A DNA stretch of 54,927 bases. Origin: Myxococcaceae bacterium (GTDB taxonomy: Bacteria; Myxococcota; Myxococcia; Myxococcales; Myxococcaceae). Under the pieces are notes generated by a model. It was not told where the DNA came from. It saw nothing but the letters and a program-made list of their open reading frames with translations, and made no database searches. The number at the start of each line of letters is the position of its first letter. Positions within the stretch are counted from its first letter, which is position 1. Of the stretch, positions 1 to 54,927 are shown one piece after another. The stretch is from positions 1 to 54,927 of the forward strand of contig RPRB01000013.1 of assembly GCA_003818285.1 (NCBI GenBank), in the 5' to 3' direction. The translations under genes and the position numbers were made by a program.

Positions 1-329
1 AGCGCCTGCACCAGGCCCTCCAGGTCGGTGTTGTGGGCCACGAGCCGCCCTTCCGCCGAGCGGACCAGACAGTTCGCCGCACCCGTCCGCGCCGCCCCGG
101 GGTCGGCCCGGTCGGACAGGACCAGCGCGTCCTGCTTGTGAGGGATGGTGACCGACAGCCCGTCCCACCGCCCGGCGCGCGCCTCCTCCAGCACCGCGGG
201 CAGCGACCCCGCGGGAACGCGGACCGCCTCGTAGGTCAGCGGCAGGCCGAGGCTCGCCGCCAGCCAGCGGAACAGCCTGGGCGAGGCCGAGTGGGCGATC
301 GGGTCTCCGATGACGGCGAAACGCGGCAC
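1..329 (-). CDS. aroE: Shikimate dehydrogenase, 5' part only (3' end lies outside the window)
   Basis: Reduces 3-dehydroshikimate to shikimate with NADPH in the cytoplasmic aromatic amino acid pathway. The minus-strand translation shows the family's N-terminal substrate-binding domain: RFAVIGDPIAHSASP near residue 3, SVTIPHKQDA with the catalytic Lys of the VTIPHK motif, GAANCLV (usual GAVNT) and AHNTDLEGL (usual DNTD.xG). About 109 residues are present; the NADP-binding half is beyond position 1. I chose the GTG at 329 because AGGGGAG lies upstream of it and the conserved strand begins directly after; a GTG at 371 is a weaker alternative. aroF and aroA lie a few kb away on the same strand but in a separate transcription unit. 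Confidence 0.9.
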   Translation of the reverse strand, partial: MPRFAVIGDPIAHSASPRLFRWLAASLGLPLTYEAVRVPAGSLPAVLEEARAGRWDGLSVTIPHKQDALVLSDRADPGAARTGAANCLVRSAEGRLVAHNTDLEGLVQA

Positions 330-545
330 GGCGGTGGACGGGCTCCCCTTGCAAGGCAGCGGTCGGTCCACGACCGCCGTGCCGGGACTGTACCGCCTCG
401 CCGGCGGGCGCAGTCCAACGCTCTGCTGCTTCCACTGGCGCGCTGACGCCCACCCCATTCCTTCGGGTGATGGGACAGGCGACCCGAAGATCTTGGACCG
501 TCGGAGCCCTCCGCCGCATCTTGAGTGGCGAAGGAGGAGACGACC

Positions 546-632
546 ATGACGAACTTCTGGAAGAAGCTCCTCGTGCAGCAGCCAGGCCTCGGGGCCTCGG
601 CGACCCTGCCCGAGCTCGACGGGATGCCCTGA
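546..632 (+). CDS. Small ORF, 28 residues, with a perfect Shine-Dalgarno
   Basis: An ATG at 546 lies 8 nt after AGGAGG (532-537), the best ribosome binding site in the window, and opens a 28-codon frame that starts MTNFWKKLLVQQPG and ends PELDGMP before TGA. The N-terminal half is basic and amphipathic; the C-terminal half is Gly/Ala/Pro/acidic. It has no Cys and a single Trp. A GCGCGC/GCGCGC hairpin follows at 645-660. I do not recognise a family. It stands alone between aroE and the lysR gene, neither of which it points into. It could be a peptide precursor, a small membrane-associated protein or a fortuitous frame; the ribosome binding site is the main support. Confidence 0.5.
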   Translation: MTNFWKKLLVQQPGLGASATLPELDGMP

Positions 633-672
633 GCCTGGACGGTGGCGCGCCCCTGCGCGCTTCCGCAGGCGT

Positions 673-688
673 CCCCCTGGTGCGGGGG
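673..688. terminator. Possible terminator hairpin after the lysR gene
   Basis: CCCCC at 673-677 pairs with GGGGG at 684-688 across a 6-nt loop, 11 nt beyond the stop codon of the minus-strand LysR gene and about 40 nt beyond the plus-strand small ORF. There is no T tract on either strand, so it is only a weak candidate for a bidirectional terminator. Confidence 0.25.
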
Positions 689-698
689 GCTGATTCGC

Positions 699-1592
699 TC
701 AGGGAAAGGTGAACGCCTCGGCGAGGCTGCGGAAGGCCGTCGCCGCCGGGCCGAGGCGCCTCGCCTTCCAGCGGATCCAGGACAGCGTCCGGCGCAGGGA
801 GAAGTCGGCCACCTCGAGGCGCCTGAGCCGTCCCACCTGCAGCTCGTCGCGGACTGCCCGGGTGGAGAGGAGCGCCCAGCCGACCCCCGCGGCCACCAGC
901 CCCTTGATGGCCTCGGTGCTGTTCACGTCGAACGAGCGTCTCGGCGTCCAGCGGCGCCGACGGAGCGCGGCGAACATCACGTCGCGCGTCCCCGCACCTT
1001 CCTCGCGGAGCAGCAGCAGCTCCTCCATGAGCTGAGCACCGGTGACCTTCCGGCTCCGGTTGAGCGGATGCTCGGGTCCCACCACCACCACGAGCTCATC
1101 CTCCCGCCAGGGCCGGACCTCGAGACGGCCGTCGTGGACCGGGCCCTCGACCAGGCCCACCTCCACCCGGTGCTCCAGCACGGCGCCGATGACGGTCCGG
1201 GCGTTCGCCGCGAGGAGCTGGAGGTCCAGGCCCGGGTGGGCCCGGTAGAGCTCACCGAGGATGGGAGGCAGGAAGTAGTCCGCCAGTGTCGTGCTGGCTC
1301 CGACCCGCAGCACGCCGCTTCTCAGGCCGCGCAGCGACTCCAGGCGTTCCTCTGCGGCACGCTCTTCGGCGAACAGTGCCCGCGCATGCTCCGCCAGCTG
1401 CGTCCCGGCGTCCGTGAGGGCCACGCCGGAGGGGGCGCGGATCAGGAGCTGGGCCCCGGCCTGCTGCTCCAGCAGCCGCACGGCCTTCGAGATGGCCGGC
1501 TGGCTCACCCCGGTGATGCGGGCCGCCCGTGAGAAGCCACGGTGGGTCGCCACGGCCAGGAACAGCCGCAGGGAGTTCAGGTTGAGCGCCAT
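699..1592 (-). CDS. LysR-family transcriptional regulator
   Basis: A 297-residue DNA-binding regulator of the usual LysR length. Residues 4-62 form the winged HTH (LNSLRLFLAVATHRGFSRAA, then SQPAISKAVRLLEQQAG); residues ~90-290 form the type-2 periplasmic-binding-protein-like effector domain. It is divergent from the flavoprotein gene at 1683, and the 90-bp gap holds a LysR-type dyad (1606-1626), the standard arrangement for a regulator acting on its divergent neighbour and repressing itself. The effector cannot be read from the sequence. A redox signal as in OxyR is possible given the target, but I see no OxyR Cys pair: the effector domain appears to lack cysteines. ATG at 1592 follows GAGGG. 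Confidence 0.93.
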   Translation of the reverse strand: MALNLNSLRLFLAVATHRGFSRAARITGVSQPAISKAVRLLEQQAGAQLLIRAPSGVALTDAGTQLAEHARALFAEERAAEERLESLRGLRSGVLRVGASTTLADYFLPPILGELYRAHPGLDLQLLAANARTVIGAVLEHRVEVGLVEGPVHDGRLEVRPWREDELVVVVGPEHPLNRSRKVTGAQLMEELLLLREEGAGTRDVMFAALRRRRWTPRRSFDVNSTEAIKGLVAAGVGWALLSTRAVRDELQVGRLRRLEVADFSLRRTLSWIRWKARRLGPAATAFRSLAEAFTFP

Positions 1593-1605
1593 TCCCTCAA
1601 GTTAT

Positions 1606-1626
1606 CGAATCCCCCATTGGGATTCG
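1606..1626. promoter_or_regulatory. LysR-type operator (T-N11-A dyad)
   Basis: CGAATCCC (1606-1613) and GGGATTCG (1619-1626) are perfect inverted repeats around a 5-nt centre. The dyad contains T1610-N11-A1622, the LysR-type box, and sits 14 nt upstream of the lysR start codon and 57 nt upstream of the flavoprotein start, between the two divergent genes. A -10-like TACACT for the plus-strand gene lies at 1655-1660. Binding by the adjacent regulator is inferred from position. Confidence 0.7.
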
Positions 1627-1682
1627 CCGGTACTCTCGGGTTTTCGCGCGCCGCTACACTGGAGGGCCGGGTCGAGGGGTTC

Positions 1683-3341
1683 ATGATCGATGTCTCCGAG
1701 CTGGCGGCAGTGCCGGTCCTCTCCGGGGCTCCGGAGGAGGACCTGGTCCGGGTGGCCCGGACGGCCGCGGACATCCGCCTCGGCCCCGGGGAGCACGCCG
1801 TTCACGAGGGAGACGACCGGGCGCTGTTCCTGGTCCTTGCCGGGAAGATCGAGGTGAGGAAGGCCATCGACGGGATCGAGCGAACCATCGGCTGGCGCTC
1901 GCCCGGGCAGATCTTCGGCGAGGTCCCGATCATCTTCGGCATCCCCTTCCAGGGAAGCTTCCGGGCCCAGGAGCCGTCGCGGGTCATCCGGATCGATCCG
2001 GCGCAGTTCCACACCCTGGCGGCGCGGTTCCCGGACACGCTGACCCGGGTGGCGGCGCTGGCCCGGGAGCGCATCGGGGGCCTGCAGGGAATCGCCGCCG
2101 CGCCGGTCCGGTCCCGGGCCACGGTGCTCGGACGCCGCGGAGAGCCCGCCTGCCGCGAGCTGCACGCCTTCCTGACCCGGAACCAGATCCGCTTCGACTG
2201 GCTGGACCCCGACTCGGCCGATGCCTCCCGGTGGGCGGGCGCGGCGGCGGGGCCCGCGGACTTGCCGGCGCTGCACTGCGAGGACGGCAGCACCTTGCTC
2301 GGGGCCCGCCCGCGAGAGGTGGCGGAGCGGCTCGGGCTGCAGACCCTCCCCCGGGGCACCGAGTACGACACGATCATCCTGGGCGGGGGGCCGGCCGGGC
2401 TGGCGGCCGCGGTGTACGGGGCTTCCGAGGGCCTGAGGACCCTGGTCATCGAGCGCGAAGCGCCGGGCGGGCAGGCCGAGACCTCGTCGCGGATCGAGAA
2501 CTACCTGGGCTTCCCCACCGGGGTGTCCGGGGAGGAGCTGGCGCGGCGGGCGCTCCAGCAGGCAAGGCGGCTCGGGGCCGAGATCATCGTCACCCGTCCG
2601 GTCACTGGCATCGAGCCGGGGACGAGGACGGTTCACCTCGAGGGCCACGGCGAGATCCGGGCACGGACGATGATCATCGCCACCGGCGTCAGCTGGCGCC
2701 GCCTGCCGATCGACGGGTTCGACCGGCTCCTCGGGAAGGGCGTGTACTACGGCGCGTCCCGGAGCGAGGCGACCATGGCCCAGGACCAGAACATCCATCT
2801 CATCGGGGCCGGGAACTCAGCCGCTCAGGCGGCGATGTTCTTCGCCAACCACGCCCGGACGGTGACGCTGGTGGTGCGGGGCAGCTCGCTGGAGAAGAGC
2901 ATGTCCCACTACCTGGTGGAGCAGCTCTGCGGGAAGTCGAACATCCGCGTCGCCCTCTCCGCCGAGCTGCAAGCGATCCACGGCCGCGAGCAGCTGGAGG
3001 CCATCGACATCGTGGATCGCACCAGTGGCGCCGTCCGGCGCGAGGCCAGCACCGGTGTCTTCGTCTTCATCGGGGCGGACGCCGAGACCTCCTGGCTCCC
3101 CGCGCAGATCGCCCGGGACGGGCGCGGGTACCTGCTCACCGGAGACGCCGTGGTGAAGGCCGGCCGCTGGCGAGAGCGTCGCGACCCGTACCTCCTCGAG
3201 ACCAGCGTCCCCGGCATCTTCGCCTGCGGCGACGTCCGCAGCAGCCCGGTGAAGCGGGTCGCCGCCGCGGTCGGCGAGGGCAGCATGGCCATCGCCTTCG
3301 TGCACCAGTTCCTGCAGCAGGCCGGGACGAGGCCCGGCTAG
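1683..3341 (+). CDS. Cyclic-nucleotide-binding domain fused to a thioredoxin-reductase-like FAD/NAD(P) oxidoreductase
   Basis: 552 residues. Residues ~1-130 are a cNMP/CAP-type effector fold (FLVLAGKIEVRK, GQIFGEVPIIFGIPFQGSFRA region). Residues ~142-220 resemble a glutaredoxin/thioredoxin-like fold without an active CxxC. Residues ~228-552 form the two-nucleotide-domain reductase: FAD site GGGPAG at 234-239, NAD(P) site IGAGNSA at 374-380, and a C-terminal FAD motif around ACGDVRSSPVKRVA. The redox-active CATC of classical thioredoxin reductase is replaced by GASR (357-360), as in the reductases fused to response regulators, so it probably does not reduce thioredoxin by the usual dithiol route. 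Upstream in-frame starts exist, but ATG 1683 follows GAGGGG and begins the conserved fold. Likely controlled by the divergent LysR. Confidence 0.88.
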   Translation: MIDVSELAAVPVLSGAPEEDLVRVARTAADIRLGPGEHAVHEGDDRALFLVLAGKIEVRKAIDGIERTIGWRSPGQIFGEVPIIFGIPFQGSFRAQEPSRVIRIDPAQFHTLAARFPDTLTRVAALARERIGGLQGIAAAPVRSRATVLGRRGEPACRELHAFLTRNQIRFDWLDPDSADASRWAGAAAGPADLPALHCEDGSTLLGARPREVAERLGLQTLPRGTEYDTIILGGGPAGLAAAVYGASEGLRTLVIEREAPGGQAETSSRIENYLGFPTGVSGEELARRALQQARRLGAEIIVTRPVTGIEPGTRTVHLEGHGEIRARTMIIATGVSWRRLPIDGFDRLLGKGVYYGASRSEATMAQDQNIHLIGAGNSAAQAAMFFANHARTVTLVVRGSSLEKSMSHYLVEQLCGKSNIRVALSAELQAIHGREQLEAIDIVDRTSGAVRREASTGVFVFIGADAETSWLPAQIARDGRGYLLTGDAVVKAGRWRERRDPYLLETSVPGIFACGDVRSSPVKRVAAAVGEGSMAIAFVHQFLQQAGTRPG

Positions 3342-3997
3342 CGCGGAGGCTGGCCGGGCCCGGCTTTCCCGATCAGCGCCTGCATCAGCCGGATCGCCGC
3401 GGCGAGCACCGGACCGCCGAGCCCGTCCGAGGCGAGGTTCTGGTAGGGCCCCTGTCCGAAGTGGAGGCCACTGGGGGTCAGGAAGTTGATCCGCACCTCG
3501 CCCATCCCCGGCGGCCTCGGGCGGGGTCGCTCCCACGGACCAATCGCCGCGACCACGCGCCGGCCGGCCGAGAGCAGGGTCTCGATGTCCCCGTCGAGCG
3601 AGCGGTCCGGGTGCTCCCAGATGATCGCGGCGCCGCTGAAGCTGACGTAGCGGGCGGAGAGGTCGCGGTACGCCGCCAGGAGGTCCAGACCGCCCTCGAG
3701 GCCCACCTCCACCACGACGCCCTCGACCCGCTTCGCCAGCTCCGCCGGGGGCGGCGAACCTGCGAGGCGGAGCGCGTGCCAGGCCTGCAGGACCTGACGC
3801 GAATCGAGGTCCGGCTGCTCGAGGACTGTCCGGAGTCGGGCGATGGCCGCGCCGCGGTCCCCGGCCCCGAGCGCGCGTCGCGCCTCGATGAAGGAGCGCC
3901 AGGGCTCCTCGGTCAGGTCGTCCCGCTCCGGCCACCGGTCGGGCGCGATGTCCCCGAAGAGCAGCTCGCGCATCGCAAGCGAGGTCCCGCCACTCAC
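3338..3997 (-). CDS. Uncharacterised protein, last gene of the aroF-aroA unit
   Basis: 219 residues with no domain I recognise. The N-terminal half is helical and Leu/Ala-rich; the C-terminal half has a conserved-looking stretch, INFLTPSGLHFGQGP, followed by GGPVLAAAIRLMQALI. No signal peptide or membrane segment is evident. The GTG start overlaps the aroA stop (GTGA), so translation is probably coupled to aroA. A role linked to the shikimate pathway is only suggested by position. Its TAG stop overlaps the TAG of the convergent flavoprotein gene in the palindrome CTAG at 3338-3341, leaving no space for a separate terminator. Confidence 0.75.
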   Translation of the reverse strand: MSGGTSLAMRELLFGDIAPDRWPERDDLTEEPWRSFIEARRALGAGDRGAAIARLRTVLEQPDLDSRQVLQAWHALRLAGSPPPAELAKRVEGVVVEVGLEGGLDLLAAYRDLSARYVSFSGAAIIWEHPDRSLDGDIETLLSAGRRVVAAIGPWERPRPRPPGMGEVRINFLTPSGLHFGQGPYQNLASDGLGGPVLAAAIRLMQALIGKAGPGQPPR

Positions 3998-5322
3998 GGG
4001 GGCACCTCGAGCGACTGCCCCGTGGCGGCGCCGAGCTCCCGGAAGAACCCCGGGTAGGAGATGTCCGCCCACTCCGCGCCCTCGACCTCGGTCTCGCCGT
4101 CGGCGACCAGCCCCGCGATGGCGAAGGACATCGCGATGCGGTGGTCGTGCGCGGCGTCGATCCCGGCAGCCCGCAGCCGGACGGGCCCCCGGAGCACGAA
4201 GCCGTCGTCCAGCTCGTCGATGTCGGCGCCCATCGTCCGAAGCCCGAGCACCAGCTGCCGCAGCCGGTCCGACTCCTTCACCCGCAGCTCCCTGGCCCCG
4301 CTGACCCGGGTCTCCCCGCTCGCCTGGCTCGCGACGACCGCGAGCAGGGGAATCTCGTCCAGCACCGAGGGCACCTCGGCGGGCCGGATCTCCGTCGCCC
4401 GGAGCGCCTGGCCGCCCCGGACCCGCAGCGTCGCCACGGGGTCGCCAGCCCGCGACGGCTCGGGCTCCAGCTCCACCCGGGCACCCATCCGCTCCAGCAC
4501 CGCCAGGAATCCCGTCCGCGTCGGGTTCACGTCCACGCCACGCACCACGACGGCCGATCCGGGAACCAGCAGCCCCGCGCCGATCCAGAACGCGGCCGAG
4601 GAGGGATCTCCCGGAACCTCCAGCGATCCGGGGAGCGACAGAGGGCGGAGCAGACGGGTGGTCACGACCTCGCCCTCCTCCACCCGGACCGGCGCGCCCC
4701 AGGCGCCGAGCATCCGCTCGGTGTGGTCGCGCGACGGCTCGGGCTCCCGCACCCGCGTCTGGCCGTCGGCCGCGAGCCCAGCGAGCACCAGCGCGCTCTT
4801 CACCTGGGCGCTGGCGATCGGGAGCCGGTGGGCCATTCCCCGGAGCGTCGACACCGGCTCGACCCGCAGCGGCGCCCCCTCGTCCTCCGCGCCTTCCTCC
4901 CCGTCCATCCGGGCTCCCATCGCCCGGAGCGGTGCCAGCACGCGCCGCATGGGACGCCGGCGGAGCGAGGCGTCGCCGTCCAGCGTGCACGCGACGCGCG
5001 CACCGGCGACCAGCCCCAGCAGGAGGCGCATCGTCGTCCCGCTGTTCCCGCAATCGAGCACCGTCGCCGGAGGCCGGAACCCGCCCGGGCCCACCCCGCG
5101 GACGCTCAGCGCGCCCGGCACCTCGCCCTCGGCGATGGAGACCCCCAGCGCGCGGAGGCACGAGCCCGTGGAGCGCACGTCGGCGCCCGGAGCGAGGTTC
5201 CGGACCTGCATCGGCGTCGTTCCCAGCGCGCCGAAGAGCAGCGTCCGGTGTGAGATGGACTTGTCGCCCGGGGCGAGGACGTCGGCCCCGAGATGCGATG
5301 CCCGTCGAACGCGGACCCTCAC
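3994..5322 (-). CDS. aroA: 3-phosphoshikimate 1-carboxyvinyltransferase (EPSP synthase)
   Basis: Transfers enolpyruvyl from PEP to shikimate 3-phosphate; sixth step of the chorismate pathway. The 442 residues match family length. Diagnostic motifs appear in order: APGDKSISHRTLLFGAL near the N terminus, DCGNSGTTMRLLLG for PEP binding, RVKESDRLRQL and DHRIAMSFAIAGLVADG near the C terminus. It starts 2 bp after the aroF stop and its own stop overlaps the next gene, so aroF-aroA and the uncharacterised gene form one operon. Confidence 0.97.
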   Translation of the reverse strand: MRVRVRRASHLGADVLAPGDKSISHRTLLFGALGTTPMQVRNLAPGADVRSTGSCLRALGVSIAEGEVPGALSVRGVGPGGFRPPATVLDCGNSGTTMRLLLGLVAGARVACTLDGDASLRRRPMRRVLAPLRAMGARMDGEEGAEDEGAPLRVEPVSTLRGMAHRLPIASAQVKSALVLAGLAADGQTRVREPEPSRDHTERMLGAWGAPVRVEEGEVVTTRLLRPLSLPGSLEVPGDPSSAAFWIGAGLLVPGSAVVVRGVDVNPTRTGFLAVLERMGARVELEPEPSRAGDPVATLRVRGGQALRATEIRPAEVPSVLDEIPLLAVVASQASGETRVSGARELRVKESDRLRQLVLGLRTMGADIDELDDGFVLRGPVRLRAAGIDAAHDHRIAMSFAIAGLVADGETEVEGAEWADISYPGFFRELGAATGQSLEVPP

Positions 5323-5324
5323 GG

Positions 5325-6353
5325 TCAGCCCACGGGAGCCGCGATGGAGCGGCCGATGGCCGCGGCCACCGCACGGACGCCGGACATGAGCTCCTTGAAC
5401 TCGGCGAAGGTGAGCGATTGCGCGCCGTCGGACAGCGCCCGCGCCGGATCGGGATGGACCTCGATCAGGAGCCCGTCCGCTCCTGCCGCCACCGCCGCTC
5501 GGGCCACCGCGGCGATGCCGTGCCGCACTCCCACCCCATGGGAGGGATCGGCGAAGACCGGCAGGTGGGAGAGCTGCTTGAGCATCGGGATGGCGTTGAT
5601 GTCGAAGGTGTTGCGGGTCATCGTCTCGAAGGTCCGGATGCCGCGCTCGCAGAGGACCACCTGCCGGTTGCCGCGGGCGACGATGTACTCGGCGGCCATC
5701 AGCAATTCCTTGAGGCTCGCGCTCATCCCGCGCTTGAGGAGCACCGGCCGCCGCAGCTCGCCCACCGCTTCGAGCAACGAGAAGTTCTGCATGTTCCGGG
5801 CGCCGATCTGCAGCATCTCCGCGCCCTCGGCGACCATGGCGAGGCTCTCCACGTCCTTCACTTCGGTGACCACCGGGAGCCCGGTCACCGCCCGCGCCTC
5901 GCCGAGCAGCTTCAGCCCGTCCGCCTTCAGCCCCTGGAAGTCGTAGGGCGAGGTCCGTGGCTTGAAGGCACCCCCCCGGAGCATCCGTGCGCCCTGGGCA
6001 CGCACCGATTCGGCGGTGGCGACGATCTGCTCACGGGTCTCCACCGAACACGGGCCCGCGGCGACGATGAGCTCGTTCCCGCCAATGGTGAGGTCCCCGA
6101 CGCTCACCAGCGTGTCCTCGGGTTTCACCTCGCGGCTCACCAGCTTGAAGGGCTGGCTGACCGGGATGGCGTCGGCGACTCCCGGCATCATCCGGAAGGG
6201 CTCGGGATCGAGCGCGCCCTTGTTGCCGGTGATGCCCACCGCGGTGCGGGTGGCACCGGGCATGACGTGCGGGACGTAACCGAGGCTGCGGATGTGCTTC
6301 TCGACGGCGTCCTGCTGCTCGGGAGTGACGTCGGGCTTGAGGAGGATCAGCAT
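5325..6353 (-). CDS. aroF: 3-deoxy-7-phosphoheptulonate synthase (DAHP synthase), type I-beta with N-terminal ferredoxin-like domain
   Basis: Condenses PEP with erythrose 4-phosphate, the entry reaction to aromatic amino acids. 342 residues: a short ferredoxin-like regulatory domain (residues 1-~75, [14 protein letters not shown]) then the TIM barrel with [55 protein letters not shown] and [11 protein letters not shown]. This is the Thermotoga-like type in which the N-terminal domain mediates feedback inhibition, usually by Tyr or Phe. The ATG at 6353 begins the conserved domain; no strong Shine-Dalgarno is visible. The 121 bp separating it from the radical SAM gene hold no obvious promoter. 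Confidence 0.96.
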
Positions 6354-6474
6354 GCGCGGGGAGCCACGCTGCCAGAAGGACCACCACGCTCGCAACGCGG
6401 CGGCCCGGACCGGTCCAGTCGTGCGGCCCGCGACGGCCTGTCCCGCAACGCCACCTCGGGGCGGGTGTCGGGCT

Positions 6475-7800
6475 TCAGCGCTCCACACCCACCCCGGCGG
6501 GCCGAGCACGCTCGCCGAGACCCCGCGCGAAGTTTCCCACCCGGATCCAGGGCGCCCCCTCGCGCAGCACCCGCAGCATCCGCGCGATGCCCATCGGGCG
6601 GCCGCCGGCGCCCCGGTCCCGCGCCACCTCCAGATACTGGAGCGGATCGATGCACAGGCTGCGGGTCTGCACCTGGTCCACCCGGTGGCGCCGGACCAGG
6701 GAGAGCAGCGCGTCCACCTCACCCTCGCGGTCGGAGACCCCGGGGAACGTGAGCACGTTCAGGGCCAGATAGGCGCCGCGCTCGCGCGACAGGGCGATGG
6801 ATTCCTCCACGTCCCGCCAGCCGTACTTCTCCGGCCGGTAGTAGGCCTCGTAGAGGTCCGCCACCGCAGAGTTGAGCGAGACGCGGATGGAGTACAGCAC
6901 CGCGTCGTACAGAGCAGCGAGCCCGGCGGTGAGGCTGGCGTTGGTGTTGATGTGCAGCGAGCCTCGAGAGGTCTCGGCGCGGATCCGCCTGATGGCCTGG
7001 GCGATGACCCGATACCGAGTCAGCGGCTCGCCCTCACATCCTTGCCCGAAGCTCACCATCGCCCGGGGCCCCGCCGCGCGTAGATGCGCCACCGCCACCC
7101 GCGCGAGCTCCTCCGCATCGGGTCCATCGTCCATCCTGGCGTGCGAGGCCGGCGGGCCGTCCTCCGGCTGGTCGGAGATGCAGCCCACGCAGGCGGCGTT
7201 GCACATGGTCGAGACGGGCAGCGCACCCTCGTCCCGCCCATAGAAGAGGTTCTGGCTGGTGAAGCAGCGGTAGACCAGCGCGCAGGTCTCGAGCTGCCGC
7301 AGGACCCGATTCTCCGGGTCTGCCGCGCGCGCCGTCCGGACCCGCGCCTTCAGCTCGGGCGTCGAGAAGCGACCCGGGTCCCAGTGCGTGCGCCGGTCGG
7401 TGTGGAGGGCCCAGGCGACCGCGGTTCCCCGTTCCGCATCCCAGCCCGCGCCGGTGTAGGCCCACTGCGGGAGCACCGGACCGTCGCCCTTCACCTCCCC
7501 CGGGAGGTACGTCCGGGTCCATCCCGGGGGGACGAGCGCTCCCACAGCGTGGGGGACGAAGCGCCGGCGGCCAGCCTGGAATTCGGAGACGAGCACCAGC
7601 TCTCCGGTCTCCGGGTCCACCCCCACCGGGCGCCGTCCGGGCAGATGCACCAGCCGTCCACCCTCGGGCAGCGGGATGGCGGGCTCGGGCGGGAGCAGGA
7701 CCTCGTCTCCCGACCGGACGGTCGCCAGCAGCCGCGGATGCTCGAGAACCTTCCCCGAGGGGTCGGTGACGAGCAGCGCGGGTGTCCGGGACGGCGGCAT
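6475..7800 (-). CDS. Radical SAM protein of unknown substrate
   Basis: 441 residues. The [4Fe-4S] motif is Cys200-X3-Cys204-X2-Cys207 ([11 protein letters not shown]), unusually far in, after a 165-residue N-terminal region rich in Trp, Pro and Gly that I cannot assign. After the motif come [12 protein letters not shown] (the GGE-like SAM strand) and a strand reading [11 protein letters not shown], typical of the barrel that binds SAM. No extra Fe-S cluster (SPASM/Twitch) is obvious at the C terminus. ATG 7800 follows AGGAG by 11 nt. It is divergent from ald and upstream of aroF on the same strand, but no precursor peptide or substrate gene is adjacent, so the reaction is unknown. Confidence 0.85.
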
Positions 7801-7913
7801 GGCGACGGCCACTCCTAACACCCCGCGTCGGCGCGCGCGGTGCTTGACCCGGGGGACATCCCTGTGGTCTGGCCCCCCGCGCTTCCTCACCAGAGCAGCG
7901 GAGGGTTCGTCCC

Positions 7914-9038
7914 GTGATCGTCGGTGTCCCCAAGGAGATCAAGGTTCGCGAGTACCGGGTCGGCATGGTTCCGGGCGCGGTGAAGGCGCTCGTCGATGCT
8001 GGCCATCAGGTCCTCGTCGAGTCGGGCGCCGGCATCGGGTCGGGCCTCCCCGACGCGGACTACGCGCGGGCGGGCGCGCAGCTCATCTCCTCGGCGGACG
8101 AGGTGTGGAAGCGCGCGGAGATGATCGTCAAGGTGAAGGAGCCCATCGCGCCCGAGTACGCGCGGATGCAGGAAGGGCAGATCGTCTACACCTACTTCCA
8201 CCTCGCCGGCGTCGACCCCGAGCTGACCAAGGTTCTGCTGAAGAAGAAGGTCGCCGCGGTCGCCTACGAGACCATCCAGCTCGACGACGGCAGCCTCCCG
8301 CTGCTCCGCCCGATGAGCGAGGTCGCCGGCCGCATGTCGATCCAGGTCGGGGCGATGTGCCTGGAGAAGGAGCACGGCGGGAAGGGCATCCTCCTCGGCG
8401 GCGTCCCGGGTGTGCGCCGCGGGCGGGTGGCCATCCTCGGCGGCGGCGTGGTGGGCACGAACGCGGCGAAGATCGCCGTGGGAATGGGCGCGGACGTCAC
8501 CATCCTCGACATCCACCAGGGTCAGCTCGCCTATCTCGACGACGTCTTCCTCGGCCGGGTGGAGGTGCTGTCCTCGGACTCGGAGACCATCGCCCGGGCG
8601 GTGCGCGAGGCAGATCTGGTCATCGGAGGCGTGCTCATCCCCGGCGGCAAGGCGCCGAAGCTCGTCCGCGAGGACCTCATCCGCGAGATGGTGCCCGGCG
8701 CGGTGGTGGTGGACGTGGCGGTGGACCAGGGCGGATGCATCGAGACCTGCCGGCCCACGACCCACGACAACCCCACCTACGTCGTCCACGGCGTCGTCCA
8801 CTACTGCGTGGCCAACATGCCCGGCGCGGTCCCCCAGACCTCGACCTTCGCCCTCACCAACGTCACCCGCCCCTACGCCCGGCGCATCGCCGACCTGGGG
8901 CTGGGGGAGGCCATCCGCCAGGACAAGGCCCTCGCCCGTGGGCTGAATACCTATGGCGGATCGGTCACTTACGATGCCGTCGCCCGGGATCTGGGCTACC
9001 CTTACGTGCCCCTGGAGCAGGCTCTCTCCCGGAAGTAG
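7914..9038 (+). CDS. ald: Alanine dehydrogenase
   Basis: NAD-dependent interconversion of L-alanine with pyruvate and ammonium. 374 residues, normal for the family, starting [20 protein letters not shown] from a GTG placed 8 nt after GGAGGG. Visible key parts are the pyruvate-binding Lys in MIVKVKEPI, the catalytic His in YTYFHLAGV, and the Rossmann motif [20 protein letters not shown]. The C-terminal [19 protein letters not shown] is family-typical. Divergent from the radical SAM gene and closed by a terminator, it is probably monocistronic. TTGACC at 7844-7849 could be a -35 element, but no convincing -10 follows. Confidence 0.97.
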
Positions 9039-9057
9039 CGGCTCGGTCGCTCGGTTG

Positions 9058-9084
9058 CCCTCCGCCCGGAGGGTCACCTTTTTT
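9058..9084 (+). terminator. Intrinsic terminator after ald
   Basis: CCCTCC (9058-9063) and GGAGGG (9068-9073) form a 6-bp GC stem with a GCCC loop, followed after TCACC by a run of six T (9079-9084). It lies 20 bp after the ald stop. It is the only hairpin plus T-tract I found in the window. Confidence 0.6.
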
Positions 9085-9179
9085 CAGCAATCGGTGACGC
9101 AATCCGGCGTTGGCCCCGTATCTGAAGAGCAACGTTCGCCTGGCCGTCGGTGTTGGGCGTCGCCAGGGAGGAGCGGGAC

Positions 9180-9818
9180 TTGGACTTTCGCCACAACCAT
9201 CGCACCAAGCAGGAGTTCGAGGGGCTGGTGCTGGCCCACCTGGACCCGCTGTACTCGGCGGCGCTCCGGCTGACCAAGAACGACCGGGACGCCGAGGACC
9301 TCGTGCAGGACACCTGCATGCGGGCCTACCGCTTCTTCGACAAGTTCGAGCGCGGCACCAACATCAAGGCCTGGCTCTTCAAGATCCTCACCAACACCTT
9401 CATCAACCGGTACCGCCGCAAGGTGAAGGAGCGGAACGTCACCGAGGGCTCCGAGCGGGAGGCCGTCCACGAGGCCTTCATCAGCCGGGACGCGAGTGAT
9501 TACGCCGCCAACCCCGAGCAGTACATGTTCGACCGTCTGCTCTCGGACGACGTGCTCCGGGCCATCGACGGGCTGCCCATCGACTTCCGTCTGGTGGTCA
9601 TCCTCGCCGACCTGCAGGAGTTCTCCTACAAGGAGATCGCCGAGATCCTCGACGTCCCCGTCGGAACGGTGATGAGCCGGCTGTTCCGGGGGCGAAAGGC
9701 GCTCCAGAAGTCTCTTCGGGATTACGCCGCCGGTCAGGGTGTTGTCCCCGCGGAGACACCCGAGGCCCCAGAGGCCCCGGTCGACCTGGGCGCGTACCGC
9801 CGTCGCCGTACGGGCTGA
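9180..9818 (+). CDS. rpoE1: ECF RNA polymerase sigma factor, RpoE1-like
   Basis: 212 residues with sigma region 2 ([20 protein letters not shown], then [13 protein letters not shown] and [20 protein letters not shown]) and region 4 ([20 protein letters not shown], then [17 protein letters not shown]). It closely resembles what I recall of Myxococcus xanthus RpoE1, a sigma factor affecting motility and development. A TTG at 9180 with AGGGAGGAG at 9165-9173 gives a protein starting at the conserved (L/M)DFRHNHRTK; the GTG at 9150 is in frame but has no ribosome binding site. It is followed by an anti-sigma gene and frzS on the same strand, which supports the motility link. Confidence 0.9.
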
Positions 9819-9879
9819 CGGGCTCTTCCAGGTCGTCCGCTGGCCAGATCGGGGATTCCCGGGCTAGACATTTGCCCGA

Positions 9880-9891
9880 GCCCCGCGGGGC
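9880..9891 (+). promoter_or_regulatory. Perfect GC palindrome just upstream of the anti-sigma start codon
   Basis: GCCCCGCGGGGC (9880-9891) is a perfect 12-nt palindrome ending 6 nt before the ATG of the anti-sigma gene, in the place of a Shine-Dalgarno, which is absent. In mRNA it could form a short hairpin that limits initiation. This role is an inference. Confidence 0.3.
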
Positions 9892-9897
9892 CGCCCA

Positions 9898-10770
9898 ATG
9901 AATTGCATCGACCTCGACCCGCTCATCTATCCATACCTGGACGGCGAGCTCGACGAGACGGAGCGCAGGCACCTGGAGGGCCACGTGGCGGCCTGCGTCG
10001 GTTGCCGGGGACGGCTGTCACGCGAGGCCGCCTTCCAGGGCGCCCTGCGCCGCAGCGCCCAGCTCCGTACCCGGGCCCCCGCCCCGGAGGCCCTCCGGGC
10101 CATGCTCCGCGCCGGGATCCGCCGGGAGAGCCGCCGCGTCCAGATGCTGTCCTGGGCCCGCTGGGGAAGCCTCGCGCTCGCGGCCGCGGCGGCGGGCGTG
10201 GTCTATCTCGAGCAGCGGCCCGGCCACCGGGAACAGCTCCTCGAGGATGCCGCGCTCCGTTACCAGCGGCGGCTCCCCTACGAGCTCACCACCGCCAGCC
10301 GCGCCGACGTCGAGCGCTGGTTCGGCGACCAGATGAGCACCCGCGTCGCCCTGCCCCACGTTCCGGGAGCGACCATTGCCGGAGCGCGCCTGTCGAACCT
10401 GCGCGAGCACGAGGCGGCCTACGTCGTCTACCAGCTGCCGTCCCAGCAGCGCGGCGAGGATCGCCGGCTGGGGCTCTTCGTCGTCGAGGACGCGGAGCGC
10501 GAGATTCCGTCGGTCGCGGCGTGGCCGCAGGTGGGCGTGCGCAACGTGCGCGGCGTCAGCATCGCCAGCTGGCGCTCGGGTGGTCTGGTGTACGAGCTGG
10601 TCTCGGACATGGACGAGGCGGACCTGCGCCGCACGCTCCGGGAGATCGACCCCACCGCTCCGGCGCCCCCTCCGCCGGAGGCGGTCCCATCGCCACGGCA
10701 GCGGCCGATGCTTCCCATCCCTCCCCGGAACCCGACCCTCGAGCTGATTCCAGCGGGCTTCCAGAACTGA
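9898..10770 (+). CDS. Membrane-anchored zinc-binding anti-sigma factor
   Basis: 290 residues. The N-terminal ZAS domain has Cys3-X25-His29-X3-Cys33-X2-Cys36, the zinc-binding pattern of anti-ECF-sigma factors, so it should bind and hold the sigma factor encoded 79 bp upstream. One membrane segment lies at residues ~84-104 (WGSLALAAAAAGVVYLE). Residues 105-~250 would be periplasmic, with a strand-rich domain (AAYVVYQLPSQQ, LVYELVSDMDEADL) that may sense the signal, and the C terminus is a Pro-rich tail. In this gene pair the sensor is therefore probably the extracytoplasmic half of this protein. Confidence 0.85.
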   Translation: MNCIDLDPLIYPYLDGELDETERRHLEGHVAACVGCRGRLSREAAFQGALRRSAQLRTRAPAPEALRAMLRAGIRRESRRVQMLSWARWGSLALAAAAAGVVYLEQRPGHREQLLEDAALRYQRRLPYELTTASRADVERWFGDQMSTRVALPHVPGATIAGARLSNLREHEAAYVVYQLPSQQRGEDRRLGLFVVEDAEREIPSVAAWPQVGVRNVRGVSIASWRSGGLVYELVSDMDEADLRRTLREIDPTAPAPPPPEAVPSPRQRPMLPIPPRNPTLELIPAGFQN

Positions 10771-10773
10771 AGT

Positions 10774-10803
10774 TTGCCCAGCGTGGGTGCGTGGCCTTAG
10801 CCT
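10774..10803 (+). promoter_or_regulatory. Possible frzS promoter
   Basis: TTGCCC (10774-10779), an 18-nt spacer and TAGCCT (10798-10803) precede the frzS GTG by 9 nt. The transcript would be leaderless or nearly so, in line with the missing Shine-Dalgarno. The hexamers match only part of the sigma-70 consensus. Confidence 0.25.
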
Positions 10804-10812
10804 TTTGGCCTC

Positions 10813-12234
10813 GTGCCCACCCACGTCCTGATTGTCGAGGGAGACACCTCCCTCTCGAGCCGTCTCCGTTCGGCACTCCAGCAGCGCGGGCACACCGTCG
10901 AGGAGACGACCGACGGGCGCAGCGTGCTGGACCTGCTGCGGCGCCGGCCGCCCGGCGTGGTGCTGCTCGCGGTGGAGCTGCCCGGCGGCCAGAACGGTTA
11001 TCTCCTCGCCGGAAAGCTCAAGAAGGACGACGCCCTCAAGTCGATTCCGGTCATCATCGTGGGCAACCCCGAGGGCTTCGAGGCCCACGCCCGGCTGAAG
11101 AACCGGGCGGACGAGTACCTCCCCAAGCCGCTGGACATCCCCCGCGCCCTGTCCGCGGTCGCCCGGCTCTCCGGCTCCTCGGAGGAGACGCCCCTGGTGC
11201 TGGAGGAGGAGGCGACGGTCAGCGGCGATCCGGACCTGGACCTCATCGACGCGGCGTTCGATGACGCGCCGTCCCCGCCCCCACCCGCGGCCGCCCGGCA
11301 GCCGGCCACTCGTGCCGCGACGCCTGCCGAGGAGGACTTCTCGGGGCTGACCTCCGACGAGGAAGGCCCGACGGTGGTGCAGTTCAGCCGCGCCACCCAC
11401 GCCGCGGAAGCGCCGCCGGCCACGGTCCCCGCCCAGGAATCCGACGAGCTCGTGCTCGCCCCCGGGGACCTCTCCGCCGCCGAGGACGAACAGGCCCGGG
11501 CGTTCGCCGCCGAGGTCCAGGCGGCGCAGGAGGAGCTCGGCGGCGAGGCGGGCGAAGCGTCGAGCGCGACGGGCGAGACCGACGAGCTGCTCCGGCTGCG
11601 CTCGGAGCTTCACGCCGCCGAGCAGCTGGTGGGAGACCTGCGGGACCAGCATGCCCAGTCCGAGCAGCGCGAGCTGGAGCTCAAGGCCGAGCTCGGCCGC
11701 CGCGACGGACAGCTGAAGGCCCTTCAGGCCCGGCTGGACCAGGCGGTCCAGGAGCGGCGGCGGCTGGAGCAGGCGCTCCAGGGCGGCGGGCAGCCAGAGG
11801 CCGACGAGGCCCGTCGCGCGCTGGAGGAGCAGCTGGCGGCCGCGCAGCGGGATCTGGAGCTCAACCGCGCCCACGCCGAGGGGGCCGAGCGCCAGGCCCA
11901 GGACATGCGCGAGCGTGCGGAGGTGGCCGAGTCCGAGCTGGCGCGGCTCCGTGAGCAGCCCCCGCCGGCGGCGACCCCCGAGGAGCTGGAGTCCCTCCAC
12001 GCGCGCGTGGCCGAGCTCGAGGACGACGGCCGGAAAAACCGCGAGCGTGTCACCCGGCTCTACGCCCGCCTCAAGGCGGAGGAGCGGGCCCGGGAGAAGG
12101 CCCTGAAGGCGGTCAACGTGGCCAGCCAGCTCCTCGCCGAAGCTCCCACCGCCGGGCCCGAGTCGGGCGGAGCGTCGCTCGAGGCCGTCCCGGGCGAGCC
12201 CGAGGCCGGGACCGACGAGCCCGCGGTCGCCTGA
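10813..12234 (+). CDS. frzS: FrzS-like social motility protein: pseudo-receiver plus coiled coil
   Basis: 473 residues. Residues 1-~120 are a CheY-like fold very similar to my recollection of M. xanthus FrzS (THVLIVEGDTSLSSRLRSAL; GQNGYLLAGKLKKDDALK). The phosphoacceptor position is Ala53 (LLAVELPG) instead of Asp, and the switch Thr/Ser position is Gly84, while Lys105 is kept; phosphorylation is thus very unlikely. An acidic linker follows, then a long Glu/Ala/Leu/Gln/Arg coiled coil (~190-450). FrzS moves between cell poles and controls type IV pilus-driven motility. The gene lies 42 bp after the anti-sigma gene and starts at a GTG. It ends in a short Gly/Glu/Pro tail. Confidence 0.88.
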   Translation: MPTHVLIVEGDTSLSSRLRSALQQRGHTVEETTDGRSVLDLLRRRPPGVVLLAVELPGGQNGYLLAGKLKKDDALKSIPVIIVGNPEGFEAHARLKNRADEYLPKPLDIPRALSAVARLSGSSEETPLVLEEEATVSGDPDLDLIDAAFDDAPSPPPPAAARQPATRAATPAEEDFSGLTSDEEGPTVVQFSRATHAAEAPPATVPAQESDELVLAPGDLSAAEDEQARAFAAEVQAAQEELGGEAGEASSATGETDELLRLRSELHAAEQLVGDLRDQHAQSEQRELELKAELGRRDGQLKALQARLDQAVQERRRLEQALQGGGQPEADEARRALEEQLAAAQRDLELNRAHAEGAERQAQDMRERAEVAESELARLREQPPPAATPEELESLHARVAELEDDGRKNRERVTRLYARLKAEERAREKALKAVNVASQLLAEAPTAGPESGGASLEAVPGEPEAGTDEPAVA

Positions 12235-12280
12235 GTCCGTCCCGCCTGACGACGGGAACCGCTCCGAGCGCCTGCAGCGG

Positions 12281-13360
12281 TCACTTCTCCTCCTTCTTCG
12301 GCGCGTTCTTCTTGTCGAGCATCTTCCGGGCCATCAGCTGCACGCCGGAGGGGACGTTCTTGTTCTTCGTCAGCTCCTTCACCTCCGACTCGCGAAGCTG
12401 GGCCAGGAACTTCATCGCCACCGGGAGCGGCACCTTCGGGTTCTTGGTCAGCGCCACCTTCACCCGGTAGTCCTTCAGCCATTCCCGGTTGTTGTAGACC
12501 ACGCGCAGCACGTCGTCCTGGGCGGCGCGGTTGTTGGCCACCGCCAGCACCTCGCCGTCGGTGATCTTCGGGCTGCGGATGACCGCCACCGCCACCAGCT
12601 TGTTGCTGTCGCGGAGGAGATAGCTCCGGGCCTCCTTGTTGCCCTTGGTGGCCAGCTTGATCTTCTCCGCGATGCTCATCTTCATGACCCGTTGAGCGAG
12701 GGTGAGCCGCTTCCCCTCCTCCATGGGCGGAGCGTTCTCGTCCGCCAGCTCCCCGTACTCCGCGATGATCTCGTCGGCGGTGGGGCCGAGATCGGGCGGC
12801 GCCTCCGCCGCCTCGGGCCCGAAGATGCGCACCCGCGCCTGCCGCATCTGCGGAACGTCGGCCAGGAGCAGGCCGGAGCGGACGGAGAAGTCGCATACCC
12901 CGTCGATCAGCGCCGGGCCGCAGCGCGGGTTGAGGCACAGCTGTCGAACGATGTCCTCGTGCCGGAGCAGGCGGAGCTGGTTCTGGGCGATGATCTCCGC
13001 CGTCCGCATCCCGCAGTGCGAGGCGGCGCGCGCCAGGGCGTCGTCGGGCGTGGACGCGTTGAGGACCAGCATCTCGGCGTAGACGTCCAGCTCCGCCATC
13101 CGGTCCAGGAACCAGCCCAGCACCGGCGGCTCCACCTCCTCGTCGCGAAGCGCCGAGCTGAGGATGCGGTCCGGGAGCTTGCTCGCCGACTCCGCCGCGG
13201 TGGTGCGGACCTTCTCGTCCGCGTCGGCGGTGAGGAGGAACAGGGCGGTGATCATGTCCGGCGGCGGCAGCGGGACCAGCGCCTTGGCGGCCATCATCCG
13301 CATGGGGACGGGCGAGCCGGGATCCACGTGCTTCCTGAGGGTCGGGGAGAGCTCAAACAT
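12281..13360 (-). CDS. HEAT/armadillo-like helical repeat protein
   Basis: 359 residues, almost entirely helical, with repeated helix pairs that read like HEAT units: [38 protein letters not shown] and [20 protein letters not shown] among them. The middle is acidic ([20 protein letters not shown]) and the C terminus is Lys-rich ([10 protein letters not shown]). No enzyme motif, signal peptide or membrane segment is seen. ATG 13360 lies inside the last codons of coaX (8-bp overlap), so it is co-translated with coaX; longer upstream starts would run further into coaX. A scaffold or adaptor role is typical of such folds, but no partner can be named. Confidence 0.75.
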
Positions 13361-14126
13361 GGCCGTGGTTGCGCTCGTGGATGATGCGCAGCCCCTCCAG
13401 GGTGAGGAACTCGTCCACCTCCTGGATGCAGCGCGACTCGCCGGCGATGAGGCTCGCCAGGCCGCCGGTGGCGACCACCCGGACCGGGAATCCCAGCTCA
13501 CGGGTCATCCGCTCGCAGATGCCGTCCACCATGCCCACGTAGCCATAGACCAGTCCGGATTGCATCGAGTGCACGGTGTTCTTCCCCAGCACCGCGGGCG
13601 GACGGGCGAACTCGACGCGCGGGAGCTTGGCGGCGTTCTGAAACAGCGCCTCCATGGAGATCGTGACCCCGGGGCAGATGCTGCCGCCGAGGTACTCCCC
13701 CTTCGGGTTGACGGCGTCGAAGGTGGTCGCGGTTCCGAAGTCCACGACGATGAGCCCGCCCCGGTGCTTCTCGTACGCCGCCACGGCGTTCACCACCCGG
13801 TCGGCGCCCACCTCCCGCGGGTTGTCGTAGAGGATGGGCATCCCGGTCTTCACTCCCGGCCCCACGAAGAGCGGCGCCAAGGAGAAGTAGCGCTTGCTCA
13901 TCTGCTCCAGGGAGAACTGCATCGGGGGCACGACGCTGGAGACGGCGACCGCCTTGATGCCCTCGGCGGCGATGCCCGCCCACTGGAGGACCTGGCGGAT
14001 CCATAGCCCGTACTCGTCCGCGGTGCGGCGGGCCTCGGTGGCCAGCCGCCAGTGGTCGATCAGCTTCGGTCCGTCGAAGACCCCGAGGACAGTGTTGGTG
14101 TTTCCGACGTCGATGGTGAGGAGCAT
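13353..14126 (-). CDS. coaX: Type III pantothenate kinase
   Basis: Phosphorylates pantothenate, the first step of coenzyme A synthesis. 257 residues, normal length. The ASKHA-fold motifs are clear: N-terminal phosphate loop [47 protein letters not shown] and [15 protein letters not shown], with TGGLA near the C terminus. It sits 46 bp downstream of birA on the same strand, a pairing frequent in bacteria and consistent with a cofactor operon birA-coaX. Confidence 0.96.
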
Positions 14127-14172
14127 CGGGCCCTAAGAGGGCAGCGGTCGGGGGTCGGAGTCAAGCATCGCC

Positions 14173-15183
14173 CTAGGGCCGGAGGCGGGATCGGACCTGC
14201 TCCACGTCTCCGGCGAGGATCCGCTCCACGCCGTCCTCGGTACGGAGGAGGAGCGCTCCGTCCGTGTCGATGTCCTCGGCCACTCCCCGGAGCTCGCGCC
14301 GCTCCGCCTTGACCAGGACCTCCTGACCCAGCGTCGACGACAGCTCGCGCCAGCGCTCCCGCACCGGCTCGAAGCCCTCCTGCTCGTGGGTGTCCAGCCA
14401 CTGCTCGAGGCCCCCGAGCATCCGGGCAAGGAACGCCGCGCGGTTCACCCGGCGACCCAGCACGCGGGTCACGCTCGTCGCCACCTCGGCAATCTCGGGC
14501 GGAAAGTCCGAGGACGCCGCGTTCAGGTTCACCCCGATGCCCAGCACCACGAAGTGCACCCGGTCCGCCTCCGCGGAGAGCTCGGTCAGGATTCCGGCGA
14601 TCTTCTTCACCCCCGCCTGGAGGTCGTTGGGCCACTTGATGGTCGCCTTGACGCCCTCGCCCCGGAGCGTCTCGGCCACCGCGACCGCGGCGAGCAGGGT
14701 GAGCTCGGGCGCGCGCTGCGGCGGCAGCTCGGGCCGGAGGATCAGCGAGGTGTAGAGGTTCTTGCCCGGCGGCGAGGCCCAGGTGCGGCCACGCCGCCCG
14801 CGCCCCGCGGTCTGCGTCTCGGCCACCACCACCTCGCCGTGCTCGGCGCCCTCGGCGGCCAGGCGGAAGGCGTGCTCGCTCGTGCTCCCCAGCGAGTCGA
14901 AGGCGTGCACCGCGCGGCCCAGGTCATGCGTCTCCAGCAGCGGGAGGATCTCCAGCCCGGTCAGCCGGTCCGGGACCCGCACCAGCCGGTACCCGCGCGA
15001 GGGCACCGCCTCGATCGCGTAGCCCCGGTCGCGAAGCGCGTTCACCACCTTCCAGACCGCGGTGCGGGAGAGCCCGAGCTTCCCGGAGAGCGCCTCACCA
15101 GAGGCGAAGTCCGTGCCCGACTCGAGCAGCATCTCCAGCACGAGCTGAGCGTGGGTCGCGTCCTGGCGATCGAGGGGTACCAT
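14173..15183 (-). CDS. birA: Biotin-[acetyl-CoA-carboxylase] ligase with N-terminal HTH
   Basis: 336 residues. An N-terminal winged helix (residues ~12-70, LSGKLGLSRTAVWKVVNALR) is followed by the catalytic domain with AGRGRRGRTWASPPGKNLYT (biotinyl-AMP loop GRGRxGR), ATIKWPNDL and KKIAGILTE with the catalytic Lys, then the small C-terminal domain. It activates biotin and attaches it to carboxylases; with the HTH it could also repress biotin genes, but none lie in the window. The ATG at 15183 is the first good start. It heads the birA-coaX-HEAT unit. Confidence 0.95.
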   Translation of the reverse strand: MVPLDRQDATHAQLVLEMLLESGTDFASGEALSGKLGLSRTAVWKVVNALRDRGYAIEAVPSRGYRLVRVPDRLTGLEILPLLETHDLGRAVHAFDSLGSTSEHAFRLAAEGAEHGEVVVAETQTAGRGRRGRTWASPPGKNLYTSLILRPELPPQRAPELTLLAAVAVAETLRGEGVKATIKWPNDLQAGVKKIAGILTELSAEADRVHFVVLGIGVNLNAASSDFPPEIAEVATSVTRVLGRRVNRAAFLARMLGGLEQWLDTHEQEGFEPVRERWRELSSTLGQEVLVKAERRELRGVAEDIDTDGALLLRTEDGVERILAGDVEQVRSRLRP

Positions 15184-15251
15184 CGGTCCGGGCGTCGGCC
15201 GTGGAGTTTAACATCCCGGTGCCACAGCCCGGCGTTCCCGCGGGCCCTCGC

Positions 15252-15854
15252 TCACCGGAGCGGTGCGACCTCGAACGAGGTGAGGACGAGTTCCGCCGTG
15301 GGAGCGCTCCTCGCTCCGTCCTCCAGCGCCGTCCGCACCCGGACGATGCCCACGCCGGCGGCGAAGGTGACCCGGTTGACCAGGAGGCGGCCCGGCGTGC
15401 TCGGGTCGGCGATGGTCCGGCTCTCCACCTCGACGCAGTCCGGGAACTTCCCCGCCGGCGTCTCGCAAGGAGCGTGGACCGAGAGGACCCGGTAGTGCTC
15501 GGCGGACCCCGGAGCCACCACGCTGGTCCAGGTCGCACCCGTGGTGAGCGGTTCGTGGAGGAGGTAACGCACCTGGTCGCGGACGCCCTCACGGTCCACG
15601 CGGAGGGAGCGACCGTCCCGGTCCACGTAGCTGCCGTCCCGGAAGGCGACCACCTCCACCCGGCGGGTGGAGCGCTCGCCGAGGTAGGTCGCGTCGTAGG
15701 TCCAGCGGTTCCCCACCGCGAGGGGGAAGTAGCGAGCGGAGTCCGGCAGCCGACCGGCGGTGGCCGGCGCCGCCGGAGAGGCCCCCGGCGGCGCGGACTC
15801 GTGCGCACACCCGAGCAGCCCTGCCGCGAGCACCGCCCAGTGACGAAGGGTCAC
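15252..15854 (-). CDS. Putative lipoprotein of unknown function
   Basis: 200 residues. It begins with a lipoprotein signal peptide, MTLRHWAVLAAGLLGC, with lipobox LLGC at residues 13-16, so it should be anchored in the inner or outer membrane. The mature part is strand-rich (YFPLAVGNRWTYDATYLG; VEVESRTIADPSTPG) and resembles the secreted beta-sandwich proteins common in myxobacteria, whose function is unknown. Its GTG start overlaps the stop of the upstream HEAT-repeat lipoprotein (GTGA at 15851-15854), so the two are translationally coupled and may act together. Confidence 0.75.
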   Translation of the reverse strand: MTLRHWAVLAAGLLGCAHESAPPGASPAAPATAGRLPDSARYFPLAVGNRWTYDATYLGERSTRRVEVVAFRDGSYVDRDGRSLRVDREGVRDQVRYLLHEPLTTGATWTSVVAPGSAEHYRVLSVHAPCETPAGKFPDCVEVESRTIADPSTPGRLLVNRVTFAAGVGIVRVRTALEDGARSAPTAELVLTSFEVAPLR

Positions 15855-16777
15855 CGGGCGCTTCCCCCGGGAGCAAGGCTGGCATTCCGGGAGGGCCCGG
15901 GCGGTCCGCCCCGGTGGCCGTGCCGCCCCATCTCCTCCAGCGCCTGCCGGGCCGCGTCGCGCACCGCGGGCTGATCGTGCCCCTGTGACATCGTGTACAG
16001 GTAGGCCTGGGCCTCCTCCCCGCCGATGGCCCCCAGTGCGTAGACCAGCTCGCGCAAGAAGCCCGGGTCCTTGCCCCGGCTGATCTCGATGAGCTCCGGC
16101 ACCGCCTCGCGGGCCTGCAGCTCCACCAGCCCGCCGATGGCGCGGCGGACCTCCAGCGGATCGTCGCCGCGCAGCCGCTCCACCAGCGCAGGGATGGCGG
16201 CACGGTTCCGGCGGGAGACCAGCGCCGCCGCCGCGGCGTCACGGACCAGCGGGTCCGCGGCCCGGAGGTCCTTCACCAGCCGCGCGTCGTCGCGCTTCCG
16301 GGCGTCGAGGTGAACCCGCGCCTCCTTCACCAGACGGTCCAGCACCTGGTCCAGGGCCCGGCGAGCGGCCTCCTGACGACCCTCGAGCGCGTCGCCCTCC
16401 ACCGCCTGGGTCCGGCTGGCCTGGAGCGCGATGCGCTCCACCCCCTCCTCCGTGCTCCGGCGGATGCCGAGCGAGGCGGTCACCTCCTCCATCGCCGGCA
16501 GGCCGGAGGCGTTGGTCTGCTCCTGAACGGCGTCCACCTCCAGGGTGAGGCGGACCGCCCCCTCCTCGCCTCGGCTCCTGGAGTCGAGGAGCTTGAAGCC
16601 GCGGTCGGGCACGAGCCGCCTCGACAGCTCGCTCTGCAGCTGCGACGGGGTGAGGGCCAGGACCTGCGCCTCGGCCAGGGAGGCGGCGACCACCTCCACC
16701 CGCTCAACCGGATGCGGGGGCGGCTTGCACCCGGCGAGCAGGAGCAGCCCGGCAGCGACGGACGCGGTCCTCAACAC
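15851..16777 (-). CDS. HEAT-repeat lipoprotein
   Basis: About 308 residues from the GTG at 16777, with signal peptide VLRTASVAAGLLLLAGC and lipobox LAGC. Residues ~30-150 are a strand-rich domain; residues ~170-290 contain HEAT/PBS-lyase-type repeats such as DPLVRDAAAAALVSRRNRAA and DPLEVRRAIGGLVELQAREA. It is likely a periplasmic scaffold held in a membrane. A TTG at 16795 would add six residues; neither start has a clear ribosome binding site. TTACACT just upstream could be a -10 element giving a nearly leaderless mRNA. Overlaps the next lipoprotein gene by 4 bp. Confidence 0.78.
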   Translation of the reverse strand: MLRTASVAAGLLLLAGCKPPPHPVERVEVVAASLAEAQVLALTPSQLQSELSRRLVPDRGFKLLDSRSRGEEGAVRLTLEVDAVQEQTNASGLPAMEEVTASLGIRRSTEEGVERIALQASRTQAVEGDALEGRQEAARRALDQVLDRLVKEARVHLDARKRDDARLVKDLRAADPLVRDAAAAALVSRRNRAAIPALVERLRGDDPLEVRRAIGGLVELQAREAVPELIEISRGKDPGFLRELVYALGAIGGEEAQAYLYTMSQGHDQPAVRDAARQALEEMGRHGHRGGPPGPSRNASLAPGGSAR

Positions 16778-16839
16778 AGGCCCGGAGTGTAACAAGGCGA
16801 GCCCGCCTGCGGCTGCGCCGTCCGCTCTCGGTGGGCGGT

Positions 16840-18537
16840 CTACCCCTGGTCGGGAGCGGTGGACTGCCCGCCACCCGACGGTGCCTCCGAGGGGGGCGCC
16901 GCGGACTCGGGCGCAGACCCCGGGGGGGAGTCCTGGCCTCCGGGGGTCCCTCCGGAGGGCGGGTTGCCAGCGGCGGCGGCCGGATCGGTTCCCGGAGCAC
17001 CGGGGGCCCCCTCTCGACCGCGGCCACGCCGGCCCCTCCGCCGTCGCCGGCGACGGCGGCGTTCGGCGCTCCCGGCCTCGCCCGCGGCGGCCGGACCTCC
17101 CTCGGCTCCCCCGGCGGCGGCACCCTCGGGCCCGGTCTCCTCCGGACCCTCCTCGTCGCCTTCCTCCTCACCGCCCTCGTCGTCCTCGGCGGACGCCTCC
17201 ACGGGCTCCGGCGGCTCGACGGGCTCCGCCCGTTCCTCGCGCTCCCGGTGGCGCTCCTCGCGTCGGCGGCGCGATTCCTCGGCGCCGCGCGCGGCCTCGT
17301 CGAAGAAGGCGCGGTCCAGCTCGAACAGCTCGAGGGAGACCACGCGGACGCCGGTGTGCGACTCGAGGAACTTCTCCGCCAGCCCCTCGCCGGCCCAGAC
17401 ATGCACCGGCACGCCGGAGAGGGCTTCCGAGCGCGCGTCGCTCCGGAGATCACCGGTCGCGATGAGCAGCGCGGCGTGGGCCGATTGGTGCTGGAGGTCG
17501 CGGCGGCAGTCCTGGACGGCGCGGCGCTCCACCGGGCCGTTCCCGCGGTGGATGCGGATCGTCCAGCGCAGCTCGAGGCTCCCGTCCTTGCGGCGGGCGG
17601 TGAGCAGCGGGCCGTGGTTGCCGCGCTTGGCGACCTTGATCTCCCGGAAATGGAGCGCATGCAGCATCTTCACGCATGCCTTCTCCACCGTACCGTGCTC
17701 GAGCGAGGCCAGGTGCGCGCGCAGTGCGCGCGCCGTCGCCCGGCGGGCCTCCTTGACCGCGCTCTTCGCGGCGTGGACCAGCCCGTCGTCGGCCAGGGCC
17801 TCCGGCGCCGAGGGCAGCGGCTGGCGGAACACGATGCGCCCGTCGCTGAACGGCAGCTCCAGCGCCCGGGCGAAGGCGGACTGCACCTCGGCGACCGGGG
17901 CGTCGTCCCGTTCGAGCATGAGCGCGCCGGTGGGGTCGATCGCGAAGTTGGGGCGACGGCCGGCGTCGATGCGGCGCTGGTTCTCCTCGGCCAGGCTGAT
18001 GAGGAGCGCCTCGGGCTGGAGCTCGTCCGAGGCCAGCTGCCGCTCGCGGGCGAGCCGGAGCACCTCGGAGGCCGCGAGCGGGGAATCCGCCTCTCCCAGG
18101 AGCTCGAAGGCGACCTCGGGGACCGGCGGGTAGCGGCGCTTCTTGCCGCGCTCCTCCTCCTCGGCGCGGCGCCGCCGCTCCTGCCGGCCGATGCCGCGGA
18201 CGTTCTCGTTGCGCGGCTCGGGGTGGCGCTCGACCGGGCGAAGCGGAGGGTGCCCCTCCTCGGGGTGCTCGTACGGTGCGGACATCGCCTCCAGCGCGGC
18301 GGCGTCCTCGGGAAGCCCCCAGTCGGTGAGGGCGAAGGTGTCGGCTGCGGTGACGGTGACGCGGCGATCCCGGGCGCGACGGGCCATCGCCGCCAGACGG
18401 GAGAGCATCGTCTGTTCCGGCGTCTTCCCGACGTGGCTGAGAAGGCCCTGGGCGATCGACCGCTCGGTGATCTCAACCGAGGTGAGCGGCTGGCCGGCAG
18501 CCTCCAGGACCCGGAGTGCGGCCTCGTAGAAAGTCAT
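16840..18537 (-). CDS. HARE-HTH protein with a degenerate Mrr-like nuclease domain and a poly-Arg, low-complexity tail
   Basis: 565 residues. Residues 1-~75 are a HARE-HTH (HB1) winged helix (FYEAALRVLEAAGQPLTSVE; GKTPEQTMLSRLA; FALTDWG). A second HTH-like stretch occupies ~140-200. Residues ~275-400 follow the Mrr/restriction-endonuclease-like fold (EKACVKMLHALHFREIKV; AALLIATGDLRSDAR), but the catalytic Asp and Q-x-K are not present: the strand that should carry Q-x-K reads TIRIHRG. The last ~150 residues are acidic and then contain a run of nine Arg followed by Gly/Pro/Ser/Ala. It may bind methylated or damaged DNA or act in chromatin rather than cut. Starts at ATG 18537. Confidence 0.75.
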   Translation of the reverse strand: MTFYEAALRVLEAAGQPLTSVEITERSIAQGLLSHVGKTPEQTMLSRLAAMARRARDRRVTVTAADTFALTDWGLPEDAAALEAMSAPYEHPEEGHPPLRPVERHPEPRNENVRGIGRQERRRRAEEEERGKKRRYPPVPEVAFELLGEADSPLAASEVLRLARERQLASDELQPEALLISLAEENQRRIDAGRRPNFAIDPTGALMLERDDAPVAEVQSAFARALELPFSDGRIVFRQPLPSAPEALADDGLVHAAKSAVKEARRATARALRAHLASLEHGTVEKACVKMLHALHFREIKVAKRGNHGPLLTARRKDGSLELRWTIRIHRGNGPVERRAVQDCRRDLQHQSAHAALLIATGDLRSDARSEALSGVPVHVWAGEGLAEKFLESHTGVRVVSLELFELDRAFFDEAARGAEESRRRREERHREREERAEPVEPPEPVEASAEDDEGGEEEGDEEGPEETGPEGAAAGGAEGGPAAAGEAGSAERRRRRRRRRGRRGRGREGAPGAPGTDPAAAAGNPPSGGTPGGQDSPPGSAPESAAPPSEAPSGGGQSTAPDQG

Positions 18538-18577
18538 GTGGGCGCGGGAAGGTAGCGGGACCCTCAGCCTGGGTCAA

Positions 18578-18952
18578 TCAACCGGAGGGATTGAGCCCGC
18601 CGCCTTGCCTCCTCCTCACTCCGGCCTCCAACGGCTGCACCGACGCGTCCAAGATCGTCAGCGCGAACGAGACGACGGCCGGTCGGTCCGGGAGGTGCGC
18701 CACCATCTCCTTGAGGCCGTCGACCGCCTGCTGGAGCGCGGTCTTCCGCGGCCGAAGCGCAGCCGACGGCTCGACGAGCGACTGTCCGGGCGCGGAAGGA
18801 GAGCTTCCGGCTGATGGCGGCTGCTCCTGGGCGAGGATGTCGTTGCAGAGCGCGATGCATTCGTCGCAGATGTAGACATTCGGGCCGGCGATCAGCGCGG
18901 AACTGCGCTTGCAGGGCGTCACCGCCCGTGCAAAGCACCGCCACTCTCGCAT
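18578..18952 (-). CDS. ClpX-type (C4-like) zinc-finger small protein
   Basis: 124 residues. The segment SSALIAGPNVYICDECIALC, followed by NDIL, is nearly identical to the second half of the ClpX N-terminal zinc finger. The first Cys pair is abnormal: Cys6-X7-Cys14 instead of C-X2-C. The rest (HLPDRPAVVSFALTILDASV) is helical with no AAA+ domain, so it is not ClpX; it may bind adaptors or other proteins through the finger. ATG 18952 or ATG 18961 are possible starts; a GTG at 18922 would remove the first Cys. The start codon overlaps that of the divergent gene (CATG). It lies 40 bp upstream of the HARE-HTH gene on the same strand. Confidence 0.65.
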   Translation of the reverse strand: MREWRCFARAVTPCKRSSALIAGPNVYICDECIALCNDILAQEQPPSAGSSPSAPGQSLVEPSAALRPRKTALQQAVDGLKEMVAHLPDRPAVVSFALTILDASVQPLEAGVRRRQGGGLNPSG

Positions 18953-21098
18953 GCTCCGCATCCGGATCGGCCGACGCTGGACCCGCGAGCGCGGGACCGC
19001 CCCGCACGATTCGGTGTCTCTCGAGCTGGACGGGGTCGCCCTGGTCGACGGGGCCGAGGACGAGCCGCTCCTCCCGCTGGTCGAGGCCCTCCTCGGATGC
19101 ACCGGCGCCCTCGCGCGCGGCACGGCGATGGCCGACGTCTCGCTGCCGGAGTCGGGGCTCGTCCTCTGTCTGGAGAACACCGAGGACGGGTGCGCCTTGC
19201 GCATCGCGTCGCTCGCCCGGCCCGCGCGGCTCGTGCGCCGCGTGCGGCTCGACTGGTCCGAGTGGTGCGAGGCCGTGGTGCGGATGGGCGAGCAGTTCCT
19301 CAGCGACCTCGAGGAGTCCCCCGTCCCTGCGGCGAGCCGGCGCGCGGTCCGCGAACGCCTCCGCGCGCTCCGGCATCCCTCGCGCCTGGCGCCGCCACGG
19401 CCGGCGGCCCCGCTCGGCGTCCGCCTCGGCGCGTCCGGCCGGGCGCTGGTGCTGCAGCTGACGGACGGCTCGGGACTGCTCGAGCGAGCCCCGCGCGGAC
19501 ACGCCGCCGCGCTGGGGGCGCTCCTCGGCTCGGGGCGCATCTGGGTCTCCGGCGCGCCGGAGGGCTGGCAGCTCAAGGGACCCGTGCTCCTCCACGTGCT
19601 GGAGCTGGTTCGCTGCGGCGAGGAGGTGCAGCGGGCGCTGGGAACGAGCGTCGAGACGATCGAGATCCATCTGCCGGACGGACCCTCCCGGGTGTCCCTG
19701 CGGAGTCCGGGGTGGACGCTGGGCAAGGAGACCCTTCCCTGGTCCGCCGAGGACGTCGCCCGGGCGCTGCTCTCGCTCGGCGCCTCCGCCGCGCGCGCGG
19801 TGCGCTGGGCGATTCCGGGCCAGCGGAGGAACCCGCACCTGGAAGAGCTCGTCGCGCGGTCCGAGGCGGGCCTGGCGCTCCTCCGTCCCCTGACCGGCGA
19901 GAAGCGGGAACGTGCCCCGGTCAAGCGGCGAAGGCCCGCCCGCGCCACCCGGGCGGTCCGGCCGCTGCGGCGCGAGGGCAGCATCCGTCGCCTTCGCTTC
20001 CTTCCGGTAGCGCATGCCCCGGGCCTCGCCGGCCCGGGCCCGGCCACGCTGGTCGCGACGGACGCGAGCGTCGTCCTCGTCTCCGACCGCGGGATGGACG
20101 TGGTCGGCTGGGACGGAAAGCTGCGGCTGCACCGGCCCACCCCACGGGGGGGCGCCGCCGCTCCCGAGGGTCGCGCCGTCGCCGCCACGCGCAGTCGCCT
20201 CTACGGCTACGGTCCGCAGGACGCCAATCCCCGCTGGTTCCAGCCACACGACGGCGCGGCACTGGACCCGGTGGCCATCACTGCCGAGCAGCTGCTCCTC
20301 TTCGGCGTCGAGCGGCGGGGGGTGCGCGCGGTGGACGTGCTCACCGGCCGGGAGCGCTGGTCCTTCCTGCCGGCGCGGACGCGGCGGCTCCACCTCGCGC
20401 TCTCCGGCGTCACCGTCCTCGCTGCCTCGGAATCGGGCGTCCTCACCGGGCTCGACCTCCATGACGGCACGGTGCGCTTCCGCGTGGCCGCCCCCCTGCC
20501 CTTCACCGGCCCCGCGCTGTCGTGGGGACCGGTGGTGCTGGTCCCCCTCGGGCGCGAGGACCGTTCGGCGCTGCTCGCGCTGGACCCGGTGCTCGGCGAG
20601 GTGCGCTGGCTCACCGAGCTCCCCCTGCACCAGGCCGTGGCCCCCACCGCCGGCGGCGCCCGCGCGTGGATCGCCGGGCTGCACGAGGACCGCCCCACCC
20701 TGGCCTGCCTCGACGTGCGGGGCCGGGTGCTCTGGCAGCGCGCGGTCGCGGTGCCGGACCGACCGGCGGGCCTGCTCCGCGCGGGCGCGGAGCTGCTCGT
20801 GGTGGGCACGAGCGGCGCCGCGGTCCGGGTCCGGCGCGACGGGAAGCCGGTGTGGCGCGCGGGGGCGGCGGGGGTCGCGCCGGCCGCAGTGCCGCCCGCC
20901 CTCGAGCACGGCGTGGTGCTCGCCGCTGGCCCGGTGGTCCGCGCGATGGACGTGCGCAACGGGCGGGTGCTGGCCGAGCTCCCCGCGGGTCGCGGGGTGC
21001 GGGCCATGGCGGTGAGCCCGCGCCTCGACGTGGCGCTGCTGGACGAGTCCGGCGACCTGGCCATCCACTGCCTGGCCAGCCACTTCGCCGTGCTCTAA
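18951..21098 (+). CDS. PQQ-like beta-propeller repeat protein with an unknown N-terminal domain
   Basis: 715 residues from ATG 18951. Residues ~340-715 contain outer-membrane-BamB/PQQ-type propeller blades, each with strands of the kind VRAVDVLTGRERWSF, VLTGLDLHDGTVRF, LLALDPVLGEVRWL and VRAMDVRNGRVLAE. Residues 1-~330 have no recognised family, being strand- and Leu/Ala/Arg-rich. There is no signal peptide, so it may be cytoplasmic, unusual for this propeller type. ATG 18951 overlaps the divergent zinc-finger start and lacks a ribosome binding site; GTG 19014 in the same frame is an alternative that would free the overlap. Function unknown. Confidence 0.75.
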   Translation: MLRIRIGRRWTRERGTAPHDSVSLELDGVALVDGAEDEPLLPLVEALLGCTGALARGTAMADVSLPESGLVLCLENTEDGCALRIASLARPARLVRRVRLDWSEWCEAVVRMGEQFLSDLEESPVPAASRRAVRERLRALRHPSRLAPPRPAAPLGVRLGASGRALVLQLTDGSGLLERAPRGHAAALGALLGSGRIWVSGAPEGWQLKGPVLLHVLELVRCGEEVQRALGTSVETIEIHLPDGPSRVSLRSPGWTLGKETLPWSAEDVARALLSLGASAARAVRWAIPGQRRNPHLEELVARSEAGLALLRPLTGEKRERAPVKRRRPARATRAVRPLRREGSIRRLRFLPVAHAPGLAGPGPATLVATDASVVLVSDRGMDVVGWDGKLRLHRPTPRGGAAAPEGRAVAATRSRLYGYGPQDANPRWFQPHDGAALDPVAITAEQLLLFGVERRGVRAVDVLTGRERWSFLPARTRRLHLALSGVTVLAASESGVLTGLDLHDGTVRFRVAAPLPFTGPALSWGPVVLVPLGREDRSALLALDPVLGEVRWLTELPLHQAVAPTAGGARAWIAGLHEDRPTLACLDVRGRVLWQRAVAVPDRPAGLLRAGAELLVVGTSGAAVRVRRDGKPVWRAGAAGVAPAAVPPALEHGVVLAAGPVVRAMDVRNGRVLAELPAGRGVRAMAVSPRLDVALLDESGDLAIHCLASHFAVL

Positions 21099-21184
21099 GT
21101 CACGGCGGCCGCGTCCCAGGTCCTACGTCAGAACGCTCAGGCCCGCAGTCGTCGCGACCAGGACGGCCGCAGCGAGAGTGGCGA

Positions 21185-22162
21185 CTACTTCTGGCCCTTG
21201 CGGGCGGCCACCGCGGGGTCGATCTCCTCCTCGCTCCGCGTGGTCACCGTGGCCCCTTCCCAGGCCTCGCCCGCCTTGAGCTTCCAGTCGTCCGGCACCG
21301 GCAGCTTCCAGCTGTACTGGGCGTTGATGTCCCCGCCGGTCGGCGCGTGCGAGCGCACCGCGACCAGCATCTCCATCTGACTCACGTTGGCCGGCACCGG
21401 ATCGAGCTCGTACTGGCCGAGCACGGTCTGGGGCGGGAACTCGGCGATGAGGCGCTCGGGGTAGTCGTTGCGCATTCCGGGGTTGCCGGTGCTCATCTCG
21501 CCGTAGAGCTTCCCCTTGTCGTCCAGGAGCCGGAAGGTGGTGGCGAACTCGGCCCAGGTGAGCACTCGCTTCACGCCGCTCCGCTCGTCCTCGCGCGTCT
21601 CGCGCTGGGCGCCCCAGAGCACGAGCGGGAAGCGGATCTTCGGCTTGTTGCCCACCATCACCACGTCGGCCGACACGATGTCGAGGCGGAGCCCCTTGTC
21701 CGTGCCGGTGAGCACCGGGGCGTACTTGCCGGTGCGCATCCGGTCGAACATCGCCTTCTCCCACTCCCAGAAGGCCTTGCGGTTGACCGGATTCGCCATG
21801 GGCCCGCGCGGGCGGCCGTCCGGGAGCTGCGGCAGCTCCGCCTCGGCCTGGGCCTTCGCCTTGCGTTCCATGTCCTTCAGGTAGTCGTCGTAGGCGGGGT
21901 TGCCGCCGAACTTCGCGTGCTGGGCCGAGACCTGCTCGAAGTACCAGCGCAGGTAGCCCTTGATGTCGTTCTTGTACGACTCGGCGTCGGGGTTGCTGCG
22001 GATCCACCCCGCCCGCTCCAGCGCCTCGGTCCGGAGCCGGAGCGCGGCGATCTCCTTGCCCGCCTGCGCCTGCGCTTCGGTGGCGCGGCGGTACCCCACG
22101 ACTCCAGCCGCGCTGAAGCCGACGATCACCACCAGGAGGACGATGGCCAGGTTGCGGTTCAT
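21185..22162 (-). CDS. Membrane-anchored protein, last gene of the exporter/DUF692 operon
   Basis: 325 residues. One N-terminal membrane segment (residues 4-24, NLAIVLLVVIVGFSAAGVVG) with no cleavage site suggests an inner-membrane anchor with a large periplasmic part. A short helical stretch (~28-50) follows, then Trp/Tyr-rich sequence (YLRWYFEQVSAQHAKFGG) and a strand-rich C-terminal domain (IRFPLVLWGAQRE; QYSWKLPVPDDWKLKAGEAW). No family recognised. The ATG start overlaps the stop of the DUF692 gene (ATGA, 22159-22162), so it is the end of the operon that begins at 30271. A periplasmic partner of the exporter or of the modified product is possible. Confidence 0.7.
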   Translation of the reverse strand: MNRNLAIVLLVVIVGFSAAGVVGYRRATEAQAQAGKEIAALRLRTEALERAGWIRSNPDAESYKNDIKGYLRWYFEQVSAQHAKFGGNPAYDDYLKDMERKAKAQAEAELPQLPDGRPRGPMANPVNRKAFWEWEKAMFDRMRTGKYAPVLTGTDKGLRLDIVSADVVMVGNKPKIRFPLVLWGAQRETREDERSGVKRVLTWAEFATTFRLLDDKGKLYGEMSTGNPGMRNDYPERLIAEFPPQTVLGQYELDPVPANVSQMEMLVAVRSHAPTGGDINAQYSWKLPVPDDWKLKAGEAWEGATVTTRSEEEIDPAVAARKGQK

Positions 22163-23685
22163 GTCGGACCGGAAGTCTCCCCCGGTGCCCCGGGCGGGTC
22201 CAGCCCACGCTCTCCCACCTCCAGCCGGCCCCGGTTCCACCGCGCATGCACCCACCAGGGACGTGTGGGAGCACGGCGGACCGCCTGCGCCAACCCCTCC
22301 AGCGCGCCCTCCGGCACCACGCCCTCCCCCAGGGCCCGCGCCGCGAGGTGCCGGCGGAGCGCGTGCGCGGCGAAGAGCGCCTCGCCGAGATCCGCGGCGA
22401 AGACGCCGCTCCTCCCGCCGGGGGCACGCGCGAGACCCTGGGCCCAGGTGTCGAAGGCGAGCGCCGTCGCCAGCTCCGGCGCGCCGGACCCGCGCACCTC
22501 GGCCCGCGCCCAGCCGGCCCAGGCCGTGTCGAGGGGCTGGCCGGCGGCGAACGCGTTCCGGAACGCATCCGACCCGAGGAACCGCTCCAACGCTGCCCGT
22601 GAGGGCGCCAGCAGCGGACGCGACAGCGGCCAGCGCGCATCGAGCGCCTCCATCGTCACCGCCAGCCGCAGCCCCTGCTCGGCCCGGACCCCCACCGGGT
22701 CCTCGGTCGGCGTCGCCCGCCCGTGCACCTGGTCGAATCGTCGCCAGGCCAGGTCGGCCGCGTGCGCCGGCAGCGGCGGGGCTGGACCGCGAGGAGGCGG
22801 CAGCTCGATGGCCGCGCGCTCGGCCACGGGCTCAAGCATCATCCGGAGCGTGGCCAGCGTGCGGCGGGCGGCGCTCGCCGGGTGCCCGTCGCCCTCGAAC
22901 ACCAGCGCCCGCAGCGCCCGGCACCGCGGCAGCACCTCGGCGAGCAGGGCCAGCACCTCGCTCCGGAGCGGTTGTCCGTGGTCGTCCATGTAGACCCCGC
23001 GGCCGTCCGGCGTGTGGGTGATGACCGCCCCCGCCACGTGCACCTCGATCACCGCCTCGAAGGGAAAGCCGTCGAGCCCGGTCTCGAGCGGGAGCCGGGA
23101 CGCCAGCTGCGCCGCGACCAGGTGGCCCACGTCGAGCACCAGCGGGCACCCGGTGCGGGCGTGGAGCTGGCCCATGAAGTCCAGGACGTGCAGCGGCCCG
23201 TCCCGGCGCACCACCACCGGGTTCTCGAGCGCCAGCGGGACCGACAGCGCCGAGGCCACGTGGAGCGCATGCGCGCAGGCCACCTCCAGCCCCGCCGGGC
23301 TGAACGGCGGCGGGAGGTAGAGATAGCCGGGCAGCGCCTGCCCTCGGACGTGCCACCAGGCCACGTCGTTCCCCACCCAGGGCGAGCCCACCGCGCGGGC
23401 ATGCGCGTCGAGCGCGACCAGCCGCTCGGCCGGCTCGAGCTCGGGCCCGGCCAGGTTGAGATGGACCGGATGGAAGAGGACCGGGAGCCGCGCCCGCGCG
23501 TCGAGGAGCGCTCCGAAGAGCCCCGCCTGCTGCTTCGCCTGCTCGAGCTCGAGCGGCGCGCTGTACTCCACGAGGTCGAACAGCCCCGGCGTGGCGGCGT
23601 GCAGCGCCCAGGGGTCCGGCTCGACGGCCGGATCGAGGTTGCTGGAGAGGCCGAGCCCGAGGAAGGGCAAAGCGCGTGCGTACAC
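22159..23685 (-). CDS. DUF692 (MbnB/TglH-family) metalloenzyme-like protein with a long C-terminal extension
   Basis: 508 residues. Residues ~1-280 match the DUF692 TIM-barrel family: LGLGLSSNLD at the start, LFHPVHLNL, LALENPVV, LVLDVGHLVAAQL and EVHVAGAV with DDHGQPL, which supply the His/Asp/Glu metal ligands typical of the family. Members such as MbnB and TglH are multi-iron enzymes that modify Cys in peptide precursors. Residues ~300-508 are an added Ala/Leu/Arg-rich helical region not found in simple family members; a fused partner domain of the MbnC/HvfC kind is one possibility I cannot confirm. GTG 23685 starts 13 bp after the permease stop. No precursor peptide gene is adjacent. Confidence 0.85.
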   Translation of the reverse strand: MYARALPFLGLGLSSNLDPAVEPDPWALHAATPGLFDLVEYSAPLELEQAKQQAGLFGALLDARARLPVLFHPVHLNLAGPELEPAERLVALDAHARAVGSPWVGNDVAWWHVRGQALPGYLYLPPPFSPAGLEVACAHALHVASALSVPLALENPVVVRRDGPLHVLDFMGQLHARTGCPLVLDVGHLVAAQLASRLPLETGLDGFPFEAVIEVHVAGAVITHTPDGRGVYMDDHGQPLRSEVLALLAEVLPRCRALRALVFEGDGHPASAARRTLATLRMMLEPVAERAAIELPPPRGPAPPLPAHAADLAWRRFDQVHGRATPTEDPVGVRAEQGLRLAVTMEALDARWPLSRPLLAPSRAALERFLGSDAFRNAFAAGQPLDTAWAGWARAEVRGSGAPELATALAFDTWAQGLARAPGGRSGVFAADLGEALFAAHALRRHLAARALGEGVVPEGALEGLAQAVRRAPTRPWWVHARWNRGRLEVGERGLDPPGAPGETSGPT

Positions 23686-23698
23686 GGTCGCTGGGAGC

Positions 23699-24949
23699 CT
23701 ACTCGCTCCGCATCGCCTCGACCGGGTCCAGCTGCGCCGCGCGTGCCGCGGGGTAGATGCCGAACACCAGCCCGACCCCGCTGCTCATCGCCAGCGCCAG
23801 CGCGATCGCCCAGGGAGGAACCGTCATCGGGAAGCCGAAAGCCCAGCGCCCGAGCGCGGTCAGCGACAGCCCGAGCACGAGACCCAGCACTCCGCCGAAC
23901 AGCGAGAGGGTCACCGCCTCCAGAGCGAACTGGCCGAGGATCCGCCGCCGCTTCGCGCCCAGCGCCTTGCGGATGCCGATTTCCCGGGTCCGCTCGGTCA
24001 CGCTCACCAGCATGATGTTCAGGATGCCGATCCCGCCCACCACCAGAGACAGGAGGCAGATCCCGAAGCTGGCCGCGGTGATGACGTTGCTCAGGTTGTT
24101 GAAGGTCCGGGTCATGGACTCGTTGGTGTCCACCTCGAAGTTGTTCGGGGCGTCGGGCTTGACGTTCCGCCGCATGCGGAGCAGCGCGGTCACCTCGTCC
24201 TGCGCCCTCCGGAGCTGGGTGGGGTCGGTGGTCTGGACGTTGATCCGCAGGCTGCGGTTGCGACCGAAGAGGTCCAGCGCGTTCGGAAGCGGGAGCACGA
24301 CCATGCTGTCTGCGTTGAACACCCCGAAGATCTTCCCCCGCTTCTCCAGCACGCCCACCACCTGGAAGACGCGTCCCCGGATCCGCAGCTCGCGCCCGAG
24401 TGGGTTCTGGCCGGGAAACAGCCGGTCGGCGACGTCGAGACCCACGACCGCGACCGAGCGGGCCTCCTCCACCTCGTTGATCGAGAAGAATCGTCCCGCG
24501 GAGACGGACCGGCCGCTGGTGTCGATCCACTCGGCGGTCGCCCCCTGGACGATGACGTTGGGCTGGGTCTCGGCGATGGCGCTGGAGATCTTGTTGGGTC
24601 CGAGCCAGGTCTGCGCCGACGCGGTGGTCACCGACGGGCACCCCTCGCGGACCGCGCGCAGGTCAGCGAGGCCGATGTTCGGCCGGCGCTGGAAGCGCCT
24701 CCAGTCCATCCGGCCCAGGTTGATGCCCGCCGGCCACTTGGAGACGCTGAACACGTTCGCCCCCAGGTTGGAGAGGTCGGTCGTCACCTTCGACCGCAAT
24801 CCTTCCACCAGGGCCATCATGGTGATGACGGTGGTGACGCCGATGACCACGCCAAGGAGCGTGAGCAGGGACCGGAGCGGGTTCGCGGCCAGGGTGCCCA
24901 CCGTGAGCCTGAGGTTGTCCCAGAGGGCGATGAAGCGCGGGCCCTTCAT
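23699..24949 (-). CDS. FtsX/MacB-type ABC transporter permease (second copy)
   Basis: 416 residues with the MacB topology: one N-terminal membrane helix (LLTLLGVVIGVTTVITMMAL), a ~200-residue periplasmic MacB_PCD domain (VSAGRFFSINEVEEARSVAV; LFPGQNPLGRELRI), then three C-terminal helices with the FtsX hallmark GIGILNIMLVSVTERTREIG and ALGAKRRRI. Membrane-bound partner of the ATPase at 26169; with the other permease it probably forms a heterodimer that moves substrates by mechanotransmission through MacA and TolC. Start ATG 24949 overlaps the upstream permease stop (ATGA). Confidence 0.93.
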   Translation of the reverse strand: MKGPRFIALWDNLRLTVGTLAANPLRSLLTLLGVVIGVTTVITMMALVEGLRSKVTTDLSNLGANVFSVSKWPAGINLGRMDWRRFQRRPNIGLADLRAVREGCPSVTTASAQTWLGPNKISSAIAETQPNVIVQGATAEWIDTSGRSVSAGRFFSINEVEEARSVAVVGLDVADRLFPGQNPLGRELRIRGRVFQVVGVLEKRGKIFGVFNADSMVVLPLPNALDLFGRNRSLRINVQTTDPTQLRRAQDEVTALLRMRRNVKPDAPNNFEVDTNESMTRTFNNLSNVITAASFGICLLSLVVGGIGILNIMLVSVTERTREIGIRKALGAKRRRILGQFALEAVTLSLFGGVLGLVLGLSLTALGRWAFGFPMTVPPWAIALALAMSSGVGLVFGIYPAARAAQLDPVEAMRSE

Positions 24950-26172
24950 TCGTACCGGAGCGCCTCCACCGGGTCGAGCCGGGCGGCCCGGGCCGCGGGC
25001 CAGATGCCGAAGATCAGTCCGACCGTTGCGGCGAAGAGAATACCTCCGAGCACGGTGAGCGGCTGCACCGCGGCGGCGAGGCTGGTCACCAGCGAGACCA
25101 CCTTCGCCACACCGAGCCCGAGGGCCGTGCCGATGGCGCCACCGACCGCCGAGATCAGCGAGGCCTCGAACAGGAACTGCACCACGATGGTGCGCCGGCG
25201 CGCTCCGAGCGCCCGGCGGATGCCGATCTCCCGGGTCCGCTCGCGCACGCTCACCAGCATGATGTTCATGATCCCGATCCCACCCACCAGCAGGGTGATC
25301 AGCCCTACCCCCACCGCCACCCCGTAGAGGGCGCTGGTGAGCTGGCGGTAGGTGTCGGCCAGCTGCTCGGTGCGATTGACGCTGAAGTCGTCCGCGCTGC
25401 CTGGGGGCACGCTCCGCAGGCGGCGCATGATGCCGACGACCTCGTCCTCCAGCTTGTCGAGCTGGTCGGCGTCGTCCACCGCGACGTCGATCTGGAAGTC
25501 CCGCTTGCCGTAGACGGCGAGGAAGGTCTTGAAGGGGATGAGGACCAGGAGATCCATGCTCTGGCCGAGGATCTGTCCCTTCTTTCCCAGCACGCCGATC
25601 ACCCGGTACGGTCGGTTGTCCAGCCGCACCGACTCGCCGAGGGCACTGCGTCCGGGGAAGAGTCGCTCGGCGACCTCGGAGCCGAGCACCGCCACCTGCC
25701 GCTCGGCGTCGCTGTCAGCATCGGTCAGGAAGCGGCCAACCGGCACCTCGTAGCCCCAGACCTTCTGGAAGTCCGCGAGCGTGCCGATCAGGTCGACGCC
25801 GCTCACGCTCTCGTCCCCGACGGTGAGCTCACGTCCGTCCTCGTTCACCTCCGGGACCACCGCGGTCGCCAGCTGCGACTGCTGGAGGAGGCCCTGCATC
25901 TGAGCGATGGTGAGCTGCTTCCGGTTCCGGTAGCGCCACCAGTCCCCGGTCATGACGTAGGGACGGCGGGAGATGTTGAGGGAGGCGGTCCCCAGGGACG
26001 CGAGCTGCCGCGCGAAGGCGCCGTTCAGGCCCTGGATGATGCCCACGATCGCCAGGAGCGTGGCCACCCCGATGCCCACCGCGGTGAGGGTGAGCAGGGT
26101 CCGGAGCCGGTTCACCCCCAGGGTGCGCAGGGCGATCCGCCCTCCCTCCAGCAGATCGACGCGGAGGCTCAC
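24946..26172 (-). CDS. FtsX/MacB-type ABC transporter permease (first copy)
   Basis: 408 residues with the same plan as the following gene: N-terminal helix ([20 protein letters not shown]), periplasmic domain with [20 protein letters not shown], and three C-terminal helices around [20 protein letters not shown]. It ends [10 protein letters not shown], the usual permease C terminus, and the second permease ends LDPVEAMRSE, so the two are diverged duplicates. GTG 26172 overlaps the ATPase stop (GTGA). Two different permeases with one ATPase is less common than the single fused MacB. Confidence 0.93.
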
Positions 26173-26897
26173 GTGGCCGCGGCGCGCGCCCTCTCCGTCC
26201 GGTTCTCCAGCGCCACCTGCGGGCCCGGGCCGTCCTTGACGATGAGCCCGTCGCTGATCCGGATCGCCCGCGGGCAGCGAGCGGCCAGGGTGGGCTCGTG
26301 GGTAACCAGGCAGATGGTGTGGCCCTGCCGGTGCAGCTGCTCGAACAGGCCGATGATCTCCAGGCCGGTGGCGGAGTCGAGGTTGCCGGTGGGCTCGTCC
26401 GCCAGCAGGAGCGACGGCTCGGTCACCAGCGCCCGGGCGATGGCCACGCGCTGCCGCTGGCCGCCGGAGAGCTCGTTGGGGCGGTGAGTCACCCGGTTGG
26501 AGAGGCCCACCTGATCCAGGGCGTGCCGCGCCCGCTCCCGCCGCTCCTTCGCCCGAAGCCCACGGTAGATGAGCGGGAGCTCCACGTTGCCCAGCGCGGT
26601 GTCGCGGGGCAGCAGCTGGAAGGTCTGGAAGATGAACCCGATCTCGCGGTTCCGGATGTCCGCCAGCTCGTTGTCGGACATGTTGCTCACGTCCTTGCCG
26701 TTGAGCCAGTAGCGTCCGGCAGTGGGGGTGTCGAGGCACCCAATCACGTTCATCAGGGTGCTCTTGCCCGAGCCGGACTGCCCGATGATCGCCACCCACT
26801 CGCCCCGGGAGACCTCGAAGGAGACGCCATTCAGCGCGTGCACCACCTCGGTGCCCACGGTGTAGTAGCGGCGAATGTCCTCGAGCTTGATCAGCAT
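26169..26897 (-). CDS. MacB/LolD-type ABC transporter ATP-binding protein
   Basis: 242 residues that power the adjacent permeases. Walker [10 protein letters not shown] at 39-47, Q-loop in [15 protein letters not shown], signature [15 protein letters not shown], Walker [17 protein letters not shown] and switch His in [10 protein letters not shown] are intact. This is the 3.A.1.122 (macrolide exporter/lipoprotein-release) type of ATPase. The first methionine of the conserved domain, ATG 26897, starts 4 bp after the MacA stop; an upstream in-frame start inside macA would add an unrelated basic leader. Confidence 0.95.
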
Positions 26898-26901
26898 GTG
26901 A

Positions 26902-28191
26902 CTACCCGCGGACGGCGGTCTTGGTGCCGGCGGGCTCCGCCGCCTTTGGACCACCCTTGGGGGCGTTCTCCTTGAGCGGGTCGCCGTCCTTGAGCTCCTT
27001 GCTGACCGTGCGGAAGGGACCCTCCACCACCCGCTCGCCGTCCTTCAGGCCGTCGAGCACCTCGAGGTCGGTGTCCGAGGCGATGCCGGTGCGCACCCGG
27101 CGCGCCCGGGCCTTGTTGTCGCCGTCGACCACGAAGACGATCTTCGCCAGGGTCTCGCTGCGCTTCTTGGCCGCCAGCGAGGTGCCGACCTCGCCCGGAG
27201 GCTGCGAGTCGGGCAGCGACTTGTCCGGGCGCACCGTGACCGCCTGGATGGGGACGATGATCGCGCCGTCGTGGGTCTCGGCGGTGATCCGGACCTCGGA
27301 GCTCATGCCGGGGAGAACGCCCGGTGGCCGGCTGTCGAGCGCCACCTTCACCGGGAAGGTGGTGACCTCCGACTCGGTCCCGGGATTCTTGATCGTCGCC
27401 TTCTGGGCGATCTCCACCACCTGGCCCTCGAAGGTCTGGCCCTCGAGCGCGTCCACCGCGAGCTCGGCGCGCTGGCCGTTTCGGAGGTGCACCACCTCGT
27501 GCTCGCCGACCTCGATCTTCACCTCCATGCTGTTCAGCCCGGCGACGGTCATCACCGTGTCCTCGGAGAAGTCGGAGCCGCGGACGCGCTCGCCGATCTC
27601 CCGGCTGATCTCGATGACCGTGCCCTCGATGGGCGAGGCCAGCGTGGTGCGGGAGAGGTTGGTGTGGGCGTTCTCCAGGGCGGCGACCTGCCCCTGGTAC
27701 CGCTGCTGCGTCGCCCCGAGGCGGGCGAGCGCGCCGTTGTAGTCCGACTTCGCCTTGTCCACCTCGGCGCCGGAGCTCATCCCGCGCTTCGCCAGACCCT
27801 CGGCCCGGTCCAGCTCGAGCTTGGTCCGGTCCACGTCCACCTGGGTGTTGGCGGTGTCCGCCCTGGCGGCGCTCACCGAGGCCTGCGCCTGCTTCACCGC
27901 GGCGGTGTAGGGCCGGGGGTCGATGCGGCCCAAGACCTGGCCCTTCTTCACCTTGTCCCCGAGCTCCACCGGCCGCTCGACCAGGTCGCCGGACAGGTTG
28001 GAGGAGATCTTCACCGTCGTGCTGGCCTCCACCTTGCCCGCCCCGATGATGACCCGGCTGATGCTCCCCTTGCGCACCTTGGCCACCTGGACCTCCGTGG
28101 CCGGAGGAGGCCGGTTCCTGAGCCCCGCCACGGTGATTCCCACCACAGCGAGCAGCAACAATCCCGCGATCAACCCCTTCCACCATGTCAT
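26902..28191 (-). CDS. macA: MacA/HlyD-type periplasmic adaptor of the tripartite exporter
   Basis: 429 residues. One N-terminal membrane anchor (residues ~4-22, [20 protein letters not shown]), biotinyl-lipoyl-like halves ([40 protein letters not shown]), a coiled-coil hairpin between them ([19 protein letters not shown] to [15 protein letters not shown]), a beta-barrel domain and a membrane-proximal domain. It links the inner-membrane ABC complex with the outer-membrane TolC channel. Its ATG overlaps the TolC gene's stop (ATGA at 28188-28191). Gene name by family only; substrate unknown. Confidence 0.93.
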
Positions 28192-29531
28192 GGCGTCGCT
28201 CCGTTGCCGAGGGTGCCCATCGCCTTCTCCAGGCCGGCGCGCGCCACCTCGGCGTCCGACCGGGTCTGGATGAGCGTCTGAAATGCCTGCGCCAGCTTCA
28301 GCTGCGCGTCACGGACCTCGAGGGTGGACGAGGCCCCGGCCCTGAAGCGCTCCTGCGCGTACTCGAGGTTCTGCGTGGCAGTGACCCGGTTCTGCTGGGC
28401 GACCTCGAGCGCCCGCAGCTGCGCCCCGAGGGAGTCCAGGGCCACCTTCACCTGGCCCTCCACGTCACGCTCGTTCTGGGCGAGGTTGAGGTTCGCCTGG
28501 GCGAGCTGGGCGCGGGCCTGCTTGGTCTGCGCGTCGGTCTGGAAGCCGCTGAAGATGTCCCAGTTGAGGTTGATGGTCCCGCTGACCGCGCTCTGCCTTC
28601 CGAAATCCGTGAAGACGGTGTCGGCCTCCGGTCCGGACCGGAGCCACTGGAGCTGGAAGTTGATCCTCGGCGACCACCCGGAGGCCTGGACGGTCTCGAA
28701 CGCCTTGGCCGCCTTCACCTGCGCGCCCCACTGGACCAGGACCGGGCGATTGGTCCGGGCGAGGTCCAGGCCCTGCTCGAGCGTGACCGGAGGCGGGCGA
28801 GGTGTGTCGGGCAGCGCCGGGTCCACCGCGTCGAGCTCCTGCCCCTCGGAGCGGCCGAGCCACGAGGCGAGGTCGATCTGTGCCTGCGAGACGACCGCCC
28901 GCTGCTTCTCCACGTTGATCCGATCGGTTCCCAGGTTCACCATGGCGGACAGCGCGTCTCCCTTCGTGCCGCGGCCGGCCTCGAACAGGGCCTGCGCCCG
29001 GTCCGCGAACTCCTTGCTCCGGTCCGCGGTGGCCTGCAGGACCAGCAGCTGCCTCTGTGCCGTCCACAGGGCGTAGAAGCGGCGAATCGCCTCGTACTCC
29101 GAGGCGAGCATCTGCTCGGCGGCCGTGCCGCGAGCGGCTGCTTCGAGGTGGCCGGACTGCGCGAGGGTCTGGAACTTGGCCAGGTCGAAGAGGACCTGGG
29201 TGAGGGTGGCGCCGAGCTGGAACCGGTTGGCTGCGTAGTGCGGGAAGTCGGTGACCGCCTGGCGGTAGGTGATGTCGGTGGGGTTGTTCGGGTCGACCCC
29301 GGCGATGACCGTGCCGATGTCGCGGTACTCCTGCTGGATGGTCCGGCCGGCCGAGGCCTGGAGCTGGATCTGAGGCATGAGCGCGCCGGTGCTGAACCGC
29401 TTCTGCTCGCTTGCGCGCACCCGGTCCAGCTCGGTGAGGAGCGCCTGGAGGTTGTTGCGGGACTCCTCGCGGACCTGCTCCAGGCTGATCGGGGTGGCGG
29501 CGAGAACGGCGGAGAGGACGAGCGCGTTCAC
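28188..29531 (-). CDS. tolC: TolC-family outer membrane efflux protein
   Basis: 447 residues, the usual length for the family. A signal peptide (VNALVLSAVLAATPI) is followed by two repeated outer-membrane efflux domains with long amphipathic helices (LRALEVAQQNRVTATQNLEY; SSTLEVRDAQLKLAQAFQTL). It forms the trimeric exit duct for the MacA/ABC complex encoded by the next four genes. GTG 29531 is preceded by GGGAGGTGG, a strong ribosome binding site, and overlaps the upstream gene's stop (GTGA). Confidence 0.93.
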   Translation of the reverse strand: MNALVLSAVLAATPISLEQVREESRNNLQALLTELDRVRASEQKRFSTGALMPQIQLQASAGRTIQQEYRDIGTVIAGVDPNNPTDITYRQAVTDFPHYAANRFQLGATLTQVLFDLAKFQTLAQSGHLEAAARGTAAEQMLASEYEAIRRFYALWTAQRQLLVLQATADRSKEFADRAQALFEAGRGTKGDALSAMVNLGTDRINVEKQRAVVSQAQIDLASWLGRSEGQELDAVDPALPDTPRPPPVTLEQGLDLARTNRPVLVQWGAQVKAAKAFETVQASGWSPRINFQLQWLRSGPEADTVFTDFGRQSAVSGTINLNWDIFSGFQTDAQTKQARAQLAQANLNLAQNERDVEGQVKVALDSLGAQLRALEVAQQNRVTATQNLEYAQERFRAGASSTLEVRDAQLKLAQAFQTLIQTRSDAEVARAGLEKAMGTLGNGATP

Positions 29532-30271
29532 GCGCCACCTCCCGGGCCGCCCGGACCCGGCCCGTGCCCGGCGCCTCCCCCGGCCAGCCCCGGAACCCCG
29601 ACGCCGAACACGCCGACGTAGGCGAGGAAGAGCACCAGCCCGACCAGGAGCCCGGAGCGCCGGCGCATGCCGGTGGCCGCGGCGAAGCCGAGCCCGATGA
29701 GCAGCGCCGCCCAGAGATGGAAGAAGTCCAGCGCGCCGAGGAGGCCGGCCAGCTTGGGACCGCCGGCGTGGATCCACGCCCCCACGGACGACGGAAGCAG
29801 ATTTCGCGCCCGCTCCTCGGTGACGCCGAGCTGCCAGAGGGCCACGGCTCCCCAGAGCACCCGCTGAAGCGCGATGGGGAGCAAGCCGACGGCGGACGCG
29901 CTGAACAGTGCAGGGAACGGAGCCTTCCTTCCGAGGAGCCAGGCCACCACCGCCAACGCCACCGCGATTCCGAGCACCACCAGCGGGGTCACGAAGATGC
30001 CGCTGCTGATGGCGGTGACGAGCTTCAGCCGGCCGGCAGTGGTGATCTGCTCCACCAGCTCGGCCTCGGGCATGCCCTTGAGCTGCCCCGTCATCTCCAG
30101 CTTCTTGAGGATCCCCGGGGCCGGGTCCCAGCGCAGGGCGAACGCTGCGCCGGCAAAGGACGTGGCGGCCATCAGGGCCAGCAACGGCCAGAGGATGCGC
30201 CTCTCCTGGACGGCGGTGGCCACACCTGCACCGGGGTCGGTCAGCGTACGAGGAATGGTGAGCGCGGTCAT
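29528..30271 (-). CDS. Yip1-like multi-pass membrane protein, first gene of the exporter operon
   Basis: 247 residues with about five membrane helices: ILWPLLALMAATSFAGAAFA, VTPLVVLGIAVALAVVAWLL, ALFSASAVGLLPIALQRVLW, FHLWAALLIGLGFAAATG and LLVGLVLFLAYVGVFGVGV. Between the first two is a soluble stretch, MPEAELVEQITTAGRLKLV. The pattern fits the YIP1 family, of unknown role in bacteria. It ends in a Gly/Pro tail. It begins the eight-gene run ending at 21185; the 178-bp gap separating it from the divergent clp gene must hold its promoter, which I could not identify. Confidence 0.8.
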   Translation of the reverse strand: MTALTIPRTLTDPGAGVATAVQERRILWPLLALMAATSFAGAAFALRWDPAPGILKKLEMTGQLKGMPEAELVEQITTAGRLKLVTAISSGIFVTPLVVLGIAVALAVVAWLLGRKAPFPALFSASAVGLLPIALQRVLWGAVALWQLGVTEERARNLLPSSVGAWIHAGGPKLAGLLGALDFFHLWAALLIGLGFAAATGMRRRSGLLVGLVLFLAYVGVFGVGVPGLAGGGAGHGPGPGGPGGGA

Positions 30272-30449
30272 CGGGAAGTGCCCTGCTCTACGGCGGCTTG
30301 CCGCGTTGATTGCTCCCGGATACCGACAGTGGCGTACCCCCCTCGGGGCCGGGCGCTTCCGGGCTGTAGCAGTTTATTTGCCGGCTCTCACACCCGGGGG
30401 TAGGTGTTCAAGGATCCACCGCATTCCGCTCGGGCGGTCCGGGGAGGGC

Positions 30450-32852
30450 ATGGTCGACAGCAGCGACTTGGCGCTGGTGCTCTCGGAGGCGGACGACATC
30501 GCCCAGAGCGTCTCTCAGAAGCCCACGACGGCGCACGCGGTTCTGGCGCTCTTCACGGTCGACAACGCCGGGCAGCGACTCCTCAAGGAGCGGGGGGTGG
30601 ACGAGGACCGGCTGCTGGCCCTGGTGAAGTCCGCGCCCACCGAGCCGGACGGAACCCTGCGCGAGCTCCGGGAACGCGCCCGGGAGATCGCCCGGGCTTG
30701 TGGCTCCCGGGAGGCGGACTGCCTGCACCTCCTCATCGCTGTCACCCGGCTGCGATGCGCCGGTCACGAGCTGCTGGCCGGCACCGGGCTGGACCTCACC
30801 GCGGTGCGCAACACCGCCCTTTCCTACTTCCTGAGCGGCCGGATGCCGCGCAAGTTCGGGCCGCGCGACGCCCGCTCGCCGGCCCGCCCGGCTCCGTCCC
30901 CTCCGCGGGTGTCGACCACCGTGGCCCTGCTTCCCGAGGCCTCACCGCGGGCGCTGGTGGACTCGGACGGCGAGGCGCTGGCCGCCTTTCCCCTTCCGGC
31001 ACCGGCGCCCGACCCGGCGTCCTCGCCGGTGCTCCGGGTCATCACGCCCACGGAGGGGCTGCCCTGGGAGCTGGACCCGGCCACCTTTCCGCTCCTCGCC
31101 CAGCTGGGTCGGAACCTCACCGCGCTGGCCCGGGAAGGAGACCTGGACCCGGTGGTCGGCCGGGCGCGGGAGATGGAGGAGGTCCTCGACGTCCTCGGCA
31201 AGCGCCGGACCAACAACCCCTGTCTGGTGGGCGAGCCGGGCGTGGGGAAGACGGCGGTGGTGGAGGGCGTGGCCCAGCGGCTGCTCTCCGCCCCGGGCGA
31301 GCTGGGCAAGAAGGTGGTCGTCGAGCTGTCGACCGCGGACCTCCTCGCCGGCACCTCGCTCCGGGGCTCGCTGTCCGAGCGGCTCAACGGCCTGAAGGAG
31401 GAGATGCGCCGGGCCGCCGGGCGGGTGGTGGTCTTCCTCGACGAGATCCACACCCTGGTCGGCGCCGGGTCCACCGGCGAGGGGGCCCAGGACGCGGCGA
31501 ACGAGCTCAAGGGGGCGCTGGCCCGGGGGGAGTTCCCCTGCATCGGGGCCACCACCCACGACGAGTTTCGCCGGTTCATCCAGGCCGACGCGGCGCTGGA
31601 GCGGCGCTTCACCGCGGTGGTGGTCCGCGAGCCGACCGTGGCGGAGACGGTGGAGATCCTCTCCGGCCTGCTGGCCCGCTACGAGGAGCACCACCGGGTC
31701 CGCTACGCGAGGGCCGCGGTCGAGGCCGCAGCGTCGCTGGCCGCGCGCTACGTGACCGACCGGCACAACCCGGACAAGGCGGTCTCGCTGCTCGACCTCG
31801 CGGGCTCGCGGGTGGCGAGGGCCGGCCGGGACCGGGTGGAGGTGCGCGACGTTGCCGAGGTGGTGGCCCGCATCGCCGGGCTCCCGGTGGAGCGCCTGCT
31901 GACCGGGGACGCGGCCCGGCTGCTCCGGCTCGAGGAGGAGCTGGGCGCGCGGGTGGTGGGCCACGCCGCGGCGGTGGAGCGGGTGGCGCGGGTGCTCCGG
32001 CGCAACTACGCGGGGTTCGCCAGTCGCCGGCCGCTGGGGAGCTTCCTCTTCCTGGGCCCCACCGGGGTAGGAAAGACCGAGCTGGCCCGGGCGCTGGCGG
32101 ACGTGCTCTTCGGCACCCGCGACGCCCTCATCCGGCTGGACATGAGCGAGCTCTCGGAGTCGCACGCGACGTCCCGGCTCATCGGCGCGCCGGCGGGCTA
32201 CGTGGGCTACCAGGACGGCGGGCAGCTGACGGAGGCGGTCCGGCGGCGTCCGAGCGCGGTGGTGCTGCTGGACGAGGTGGAGAAGGCGCACCGGGACGTG
32301 CTGATGCTCCTGCTCCAGCTCCTCGAGGAGGGGCGACTGACCGACGGGAAGGGCCGGCAGGTCGACTTCTCCAGCACCGTGGTGGTGCTCACCTCGAACC
32401 TGGGGGCCGAGGCCTTCGGGAGGACGCGGGCCCGGGTGGGCTTCGGGGCCGACGACGCCGACGAGGGCGGAGCATCGGCGGCCCTCGGCGAGGCGCGGCG
32501 GGCGCTGCCGCCCGAGCTGTGGAACCGCATCGACGAGCGGCTGGTGTTCGGCGCGCTCGGCCGGGACGACCTGCGCCGCATCGCGCGCATGCTGCTGGAG
32601 GAGAGCAGCCGGCGGCTGGCGGAGGAGCGGGGCATCGCCTTCGCCGCCGGGGACGACGTGGTCGAGACGCTGCTCGACTCGGAGGACATGGACCCGCTCC
32701 TCGGGGCGCGGCCGGTGCGGCAGATCGTCCAGCGCTCGATCGAGGCGCCGCTGGCGGAGCACATCCTCGCCGGGAAGGTGGCGGCCGGGAGCCGGGTGCG
32801 GGTCCGGGTGGTGAACGGGCGCATCCGCTTCGGCGGCGACACCGGGGGCTAA
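30450..32852 (+). CDS. ClpA/ClpC-type AAA+ protease unfoldase subunit
   Basis: 800 residues. Double Clp N-domain (1-~128), a Pro/Ala linker (~140-200), AAA1 with Walker A GEPGVGKTAV at 261-270 and FLDEIHTLVGAG, then AAA2 with GPTGVGKTELARALA and VVLLDEVEKAHRDVL. The two AAA modules are joined directly with no ClpB middle domain. A ClpP-docking-like tripeptide loop is seen in RARVGFGADD of AAA2, so a protease partner is likely, but no clpP is nearby. ATG 30450 follows GGGGAGGG very closely. The stop codon TAA shares its last base with the left inverted repeat of the downstream element. Confidence 0.92.
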   Translation: MVDSSDLALVLSEADDIAQSVSQKPTTAHAVLALFTVDNAGQRLLKERGVDEDRLLALVKSAPTEPDGTLRELRERAREIARACGSREADCLHLLIAVTRLRCAGHELLAGTGLDLTAVRNTALSYFLSGRMPRKFGPRDARSPARPAPSPPRVSTTVALLPEASPRALVDSDGEALAAFPLPAPAPDPASSPVLRVITPTEGLPWELDPATFPLLAQLGRNLTALAREGDLDPVVGRAREMEEVLDVLGKRRTNNPCLVGEPGVGKTAVVEGVAQRLLSAPGELGKKVVVELSTADLLAGTSLRGSLSERLNGLKEEMRRAAGRVVVFLDEIHTLVGAGSTGEGAQDAANELKGALARGEFPCIGATTHDEFRRFIQADAALERRFTAVVVREPTVAETVEILSGLLARYEEHHRVRYARAAVEAAASLAARYVTDRHNPDKAVSLLDLAGSRVARAGRDRVEVRDVAEVVARIAGLPVERLLTGDAARLLRLEEELGARVVGHAAAVERVARVLRRNYAGFASRRPLGSFLFLGPTGVGKTELARALADVLFGTRDALIRLDMSELSESHATSRLIGAPAGYVGYQDGGQLTEAVRRRPSAVVLLDEVEKAHRDVLMLLLQLLEEGRLTDGKGRQVDFSSTVVVLTSNLGAEAFGRTRARVGFGADDADEGGASAALGEARRALPPELWNRIDERLVFGALGRDDLRRIARMLLEESSRRLAEERGIAFAAGDDVVETLLDSEDMDPLLGARPVRQIVQRSIEAPLAEHILAGKVAAGSRVRVRVVNGRIRFGGDTGG

Positions 32853-33093
32853 GTGCTCCGGCCGGGGTGTGCTGAGCGCTGCGGCGGCCGATCCTCTCGC
32901 TTCGACGCGCAGCCTCGTCGCTACGCTGCTCGACGCCCCCCGCCCCAGGGGGAGGCTCGCGGAGCCGCGCACCGGCGCGGCACGTCCGGGCTCACGACCG
33001 CGAGGCACGCCTCCGCTGCTCGCTCCTCGGGTGCGCCCTCTCGCTTCGGTCTCGGCCACCTCGCTGTGCTCACCACACCCCGGTCGGAGCACT
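32852..33093. repeat. 242-bp intergenic element with 26-bp terminal inverted repeats (MITE-like)
   Basis: The left end 32852-32877 begins AGTGCTCCGGCCGGGG and the right end 33068-33093 read in reverse begins AGTGCTCCGACCGGGG; the 26-bp arms agree at 24 positions, and weaker similarity continues to about 40 bp. Inside are three hairpins: CCCCC/GGGGG (32936-32952), GGCTC-GCG-GAGCC (32954-32966) and GCCGCGC-ACCG-GCGCGGC (32964-32981). It encodes no plausible protein and fills the whole gap between the clp gene and the DUF2520 gene. It may be a non-autonomous mobile element or a structured RNA region. No target duplication longer than about 3 bp (CTA) can be seen. Confidence 0.65.
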
Positions 33094-33097
33094 AGCC

Positions 33098-33982
33098 GTG
33101 GCGGCGACGGGGCCCCGGCGACCGCGCGTGGTGGTGGTCGGCGTGGGCCGGCTGGGCAGCGCCATCTCCGTCCAGCTGCGGAAGGCCGGCTGGCCGGTGA
33201 CGGTGCGCACCCAGTCACCCGCGGGGCGGCGGCAGGCGAAGCGGCTCGGGTTGGCGGAGGCGGACGCGGCGGCGATGTCCCGGGCCGAGCTGTGCCTGTT
33301 GACCGTCCCGGACGCGGCGGTCGAGCCCGTGGCGCGCGCCGTGGCCCCGCTGCTCGGGCGGACGACCGGGCTGGTCCACTGCGCGGGCGCGCTCACGCTG
33401 GAGGCCCTGCAGCCGGCAGCGGCGGGCCGGCCTACCGGCTCATTCCATCCGTTGGTCTCGGTGACCGGGCCGGAGACGCCGCTGGCGGGACATGCGGTGG
33501 CCATCGCCACGCGGTCGCGGGTGCTCGCGCCGCTGCTCGGGCGGCTCGCCGAGGCGCTCGGGCTGCGTCCGCTGCGGGTGCCGGAGGAAGGTCGGGCGGC
33601 CTACCACGCCGGCGCGGCGATGGTCGCGAGCGGGCTGGTCTCGCTGCTCGATGCGGCGATCGCCGCGTGGCGGGCCGCGGGAGTGTCGGAGCGCGAGGCG
33701 ACGGCCGCGCTCGCGGCGCTGATGCGGTCGGCGCTGGCGGGGGCCGAGCTGCGAGGCACCGTGGCAGCATTCACCGGGCCGGTGGTTCGCGGCGACGCGG
33801 ACGTGGTCCAGGCGCACGTCCGCGGCCTGCCGCCGGACGTGCTGCCCATCTACCTGGCGCTCCAGCAGCGGGTGCTCGCCCACGCCGCGGCCCGGCTCCC
33901 CCGCCCCACCGTGGCCCGGGTCGCCGCGGTCCTCGGACCGGAGCCTGCGCGGCGCAAGGGCACGCGCCCCCCGCGCCGGTGA
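33098..33982 (+). CDS. Rossmann-fold oxidoreductase with DUF2520 domain
   Basis: 294 residues. Residues ~9-110 are an NAD(P)/F420-type Rossmann fold (VVVVGVGRLGSAISVQLRKA; LCLLTVPDAAVEPVARAVA; LVHCAGALTLEAL). Residues ~115-285 are the DUF2520 helical domain (GSFHPLVSVTG; AAYHAGAAMVASGLVSLLDA), related to ketopantoate-reductase/6PGDH-like dehydrogenases. The substrate is unknown. GTG 33098 starts 4 bp after the inverted-repeat element, which must therefore carry its leader or promoter unless it is read through from the clp gene. Confidence 0.9.
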   Translation: MAATGPRRPRVVVVGVGRLGSAISVQLRKAGWPVTVRTQSPAGRRQAKRLGLAEADAAAMSRAELCLLTVPDAAVEPVARAVAPLLGRTTGLVHCAGALTLEALQPAAAGRPTGSFHPLVSVTGPETPLAGHAVAIATRSRVLAPLLGRLAEALGLRPLRVPEEGRAAYHAGAAMVASGLVSLLDAAIAAWRAAGVSEREATAALAALMRSALAGAELRGTVAAFTGPVVRGDADVVQAHVRGLPPDVLPIYLALQQRVLAHAAARLPRPTVARVAAVLGPEPARRKGTRPPRR

Positions 33983-34001
33983 CGGGTGCCGGATCGGCGC
34001 C

Positions 34002-34724
34002 TCAGGTGGCGGACGGCGGAACGAGCTCCCAGTAGAAGCGCTTGTTGTTCTTGCCGCGGTTGTCGAATTTTACGATCCGGGCCTGACCGATCTCCTCGGT
34101 CGAGTGGACGTGGGTTCCGCCGCAGGCCTGCGCATCGAACCCCTCGAGCTCCACGATGCGAACGCCTCCGTTCACCACCGGAGGTCTCACCTTCAGGGTG
34201 CGAACGAGCTCCGGTCGGTCCTCGAGCATGGCCTCCGGAGCGACCGAAGCACGGACCCGGAGCGCTCGTCCGATGACCTCGTTCACCGCCGCCTCGAACG
34301 CCGGGATGTCGTCCCGGGTGAACGTGCTCACGCTGAGGTCCACGCGGGACCTCTCCACTCCGATCTCGGCGCCGCTGACCAGTCCGCCGTGGCGCTGGTG
34401 CGCGAGAGCGTTCACGACGTGGAGCAGGCAGTGGTGGCGCATCAGCGCGTGCCGTCGAGGCCAGTCCAGGACCCCGTGGACCTTTGCTCCGGGATCCAGA
34501 CGGACGCCTACCTGGTGCCAGAGCATCTCCCCGTCCTCGCGCATCCCGGTCACCGGGTGGGAGCTGCCGGCGCAGGAGATCCAGCCGTGGTCGGCCGGCT
34601 GTCCTCCGCCTCCCGGGTGAAACACGGTCCGCGAGAGCAGGGACCAACCCTCGGCACTGTCGGTCACCAGCGCCTCGAACTCCCGCTGGTAGGGGTCTTC
34701 GAGGAAGAGCCGTTCGGTGCTCAT
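34002..34724 (-). CDS. alaX: Alanyl-tRNA editing protein AlaX
   Basis: Free-standing editing domain that hydrolyses mischarged Ser/Gly-tRNA(Ala). 240 residues correspond to the longer AlaX type: an N-terminal barrel with TVFHPGGGGQPADHG (AlaRS-like), then the zinc site His98-X3-His102 (HCLLH) and Cys201-X3-His205 (CGGTH). All four ligands are present, so it should be active. Divergent from the AlkB-like gene; convergent with the DUF2520 gene with only 19 bp between stops. Confidence 0.94.
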   Translation of the reverse strand: MSTERLFLEDPYQREFEALVTDSAEGWSLLSRTVFHPGGGGQPADHGWISCAGSSHPVTGMREDGEMLWHQVGVRLDPGAKVHGVLDWPRRHALMRHHCLLHVVNALAHQRHGGLVSGAEIGVERSRVDLSVSTFTRDDIPAFEAAVNEVIGRALRVRASVAPEAMLEDRPELVRTLKVRPPVVNGGVRIVELEGFDAQACGGTHVHSTEEIGQARIVKFDNRGKNNKRFYWELVPPSAT

Positions 34725-34803
34725 TGGGGTGGGCTCGCGTGCGACGGGTGCCTGCTCATAACGGCGGCGACCGAGCGAGGCCCTCGATCAGCAACCAAGC
34801 AGC

Positions 34804-34809
34804 TATTCT
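34804..34809 (+). promoter_or_regulatory. -10-like hexamer of the alkB-like gene
   Basis: TATTCT (4 of 6 to TATAAT) lies 24 nt upstream of the AlkB start codon and overlaps the first two bases of the LexA-like box. No clear -35 hexamer is found at 16-18 nt. Confidence 0.35.
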
Positions 34810-34821
34810 GAACGCCCGTTC
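34808..34821 (+). promoter_or_regulatory. Candidate LexA (SOS) box upstream of the alkB-like gene
   Basis: CTGAACGCCCGTTC contains the dyad GAACG-CC-CGTTC, that is GAAC-N4-GTTC. As I recall it, the Myxococcus xanthus LexA box is CTRHAMRYBYGTTCAGS; this site fits its first 14 positions and 15 of all 17. It sits directly after a -10-like TATTCT and 12 nt before the ATG, where a repressor would block transcription. The gene behind it is a DNA repair dioxygenase, which fits an SOS member. Confidence 0.6.
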
Positions 34822-34833
34822 TCCCCTCCGACA

Positions 34834-35448
34834 ATGCAGTCCAGCCTCTTCGACCTCGACCCCCTCACCTTCGACCGGACCTTCTCCCGGCTGGAGCGGA
34901 TCCATCTCGACCAGACCGCCTGGATCGACGTGGCACCCGGCTGGGTGAGCGGCTCGGACGCGCTGTTCCGCGCCCTGGCCGAGACGCTTTCCTGGGCGCA
35001 GCGCACCCGGTTCCTGTACGAGCAGCACCGGATCGAGCCGCGGCTCACCGCGAGCTGGCACGCGGAGCGCGGCAACCCCCTCGAGCCGCCCATCCTCGAG
35101 GAGATGCGCGCCGCGCTCTCGGAGCGCTACGGCATCCAGTTCGACTCGGCGGGCTTCAACTTCTACCGGGACGGGCGCGACAGCGTCGCCTGGCACCGCG
35201 ACAAGATCCCGGCCCGGGTCCACCAGCCCGTCGTCGCCCTGGTCTCGCTCGGCGAGCCACGCCGCTTCCTGCTCCGGCCTCGGGGTGGCGGAACCTCGCG
35301 ACCCTTCCCGCTCGGGCACGGGGACCTGCTCGTCACCGGCGGCGAGACGCAGCGATCGTGGGAGCACGCGGTGCTGAAGGTCGTCCACGCCGGTCCACGG
35401 ATCAGCATCGCCTTCCGGCACGGCATGGACGCGCGCCTGTACGGCTGA
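34834..35448 (+). CDS. alkB: AlkB-like Fe(II)/2-oxoglutarate dioxygenase (DNA/RNA demethylase)
   Basis: Oxidatively removes alkyl groups from N1-methyladenine and N3-methylcytosine. 204 residues. The iron ligands His121-x-Asp123 (WHRDK) and His178 (WEHAV) are present, together with the 2-oxoglutarate pair Arg189 and Arg195 (RISIAFRH) spaced six residues apart as in E. coli AlkB, and the NxYxxG-like FNFYRDGRDS. Single gene with its own upstream region carrying a LexA-like dyad. Confidence 0.93.
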   Translation: MQSSLFDLDPLTFDRTFSRLERIHLDQTAWIDVAPGWVSGSDALFRALAETLSWAQRTRFLYEQHRIEPRLTASWHAERGNPLEPPILEEMRAALSERYGIQFDSAGFNFYRDGRDSVAWHRDKIPARVHQPVVALVSLGEPRRFLLRPRGGGTSRPFPLGHGDLLVTGGETQRSWEHAVLKVVHAGPRISIAFRHGMDARLYG

Positions 35449-35502
35449 ACCCGCTCGGGCGAGGCTACGCACGGAGCGGAACGGTGGCGCCGTCTCGAAG
35501 CT

Positions 35503-36801
35503 CTAGGGTGCGAGGATGATCCGCGGGCCCTGCATCGCCTCGCGCACCGCCGCGAGGGCCGGGTCGGAGAGCGCCTCGGTCTCGGTGAGCCGTCGCATGA
35601 CCAGCTGGGCGTCGGGCGGCGCGCCCTCGAGCAGCCCCTTGAGCTCGGCGAGCAACGCCAGCGCCGCGTCCTCCATCTGCTTCCCCGGCGCGGACGGGGC
35701 GATGGGCTTCCCGGCCTTCTCGCTCAGGTACTTCACGAAGGCGTCGAGCGAGCCACGGGTGGCGCGCGGGTCGTAAGCCGAGAGCTTCCCGTGCAGCGTC
35801 TCCTTCGGTACCCGGAGAAGCCGGGGCACCCCGCCCTGGGCCAGCCCCGGATGGGGCACGTCGATCTCCTGCATCGGGAACACGCCGAGCAGTCCGTCCT
35901 CGGGGGCCGGCGAGCTGTACGGCACGACATCCAGGAAGAGGGCGAGCGGATCCACGCCCTGCTTCGCCGCCTCCACGTCCTGCGGATCGAGCGGGGGGTA
36001 GGTGGTCGGCGCGCCGGTGAAGAGGAGGGGGAAGACTGCCTGCTCCCAGAACTCGTCCGGGGCGGAGCCGGTCTGCTTGCTCGTGGCGACCAGGGTGAGC
36101 ATCAGCTCGGCGAGCCGGGGCGCCTGCAGGACCTGGTCCCCGAAGCTCTGCGGCGGGTCGAGGCGGGCCAGCGCACCGGCGATCTGCTGCTCGAACTGCG
36201 CCTTCGACTCGGCCGACATGCGCTGCGGGCTCACCCGCCCCAGGGCGGCCCTCACGTCCGAGGCGAGCACCGAGGGCTTCGCCTCCCACAGCTCCTTGGT
36301 CCGGCGTGGATCGAGGACGATGAACTGGAGGAAGCCCGGGTCGAACAGCCGTGCGTAGTCCTCGGGCCGCAGCCGCACCGGCGCTCCGCCCGTGGGCGCG
36401 AACCGCGCCTGGGCCAGCGCGCGGCGGATGTCGGCGCTCACCTCGTCCAGCCGCTCCAGCTTTCCTCGGCTCAGCGCCTCCATCACCGCCTGGAACGGCG
36501 AGAGCATGAGCACGGCTTCGGGGAAGCCCAGCATCCCGCCCTCGGGCGCCTCCCGGTGGGGGAACCAGAACGCCTGGTCGCTGGAAATCAACCGGTCGGC
36601 GAACACGCCCGCCAGGCCCAGCGCCACGAGCTGGTGCTCCGGCTGCTCCGGCCGGAACGGGCCCATCAGCAACCGGATGACGCCCTTCTCGATGTCGGCC
36701 CACGGCGCACTCTTGAGGTCGATCGGCGCGCCGGTGACCCGCTCCAGCGAGGCCGCAAGCTGCTGGGTGGCGGCGTCGAGATGTCCTGCGGAAGAAGCCA
36801 T
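35503..36801 (-). CDS. Uncharacterised 432-residue protein
   Basis: Not recognised. The predicted product is soluble, with no signal peptide; it is rich in Leu, Ala, Pro and Glu with mixed helices and loops. Possible landmarks are RLLMGPFRPEQPEHQLVALG in the first fifth and LLFTGAPTTYPPLDPQDVEA and GVFPMQEIDVPHPGLAQGG in the second half. ATG 36801 follows AGGGGGCC. It is divergent from the metallopeptidase gene (66 bp) and convergent with the AlkB gene. It may be restricted to the lineage. Confidence 0.7.
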   Translation of the reverse strand: MASSAGHLDAATQQLAASLERVTGAPIDLKSAPWADIEKGVIRLLMGPFRPEQPEHQLVALGLAGVFADRLISSDQAFWFPHREAPEGGMLGFPEAVLMLSPFQAVMEALSRGKLERLDEVSADIRRALAQARFAPTGGAPVRLRPEDYARLFDPGFLQFIVLDPRRTKELWEAKPSVLASDVRAALGRVSPQRMSAESKAQFEQQIAGALARLDPPQSFGDQVLQAPRLAELMLTLVATSKQTGSAPDEFWEQAVFPLLFTGAPTTYPPLDPQDVEAAKQGVDPLALFLDVVPYSSPAPEDGLLGVFPMQEIDVPHPGLAQGGVPRLLRVPKETLHGKLSAYDPRATRGSLDAFVKYLSEKAGKPIAPSAPGKQMEDAALALLAELKGLLEGAPPDAQLVMRRLTETEALSDPALAAVREAMQGPRIILAP

Positions 36802-36867
36802 GGGTGGCCCCCTTAGCGTAGAACGAGGGGCTCTGTGGAGAAGCCCGGAGCCGGGAGGGGATTCCGA

Positions 36868-39831
36868 GTGGACGGTCGGGCTTGCGCCCTCGTCCTGCCC
36901 GTGCTCCTGGTGGTCACCGGGTGCGCGACGCTCTCCCCCCGGTTCGATCAGGCGATCACCACCTCGTTCGCCCGTCAGCCGATGCGCAAGCTGGAGACGG
37001 GTCGGGTGCAGCTGTACTACCCCGAGGCGAAGCGGGACGAGGCGCTCCGGCTCATCCAGCGGCTGGACCGCTGCGTGGAGCTGCTGCGACGCAATCGTTT
37101 CTCCGCGACACCGCGCCCGAAGGTCCTCGCCTACCTGACCACCGCGAACTTCGACAACGCGTACGTCCAGCCCCAGGTGGCCGGGCTTCCGATCCAGATG
37201 GTGCTGGCCCACCACTTCACGACCGAGTTCTTCAACCTCCTGGAGATCGGCACCAACCACGTGGACGACGTCTCGTGCCACGAGGCGGTGCACTACGTGC
37301 AATTCCAGGAGGTCGACGAGCTCTGGTACTACCTGAATCTCGCCTTCGGCGACCTGCTCGACCCGAACATCTTCACCGAGTCCTACTTCCTCGAAGGACT
37401 CGCCACCTACTACGAGGGTCGGCTGGACCGGGACACCGGCCGTCCGCACAGCCCCATCTGGCGCGGGCTGTTCGAGTCCGGCGTCGCGCTCCGCAAGGGC
37501 GAGATCCATTCCGGCGACCTCTCCTCCGCCCAGCGGGAGCTCCTCCCCTTCGGAGGGAACTACCTGGTGGGGATGCACTTCATCGAGTGGCTCGCCCGCC
37601 GCTACGGCGCGGACAAGCTCTGGGAGCTCATCGACGTGCAGGGGCGGAGCTGGATCCCGGTGCTCGGGGTCTCGTTCCGCTTCATGTGGGTCTATGGCAA
37701 GGGCCCGGGCGAGCTGGTGGACGAGTGGCGCGAGTCGCTCCGTCACTCGGGTCCCTGGCGGGAGCGCCCGGGGAACCAGAAGGTCCTGGATCCGGACCTG
37801 GGCTACTTCGCACGGCTGGCGTCCGCGCCGGACGGCACGCTGGCTGCGGTCACCGCCGGACGGGACTCGTCGTCCGAGCTGCGCATCTACGACCCCGACG
37901 GCTCGGTTCGCTTCCGCCGTCCGCTGACCAACTTCTGGCCGGGGCGGCCCTACATCGCCACGAGCCCGCTGTCGGTGAGCGGCCTCTCCTTCGACGGCAG
38001 TGGCGCCCGGCTCTACCTCGTCCTCGCCGATGTGGGGATCGACGGTGACACCGCGCCCAAGCTGCTCGCCCTGGACGCGCAGGAGGGCCGGCTGCTCCAG
38101 ACGTGGGAGACCCCGGACGCGCTGGGCGGCGGCGTGGATCCGGCCGGCAAGCGCTACGTCTTCATCCGCAGCCACGCCGACACCGCGGACCTCTGGGAGC
38201 TGGACCTCGCCAGCGGCGAGCAGCGGCCGCTCACCCGGCACCAGGGGCGCCTCACACTCGGGGCTCCGGCGATGGCCCAGGACGGACGGGTCGTCTTCGC
38301 GCGGAAGATCGGCGACGACTTCGACCTGTGGATCCGGGAGCCCGACGGCTCGGAGCGGCCGCTCACCCGGGACGGGAAGTTCAACTACTCCCCGCGGTGG
38401 GTGGGTCCGGACCAGGTGGTCGCGCTGCACGAGGTGGACGGGCGAACCCAGGCGGTACGGATCCAGGTCTCCACCGGGGCGATGACCGTCATCACCGACG
38501 CGCCGTTCGTCGTGCTCGACCCGGTGCCGCTCCCCGGGGGACGACTGGCCTTTGTCAATCGCGAGGGCTGGGGCTGGACGCTGGACTGGATGGACGTGGA
38601 ACAGGGTCGTCCGGTTCCGGCTCCGCAGACCGCGCAGGGCGGCGGGCCGCCGGCGAGCGACGTGACCGCCGAGCCGGACGTCCCCGTCCTGACCGACGAC
38701 CCGTACCACGCCTTCGACAACCTGCTCGTGCCCACGCTCCGGGGGCCCTTCATCGCCTTCGGCAGTCGCGAGCAGTACGGGGGAACCCAGAGCACCGTCT
38801 ACGGCGGCGTCTCGCTCCAGGGCAGCGACCGGCTCGGGCTCCACCAGTACGCGCTGAACATCGGCTACGAGACCAGCGACCCCGGGCCGAGCTTCTCGGT
38901 GGGGTATGGCAACTACCAGCTCGCGCCGGTGTACTTGCAGGCCGTCTTCTCCCGCTCGGCGGACCCGGCGCTCCGGGACGTGTCCGACAATTCCTTCATC
39001 CCCAGCGTGGTGGACATGAGCGGCGGCATCTCGGCGTCGCGCACCTTCTGGACCACGCCGGTATCCCTCAACTTCCTCGGCCTCCACCGCAAGGAGGGCT
39101 TCGAGTCCGGCACGCGCAACTCGGACCTGTTCGGACCCGGGGTCTCCACCGCCTGGTCCGCCACCGAGTCCACGCCCTATGCCGGTATCCGCCGGGGAAT
39201 CGCCCTCACCGGGAGCGTGCAGTGGTTCGCGAAGACGTTCGGCTCGGATTTCACCTTCGCCGATCTCCGGGCCACGGCGGCCTTGTACCTCCCCCTGCCC
39301 TTCTGGGCGCGCCACACTCTCCAGCTGACGGTGCGCGGGCGAGCGCTGGCCGGGGCCCCGGCGCGGCTCCTCCGAGTGGGAGGCAGCAACCGTGGGTTCC
39401 TGGAGTGGGACTCGCAGCCGGAGAAGTCTCAGGCCGGCACGGGGCTGGCCATCTTCCCGGACATCACCTTCCGCGAGCCGCTGCGGGGCTACGAGGATGC
39501 AACCCTGCGCTGCAACGAGGTGGTCATCGCCGGCGCGCGGTACCGGGCTCCAATCATCGTCGACCATGGATGGTCGTCGTTCCTGTGGCTGTTCCCCTCG
39601 GTGTTCATCCGCCAGGCGGACCTGGAGGTGTTCGGCGAGTGGGCGCACACCTGGACGTCGGAGAGCAGCAGCGGTCCGGCGGTCACCGGGGACCACCGGA
39701 CCTTCGGCGGCGCGGTCTACTTCCGGACCCTCTGGGGCTCGGGGCTCCCGCTGTCATTCTTCTACCAGTTCGCCGTCCGGCCGGACGACGGCCTCACGCC
39801 ACTGCACGTCCTCGGCGTGTCGCTCGAGTGA
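36868..39831 (+). CDS. Lipoprotein fusion: HEXXH metallopeptidase, beta-propeller and outer-membrane-barrel-like domain
   Basis: 987 residues. Signal peptide with lipobox VTGC (Cys19). Residues ~45-300 are a gluzincin-type peptidase with His138-Glu139-x-x-His142 (CHEAVHYVQF) and the downstream glutamate Glu176 in FLEGLATYYEG. Residues ~310-600 are TolB/WD40-like blades (LASAPDGTLAAV; YVFIRSHADTADLWELDLAS; DDFDLWIREPDGS). Residues ~625-987 are Gly/Tyr/Phe-rich alternating strands (LGLHQYALNIGYE; TLQLTVRGRALAGAPA; LPLSFFYQFAV) like surface-antigen barrels. GTG 36868 lies 7 nt after GGGAGGGG; an earlier GTG at 36835 lacks this. It may process or degrade proteins at the cell surface. Confidence 0.85.
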   Translation: MDGRACALVLPVLLVVTGCATLSPRFDQAITTSFARQPMRKLETGRVQLYYPEAKRDEALRLIQRLDRCVELLRRNRFSATPRPKVLAYLTTANFDNAYVQPQVAGLPIQMVLAHHFTTEFFNLLEIGTNHVDDVSCHEAVHYVQFQEVDELWYYLNLAFGDLLDPNIFTESYFLEGLATYYEGRLDRDTGRPHSPIWRGLFESGVALRKGEIHSGDLSSAQRELLPFGGNYLVGMHFIEWLARRYGADKLWELIDVQGRSWIPVLGVSFRFMWVYGKGPGELVDEWRESLRHSGPWRERPGNQKVLDPDLGYFARLASAPDGTLAAVTAGRDSSSELRIYDPDGSVRFRRPLTNFWPGRPYIATSPLSVSGLSFDGSGARLYLVLADVGIDGDTAPKLLALDAQEGRLLQTWETPDALGGGVDPAGKRYVFIRSHADTADLWELDLASGEQRPLTRHQGRLTLGAPAMAQDGRVVFARKIGDDFDLWIREPDGSERPLTRDGKFNYSPRWVGPDQVVALHEVDGRTQAVRIQVSTGAMTVITDAPFVVLDPVPLPGGRLAFVNREGWGWTLDWMDVEQGRPVPAPQTAQGGGPPASDVTAEPDVPVLTDDPYHAFDNLLVPTLRGPFIAFGSREQYGGTQSTVYGGVSLQGSDRLGLHQYALNIGYETSDPGPSFSVGYGNYQLAPVYLQAVFSRSADPALRDVSDNSFIPSVVDMSGGISASRTFWTTPVSLNFLGLHRKEGFESGTRNSDLFGPGVSTAWSATESTPYAGIRRGIALTGSVQWFAKTFGSDFTFADLRATAALYLPLPFWARHTLQLTVRGRALAGAPARLLRVGGSNRGFLEWDSQPEKSQAGTGLAIFPDITFREPLRGYEDATLRCNEVVIAGARYRAPIIVDHGWSSFLWLFPSVFIRQADLEVFGEWAHTWTSESSSGPAVTGDHRTFGGAVYFRTLWGSGLPLSFFYQFAVRPDDGLTPLHVLGVSLE

Positions 39832-39862
39832 CCTCGCGACGGGCCGGCGGACATGTCGCCGG

Positions 39863-40303
39863 TCACGGACGCACGGAGGCCGCACGACCGACCAGCCGGA
39901 GCAGGCGGCGGGTGACCATGCGGTGGCCGCCGGTCCCGATGACGAGCGCTCGATACAGCCGCCCCAGAGCTCCGGGGAAGACCGCGTGGGTCTGCGCCGA
40001 CAGCCGGTCCGCGTCGAGCACGAAGGTGAGCGCGTACCGCGAGAACCGGTGGCGTCCGCGCAGCGCGAGCCGCCGCCCGAACTCCGACTCGGCCACCCGG
40101 AACCCGGGCACCGCCTCGCCGCTGCGGCCGGTGAATCCGGGCGTTCCGTCCGCCGGGTCGCAGCCAAGCATCCGAGCAAGCCGCCCGCTCCGGCCCATCT
40201 GCCGGCGTAGGACGCTCACCAGCGCAGTCCAGACCACGTCAGCCGGGACGTTCATCGGCTGGCTGTGCTCGTCGATGAACGGAAGCTGATCCAGGTCGTG
40301 CAT
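39863..40303 (-). CDS. SRPBCC-like (START/polyketide-cyclase fold) small protein
   Basis: 146 residues. The start, INEHSQ-like IDEHSQPMNVPADVVWTALV, is the typical first strand and helix of SRPBCC lipid- or ligand-binding proteins; strands such as ALRGRHRFSRYALTFVLDAD and a long C-terminal helix follow. Ligand unknown. The ATG at 40303 is 14 bp after the nadD stop and the genes are on one strand, so they are probably co-transcribed without a functional tie. Confidence 0.6.
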   Translation of the reverse strand: MHDLDQLPFIDEHSQPMNVPADVVWTALVSVLRRQMGRSGRLARMLGCDPADGTPGFTGRSGEAVPGFRVAESEFGRRLALRGRHRFSRYALTFVLDADRLSAQTHAVFPGALGRLYRALVIGTGGHRMVTRRLLRLVGRAASVRP

Positions 40304-40317
40304 CGGCGAGCTCCGAC

Positions 40318-40869
40318 TCAACCCGTCCGGTACAGCCCGTGCCGCTCGATGTAGGCGAGCACCTCGCGGTGGACCAGTCCCTCGCCTCCCCGCCCCGCGG
40401 CGAGCGCCGCCCGCACCTCGGTGCTCGAAACCTTCGCCAGCGGAGGCCCGATCGCTCCCGGCGCCGGATGGCCGGCGCGGTTCAGGACGACGATGCGAGC
40501 GAGGCGCCGGATCTCCCCCGGCTCGCGCCATTTCGCGAGCTCGGGGACGATGTCGCTCCCGATGACCAGCGTCCACCGCCGATCGGGCCAGCGGCGGTGC
40601 AGCTCCCGGAGCGTGTCGACCGTGTACCCATTCCCGCCGAGCGAGGCCTCGACGTCCGAGGCCAGGAGCCACCCGGCGGCGTCGCGGCACATCAGCTCGC
40701 ACATCGCAAGGCGGTGTGCGACGTCGATCAGCGGCTTGCCGAAGGGATGGTGCGCCGCGGGCACGAACCACACCTGGTCCACTGGCTCCAGGGCACGGAC
40801 CACGTGCGCGGCGAGCAGGTGACCGAGATGGGGCGGGTTGAACGAGCCCCCGAGGAGCGCGACGTCCAT
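40318..40869 (-). CDS. nadD: Nicotinate-nucleotide adenylyltransferase
   Basis: Makes deamido-NAD from nicotinate mononucleotide and ATP. 183 residues, family length. It carries ALLGGSFNPPHLGHLLAA (the GGSFNPxHxGH nucleotide motif), WFVPAAHHPFGKPL, LVIGSDIVPELAKW and the C-terminal VSSTEVR for ATP binding. Directly downstream (15 bp) of the NamZ-type gene, on the same strand. Confidence 0.95.
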   Translation of the reverse strand: MDVALLGGSFNPPHLGHLLAAHVVRALEPVDQVWFVPAAHHPFGKPLIDVAHRLAMCELMCRDAAGWLLASDVEASLGGNGYTVDTLRELHRRWPDRRWTLVIGSDIVPELAKWREPGEIRRLARIVVLNRAGHPAPGAIGPPLAKVSSTEVRAALAAGRGGEGLVHREVLAYIERHGLYRTG

Positions 40870-40884
40870 GCCTGGGGCAGAAGC

Positions 40885-42063
40885 CTAGCCGTACATCAGG
40901 AAAGGCGCTCGGCGTTCGAGGAAGGCCGCCTCCGCACCGTCCAGCAGCGCTGCGACCTCCTCGAACTCCGCCCCCTGCTCGAGCGACTGCCGCACCCGGG
41001 CGTTGCCGCACAGGAGATCGAACGCCGGCACGTCGGTCACGAACTCGTACGCCTCGGCCCGCCACTGGAAGTCGCGACCGCCCACCCTGCGCGCCTCGGC
41101 CACCACCGCCAGACCGGTCCTCACCGAGAGGAAGGCGCCCGGGTCGGTGACGTGGAGGAAGGCACCCGCGCAGCCTGCGCCGCGGTGCTTGTCCCAGGTG
41201 GGGACGAAGTGCACGGGCCGGACCCGGAGCCCTGGGAGCTGGTGCCGCTCGAGCGCGGAGGCGACCTCGTGGGCGTCGAGGTACGGCGCGCCGAACTGCT
41301 CGAAGGGGCGGCAGGTCCCTCGCCCCTCCGAGAGGTTCGTCCCCTCCAGTAGGCACATCCCCGGGTACACCTGCGCGGTGTCCGGTGTCGGCATGTTGGG
41401 CGAGGGGGGGATGAAGGGAAGCCCGGTGTCCGCCCAGCGCATCTTCCGCGACCAGCCGAGGCACGGGACGACCGCGAGGTCACAGCCGAACCGCTCCTCG
41501 GCATTGAGCATCCGGGCCAGCTCTCCGAGTGTCATGCCGTGCCGGTTGGGCAAGGGATAGAGCCCGACGAAGCTCCGGAAGCCGGGTTCCACCAGGTTGC
41601 CCTCCACCCGCTCGCCCCCGAGGGGATTGGGCCTGTCCAGGACCACGAAGCGGACCCCGGCCTTGGCGCAGGCCTCCATCGCCAGCGCCATCGTGTAGAC
41701 GTACGTGTAGTAGCGCGCGCCCACGTCCTGGATGTCGAAGACCATCACGTCCAGCCCGTCGAGCCATTCGCGACGCGGCCGGAGCGACTCCGCCGTGGCC
41801 CCGTAGAGGGAGTACATCGGCACGCCGGTCCCGGGGTCCTTCGCCTCGGCCACCGCCTCCATGTACTGGACCTCGCCGCGAACCCCGTGCTCGGGGCCGA
41901 AGAGCGCAGCCAGCGTCACGCCGGGCGCGGCCCAGAGGAGGTCGGCCAGATGCCGGAACCGGCCGTCCACGCTCGTGGGATTGACGATGGCTCCCACCCG
42001 GAGCCCCCGCAACGCGCGGAACTCCTCGCCCTCCCACACCTCCAGCCCGGTCCTGACCTGCAT
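40885..42063 (-). CDS. namZ: Exo-beta-N-acetylmuramidase NamZ-type (DUF1343, GH171)
   Basis: 392 residues. DUF1343 hallmarks are clear: GLRVGAIVNPTSVDGRFRHL, LFGPEHGVRG, VMVFDIQDVGARYYTYVYT, VVLDRPNPLGG, GLYPLPNRHGMTLGELARML, IPPSPNMPTPDTAQVYPGM and LLEGTNLSEGRGT. Proteins of this family remove terminal MurNAc from peptidoglycan fragments. No signal peptide is visible from ATG 42063, so a cytoplasmic role in cell-wall recycling, or a missed start, are both possible. Confidence 0.92.
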   Translation of the reverse strand: MQVRTGLEVWEGEEFRALRGLRVGAIVNPTSVDGRFRHLADLLWAAPGVTLAALFGPEHGVRGEVQYMEAVAEAKDPGTGVPMYSLYGATAESLRPRREWLDGLDVMVFDIQDVGARYYTYVYTMALAMEACAKAGVRFVVLDRPNPLGGERVEGNLVEPGFRSFVGLYPLPNRHGMTLGELARMLNAEERFGCDLAVVPCLGWSRKMRWADTGLPFIPPSPNMPTPDTAQVYPGMCLLEGTNLSEGRGTCRPFEQFGAPYLDAHEVASALERHQLPGLRVRPVHFVPTWDKHRGAGCAGAFLHVTDPGAFLSVRTGLAVVAEARRVGGRDFQWRAEAYEFVTDVPAFDLLCGNARVRQSLEQGAEFEEVAALLDGAEAAFLERRAPFLMYG

Positions 42064-42166
42064 GGCGGCAGATCGTACTCCGTCACACGGAGGACCCCGA
42101 GCTTCCGGAGCGGAGAGGGGGATGTGCGCGCGAGGCTGCCCGCGGAGCCCCGGGCCGGCGCGAGCC

Positions 42167-42850
42167 TCAGCGGCGGGAGGCGCTCAGCGAGCGCATCGCC
42201 TTCTTCTGGGGCTCGAGCGTCTTGAGGAGCGCCGTGGCCTGCTTCTGCCGGCCGGTGCGGCCGTAGAAATCCGCCAGGGCCCGGGTGACGACCGCGTTCT
42301 TCGGTTGTGCCCGGTGGAGGTCGGTCAACGTCTTCTCGGCCTGGGGGACCTGCCCCGACCTCTCCTGCACGGAGGCGAGCTGGAGCCGGAGCCCGGTGTC
42401 GCCGTCGCCGGCGCCGATGAGGTAGCGGAGCTCCTTCTCCGCCTCCGCCCAGTCACCGGCCCGTTGCGCGAGCGCGGCCAGGCGGCGATGCGCGTCCACG
42501 TAGTCCCCCCGGAGCGCGATGGCCTTTCGCTGCGCCTCCCGCGCTCCCTGGATGTCCCCGCGCTCCTCCTCCAGGACGCCCCAGAGGTGGACAGCCCTGG
42601 GGTTGTCGGGGGCCAGCGCGTAGGCCCAGCGCAGATGCCAGTCCACCATGTCCAGCCTGGTCCCGAGCTTCAGCCCCAGCCGCGCCGCCTCGAGGTGCCC
42701 GTACGGGGACCGGGGCTCGGTCTGGGCCCACCACTCGGCCCAGGAGAGGGCCACGGCGTCGTTGCCCGCCCCCTCGTACGCCGAAATCTCCTCCTGCGGC
42801 GTCGCGCTCAGGAGGATGCCGACCACCAATGCCGCGCTCGCCGCCGTCAT
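42167..42850 (-). CDS. Exported TPR-repeat protein
   Basis: 227 residues. A hydrophobic leader (MTAASAALVVGILLSATP) suggests export. From ~40 on there are about four or five tetratricopeptide-like helix pairs: RWAYALAPDNPRAVHLWGVL, AQRKAIALRGDYVDAHRRLA, GDWAEAEKELRYLIGAGDGD, QAEKTLTDLHRAQPKNAVVT. TPRs mediate protein-protein contacts; no partner is evident. It ends in a basic tail. Divergent from mutS2 with 86 bp between starts. Confidence 0.8.
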   Translation of the reverse strand: MTAASAALVVGILLSATPQEEISAYEGAGNDAVALSWAEWWAQTEPRSPYGHLEAARLGLKLGTRLDMVDWHLRWAYALAPDNPRAVHLWGVLEEERGDIQGAREAQRKAIALRGDYVDAHRRLAALAQRAGDWAEAEKELRYLIGAGDGDTGLRLQLASVQERSGQVPQAEKTLTDLHRAQPKNAVVTRALADFYGRTGRQKQATALLKTLEPQKKAMRSLSASRR

Positions 42851-42896
42851 CTCGGTCCGGGATGGTACCGAAGCGAGCGACGGGCCCTCAACCCGC

Positions 42897-42925
42897 TTGA
42901 CCGGGTACCCCCGAGCCGACAGAAC
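42897..42925 (+). promoter_or_regulatory. Candidate sigma-70 promoter of mutS2
   Basis: TTGACC (42897-42902), 17-nt spacer, CAGAAC (42920-42925); 5 of 6 and 3 of 6 matches to consensus. The predicted transcription start is about 5 nt before the mutS2 GTG, giving a nearly leaderless mRNA, consistent with the absence of a Shine-Dalgarno. Confidence 0.35.
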
Positions 42926-42936
42926 GTCGCCGCGTC

Positions 42937-45342
42937 GTGCATTTCTCCCCCCGGACACTCGAGGACCTCGCATTTCCCGAGGTTCTGGCCACTCTTGGCC
43001 AGCGTTGCCGGACCGCGGCCGGGCGGACCCGTGCCCTCGCACGTTCATTCCTCGACGACGCGTCCGCCGTCCGGGAGGCGCTGGCCCGGGTGGACGAGGC
43101 CCGTGCGCTGCTCCAGGCGCAGATCAGCCTACCCCTCGGAGGCGTGGCGGACGTCCGGGGCTCGGTCGAGCGCGCGGAGAAGGGCGGGCTGCTCGAGCCG
43201 AAGGAGCTGACGGCCTGCGCGCAGACGCTGTTCGCCTTCACCCGCACCCGCGAGGCGCTCGCCGAGAGGTCGGGGCTCGTCCCTCGCCTCGTGTTCGTGG
43301 GCCAGCGCCTCCCCGATCTGGAGAAGCTGGCGGTTCGCATCGATCGCTGCTTCGAGGCCGACGGGGAGATCTCCGAGCGCGCGAGTCCGGCCCTGAAGGA
43401 GGCCCGGGACCGCATCCGCGGCCTGCACCGGGCCATCAAGTCGCGCCTGGACGCGCTCCTGCACGACGAGAAGTTCCTGCTCAACCTGCGGGAGAGCTAC
43501 TACACGCTCCGGAACAACCGCTACGTGGTCCCGGTGCTGGCCCAGGCCCGCGCCGAGGTGCCGGGCATCGTCCACAACGCCAGCCAGTCCGGGCAGACGC
43601 TCTTCGTCGAGCCGGAGTCGCTGGTGGGAGTCGGCAACGACCTGGCCATCGCGCAGTCGGTGGCGCTGGAGGAGGAGCGCCGGGTCCTCCAGGAGCTGTC
43701 GGACGCGGTGGGCCGGGAGTCGGCCCGCATCCTCGAGGGGGTGGAGGCGGCGGCCGAGCTGGACGAGGCCGAGGCCGCGGCACAGCTCGGTGCGGACCTG
43801 GCCTCCTCGACCCCCGTCGTGGAGGACGCCGACGGTCCCCTGGTTTTACTGGCACTCCGGCACCCGCTCCTGGTCTTGCGTGGCCGCGAGGTGGTGGCGA
43901 ACGACGTCCGGCTCGAGGACGAGGTCCGGGCGCTGGTGATCTCCGGCCCCAACGCCGGCGGCAAGACGGTCACCCTGACCGCGCTGGGGCTGTGCGCGGT
44001 GTTGCTGCGCGCCGGGCTGCAGATCCCGGCCGCCGCCGGATCCCGGGTCCCGCTGTTCACCTCGGTGCACTCCGCGGTGGGCGACGCGCAGGACATCGCC
44101 CTGGACCTCTCCACCTTCAGCGCCCACGTGCAGGAGCTGAAGCGCATCCTCGAGTCGGCGGGCCCGGGCGGGCTGGTGCTCATCGACGAGATCGCTGCGG
44201 ACACCGATCCGCGGGAGGGCGCGGCGCTGGCCATCGCGGTGCTGGAGGAGCTCCTCGGGCGCGGGGTCCGCGTGCTGGTCACGACCCACCTCGAGGAGCT
44301 GAAGGCGCTGACCCACGTGGACCGCCGCTTCCTCAACGCCCGGGTGGGCTTCGACAGCAAGCGGATGGCGCCCACCTACAAGCTGCAGCTCGGGGCGGCC
44401 GGGACGTCGTCCGCGCTGGACCTCGCTTCGCGCATGGGGCTCGCGCCGCACGTGGTGGACCGGGCGCGAGACCTGGCGCGCGGCTCGGGCGGTCCGCTGG
44501 CCCAGGCGCTCGCCGCCGCCGAGGAGGAACGCCGCGCTCTCTCCGAGGAGCTCGAGCGGGCACGGGCGGCGACCGCGGCGGCCGAGGCGAACGCCCGGGC
44601 CCTGGCCGCGGAGCGGGCGGAATTCGCCGAGCAGCGACGGGCCGAGGAGTCGGCCCACGCGGAGCGGCTCCGGGTCGAGTCCGAGCGGGCACTGACCGAG
44701 GTGTCCTCCCAGCTCGCCGAGCTGCGCCAGCAGGTCTCGGTGGAGCGTGCCGAGGCGGCCCGGGCGGCGCTCGCCGCGCAGGCGGAGGCAGCGCGGAGCC
44801 GTGCCGAGGCCCTGTCGCGGCAGAGCGCCCGGGCGACGCTTGCACCGGCGCCGGACACGCTGGGGGTGGGCGACGTGGTGCACCATCTCGGGCTTCGCCG
44901 CGACGTCACGGTGCTCGAGCTCGCCGGGGACGAGGTGCTCGTCTCCGCGGGGGCGCTGAAGATGCGCGTCCCCCGGGCCGAGCTGGCCGGAGCCCGGGAC
45001 GAGCGGCCACAGAGCCGGTTTCCCGCCGCCGACCGCGGACGAGCCTCGCTCGCCCGGGCCAGCAAGGCGGCGCCTGCGGCGCTGGAGGCCCCGGCCCTCC
45101 GGGTGGACGTGCGCGGGATGCGCGCTGACGAGGCCGTTCGTGAGGTGGAGTCCTTCCTGGATCAGGCGTTCCGGAACGGTGACCCGGGGGTGCTGGTTCT
45201 CCACGGGCACGGGACGGGCGCGCTGAAGCAGGCGGTTCGCGAGTACCTGGAGGACTCGCCGTACGTCCGGATGTACCGTCCGGGCGAGAGCCACGAGGGC
45301 GGTGACGGCGTGACGGTCGTGGGGCTGCGGGTCGACGAATGA
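42937..45342 (+). CDS. mutS2: Endonuclease MutS2
   Basis: 801 residues. MutS core and clamp domains (1-~330), ATPase with Walker A SGPNAGGKTVTLTALGL, FLSxF-type STFSAHVQELKRIL, Walker B LVLIDEIAADTDPREGAALA and TTHLEELKALTHV, a long coiled coil (~500-640) rich in Ala/Glu/Arg, a KOW-like segment (LGVGDVVHHLGLRRDVTVLE), and a C-terminal Smr nuclease domain (VDVRGMRADEAVREVESFLD; VLVLHGHGTGALKQAVREYL). MutS2 acts on recombination intermediates and on collided ribosomes, not in mismatch repair. Starts at GTG 42937; overlaps the next gene by 4 bp. Confidence 0.95.
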   Translation: MHFSPRTLEDLAFPEVLATLGQRCRTAAGRTRALARSFLDDASAVREALARVDEARALLQAQISLPLGGVADVRGSVERAEKGGLLEPKELTACAQTLFAFTRTREALAERSGLVPRLVFVGQRLPDLEKLAVRIDRCFEADGEISERASPALKEARDRIRGLHRAIKSRLDALLHDEKFLLNLRESYYTLRNNRYVVPVLAQARAEVPGIVHNASQSGQTLFVEPESLVGVGNDLAIAQSVALEEERRVLQELSDAVGRESARILEGVEAAAELDEAEAAAQLGADLASSTPVVEDADGPLVLLALRHPLLVLRGREVVANDVRLEDEVRALVISGPNAGGKTVTLTALGLCAVLLRAGLQIPAAAGSRVPLFTSVHSAVGDAQDIALDLSTFSAHVQELKRILESAGPGGLVLIDEIAADTDPREGAALAIAVLEELLGRGVRVLVTTHLEELKALTHVDRRFLNARVGFDSKRMAPTYKLQLGAAGTSSALDLASRMGLAPHVVDRARDLARGSGGPLAQALAAAEEERRALSEELERARAATAAAEANARALAAERAEFAEQRRAEESAHAERLRVESERALTEVSSQLAELRQQVSVERAEAARAALAAQAEAARSRAEALSRQSARATLAPAPDTLGVGDVVHHLGLRRDVTVLELAGDEVLVSAGALKMRVPRAELAGARDERPQSRFPAADRGRASLARASKAAPAALEAPALRVDVRGMRADEAVREVESFLDQAFRNGDPGVLVLHGHGTGALKQAVREYLEDSPYVRMYRPGESHEGGDGVTVVGLRVDE

Positions 45343-46175
45343 GCGGACGTGCCTTCCTGGCCGCAGCGGCACTCGCCCTCAGCGGGTGTAGCTACACCGG
45401 CAAGGCCATCGATGCGCACGCGCACCTCGAGTCCGGTTCGGCTCCGGGGCGCATCCAGCCCAAGGTCTCGGGGCGGCCCGACGTCCTGCTCCAGGAGATG
45501 AACCGCTCCGGCGTGGACCAGGCGGTGTTGCTGGTCGTTCCCCCCGGCGCGGACCTCGCCGCCGCGCGCGAGCTGCACGATCAGGTCGCCGCCCTGCTCC
45601 GGGCCAATCCCGGCCGCTTCATCGCCATCGGCGCTGTGCAGCCCTCGGACGGAGAGCCGGGGTTGCGGGAGCTGGAGCGCATCGCCTCCCTCGGCTACCG
45701 GGGCGTGAAGCTGTCCCCGTCGAAGCTCGAGCTCCAGACGCCCGAGGTGCAGGCCTTCGTCGCGCGCGCCACCGCGCTGAAGCTGGTCATCTACATCGAG
45801 GGATGGTGGCCGGGCGCGGCGCACGAGACCGGCAAGCTGGCGCTGGCGTTCCCCAACGGCCGCTTCGTCCTGACCCACATGGGCGGGATCCGCTTCGACG
45901 ACGTGTTGGTGTTCCGGCTGCTCGAGCTCTACCCTTTCTACCCGCGCAACGTCTGGTTCGACCTCTCGGCGGTTGCCCCGCTCTACGTCGACTCGCCGTA
46001 CGCCGCGCAGCTGCGGTTCGTCTGCCGCTCGGTCGGCACGGACCGCGTGCTGTTCGGCTCGGACTTTCCGCTGACCGGCCTCGACGCCGCGCTGAGCGCC
46101 GTCCGGCGGCTCGGCTTCACCCGGCAGGAGGAGCAGGCCATCCTCCACGACAACGCCGAGGCGCTGTTCAGGTGA
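45339..46175 (+). CDS. Amidohydrolase-family lipoprotein
   Basis: 278 residues. Signal peptide MSGRAFLAAAALALSGC with lipobox LSGC (Cys17), then a TIM-barrel metal-dependent hydrolase of the amidohydrolase-2 type: AIDAHAHLES (metal His-x-His), RFIAIGAVQPSDG, GYRGVKLSPS, TGKLALAFPNGRFVLTHMGG and VLFGSDFPLTGLDAAL with the catalytic Asp. A membrane-anchored hydrolase or decarboxylase of unknown substrate. ATG overlaps the mutS2 stop (ATGA) and its own TGA overlaps a GTG of the following DNA-repair pseudogene frame. Confidence 0.88.
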   Translation: MSGRAFLAAAALALSGCSYTGKAIDAHAHLESGSAPGRIQPKVSGRPDVLLQEMNRSGVDQAVLLVVPPGADLAAARELHDQVAALLRANPGRFIAIGAVQPSDGEPGLRELERIASLGYRGVKLSPSKLELQTPEVQAFVARATALKLVIYIEGWWPGAAHETGKLALAFPNGRFVLTHMGGIRFDDVLVFRLLELYPFYPRNVWFDLSAVAPLYVDSPYAAQLRFVCRSVGTDRVLFGSDFPLTGLDAALSAVRRLGFTRQEEQAILHDNAEALFR

Positions 46176-46204
46176 AGGCCCGTCGAGCGCGTCCCGGAGA
46201 AGGA

Positions 46205-46841
46205 GTGACCCCCGGTGTCACGTTGGACGAGGCGCTCCGCTGGCTCGAACGCCACGGAATGCGCCGGACGCGCGAGGGGATGGCCCGCTACGGAATCCCC
46301 TCGGACGGTGCCTACGGCGTCACGTTCGGCCAGCTGCGCACCTACGCACGGGACCTCGGCCGGGACCATGCCCCGGCCGCCGCACTCTGGTCTGGTCGAC
46401 GATCCTTCGGAGGTCACGGCGAGGCAGATGGACGCCTGGGCCTCCGACTTCGAGAGCTGGGCCGACTGCGACACGGTGTGCTTCCACCTCTTCGACCGGA
46501 CTCCGCACGCCTGGTCCAGGGAGCGTGCCTGGTCGCGTGCGCGAGCTCAATTCAAGAAACGCGCGGCCTTCGCCCTGCTCTGGGGGCTCACCGTTCACGA
46601 CCGCGCGGCGCCGGATCGGGCGTTCCTCGACTCTCTCCGGCTCGTCGAGGCCGGCTCGCTGGACGAGCGTGAGCTGGTGAAGAAGGCCGTGGACATGGCC
46701 CTGCGCGCGGTGGGGAAGCGGAACGAGACGTTGCGGCGGGCCGCGGTCGAGCTGGCGAGGCGGCTCGCGCGGTCGTCCGAGCGCTCTCAGGCCTGGATCG
46801 GACGGAGCGCCCTGCGCGAGCTCGCTGGCCGCCGCTCTTGA
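46205..46841 (+). pseudogene. DNA alkylation repair protein (AlkD-like), broken by a small deletion and frameshift
   Basis: Two frames together give one AlkD-like HEAT protein. Frame one (from GTG 46205, preceded by GGAGAAGGA) reads TLDEALRWLERHGMRRTREG and RYGIPSDGAYGVTFGQLRTY, ending DHAPAAALW at 46390. Frame two begins LVDDPSEVTARQMDAWASDF at 46392, runs through CDTVCFHLFDRTPHAW and KKRAAFALLWGL, and stops at 46841. The family segment between LW and LVDDP (about 12 residues, of the W-T-G-W-Y-E-A-R type) is missing, so roughly 35-38 bp were lost at the junction TCTGGTCTGG. Both halves are otherwise well conserved, so the event is recent or an assembly error. An alternative start is GTG 46172. 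Confidence 0.8.
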
Positions 46842-46888
46842 GCGAGAGGCCGAGAATGCCCGGGCCACAGCTCGGCGCCCGCTCGCCG

Positions 46889-46932
46889 CTCCTGAGGTTC
46901 AGGAGGCCGGCATCGACGACCAGGCCGATGCC
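46889..46932. terminator. Two tandem hairpins between convergent genes
   Basis: CTCCTGA-GGT-TCAGGAG (46889-46905) and GGCATCG, 10-nt loop, CGATGCC (46909-46932) are perfect 7-bp stems in the 100-bp gap between the stops of the AlkD-like pseudogene and the RNase R gene. They lack T tracts on either strand, but position suggests a bidirectional transcription stop. Confidence 0.4.
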
Positions 46933-46941
46933 CGACCGTCC

Positions 46942-49659
46942 CTAGCGTCGACCCCGCTTCTGCCGGCCCCCGCGAGCGCCGCCCTGCCGAGGACCATCGT
47001 GCCGGTCGCCACTGCCCCGACCTGGCCTCTGTCGCGTTCTCGGGCCGCGCCCGGGCTGATGCTTTCCGCTCGGGCGCTCGTGCTCGGCCAGCGCACGCAG
47101 CCTGTCGAAGCCCGGGTGCGATGAGGCTGCGAGCTCGCCTGAACCCGGCTTCGTGGTGGGCTCACGTCCGGGGAGCTCCTCCCGATCTCTGGCCCCTCGT
47201 CGCTGCACTGGCGGCGTCGGTTGACCGGGGCCCGGACGTGATCCGGTCCGCTCAGGACGGCGGGTGTCTCGGCGCACGTCCTCGCCACCGGGGCGGGCAC
47301 CCGCGTTGCGCTGCGCCCGGTCACCGCGTCGATCCTGCGAGCGGTCTCTGCCGGGACGAGCGCCTCCGCGCCCGTCACCGGGCCGCCCTTCACGTCCAGC
47401 TCGCTGCTTTCCGGGCCGGGGCCCCTGCCCACGCGGCAGCGGTTCCTGCTCCGCCTTCGACACCTCGAGGCGCTCGGCGCCTCCGCGACGCCGGGACGGA
47501 CGCTCCCCGGCGAACGCCACCACGTCGAAGTCCATCTGGCGGCGCTGCACGTTCACGCTCGCCAGCCGCACCGTCAGCGCCTGGCCCACCTGCACCCGGC
47601 GGCCATTCGGCCAGACCAGCGCACCTATTTGTAGTTGGTGCCCCGGACCGAGGTCGTCTGCCCGGACCAGCCCCTCCACGTGCTCCGAATCCAGCTCGAC
47701 GAAGAACCCGAAGTCGGTCAGCGAGGACGCGGTGGCCGCGAACTCCTCGCCCACCCGGTCCTCCATCAGGAGGCAGGCGTAGAGCGCGTTCACCTCGCGC
47801 TCGCACTTCATCGCCGCGCGCTCGCGCTCGGAGCTGTGCTCGGCCATCCGCCGCAGCTCCTCCATCTCCCGCTCCAGCTCGCGCTCCGGGCGCCGCTTGC
47901 CGCGCTCCCACTCCGCCCGGAGCAGCCGGTGGACGAGGAGGTCCGGGTACCGGCGGATGGGCGAGGTGAAGTGCAGGTACTCCTCCGCGCCGAGCCCGTA
48001 GTGGCCCACCTGGTCGGGCGAGTACACCGCCTGCATCATCGAGCGGAGCAGCAGCTGGTTCAGCGCCCGCTGTCCGGGGTGTCCCACCAGCCCGCGCATG
48101 AAGAGGTTCAGCTCGCGCGAGGTGGGCTCTCCCTTGCCGGGCACGGCGAAGCCGTGGGCCCGCGCCAGCTCGGCGAAGGCGGCCAGCTTGTCCGGGTCCG
48201 GCTCGCCGTGGAACCGGTAGACCGACGGGAGCGCGCGCTCCTGGAAGTACGCCGCGACCGCCTCGTTCGCGGCGAGCATGCAGTCCTCGACGATGCGGTG
48301 ACTCTCCTTCCGCTCCCGCCGCACGATCCGCACCGGGCTGCCCTGATCGTCCAGCTCGGGCCGGGTCTCCGGCAGGTCGAAATCGATCGCCCCGCGCTGC
48401 TCGCGCACCTTGCGAAGCGTGCGGCCCAGGCGCCGCAGCCGCTCGAAGAGCGGACGGAAGCGATCGCGATTGGGAACCGAGTCCCCGTCGAGCACCCGCT
48501 GCACCTCGTCGTAGGTGCAGCGCGCCGCGCTCCGCATCACCGCGGGGTACAGCTCGGTCGACGTCCGGCGGCCCTCGCGGTCGAACGCCATCTCCGCCAC
48601 CAGGCAGAGCCGGTCCTCGTCGGGCCGGAGCGAGCAGATGCCGTTCGACAGCCGCTCCGGGAGCATCGGTAACACCCGGTCCGGAAGGTAGACCGACGTG
48701 CCACGGCGAAACGCCTCGACGTCCAGCGCCGAGCCGGGACGGACGTAGTGACTGACGTCCGCGATCGCCACCCAGAGCCGGGTCGCGCCGCCCGGCAGGT
48801 CCTCGGCGTAGACCGCGTCGTCGAAGTCGCGGGCGTCCACCCCGTCGATGGTGACCAGCGACAGTCCGCGGAGGTCCCGGCGGCCGCCCTCCTGGAGCTC
48901 GCTCGGCGGAACGTGCAGGGGCACCCGGTCCGCCTCGTCCATCACCTCCGGCGGAAACGCCTCCGAGAAGCCCTGCGAGAAGACGGTGGCGAGGACGTCC
49001 TGGGACGGATCCCCCGGACGCCCGAGCGAGCCGGTCACCTCGCCGACCAGACCGCCCGGAGGGAGTAGGTCCGCCCCGACGCCCAGCCGCACCGTCACCA
49101 CGTCGCCGTCGCGGGCGAGCTGCGTCCGCGGCACGCGTACCGGCGCCGGCATCGACGGGTCGTTGGGCCGGACCAGCGCCTCGTGCGCGCCGCGCTCGAC
49201 GTAGGTGCCGACCAGAGCCTCCCGGTGGCGGTCGACCACGCCGACGATCCGCCCCTCGGTGCGACCGCGCGCGCTGACGACCTCCACCTTCACCCGGTCG
49301 CCGTCGAGCGCGCGGCGCGCCTCGTGCGGGGGAACGAAGATGTCCTCCTCGGCTCCGACGTCGACGAAGCCGAAGCCGTCCCGGTGCACGGTCAGGGTAC
49401 CCTCGAGCACCTTGCGACCGCGCGCGCCAGGACCCGGGCGATGGCCGTCCTTCGTCGCCGGGCGACGTCCGGCGGGGGAGAACCGCTCCCCGGCTCGCTC
49501 CACCCGACCTTCGCGGACCAGGGCGCGCATCGCGCGCTTCACCTCGATGCGCTGGCCACCGTGCAGTCCGGAGGCCCGCAGCAGCTCGGCCACCCCCAGC
49601 GGGTGGTCGGCCTTCTCCAGGGTCCTCAGCAGGACCGAGCTGTCGACCCGTGCTGCCAT
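46942..49659 (-). CDS. rnr: Ribonuclease R with a long Arg/Gly-rich C-terminal tail
   Basis: 905 residues; a 3'-5' exoribonuclease that degrades structured RNA. N-terminal HTH (LLRTLEKADHPLGVAELLRA), cold-shock domains (VHRDGFGFVDVGAEEDIFVP), the RNB catalytic domain with DGVDARDFDDAVYAEDLPGG carrying the metal-binding Asp cluster and HFTSPIRRYPDLLVHRLLRA, then an S1 domain (LTDFGFFVELDSEHVEGLVR). After ~residue 715 comes a ~190-residue tail rich in Arg, Gly, Asp and Pro (RGGARPGRDRSQDRRGDRAQ), far longer than the Lys-rich tail of E. coli RNase R. ATG 49659 is followed by the conserved HTH. Confidence 0.95.
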   Translation of the reverse strand: MAARVDSSVLLRTLEKADHPLGVAELLRASGLHGGQRIEVKRAMRALVREGRVERAGERFSPAGRRPATKDGHRPGPGARGRKVLEGTLTVHRDGFGFVDVGAEEDIFVPPHEARRALDGDRVKVEVVSARGRTEGRIVGVVDRHREALVGTYVERGAHEALVRPNDPSMPAPVRVPRTQLARDGDVVTVRLGVGADLLPPGGLVGEVTGSLGRPGDPSQDVLATVFSQGFSEAFPPEVMDEADRVPLHVPPSELQEGGRRDLRGLSLVTIDGVDARDFDDAVYAEDLPGGATRLWVAIADVSHYVRPGSALDVEAFRRGTSVYLPDRVLPMLPERLSNGICSLRPDEDRLCLVAEMAFDREGRRTSTELYPAVMRSAARCTYDEVQRVLDGDSVPNRDRFRPLFERLRRLGRTLRKVREQRGAIDFDLPETRPELDDQGSPVRIVRRERKESHRIVEDCMLAANEAVAAYFQERALPSVYRFHGEPDPDKLAAFAELARAHGFAVPGKGEPTSRELNLFMRGLVGHPGQRALNQLLLRSMMQAVYSPDQVGHYGLGAEEYLHFTSPIRRYPDLLVHRLLRAEWERGKRRPERELEREMEELRRMAEHSSERERAAMKCEREVNALYACLLMEDRVGEEFAATASSLTDFGFFVELDSEHVEGLVRADDLGPGHQLQIGALVWPNGRRVQVGQALTVRLASVNVQRRQMDFDVVAFAGERPSRRRGGAERLEVSKAEQEPLPRGQGPRPGKQRAGREGRPGDGRGGARPGRDRSQDRRGDRAQRNAGARPGGEDVRRDTRRPERTGSRPGPGQPTPPVQRRGARDREELPGREPTTKPGSGELAASSHPGFDRLRALAEHERPSGKHQPGRGPRTRQRPGRGSGDRHDGPRQGGARGGRQKRGRR

Positions 49660-49681
49660 GATTGCTCCCCCGCCCCGGAAC

Positions 49682-51001
49682 TCAGGCCCGGACGGCGACG
49701 GTCAGCCGCTGCGTCTTCGCCACCTGCGCCGGGGCGAACACCTTGGCCAGGAAGAAGTCCACGTCGTACTGCCCCGGGTTCCGCGGGGTGAAGAAGAACT
49801 CGCGGGTTCCCGGACCGCTCGACGCGGCGATGAAGTTCGCCTCGCGCAGTCCGATGCGCTTGGCCACCGTGGGCTCCACTGCCCAGGTGTATCCGGCCCG
49901 CTCGGGGATGCGCACCGCCAGCGCCTGACCGATGCGGATCTCCAGCGGAGTTCCCTCGTCGGGAACGCCCTCCAGCTCGAGCACCTCCAGCGCATCCCGC
50001 GCCATGCTGCGCAGGTCCGCCGGGCGGACCTCGGCGCCCTCGACCTCGATGGTTCCGCCCCAGCCGGACTCCTTGTGCACCACCCCCATCACCTGGACCG
50101 GCTGGCCCATGTTCTTCCGGAAGCTCTTCGGCATCTTGCCGCCGAGGCGGAACGTGACCTGCTGGCGGGTGCCGGCGTTGGAGACCACCAGGATGAAGTC
50201 CTCGCCGGACATCTCCAGGGCCCCGCGCACCGCGGCGAACCCGCGCATGCCGGCGCCCATGCCCGGGCTGCCGATCTGCTCCACCTCGCCGGGAGAGAGG
50301 AACCGGAGCTTCTCCACCTGCGGCTCGGCGGGTGGCTCGGCGTCCGCCCGCTTCGCCGCGTACTTCCGGACGTCGACGGTGCCGCCATAGTTGTGCGTCT
50401 TCTTGATGAGCCCGGTGACGCTGACCTTGTGATCCACGTAGGCCGGCAGCACCTCCTGGTCCGGTCCCTGGAGCAGGAAGACCAGCTCGCGCTTGTCCCG
50501 GCCGATGACGTGGAGGTACGGCATCCCGTCCTTCACCACCAGACGTCCCTTGAGGCTGCCCTCTCCGCCCACGCCGCGACCGGCCGCGGGGGTGAGGATC
50601 TGCTCCAGCTCGCGCTTGGTGAGCGGCTCACCGACCGGGGGAAGCTTCGTGGCGCGCGGACGCGGCTTCTCCGGTGCGGGTGCGCGCAACACGACCGGCG
50701 CGGACGCCGGCTTCGCACCCGGACGCGCCGGGTGCGCCGGTGGGTGCGCCGGACGCGCCGGGTGCGCCGGACGCGCCGGACGCGCCGGTGGGTGCGCTGG
50801 ATGCGCCGGGTGCTTCGCCGCGCCCTTGCTGGCCTTGGACGAGGCTGCCTTCGAGGGAGTCTTCGCCGCCGACTTCACCAGCTTGGCAGCGGCCTTGGCG
50901 ACCTTGGCCGATGCCTTCTTCAGGAGCCCCAGACGGGCCTCGTTCTTTCGTGAGCCAGGCTTTGCCGCGCCGGACTTCGTCTTGGGCTTGGGCTTCGCCA
51001 C
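49682..51001 (-). CDS. Histone-H1-like/OB-repeat/chagasin-like mosaic protein
   Basis: About 439 residues. The first ~120 are Lys/Ala/Pro-rich like histone H1 tails and include a His-Pro-Ala-Arg tandem repeat. Two similar strand-rich (OB-like) repeats follow: VSVTGLIKKTHNYGGTVDV and VQVMGVVHKESGWGGTIEV. The last ~90 residues resemble chagasin-type (I42) cysteine-protease inhibitors: IRIGQALAVRIPERAGYTW, then GPGTREFFFTPRNPGQYDVD. No signal peptide is seen, so the inhibitor-like fold may serve another purpose. GTG 51001 is preferred because a TTGACA/TATGTG promoter overlaps the alternative GTG at 51019; neither has a Shine-Dalgarno. Confidence 0.72.
   Translation of the reverse strand: MAKPKPKTKSGAAKPGSRKNEARLGLLKKASAKVAKAAAKLVKSAAKTPSKAASSKASKGAAKHPAHPAHPPARPARPAHPARPAHPPAHPARPGAKPASAPVVLRAPAPEKPRPRATKLPPVGEPLTKRELEQILTPAAGRGVGGEGSLKGRLVVKDGMPYLHVIGRDKRELVFLLQGPDQEVLPAYVDHKVSVTGLIKKTHNYGGTVDVRKYAAKRADAEPPAEPQVEKLRFLSPGEVEQIGSPGMGAGMRGFAAVRGALEMSGEDFILVVSNAGTRQQVTFRLGGKMPKSFRKNMGQPVQVMGVVHKESGWGGTIEVEGAEVRPADLRSMARDALEVLELEGVPDEGTPLEIRIGQALAVRIPERAGYTWAVEPTVAKRIGLREANFIAASSGPGTREFFFTPRNPGQYDVDFFLAKVFAPAQVAKTQRLTVAVRA
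50721..50813 (-). repeat. 9-bp-type tandem repeat encoding Pro-Ala-His/Arg
   Basis: On the plus strand the units GGACGCGCC and GGGTGCGCC, with GGTGGGTGCGCC spacers, alternate about ten times. They encode AHPARPAHPPAHPARP-like repeats in the histone-H1-like tail. Slippage could make the repeat number vary between strains. Confidence 0.75.
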
Positions 51002-51016
51002 GTGGATGTGGTGGGG

Positions 51017-51045
51017 CACATAACGTCGCGGCCCGGCGCTGTCAA
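51017..51045 (-). promoter_or_regulatory. Candidate promoter of the histone-H1-like gene
   Basis: On the minus strand TTGACA (51040-51045, perfect -35) is followed by 17 nt and TATGTG (51017-51022). The predicted transcription start is near 51010, upstream of GTG 51001 but downstream of GTG 51019, which lies within the -10 element. Confidence 0.45.
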
Positions 51046-51064
51046 CCGTAAACCCCCTGAAGAA

Positions 51065-51093
51065 TTGAGAATTCGGGAGCTTCGCGCTACGAG
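51065..51093 (+). promoter_or_regulatory. Candidate moeA promoter
   Basis: TTGAGA (51065-51070), 17-nt spacer, TACGAG (51088-51093). Transcription would start at or next to the moeA ATG at 51100, so the mRNA may be leaderless; there is no Shine-Dalgarno. The -35 overlaps the small AT-rich palindrome GAATT-GAG-AATTC (51062-51074), rare in this GC-rich DNA. Confidence 0.35.
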
Positions 51094-51099
51094 AGCGCG

Positions 51100-52326
51100 A
51101 TGGCCGAGCTGCCCCCGCTGCCCGCCCCGGAAGCCCAGCACCGCATCCTCCACGACCTCCAGCCGCTGCCGGAGGCCTGGGTGCCGCTCGAGGAGGCGCT
51201 CGGCTTCGGGCTCACCTCGGACGTGCTCGCCCGCCGCACCCAGCCTCCCTGGGACAACTCGGCCATGGACGGCTACGCGGTCCGGAGCGCGGACGTGGCG
51301 CGCCCGCCGGTGACCCTGCCGGTGGTGGCAGTGGTGCACGCCGGGGATCACCCGACCCGAGCGGTCGGCCCGGGAGAGGCGGTGCGGATCATGACCGGGG
51401 CGCCGATGCCACCCGGCGCCGACGCGGTGGTGATGCAGGAGCGGACGCGGTCCGTCCCCGGACCCGCTCTCGGGGAGGTGGAGATCCAGGAGGCCGCGAC
51501 GCCGCGCCAGAACGTGCGCGACGCCGGGGAGGACGCCCGCGCCGGAGAGGTGCTGCTCCCCGCCGGGACCGTGCTGGGCATCCCGGAGCTCGCGCTTCTC
51601 GCCTCCCAGGGAATGACCTCGGTGCGCGTTCCGCGGCGGCCGCGGGTCGCCATCGTCGCCACCGGCGACGAGCTGTGCCGCCCGGACGAGGAGCCCCAGG
51701 GACGCATCGTCGACACCAACTCGGTCGCGCTCGCGCTGGGAGTCCGGCGGGCAGGCGGAGCTCCGGTGGTGCTCGGCATCGCCCGCGATCGTCCGGAAGA
51801 GGTCGAGGAGCGCATCCGCACCGCGCTCGATCACGACGTGGTGCTCACCTCCGCCGGCGCGTCGGTCGGCGAGCACGACCACGTGCGGCCGGCGCTCGAG
51901 CGGCTGGGCGTGGCGATGGACTTCTGGCGGGTGGCGATCAAGCCCGGCAAGCCGCTGGCCTTCGGGAGGAAGGGCGCGACCCGGATCTTCGCCCTTCCCG
52001 GCAACCCCGCGTCTTCCCTGGTCACCTTCGAGCTGTTCGTCCGCCCGGCACTGCTCCGACTGGTCGGCCGGCCGGCGCCGCTCCCGGTCCCGGTCCAGGC
52101 ACGGAGCGGAATTGATCTCAAGAAAAACAAAGGGTTGGCTCACTTCGTGCGGGTGGTGCTCATCTGGCGAGAGGGGGAGCCTTGGGCGGATCCCCTGCCG
52201 ACACAGACCTCGGGCGCGGTCCGTTCGGCAGTCTCGGCGACGCATCTGCTGCACTTTCCAATGGATGCGATGAGCATCCGGCGGGGAGAGCCCGTCGAAC
52301 TGCTACCGGTGGGATGGGCTCCCTAG
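51100..52326 (+). CDS. moeA: Molybdopterin molybdenumtransferase
   Basis: Inserts molybdate into adenylylated molybdopterin. 408 residues in four domains: PPWDNSAMDGYAVRSADV, GEAVRIMTGAPMPPGADAVV, the MPT-binding domain with IVATGDELCRPDEEP, VDTNSVALALGVRRAGG, LTSAGASVGEHDHV, WRVAIKPGKPLAFG and FALPGNPASSLVTFELF, then the C-terminal beta-barrel. The rest of the Moco pathway is not in the window. Followed by ribA after 76 bp. Confidence 0.96.
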   Translation: MAELPPLPAPEAQHRILHDLQPLPEAWVPLEEALGFGLTSDVLARRTQPPWDNSAMDGYAVRSADVARPPVTLPVVAVVHAGDHPTRAVGPGEAVRIMTGAPMPPGADAVVMQERTRSVPGPALGEVEIQEAATPRQNVRDAGEDARAGEVLLPAGTVLGIPELALLASQGMTSVRVPRRPRVAIVATGDELCRPDEEPQGRIVDTNSVALALGVRRAGGAPVVLGIARDRPEEVEERIRTALDHDVVLTSAGASVGEHDHVRPALERLGVAMDFWRVAIKPGKPLAFGRKGATRIFALPGNPASSLVTFELFVRPALLRLVGRPAPLPVPVQARSGIDLKKNKGLAHFVRVVLIWREGEPWADPLPTQTSGAVRSAVSATHLLHFPMDAMSIRRGEPVELLPVGWAP

Positions 52327-52402
52327 CAACGGAGGCCCCTCCCGAGCATCCAATGGGGGTAGAACCGTCGCGCACGATCGGGAGCACGCGAGTCCGTCGA
52401 CC

Positions 52403-53059
52403 ATGTCCAGCCTCTCCCCCCAGCCCCTGACCCGGCGCAGCCACGTCGTGGAGCTCTACTCGGAGGCACCGCTCCCCACGGCGCGGGGCACCTTCCGGGT
52501 GGTGGTGTTCCGCGACCGCCGCAACCAGCAGGAGCACGTGGCGATGGTGATGGGCGAGGTGTTCGGGCAGGAAGGCGTGCCGGTCCGCGTTCACTCCGAG
52601 TGCCTCACCAGCGAGGTCCTGGGCAGCCTCAAGTGTGACTGCCGTCAACAGCTGGATCGCGCGCTCGACCTGGTCACGGCGCGCGGGCGCGGCATGGTGC
52701 TCTACCTCCGGCAGGAAGGTCGGGGCATCGGGCTGGGCAACAAGATCAAGGCCTACGCGCTCCAGGCGCGGGGGCTGGACACCTACGAGGCCAACCGCCA
52801 GCTCGGGTTCCCGGACGACCTCCGCACCTACGACGTGGCGGCGGACATGCTCCGGCTGCTCGGCGTGCGGAGCGTGGACCTGATCACCAACAATCCTCTG
52901 AAGATCGCGGGGCTGGTGGAGGAAGGCATCCCCGTCCGCGGTCGAATCCCCTCCCCGGCCGCGCACAATCCGCATAACGTCGACTACTTGCGCACCAAGC
53001 GCGAGCGCACGGGACACCTGATTGAGCTCTTCGGGGAGGACGCGGCGAAGGCCGGCTGA
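52403..53059 (+). CDS. ribA: GTP cyclohydrolase II
   Basis: First committed step of riboflavin synthesis. 218 residues, slightly longer than the ~196 of E. coli RibA. It has the zinc cysteines (HSECLTSEVLGSLKCDCRQQ), RQEGRGIGLGNKIKAYALQ, EANRQLGFPDDLRTYDVAA and LITNNPLKIAGL. It is free-standing, without the DHBP synthase domain. The following gene overlaps its 3' end by 38 bp. Confidence 0.96.
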   Translation: MSSLSPQPLTRRSHVVELYSEAPLPTARGTFRVVVFRDRRNQQEHVAMVMGEVFGQEGVPVRVHSECLTSEVLGSLKCDCRQQLDRALDLVTARGRGMVLYLRQEGRGIGLGNKIKAYALQARGLDTYEANRQLGFPDDLRTYDVAADMLRLLGVRSVDLITNNPLKIAGLVEEGIPVRGRIPSPAAHNPHNVDYLRTKRERTGHLIELFGEDAAKAG

Positions 53060-53948
53060 CGCACGCACCCCGCTCGACCGGTTCGAGGTCACGTTCTGGG
53101 GCGTGCGCGGTTCGGTCCCCGCGCCTGGTGCGAAGACCCGGCGGTACGGCGGCAACACCCCCTGCGTCGAGGTGCGGGCGGGGGGCAACCGACTCATCCT
53201 CGACGCCGGCTCCGGGCTCCGTGCGCTGGGCGAGCGCCTGAGGGATTCGGGCGGCCCGGTCGAAGCCGACTTCCTGCTCTCGCACTACCACTACGACCAT
53301 CTGCAGGGGCTCCCCTTCTTCGCCCCGCTGGCCGAGCCCGGGAACCGCTTCGTCTTCCACGGGCCGCGGCGGGAGGGACGGAGCGTGCAGGACGTGCTGG
53401 AGGGGCAGATGGTGCCCCCCTACTTCCCGGTGACCCTGGACCAGCTCGCGCGCGCGGCGATCGAGTTCCGGAGCGTCGAGCCCGGTGAGCGGTTCGAGAT
53501 CGGTGTGGTGCGCGTCACCTCGGCCGAGCTGGACCACCCGGGCGGAAACCTGGGCTACCGGCTCGAGTTCCGCGGTCGCACCCTGGTGTACGCGACGGAC
53601 GTGGAGCACACCGATCGACCTGCCGAGTCGCTGGTGGAGCTCGCCCGGGGCGCGGACGTGCTCTTGCACGACGCGATGTACGTCGATTCCGAGTACGAGC
53701 AGCGCCGCGGCTGGGGCCACAGCACCTGGGCCGGCGCGCTCGCCACCGCCGAGGCTGCGGAGGTGAAAACGCTGGTGCTCTTCCATCACGATCCCGAGCG
53801 CGACGATCGGGCGCTCGATGCCGTGCTCAAGCGGGTGCAGAAACAATTCCCCCGGACGATCGCCGCGCGGGAAGGGGTCACGATCCGCATCGCAGGGAAG
53901 GCCCGGCTCACCGAGCCCGCCGCCGCCCGTTACTCGAGGCGGCGCTGA
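53022..53948 (+). CDS. MBL-fold metallo-hydrolase
   Basis: 308 residues. Beta-lactamase-like fold with FWGVRGSVPAPG, YGGNTPCVEVR, the metal motif HYHYDH (SHYHYDHLQG), ELDHPGGNLGYRLE, YATDVEHTD, LLHDAMY and LVLFHHDP. This subgroup (with GVRGSxPxPG) includes phosphodiesterase/RNase Z-like hydrolases; the substrate is unknown. The only start upstream of the conserved FWGVRGS is TTG 53022, inside ribA, so it is probably translationally coupled to ribA. Confidence 0.85.
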   Translation: MSSSGRTRRRPADARTPLDRFEVTFWGVRGSVPAPGAKTRRYGGNTPCVEVRAGGNRLILDAGSGLRALGERLRDSGGPVEADFLLSHYHYDHLQGLPFFAPLAEPGNRFVFHGPRREGRSVQDVLEGQMVPPYFPVTLDQLARAAIEFRSVEPGERFEIGVVRVTSAELDHPGGNLGYRLEFRGRTLVYATDVEHTDRPAESLVELARGADVLLHDAMYVDSEYEQRRGWGHSTWAGALATAEAAEVKTLVLFHHDPERDDRALDAVLKRVQKQFPRTIAAREGVTIRIAGKARLTEPAAARYSRRR

Positions 53949-54008
53949 ACCCACAGTTCGCGACACACCAGCGAAGACCGCAGCGCGTCAGGAGGCCGTC
54001 CTAGGTTC

Positions 54009-54416
54009 ATGGACGACATGACGAGTCCAGAGAAGCGACTTCAGGACCTCCAGGCCCGGGCCATCAACGAGCGGATCATCGAGTACGGCCTGCGGCGCGG
54101 GCTGCTCGACGCGCTCCGCCTGTCGTACGAGCAAACGAAGGATGGGAGCCTGGTCATCTACTTCCCACGTCACCGCGGTCACTGGCGCATTCAGCCCCCG
54201 GGTGTGGGCGAAGAGTCCGCGGTCCGGGTGATCGCCTTCGGCAACGACGGGCGGATGCAGATGGGCATCATGAGCCTCGCGCTCACGTGGGACGGGGACG
54301 CCGCAGACTGGATCCTGGTCCACGGCAGCGAGATGCGGGAGGTCGCTGCGGAGGTCTGGAAGGCAATCGCGCTCCTCGCACGGGACGCGGGCTGGTTGGT
54401 GTCGAGCGCAGCCTAG
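54009..54416 (+). CDS. Small uncharacterised protein, YbjN/T3SS-chaperone-like fold possible
   Basis: 135 residues. The alternation of helix (ARAINERIIEYGLRRGLLDA), five or so strands (GSLVIYFPRHRGHWRIQP; GRMQMGIMSLALTWDGDA) and a last helix (EVWKAIALLARDAGWLV) is reminiscent of the YbjN/type III chaperone fold, but similarity is too low to name it. No signal peptide. ATG 54009; ATG 54018 is an alternative. Convergent with the NUDIX gene. Confidence 0.6.
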   Translation: MDDMTSPEKRLQDLQARAINERIIEYGLRRGLLDALRLSYEQTKDGSLVIYFPRHRGHWRIQPPGVGEESAVRVIAFGNDGRMQMGIMSLALTWDGDAADWILVHGSEMREVAAEVWKAIALLARDAGWLVSSAA

Positions 54417-54425
54417 TTTCCGGGC

Positions 54426-54917
54426 TCAGCGCCAGAAACCTGATCCGGGCGTCGTGACGGCCCGCCTGACCGCCCGCCTCAGCCCGGGGAACGGCAGCCG
54501 GCGCAGGGCCTCGTCCACCGGCAGCCACTCCGCGGCCTCGTGCTCGGGCCCGGGCCGCACCTGGATCCCGGCCGGCCAGTCGGCGGCGAACGCCTCCTCC
54601 TCGAAGAGCGCGGGAGGAACCTGCTCGCCGAACGCGAAGCTGTGCCGGTACGAAAGCGAGCGCACCGGAAGCCGGGCCCCGGTCTCCTCCTCCAGCTCGC
54701 GCCGCGCCGCCGCCTCGCCGGACTCCCCCGGCAGCCGGCGTCCGGTGACCGGCTGCCAGAAGCCGCCGCGGGCCGGGATGCGCCGCAGCAGCAGGACCTC
54801 GGGACCTTCGGGACCCCGCCGCACCGCCGTGACCGAGACGGTGCGCGTGCGCGCGTCCTCGAACCTGGGCTCCGCCTCGAGCACAGCTCCGAATGCCCGC
54901 GCCAGTGCATCCTCCAT
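54426..54917 (-). CDS. NUDIX hydrolase (NudB-like)
   Basis: 163 residues. A full NUDIX box runs from Gly59 to Ala81 (G-x5-E-x7-REL-x-EE-x-G-A). The context RRIPARGGFWQPVTGRRLPG and the C-terminal HEAAEWLPVDEALRRLPFPG resemble dihydroneopterin-triphosphate/dATP pyrophosphatases (NudB). The reaction is hydrolysis of a nucleoside diphosphate-X compound; the substrate is not certain. Start ATG 54917; the window ends 10 bp further on. Confidence 0.92.
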   Translation of the reverse strand: MEDALARAFGAVLEAEPRFEDARTRTVSVTAVRRGPEGPEVLLLRRIPARGGFWQPVTGRRLPGESGEAAARRELEEETGARLPVRSLSYRHSFAFGEQVPPALFEEEAFAADWPAGIQVRPGPEHEAAEWLPVDEALRRLPFPGLRRAVRRAVTTPGSGFWR

Positions 54918-54927
54918 CGCGCCGACG

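Follow-up and report, generated by a model that had tools for sequence, protein, structure and literature searches.

A near-universal HARE-HTH protein of the Myxococcia whose Mrr-like nuclease fold lacks its catalytic residues

Genes and domains of the HARE-Mrr locus

The window is the whole stretch of DNA that was analysed, 54,927 nucleotides from a Myxococcaceae bacterium (assembly GCA_003818285.1, contig RPRB01000013.1). One of its leftwards-transcribed genes, at 16840-18537 (-), has an ATG start and encodes a full-length protein of 565 aa, identified from its ORF and by Pfam and genome profile searches, in which a HARE-HTH domain, a further winged helix, a predicted inactive Mrr-like domain and an acidic-Arg tail follow one another. 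The HARE-HTH domain (residues 1-73, 18319-18537 (-)) matches PF05066 with an E-value of 1.2e-13 and 51.7 bits versus a cut-off of 25.9, and its alignments display the lineage motif LLSHVGKxPE. The Mrr-like PD-(D/E/Q)xK fold (residues 273-397, 17347-17721 (-)) was placed by Pfam and structural alignment, with a match to Mrr_cat (PF04471) at residues 277-388 (E 3.3e-10, 40.5 bits versus a cut-off of 21). An earlier note on this DNA had described a HARE-HTH joined to an Mrr-like domain, and the two Pfam scores, both above cut-off, bear this out; it had overlooked the second winged helix, the acidic stretch ahead of the Arg run and the near-universal presence of the gene in the class.

An AlphaFold2 model of residues 1-418, built on a 29-row alignment (mean pLDDT 83, pTM 0.41), contains the HARE domain, the second winged helix and the Mrr fold, with low-confidence linkers between them. 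The second winged helix (residues ~134-239, with its core at 134-212; 17821-18138 (-)) has no Pfam match and was recognized by AlphaFold2 and hhalign; modelled by itself it once more folds as a winged helix (pLDDT 86), it is weakly similar to the HARE domain (hhalign E 3.4e-4, probability 38%), and it is possibly a divergent HARE copy. In the VIA structural comparisons no fold stands out for this domain, its best row, RNA polymerase delta (2m4k, Z 7.2), being level with numerous winged helices. The nuclease fold of the model aligns with nuclease-fold chains at Z 10.6-12.4 (AF1548 12.4, AspBHI 11.7, EndoMS 10.7, MspJI 10.6). PDB sequence searches returned nothing useful for the window protein or its active relatives, no PHROGs or NCBIfam family matches it, and the relatives share its features in the alignments. 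The tail includes an acidic stretch recognized by composition (residues 451-463, 17149-17187 (-)) and, at residues 493-501 (17035-17061 (-)), the Arg9 that the earlier note had reported, followed in the tail sequence by GRRGRGR.

The next genes downstream code for a HEAT-repeat putative lipoprotein with a lipobox-like start (LAGC; 15851-16795 (-)), a second putative lipoprotein of no known family (15252-15854 (-)), a BirA-like biotin protein ligase (14173-15183 (-)) and a CoaX-like protein (13353-14126 (-)), which we take to be a type III pantothenate kinase; on the other side, a PQQ/BamB-like beta-propeller gene (18951-21098 (+)) is transcribed divergently. All were assigned by Pfam and gene order, with the exception of the CoaX-like gene, assigned by its ORF and gene order. 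The arrangement is found whole or in part at loci L002-L005, and at least one of the propeller, HEAT and second lipoprotein genes lies near the gene in 15 of 18 other loci of the order, the exceptions being L063, L067 and L075, and in the fetched stretches of both genomes of a further family of the class, down to which the second lipoprotein recurs. These recurrent neighbours are envelope-type proteins with no obvious DNA pathway, and the neighbourhood does not resemble a defence island. Just upstream of the HARE-Mrr gene, a short ORF at 18578-18961 (-) matches the second half of zf-C4_ClpX (E 5.2e-10, positions 15-38 of the 39-residue profile) with the first Cys pair unmatched, and at 22159-24949 (-) a MbnB/TglH/ChrH-type RiPP modification enzyme (E 6.9e-29) adjoins a MacB/FtsX permease.

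Lost catalytic residues and a basic hairpin

Type IV and Mrr endonucleases carry the catalytic motif D...(Q/D/E)-x-K, which the window protein lacks. At the place of the GDGGID-type stretch, of which the last Asp is presumably the catalytic one, residues 306-312 (17602-17622 (-)) align as GNHGPLL, and the Q-x-K strand reads T326-I-R-I-H330, with R328-I329-H330 (17548-17556 (-)) in the Q-x-K positions. We compared 75 class loci from 75 genomes, taken from the query's own family (f1), from families f2-f9 of the same order and, beyond that order, from one more family of the class (f10): the catalytic Asp is present in 0/75, the Lys of Q-x-K in 0/75, and the Gln in one (L062). The earlier description of a kept scaffold with a TIRIH strand and no catalytic residues therefore holds, with the absence of Asp and Lys extending to every class locus compared. 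Seven of the eight other Mrr-type matches (L084-L091) retain both the Asp and QxK, the exception being L085. At the first acidic position of GDGG, 72/75 class loci have E or D; the window protein has His.

The hairpin around the lost site is basic. Across 37 diverse members of the dead family, hand-picked at about one per genus, its mean net charge is +7.5 versus +0.7 in seven active relatives, and that of the whole Mrr core is +5.8 versus +0.4. Twelve positions, all in the hairpin and helix, are K or R in at least 92% of the 37 dead members (301, 304, 305, 307, 315, 317, 324, 328, 338, 345, 346 and 369), including the old Gln position (328), which is K or R in 36/37, and one column is Gly in 7/7 active proteins versus K or R in 34/37 dead ones. 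Several of the basic positions are already partly basic in the active enzymes, and acidic columns are also conserved within the dead domain.

Comparison with the nearest relative (one same-genus pair, NG86) gives dN/dS ratios of 0.27 for the HARE domain, 0.06 for the second winged helix, 0.21 for the Mrr domain and 0.21 for the tail, reflecting purifying selection in this pair; because the Mrr value is 0.21 in one close pair, we conclude that this domain is not decaying, and the full-length ORF together with these ratios rules out a pseudogene in the window. Against L010 the HARE part, over 18319-18537 (-), shows little synonymous divergence (dS 0.18 versus 0.50-0.57 in other core parts), possibly because the 5' end of the gene carries an overlapping signal.

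Distribution, relatives and the acidic-Arg tail

The gene is present in 37 of 39 genomes of the family sample and in 35/35 of those of good quality, with one match each. In the phylum sample there are profile matches in 142/193 genomes, among them 135/145 of the class (92/95 in f1, 41/48 in the other families of the order and 2/2 in f10) and 7/48 in the rest of the phylum; the per-family counts were tallied by eye, by kinship, with at most nine candidates scored per genome. Some genomes list two or three profile matches, which, where both are visible, are mostly two halves of one ORF, and the match in G185, of the order, is a contig-edge fragment only. Two of the ten class genomes with no match are at least 90% complete, G177 (93%) and G098 (99%); a second search found no copy of the gene in G177 and only an Mrr with an intact site (L091) in G098. 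In the single-contig genomes G105 and G176 (L080, L081) the gene has one in-frame TAG, at different places; some relatives have intact copies. From these TAG copies and absences, unless they are assembly errors, the gene may be dispensable somewhere.

Outside the class, HARE-Mrr fusions are found in at least 2 of the 48 genomes (G040, G042), both with intact sites. Four more outside-class matches are of Mrr type with no HARE stretch in the profile match, and the one of these scanned by Pfam (L087) contains Mrr_N and Mrr_cat; in a seventh genome, G045, the match is to a HARE protein whose Mrr region fits the profile in degenerate form and has no Pfam Mrr match. The loci L006 and L007 also code for degenerate HARE-Mrr proteins, with none of the window gene order and an unsure placement in the tree, and are possibly a separate loss of the catalytic site. 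In an unrooted tree of the Mrr domain (46 rows), f1-f10 lie on one side with support of 92/95, just under the tool's star, and the grouping follows the families, with support of 100/99 for the f1 clade. No relative was found in searches of plasmids, phages and viral contigs, the viral-contig part consisting of two short peptide patterns that reach close relatives only.

Type IV and Mrr restriction endonucleases are typically patchy and mobile in their distribution, and presence in 135/145 class genomes with a tree that follows families is not of this kind. That the protein is not a restriction enzyme, as the earlier note had proposed, is well supported by the missing Asp and Lys, the near-universality, the family-following tree and the lack of mobile relatives in the searches made.

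The Arg run is encoded by mixed codons (CGC, CGT, CGG, CGA and AGG), and the bare CGN7 word has two overlapping matches, at the Arg9 place alone, versus 0.08 expected; the mixed codons and the conserved place rule out DNA repeat noise. An uninterrupted basic run of 8-12 residues is present in 54/55 f1 loci, the remaining one (L032) running off its contig, and the basic cluster is interrupted in three reduced genomes of f1 (L104-L106). In f2 the run is present in 10/11 loci, the eleventh (L107) being an assembly gap with Arg9 in another frame, and in f3-f10 it is present in 0/24, where L068 and L074 end at a contig edge. The Arg run is thus an add-on, absent from the sampled members of f3-f10.

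Every one of the 64 tails that have a run also has an acidic 20-mer, placed 11-27 residues N-terminal to it. The layout resembles that of Myxococcus xanthus CarD, in which a folded N-terminal half is followed by an acidic segment and then by a disordered basic tail that binds DNA (PMC4374960), but where CarD has RGRP AT-hooks, none of which occur in the window tail translation, there are an Arg run and RG here, and the folded halves are unrelated.

Possible functions of the protein

The gene probably codes for a DNA-binding housekeeping protein, because its cutting site is lost and has become positively charged, and because it is kept in most sampled genomes of the class, often with the same neighbours. 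We think it rather likely that this is a core architectural or regulatory (transcription) factor, tamed from a restriction enzyme, that binds DNA. The ancestor would have been a modification-dependent restriction enzyme of HARE-wH-Mrr type that was tamed early in the evolution of the Myxococcia, and its active site would have been lost as the Gln was replaced by Arg or Lys and the Lys and catalytic Asp disappeared, with the surrounding hairpin turning basic. To judge by their folds, the HARE domain and second winged helix would hold duplex DNA, which the dead nuclease fold may clamp without cutting, and in f1 and f2 the flexible acid-then-Arg tail might tune non-specific binding in the manner of CarD and its HMGA-like tail. 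The most likely role would be in nucleoid architecture or transcription regulation and not in defence. The DNA-binding and chromatin-like character that the earlier note had suggested is plausible by the same reasoning, although the HARE and wH folds are also capable of protein binding, as in RNA polymerase delta.

More tentatively, and with rather less confidence, the protein could be a near-universal, class-wide chromatin protein, with two HARE-type winged helices, a dead nuclease clamp that has gained positive charge and, in f1 and f2, an HMGA-like acid-Arg tail, making it an analogue of linker histones and HMGA derived from a defence enzyme. The HARE-type winged-helix fold is like the linker-histone globular domain, and the structural rows of the HARE domain include the yeast H1 globular domain at Z 9.3. 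These readings overlap in part, as do those below, and their probabilities need not sum to one.

The same structural rows bear on an RNA-polymerase-associated factor, in which HARE and wH would bind polymerase like Bacillus delta, the dead nuclease fold would make protein contacts and the charged tail would modulate contacts with nucleic acid. RpoE delta scores Z 8.1 for the HARE domain, and delta is the best row for the second winged helix; RPB5 rows score Z 7.7-8.8 for the nuclease fold, and RPB5 is described as having a nuclease fold that is inactive and serves in protein contacts (PMC1185551). But linker histones, active nucleases and winged helices that bind DNA reach equal Z values, and the basic hairpin would fit nucleic acid better than protein. 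We regard this reading, one of the two main alternatives together with the epigenetic reader, as unlikely.

The base-reading part of MspJI and AspBHI is separate from their nuclease fold, to which the likeness of the window protein is confined; this counts against an epigenetic reader whose HARE domain recognizes a modified base in host DNA, with genes regulated by methylation state. In its favour, HARE-HTH domains are assigned to modified-DNA recognition in two papers (PMC11037411, PMC10853773), a PF01555 N6/N4 methylase is present in 20/20 tested carriers, and a CcrM-like methylase is present in 94/95 f1 genomes. But PF00145 (C5-methylase) matches in only 12/20 carriers, and the eight with none include the single-contig genomes G023, G136, G070 and G117; the CcrM-like methylase is found in 0/22 genomes of f3, f4, f5, f7, f8 and f9, each of which does have a HARE-Mrr profile match. 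In total this adenine methylase (e.g. L097:3362-4291 (-), L098-L103) occurs in 119/193 genomes at E 1e-75, including f2 (20/24), f6 (2/2), f10 (1/2) and 2/48 outside the class, a tally made by eye at a strict limit that could miss divergent copies; its closest solved relative is CcrM, with scores far under the CcrM equivalog cut-off. Dependence on 5mC and dependence on the CcrM-like methylase are both unlikely on these counts, and retention of the protein follows neither methylase because carriers without PF00145 and without the CcrM-like methylase exist. The epigenetic reader of the earlier note is therefore not supported, and we consider it improbable; the protein may read another mark, or act as a reader in f1 and f2 alone. 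The families f1 and f2 have both the Arg run and the CcrM-like methylase, and six families have neither; a tie between the two is broken by f6 and by the f10 genome G089, which have the methylase and no run.

A defence sensor or decoy would bind foreign DNA or a nucleotide and signal to a partner. The PADLOC profile PDC-S02 matches the window protein (E 3.1e-12, residues 257-419 only, with no curated cut-off given), NA-iREase1 (PF22722, the inactive REase of NACHT systems) scores above cut-off in the relatives L007, L065 and L075, and inactive REases have been proposed as nucleotide sensors in one report (PMC12839542). NA-iREase1 does not match the window protein at E-values up to 1, however, and it is also above cut-off in the intact-site relatives L084, L087 and L088, so it is no marker of a sensor function. 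The near-universal presence, the retention of the gene in genomes of 2.1-2.7 Mb, the recurrent housekeeping neighbours, the lack of relatives in the phage, plasmid and viral-contig searches and the lack of an NTPase or effector domain by Pfam in the window protein all stand against this reading, which we regard as very unlikely. Slightly less credible still is an RNA-binding protein whose Arg/Gly tail acts on RNA, as its RRGRGR-like composition might suggest, since the domain folds belong to DNA-binding or nuclease types and the tail is lineage-restricted.

A nuclease with a displaced active site is the most improbable of these readings: position 285 in the first helix (E285) is acidic (E or D) in 75/75 class loci, as in active enzymes, L062 keeps its Gln, and the first-strand pair E299-x-K301 is acid-x-Lys in 28/37 and acid-x-Lys/Arg in 35/37 diverse dead members, but the canonical Asp and Lys are missing throughout, the E299-x-K301 strand precedes the usual Asp site in the AlphaFold2 model, K301 is Arg in 8/37 and Asn in 1/37, the E299 and K301 columns vary among active relatives, and other acid-x-basic pairs in the dead domain are mostly acid-x-Arg. 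An active nuclease is thus judged unlikely on the catalytic columns, and of the intact D-(D/E)-x-K that would have spoken against the earlier note, none lies at the canonical place, with E299-x-K301 standing as the one displaced-motif candidate.

The proposed DNA-binding factor tamed from a restriction enzyme can be set beside several known proteins. The modification-dependent HARE-HTH + Mrr/REase enzymes (e.g. L084 and L088 of the same phylum) likewise have HARE and Mrr_cat by Pfam, with weak winged-helix matches between the two in L084; unlike them, the window protein has no catalytic D or Q-x-K, has a basic hairpin and is near-universal in its class, and the dead family has an acid-Arg tail in f1 and f2. 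MspJI and AspBHI carry a recognition domain and share the nuclease fold with the window protein, in which the catalytic residues are absent and HARE and wH replace the recognition domain. RNA polymerase delta (RpoE of Firmicutes) is similar in its HARE-type fold and acidic disordered tail, but is not known to have a nuclease fold or an Arg run. The RecC nuclease-like domain and RPB5 are PD-(D/E)xK folds that have lost catalysis and taken other roles (PMC1185551), but they have no HARE fusion and belong to other complexes.

HARE-REase fusions (PMC10853773) and inactive REase domains (PMC12839542, PMC1185551) are already described. The literature searched, with most subscription papers outside its coverage, gave no account of a class-wide dead HARE-wH-Mrr protein with an acid-Arg tail, and literature listings for myxobacterial methylomes and transposon essentiality gave nothing on the HARE-Mrr gene. 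In this family a defence nuclease appears, quite clearly, to have become a core housekeeping protein, and enzymatic relatives in the same phylum allow the change from cutting to binding to be followed and put to the test. The family also cautions that not every HARE-Mrr gene codes for a restriction enzyme. If the role in the nucleoid or in transcription is correct, the protein would add a widely kept regulator, absent from the literature searched, to those of large-genome multicellular bacteria. We also note that L085:1-2211 (-), from G045 of another class, codes for a HARE domain with the SHVGK motif, a degenerate Mrr region and a tail of RPER/RGDR-like repeats.

Follow-up and report, generated by a model that had tools for sequence, protein, structure and literature searches.

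The window, by which we mean the whole 54,927-nt stretch analysed (contig RPRB01000013.1 of a Myxococcaceae bacterium), contains two + strand genes separated by a short element with inverted ends. The upstream gene (30543-32852, start codon not established) encodes a Clp-family AAA+ ATPase that matched Pfam AAA_2, ClpB_D2-small and, at scores below the equivalog cut-offs, the ClpA/ClpB profiles, and it ends at the element. The downstream gene (33098-33982) encodes a Rossmann-like/DUF2520 protein (PF10728, PF10727). The original prediction had described near-perfect 26-bp inverted ends at 32852-33093, and counting confirmed this: the terminal arms paired at 24 of 26 positions and at 28 of 32 over a longer arm (88% over 32 nt), and about 6.0 million arm comparisons found no other match of at least 22/26 in the window. 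The element folded far better than shuffles, with RNA z-scores of -5.5 for the + strand and -5.3 for the - strand. The last base of the clp stop codon, TAA at 32850-32852, did fall inside this span. The proposal that the element exactly fills the gap between the two genes held only to within 5 nt, as the downstream gene begins with GTG at 33098.

The element is absent from a congener, G001, where GGGCTAGGCCGTG links the two genes, whereas the window reads GGGCTA-A..C-TAGCCGTG. The comparison indicates that the element entered a CTAG site and duplicated the TA, with one extra A at its left end; the extra A was also found in some other copies. On the evidence of the empty site, the insertion is better drawn as a MITE-like unit at 32852-33092 on the + strand (long form, 241 bp, or 242 with the last base originally included), with the left TA of the duplicated target at 32850-32851, within the clp TAA stop, and the right TA at 33093-33094. 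Along the + strand, the left terminal inverted repeat AGTGCTCCGGCCGGGGTGTGCTGAGC (32852-32877) is followed by the left arm of a conserved core hairpin (32877-32935), an inner repeat of about 62 bp in the hairpin loop (32935-32997, approximately 84-146 of this copy), the right arm of the hairpin (32998-33064) and the right terminal inverted repeat (33067-33092). The two hairpin arms were delimited by a core model and by covariation. The terminal sequence of this end type is GTGCTCCGACCGGGG.

The whole genome assembly (5.77 Mb in 502 contigs) was searched with the element, and the 54 matches fell into two classes, those to an outer element (about 181 bp) and those to a shorter inner unit (about 62 bp). 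The outer element was present in approximately 20 full or partial copies, a lower bound because several copies end at contig edges. The copy in the window and a second copy (C175), 92% identical to each other, were long forms with the inner unit in the hairpin loop. The length of 242 bp originally given is thus the span of this copy, while the basic unit of the family is about 181 bp, to which the 62-bp hairpin repeat has been added in the loop. The family ranges from about 181 to 242 bp, and its members are short and multicopy, contain no transposase gene and have matched terminal inverted repeats in every end type, all of which is expected of a MITE.

The inner unit is itself a 62-bp double-hairpin repeat, CCCCCGCACCAGGGGG...GCGTCCGGGCTCA, which inserts into palindromes, including the hairpin loop of the window element. 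More than 12 further copies were found in the same genome (L053-L065), alone or in 60-bp tandem arrays. It resembles the CGTC-tagged REP repeats (PMC3733652), which also have paired hairpins with CGTC next to the stem and occur as dimers or clusters, although the likeness is one of description. The genome carries four genes for Y1 (REP-type) transposases (L115-L118), and REP transposases were rejected as movers of the inner repeat because no copy of the repeat adjoins any of the four.

A search model built from the core sequence only, without structure, was run on 145 genomes of the order and detected the family in 33, which represent 16 of 46 genera and include none of the listed genomes of 8-14 Mb. 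When sampling was widened within the phylum, just two more genomes gave matches, one with a weak single match and one with 12 weaker matches. The latter genome (G154) belongs to another family of the phylum, outside the order, and its best match had an E-value of 3e-11. Plasmid and phage collections gave no match to the window element, and no description of the family, or of similar repeats in Anaeromyxobacter or Myxococcus, was found in the open-licence literature. The element is therefore neither single-copy nor without kin in relatives, and, taken together with the empty sites, the target duplications and the covariation described below, this upholds the original view that it is a MITE or a structured RNA, not ordinary spacer; the support is for a MITE and for a selected structure, which may or may not act as RNA.

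Target duplications differed between end types. Most copies with TA end types were flanked by TA duplications, and imperfect TA flanks occurred in part of the copies that share the window's end type. In the closed genome G033, copies were flanked on both sides by TGA or TCA, and a relative of the same genus (G049) held the empty sites for three of these copies with a single TGA, TGA and TCA, respectively. Target duplication together with an empty site was thus seen both for TA (through G001) and for TGA/TCA (through G049). The core was found 18 times in G033 and once in G049, a difference that suggests recent bursts or losses.

A gene stop adjoined 36 of the 53 copies with enough flanking sequence, counting only stops of long, GC3-rich reading frames, and the stop lay at the left end in 21 cases and at the right end in 21. 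At the same loci the corresponding values were 2.2% for random positions and 38% for CTAG sites, where the CTAG count includes element ends. CTAG is concentrated at stop codons in GC-rich genomes, which is why copies come to lie in the space separating a stop codon from the next start. Target choice and survival between genes therefore explain the stop-codon location, with random orientation.

The end sequences varied from genome to genome and also inside one genome. Two types in G033 (G033a and G033b) had cores that were 95-97% identical and ends that were only 52-56% identical, and random 24-mers average 47% and reach 63%; the two end types thus show a mutual identity at the random level around a nearly identical core. 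A sister element nested in a copy in genome G036 (L155) was flanked by TTA duplications, and its ends read GCCCGTCTTATTCACGG. That genome also held two IS1380-related elements, one of them identified as IS1380 with an E-value of 5e-80, and both had ends that matched or resembled those of the nested sister. The interior of the sister aligned with most of the other cores well above dinucleotide shuffles, with z-scores of 5 to 8 in five of six comparisons and 2.5 against G039. Since the core stayed constant while the ends were swapped, the same core would have been moved by at least two kinds of transposition machinery. Sisters with IS1380-type ends lie inside the G036 element at L155:1696-1878 and L172:1592-1842, and other copies carry the uninterrupted site CGCCTTAGGTCTCGG. 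Copies of two end types in G010 (L119, L131, L132, L125, L128, L130) carried a hairpin insert (GCGCATGTC..GACAYRCGCAGCCCAGG, about 35 bp) at the same core position, and its presence in both suggests, from the sequences compared, an exchange of cores between end types.

A CTAG target with a duplicated TA is typical of IS630, and the window element shows this pattern, as an IS630-derived MITE would. Among 26 genomes, however, IS630-type (DDE_3) transposases gave four hits, whose ends did not match those of the element, and they were absent from the genome of the window and from most carriers; derivation from an IS630 element with shared ends was rejected on this basis. A search of the element's own genome with the end pattern, for a transposase or autonomous partner with the window's ends, returned only MITE copies in the assembly of 502 contigs, and no IS4/IS5-type transposase (PF01609) was found there. 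The closed genome G033 contained no larger element with the same ends, as all paired hits were 160-180 bp apart and four hits were alone. An IS with nine copies in G033 was considered as a partner and set aside, as the representative checked was without such ends. The matching transposase for which the original prediction suggested looking was thus found for the sister end type, as IS1380, and not for the end type of the window.

The pairing of the core was predicted from 14 representatives as a single continuous, interrupted stem of 36 pairs, of which 18 showed double compensatory changes. Covariation, also proposed at the outset as a check, was strong: the score was 0.352 compared to 0.140 in shuffles (0/500) and at most 0.085 when the pairing was slid, and the central stem alone gave 0.323 compared to 0.176. 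The prediction was then tested on 59 distinct copies, taken from genomes not used for the model and aligned by sequence only. Here, 93.0% of the predicted-pair cells were paired compared to 38-53% for slid pairings, and 349 double compensatory changes were counted compared to 20-63. Several core pairs flipped between G-C and C-G in near-equal numbers, whereas certain mismatches hardly changed among the 73 sequences: C6-T130 was kept in 70, C27-T109 in 72, G36-G99 in 72, T39-C96 in 73, C40-T95 in 72, T52-T84 in 65 and T55-C81 in 72, and a bulge at T25 was invariant (73/73). The window copy kept 31 of the 36 core pairs and all seven conserved mismatches. That pairs co-vary while mismatches stay fixed is expected if a mismatch-marked fold is under selection. 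A coding function for the core was rejected, because the indels that separate the families have lengths not divisible by three.

Mobility, copies, target duplications, the variety of ends and the conserved mismatched hairpin together support a MITE family that carries a selected DNA or RNA hairpin, as distinct from plain spacer. We consider it probable, at roughly 0.6, that the element is MITE-like with two modules, namely ends used by a transposase and a selected, mismatched core hairpin. The outer module would be formed by the inverted repeats at the two ends, about 25 bp each, on which a transposase would act in trans; the window's end type inserts at CTAG with duplication of TA, and other types give 3-bp duplications of TGA, TCA or TTA. 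The inner module is the core of about 127 nt, forming one long interrupted hairpin whose pairs are kept by compensatory changes. We infer a link between the core and the spread of the family, in which the hairpin would be recognised as a folded single strand or a cruciform during transposition or replication and would thereby aid its spread. What speaks against the two-module reading is that the window's own genome yielded no transposase carrying these ends and the closed G033 no larger element with them, that IS630 is mostly absent from carriers and lacks such ends where present, and that the TA flanks of some copies of this end type are imperfect. As a tentative extension, which we regard as possible but somewhat doubtful, the hairpin may be an independent module, a folded strand marked by its mismatches and recognised by a host or transposition factor, repeatedly repackaged between the ends of unrelated IS (TA-duplicating, TSA-duplicating and IS1380) and spread through the order by changing carriers.

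The same ends, target duplications and copies would also fit an ordinary MITE in which only the ends have a function and the core has none, with the core pattern arising from recent spread, gene conversion and template-switch correction, and core segments do seem to have been exchanged between end types, as with the 35-bp insert of G010. Template-switch correction could make compensatory changes in a palindrome, but it should also erase mismatches, yet between 65 and 73 of the 73 sequences, from many genera, keep each mismatch and the bulge unchanged while neighbouring pairs flip. Conversion within a genome, moreover, leaves the conservation between families unexplained, and we regard an inert core as unlikely. 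Far less can be said for a hairpin formed by chance in spacer or a regulatory leader specific to this operon, whose one attraction is the location inside an operon-like gene pair; the element is multicopy, occupies many unrelated sites and is absent from the orthologous site of the congener, and for these reasons we rule this reading out for practical purposes.

A core that acts as a structured RNA, either a small RNA or an mRNA 3'-end element that hitchhikes on transposons, would account for the strong covariation, although covarying pairs do not by themselves tell RNA from single-stranded DNA. On the + strand most mismatches are pyrimidine-pyrimidine, so that the minus strand, which would be the functional transcript, reads G-A, A-G and A-A, non-canonical pairs that are common in RNA; such mismatches are stable in RNA and single-stranded DNA alike. 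Copies at gene ends would, in addition, be co-transcribed. On the other hand, the copies show no orientation bias relative to neighbouring genes (21 vs 21) and little wobble asymmetry, with 26 G-T compared to 41 A-C on the + strand in counts not corrected for relatedness, and these two observations give no support for a + strand RNA. Nor was a promoter-like or terminator-like site seen, and Rfam 15 reported no family in the window and none over the core in the six copy loci searched. A minus-strand RNA or a single-stranded DNA is possible; a hitchhiking RNA gene as such appears quite improbable to us, and we would favour a role of the DNA in spread.

Several known repeats are comparable. ERIC of enterobacteria (also IRU or RU-1) is a short, non-coding, mostly intergenic imperfect palindrome of about 127 bp that occurs across genera and has TA ends, and in Yersinia its presence at 3' gene ends alters mRNA stability (PMC2229807, PMC10969869). 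The element resembles ERIC in its TA ends, its spread across genera and the terminal inverted repeats and target duplications listed for it (PMC2229807, PMC10969869), whereas the ERIC terminal repeat is listed as 7 bp (PMC2229807) compared to about 25 bp here. RUP of Streptococcus pneumoniae is a MITE of about 107 bp with a TA target, presumed to be mobilised by an IS acting in trans, and Correia/NEMIS of Neisseria combines TA ends and inverted termini of about 24 bp with a long stem-loop and a gene-proximal location (PMC2229807). The ends of RUP match IS630-Spn1, whereas no IS630 with the present ends was found, and Correia/NEMIS belongs to a different host group in which cleavage of its transcripts by RNase III is known. 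The comparison with ERIC is by description only; the element gave no Rfam match, and no match in the plasmid collection, where enterobacterial records are many. To our knowledge, neither swapped ends nor invariant mismatches have been reported for ERIC cores. Integron attC sites are likewise imperfect hairpins, in which unpaired bases are conserved and the terminal loop is variable; the element has terminal inverted repeats and short target duplications, with no gene cassette seen, and the first two features speak against its being an attC site.

The family bears on how bacterial MITEs spread when no transposase is in sight, and on whether what lies between their ends matters. A conserved inside with exchangeable ends is the reverse of the usual picture and would not be expected of ordinary transposon remnants, and here the fold is marked by invariant mismatches. 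The two-module reading would also account for a class of gene-end intergenic repeats in many myxobacterial genomes. At the locus itself, a GGAG at 33086-33089, in the right terminal repeat, lies 8 nt ahead of the GTG of the downstream gene, and the right end of the insertion may, judging by this spacing, have supplied that gene's ribosome-binding site.
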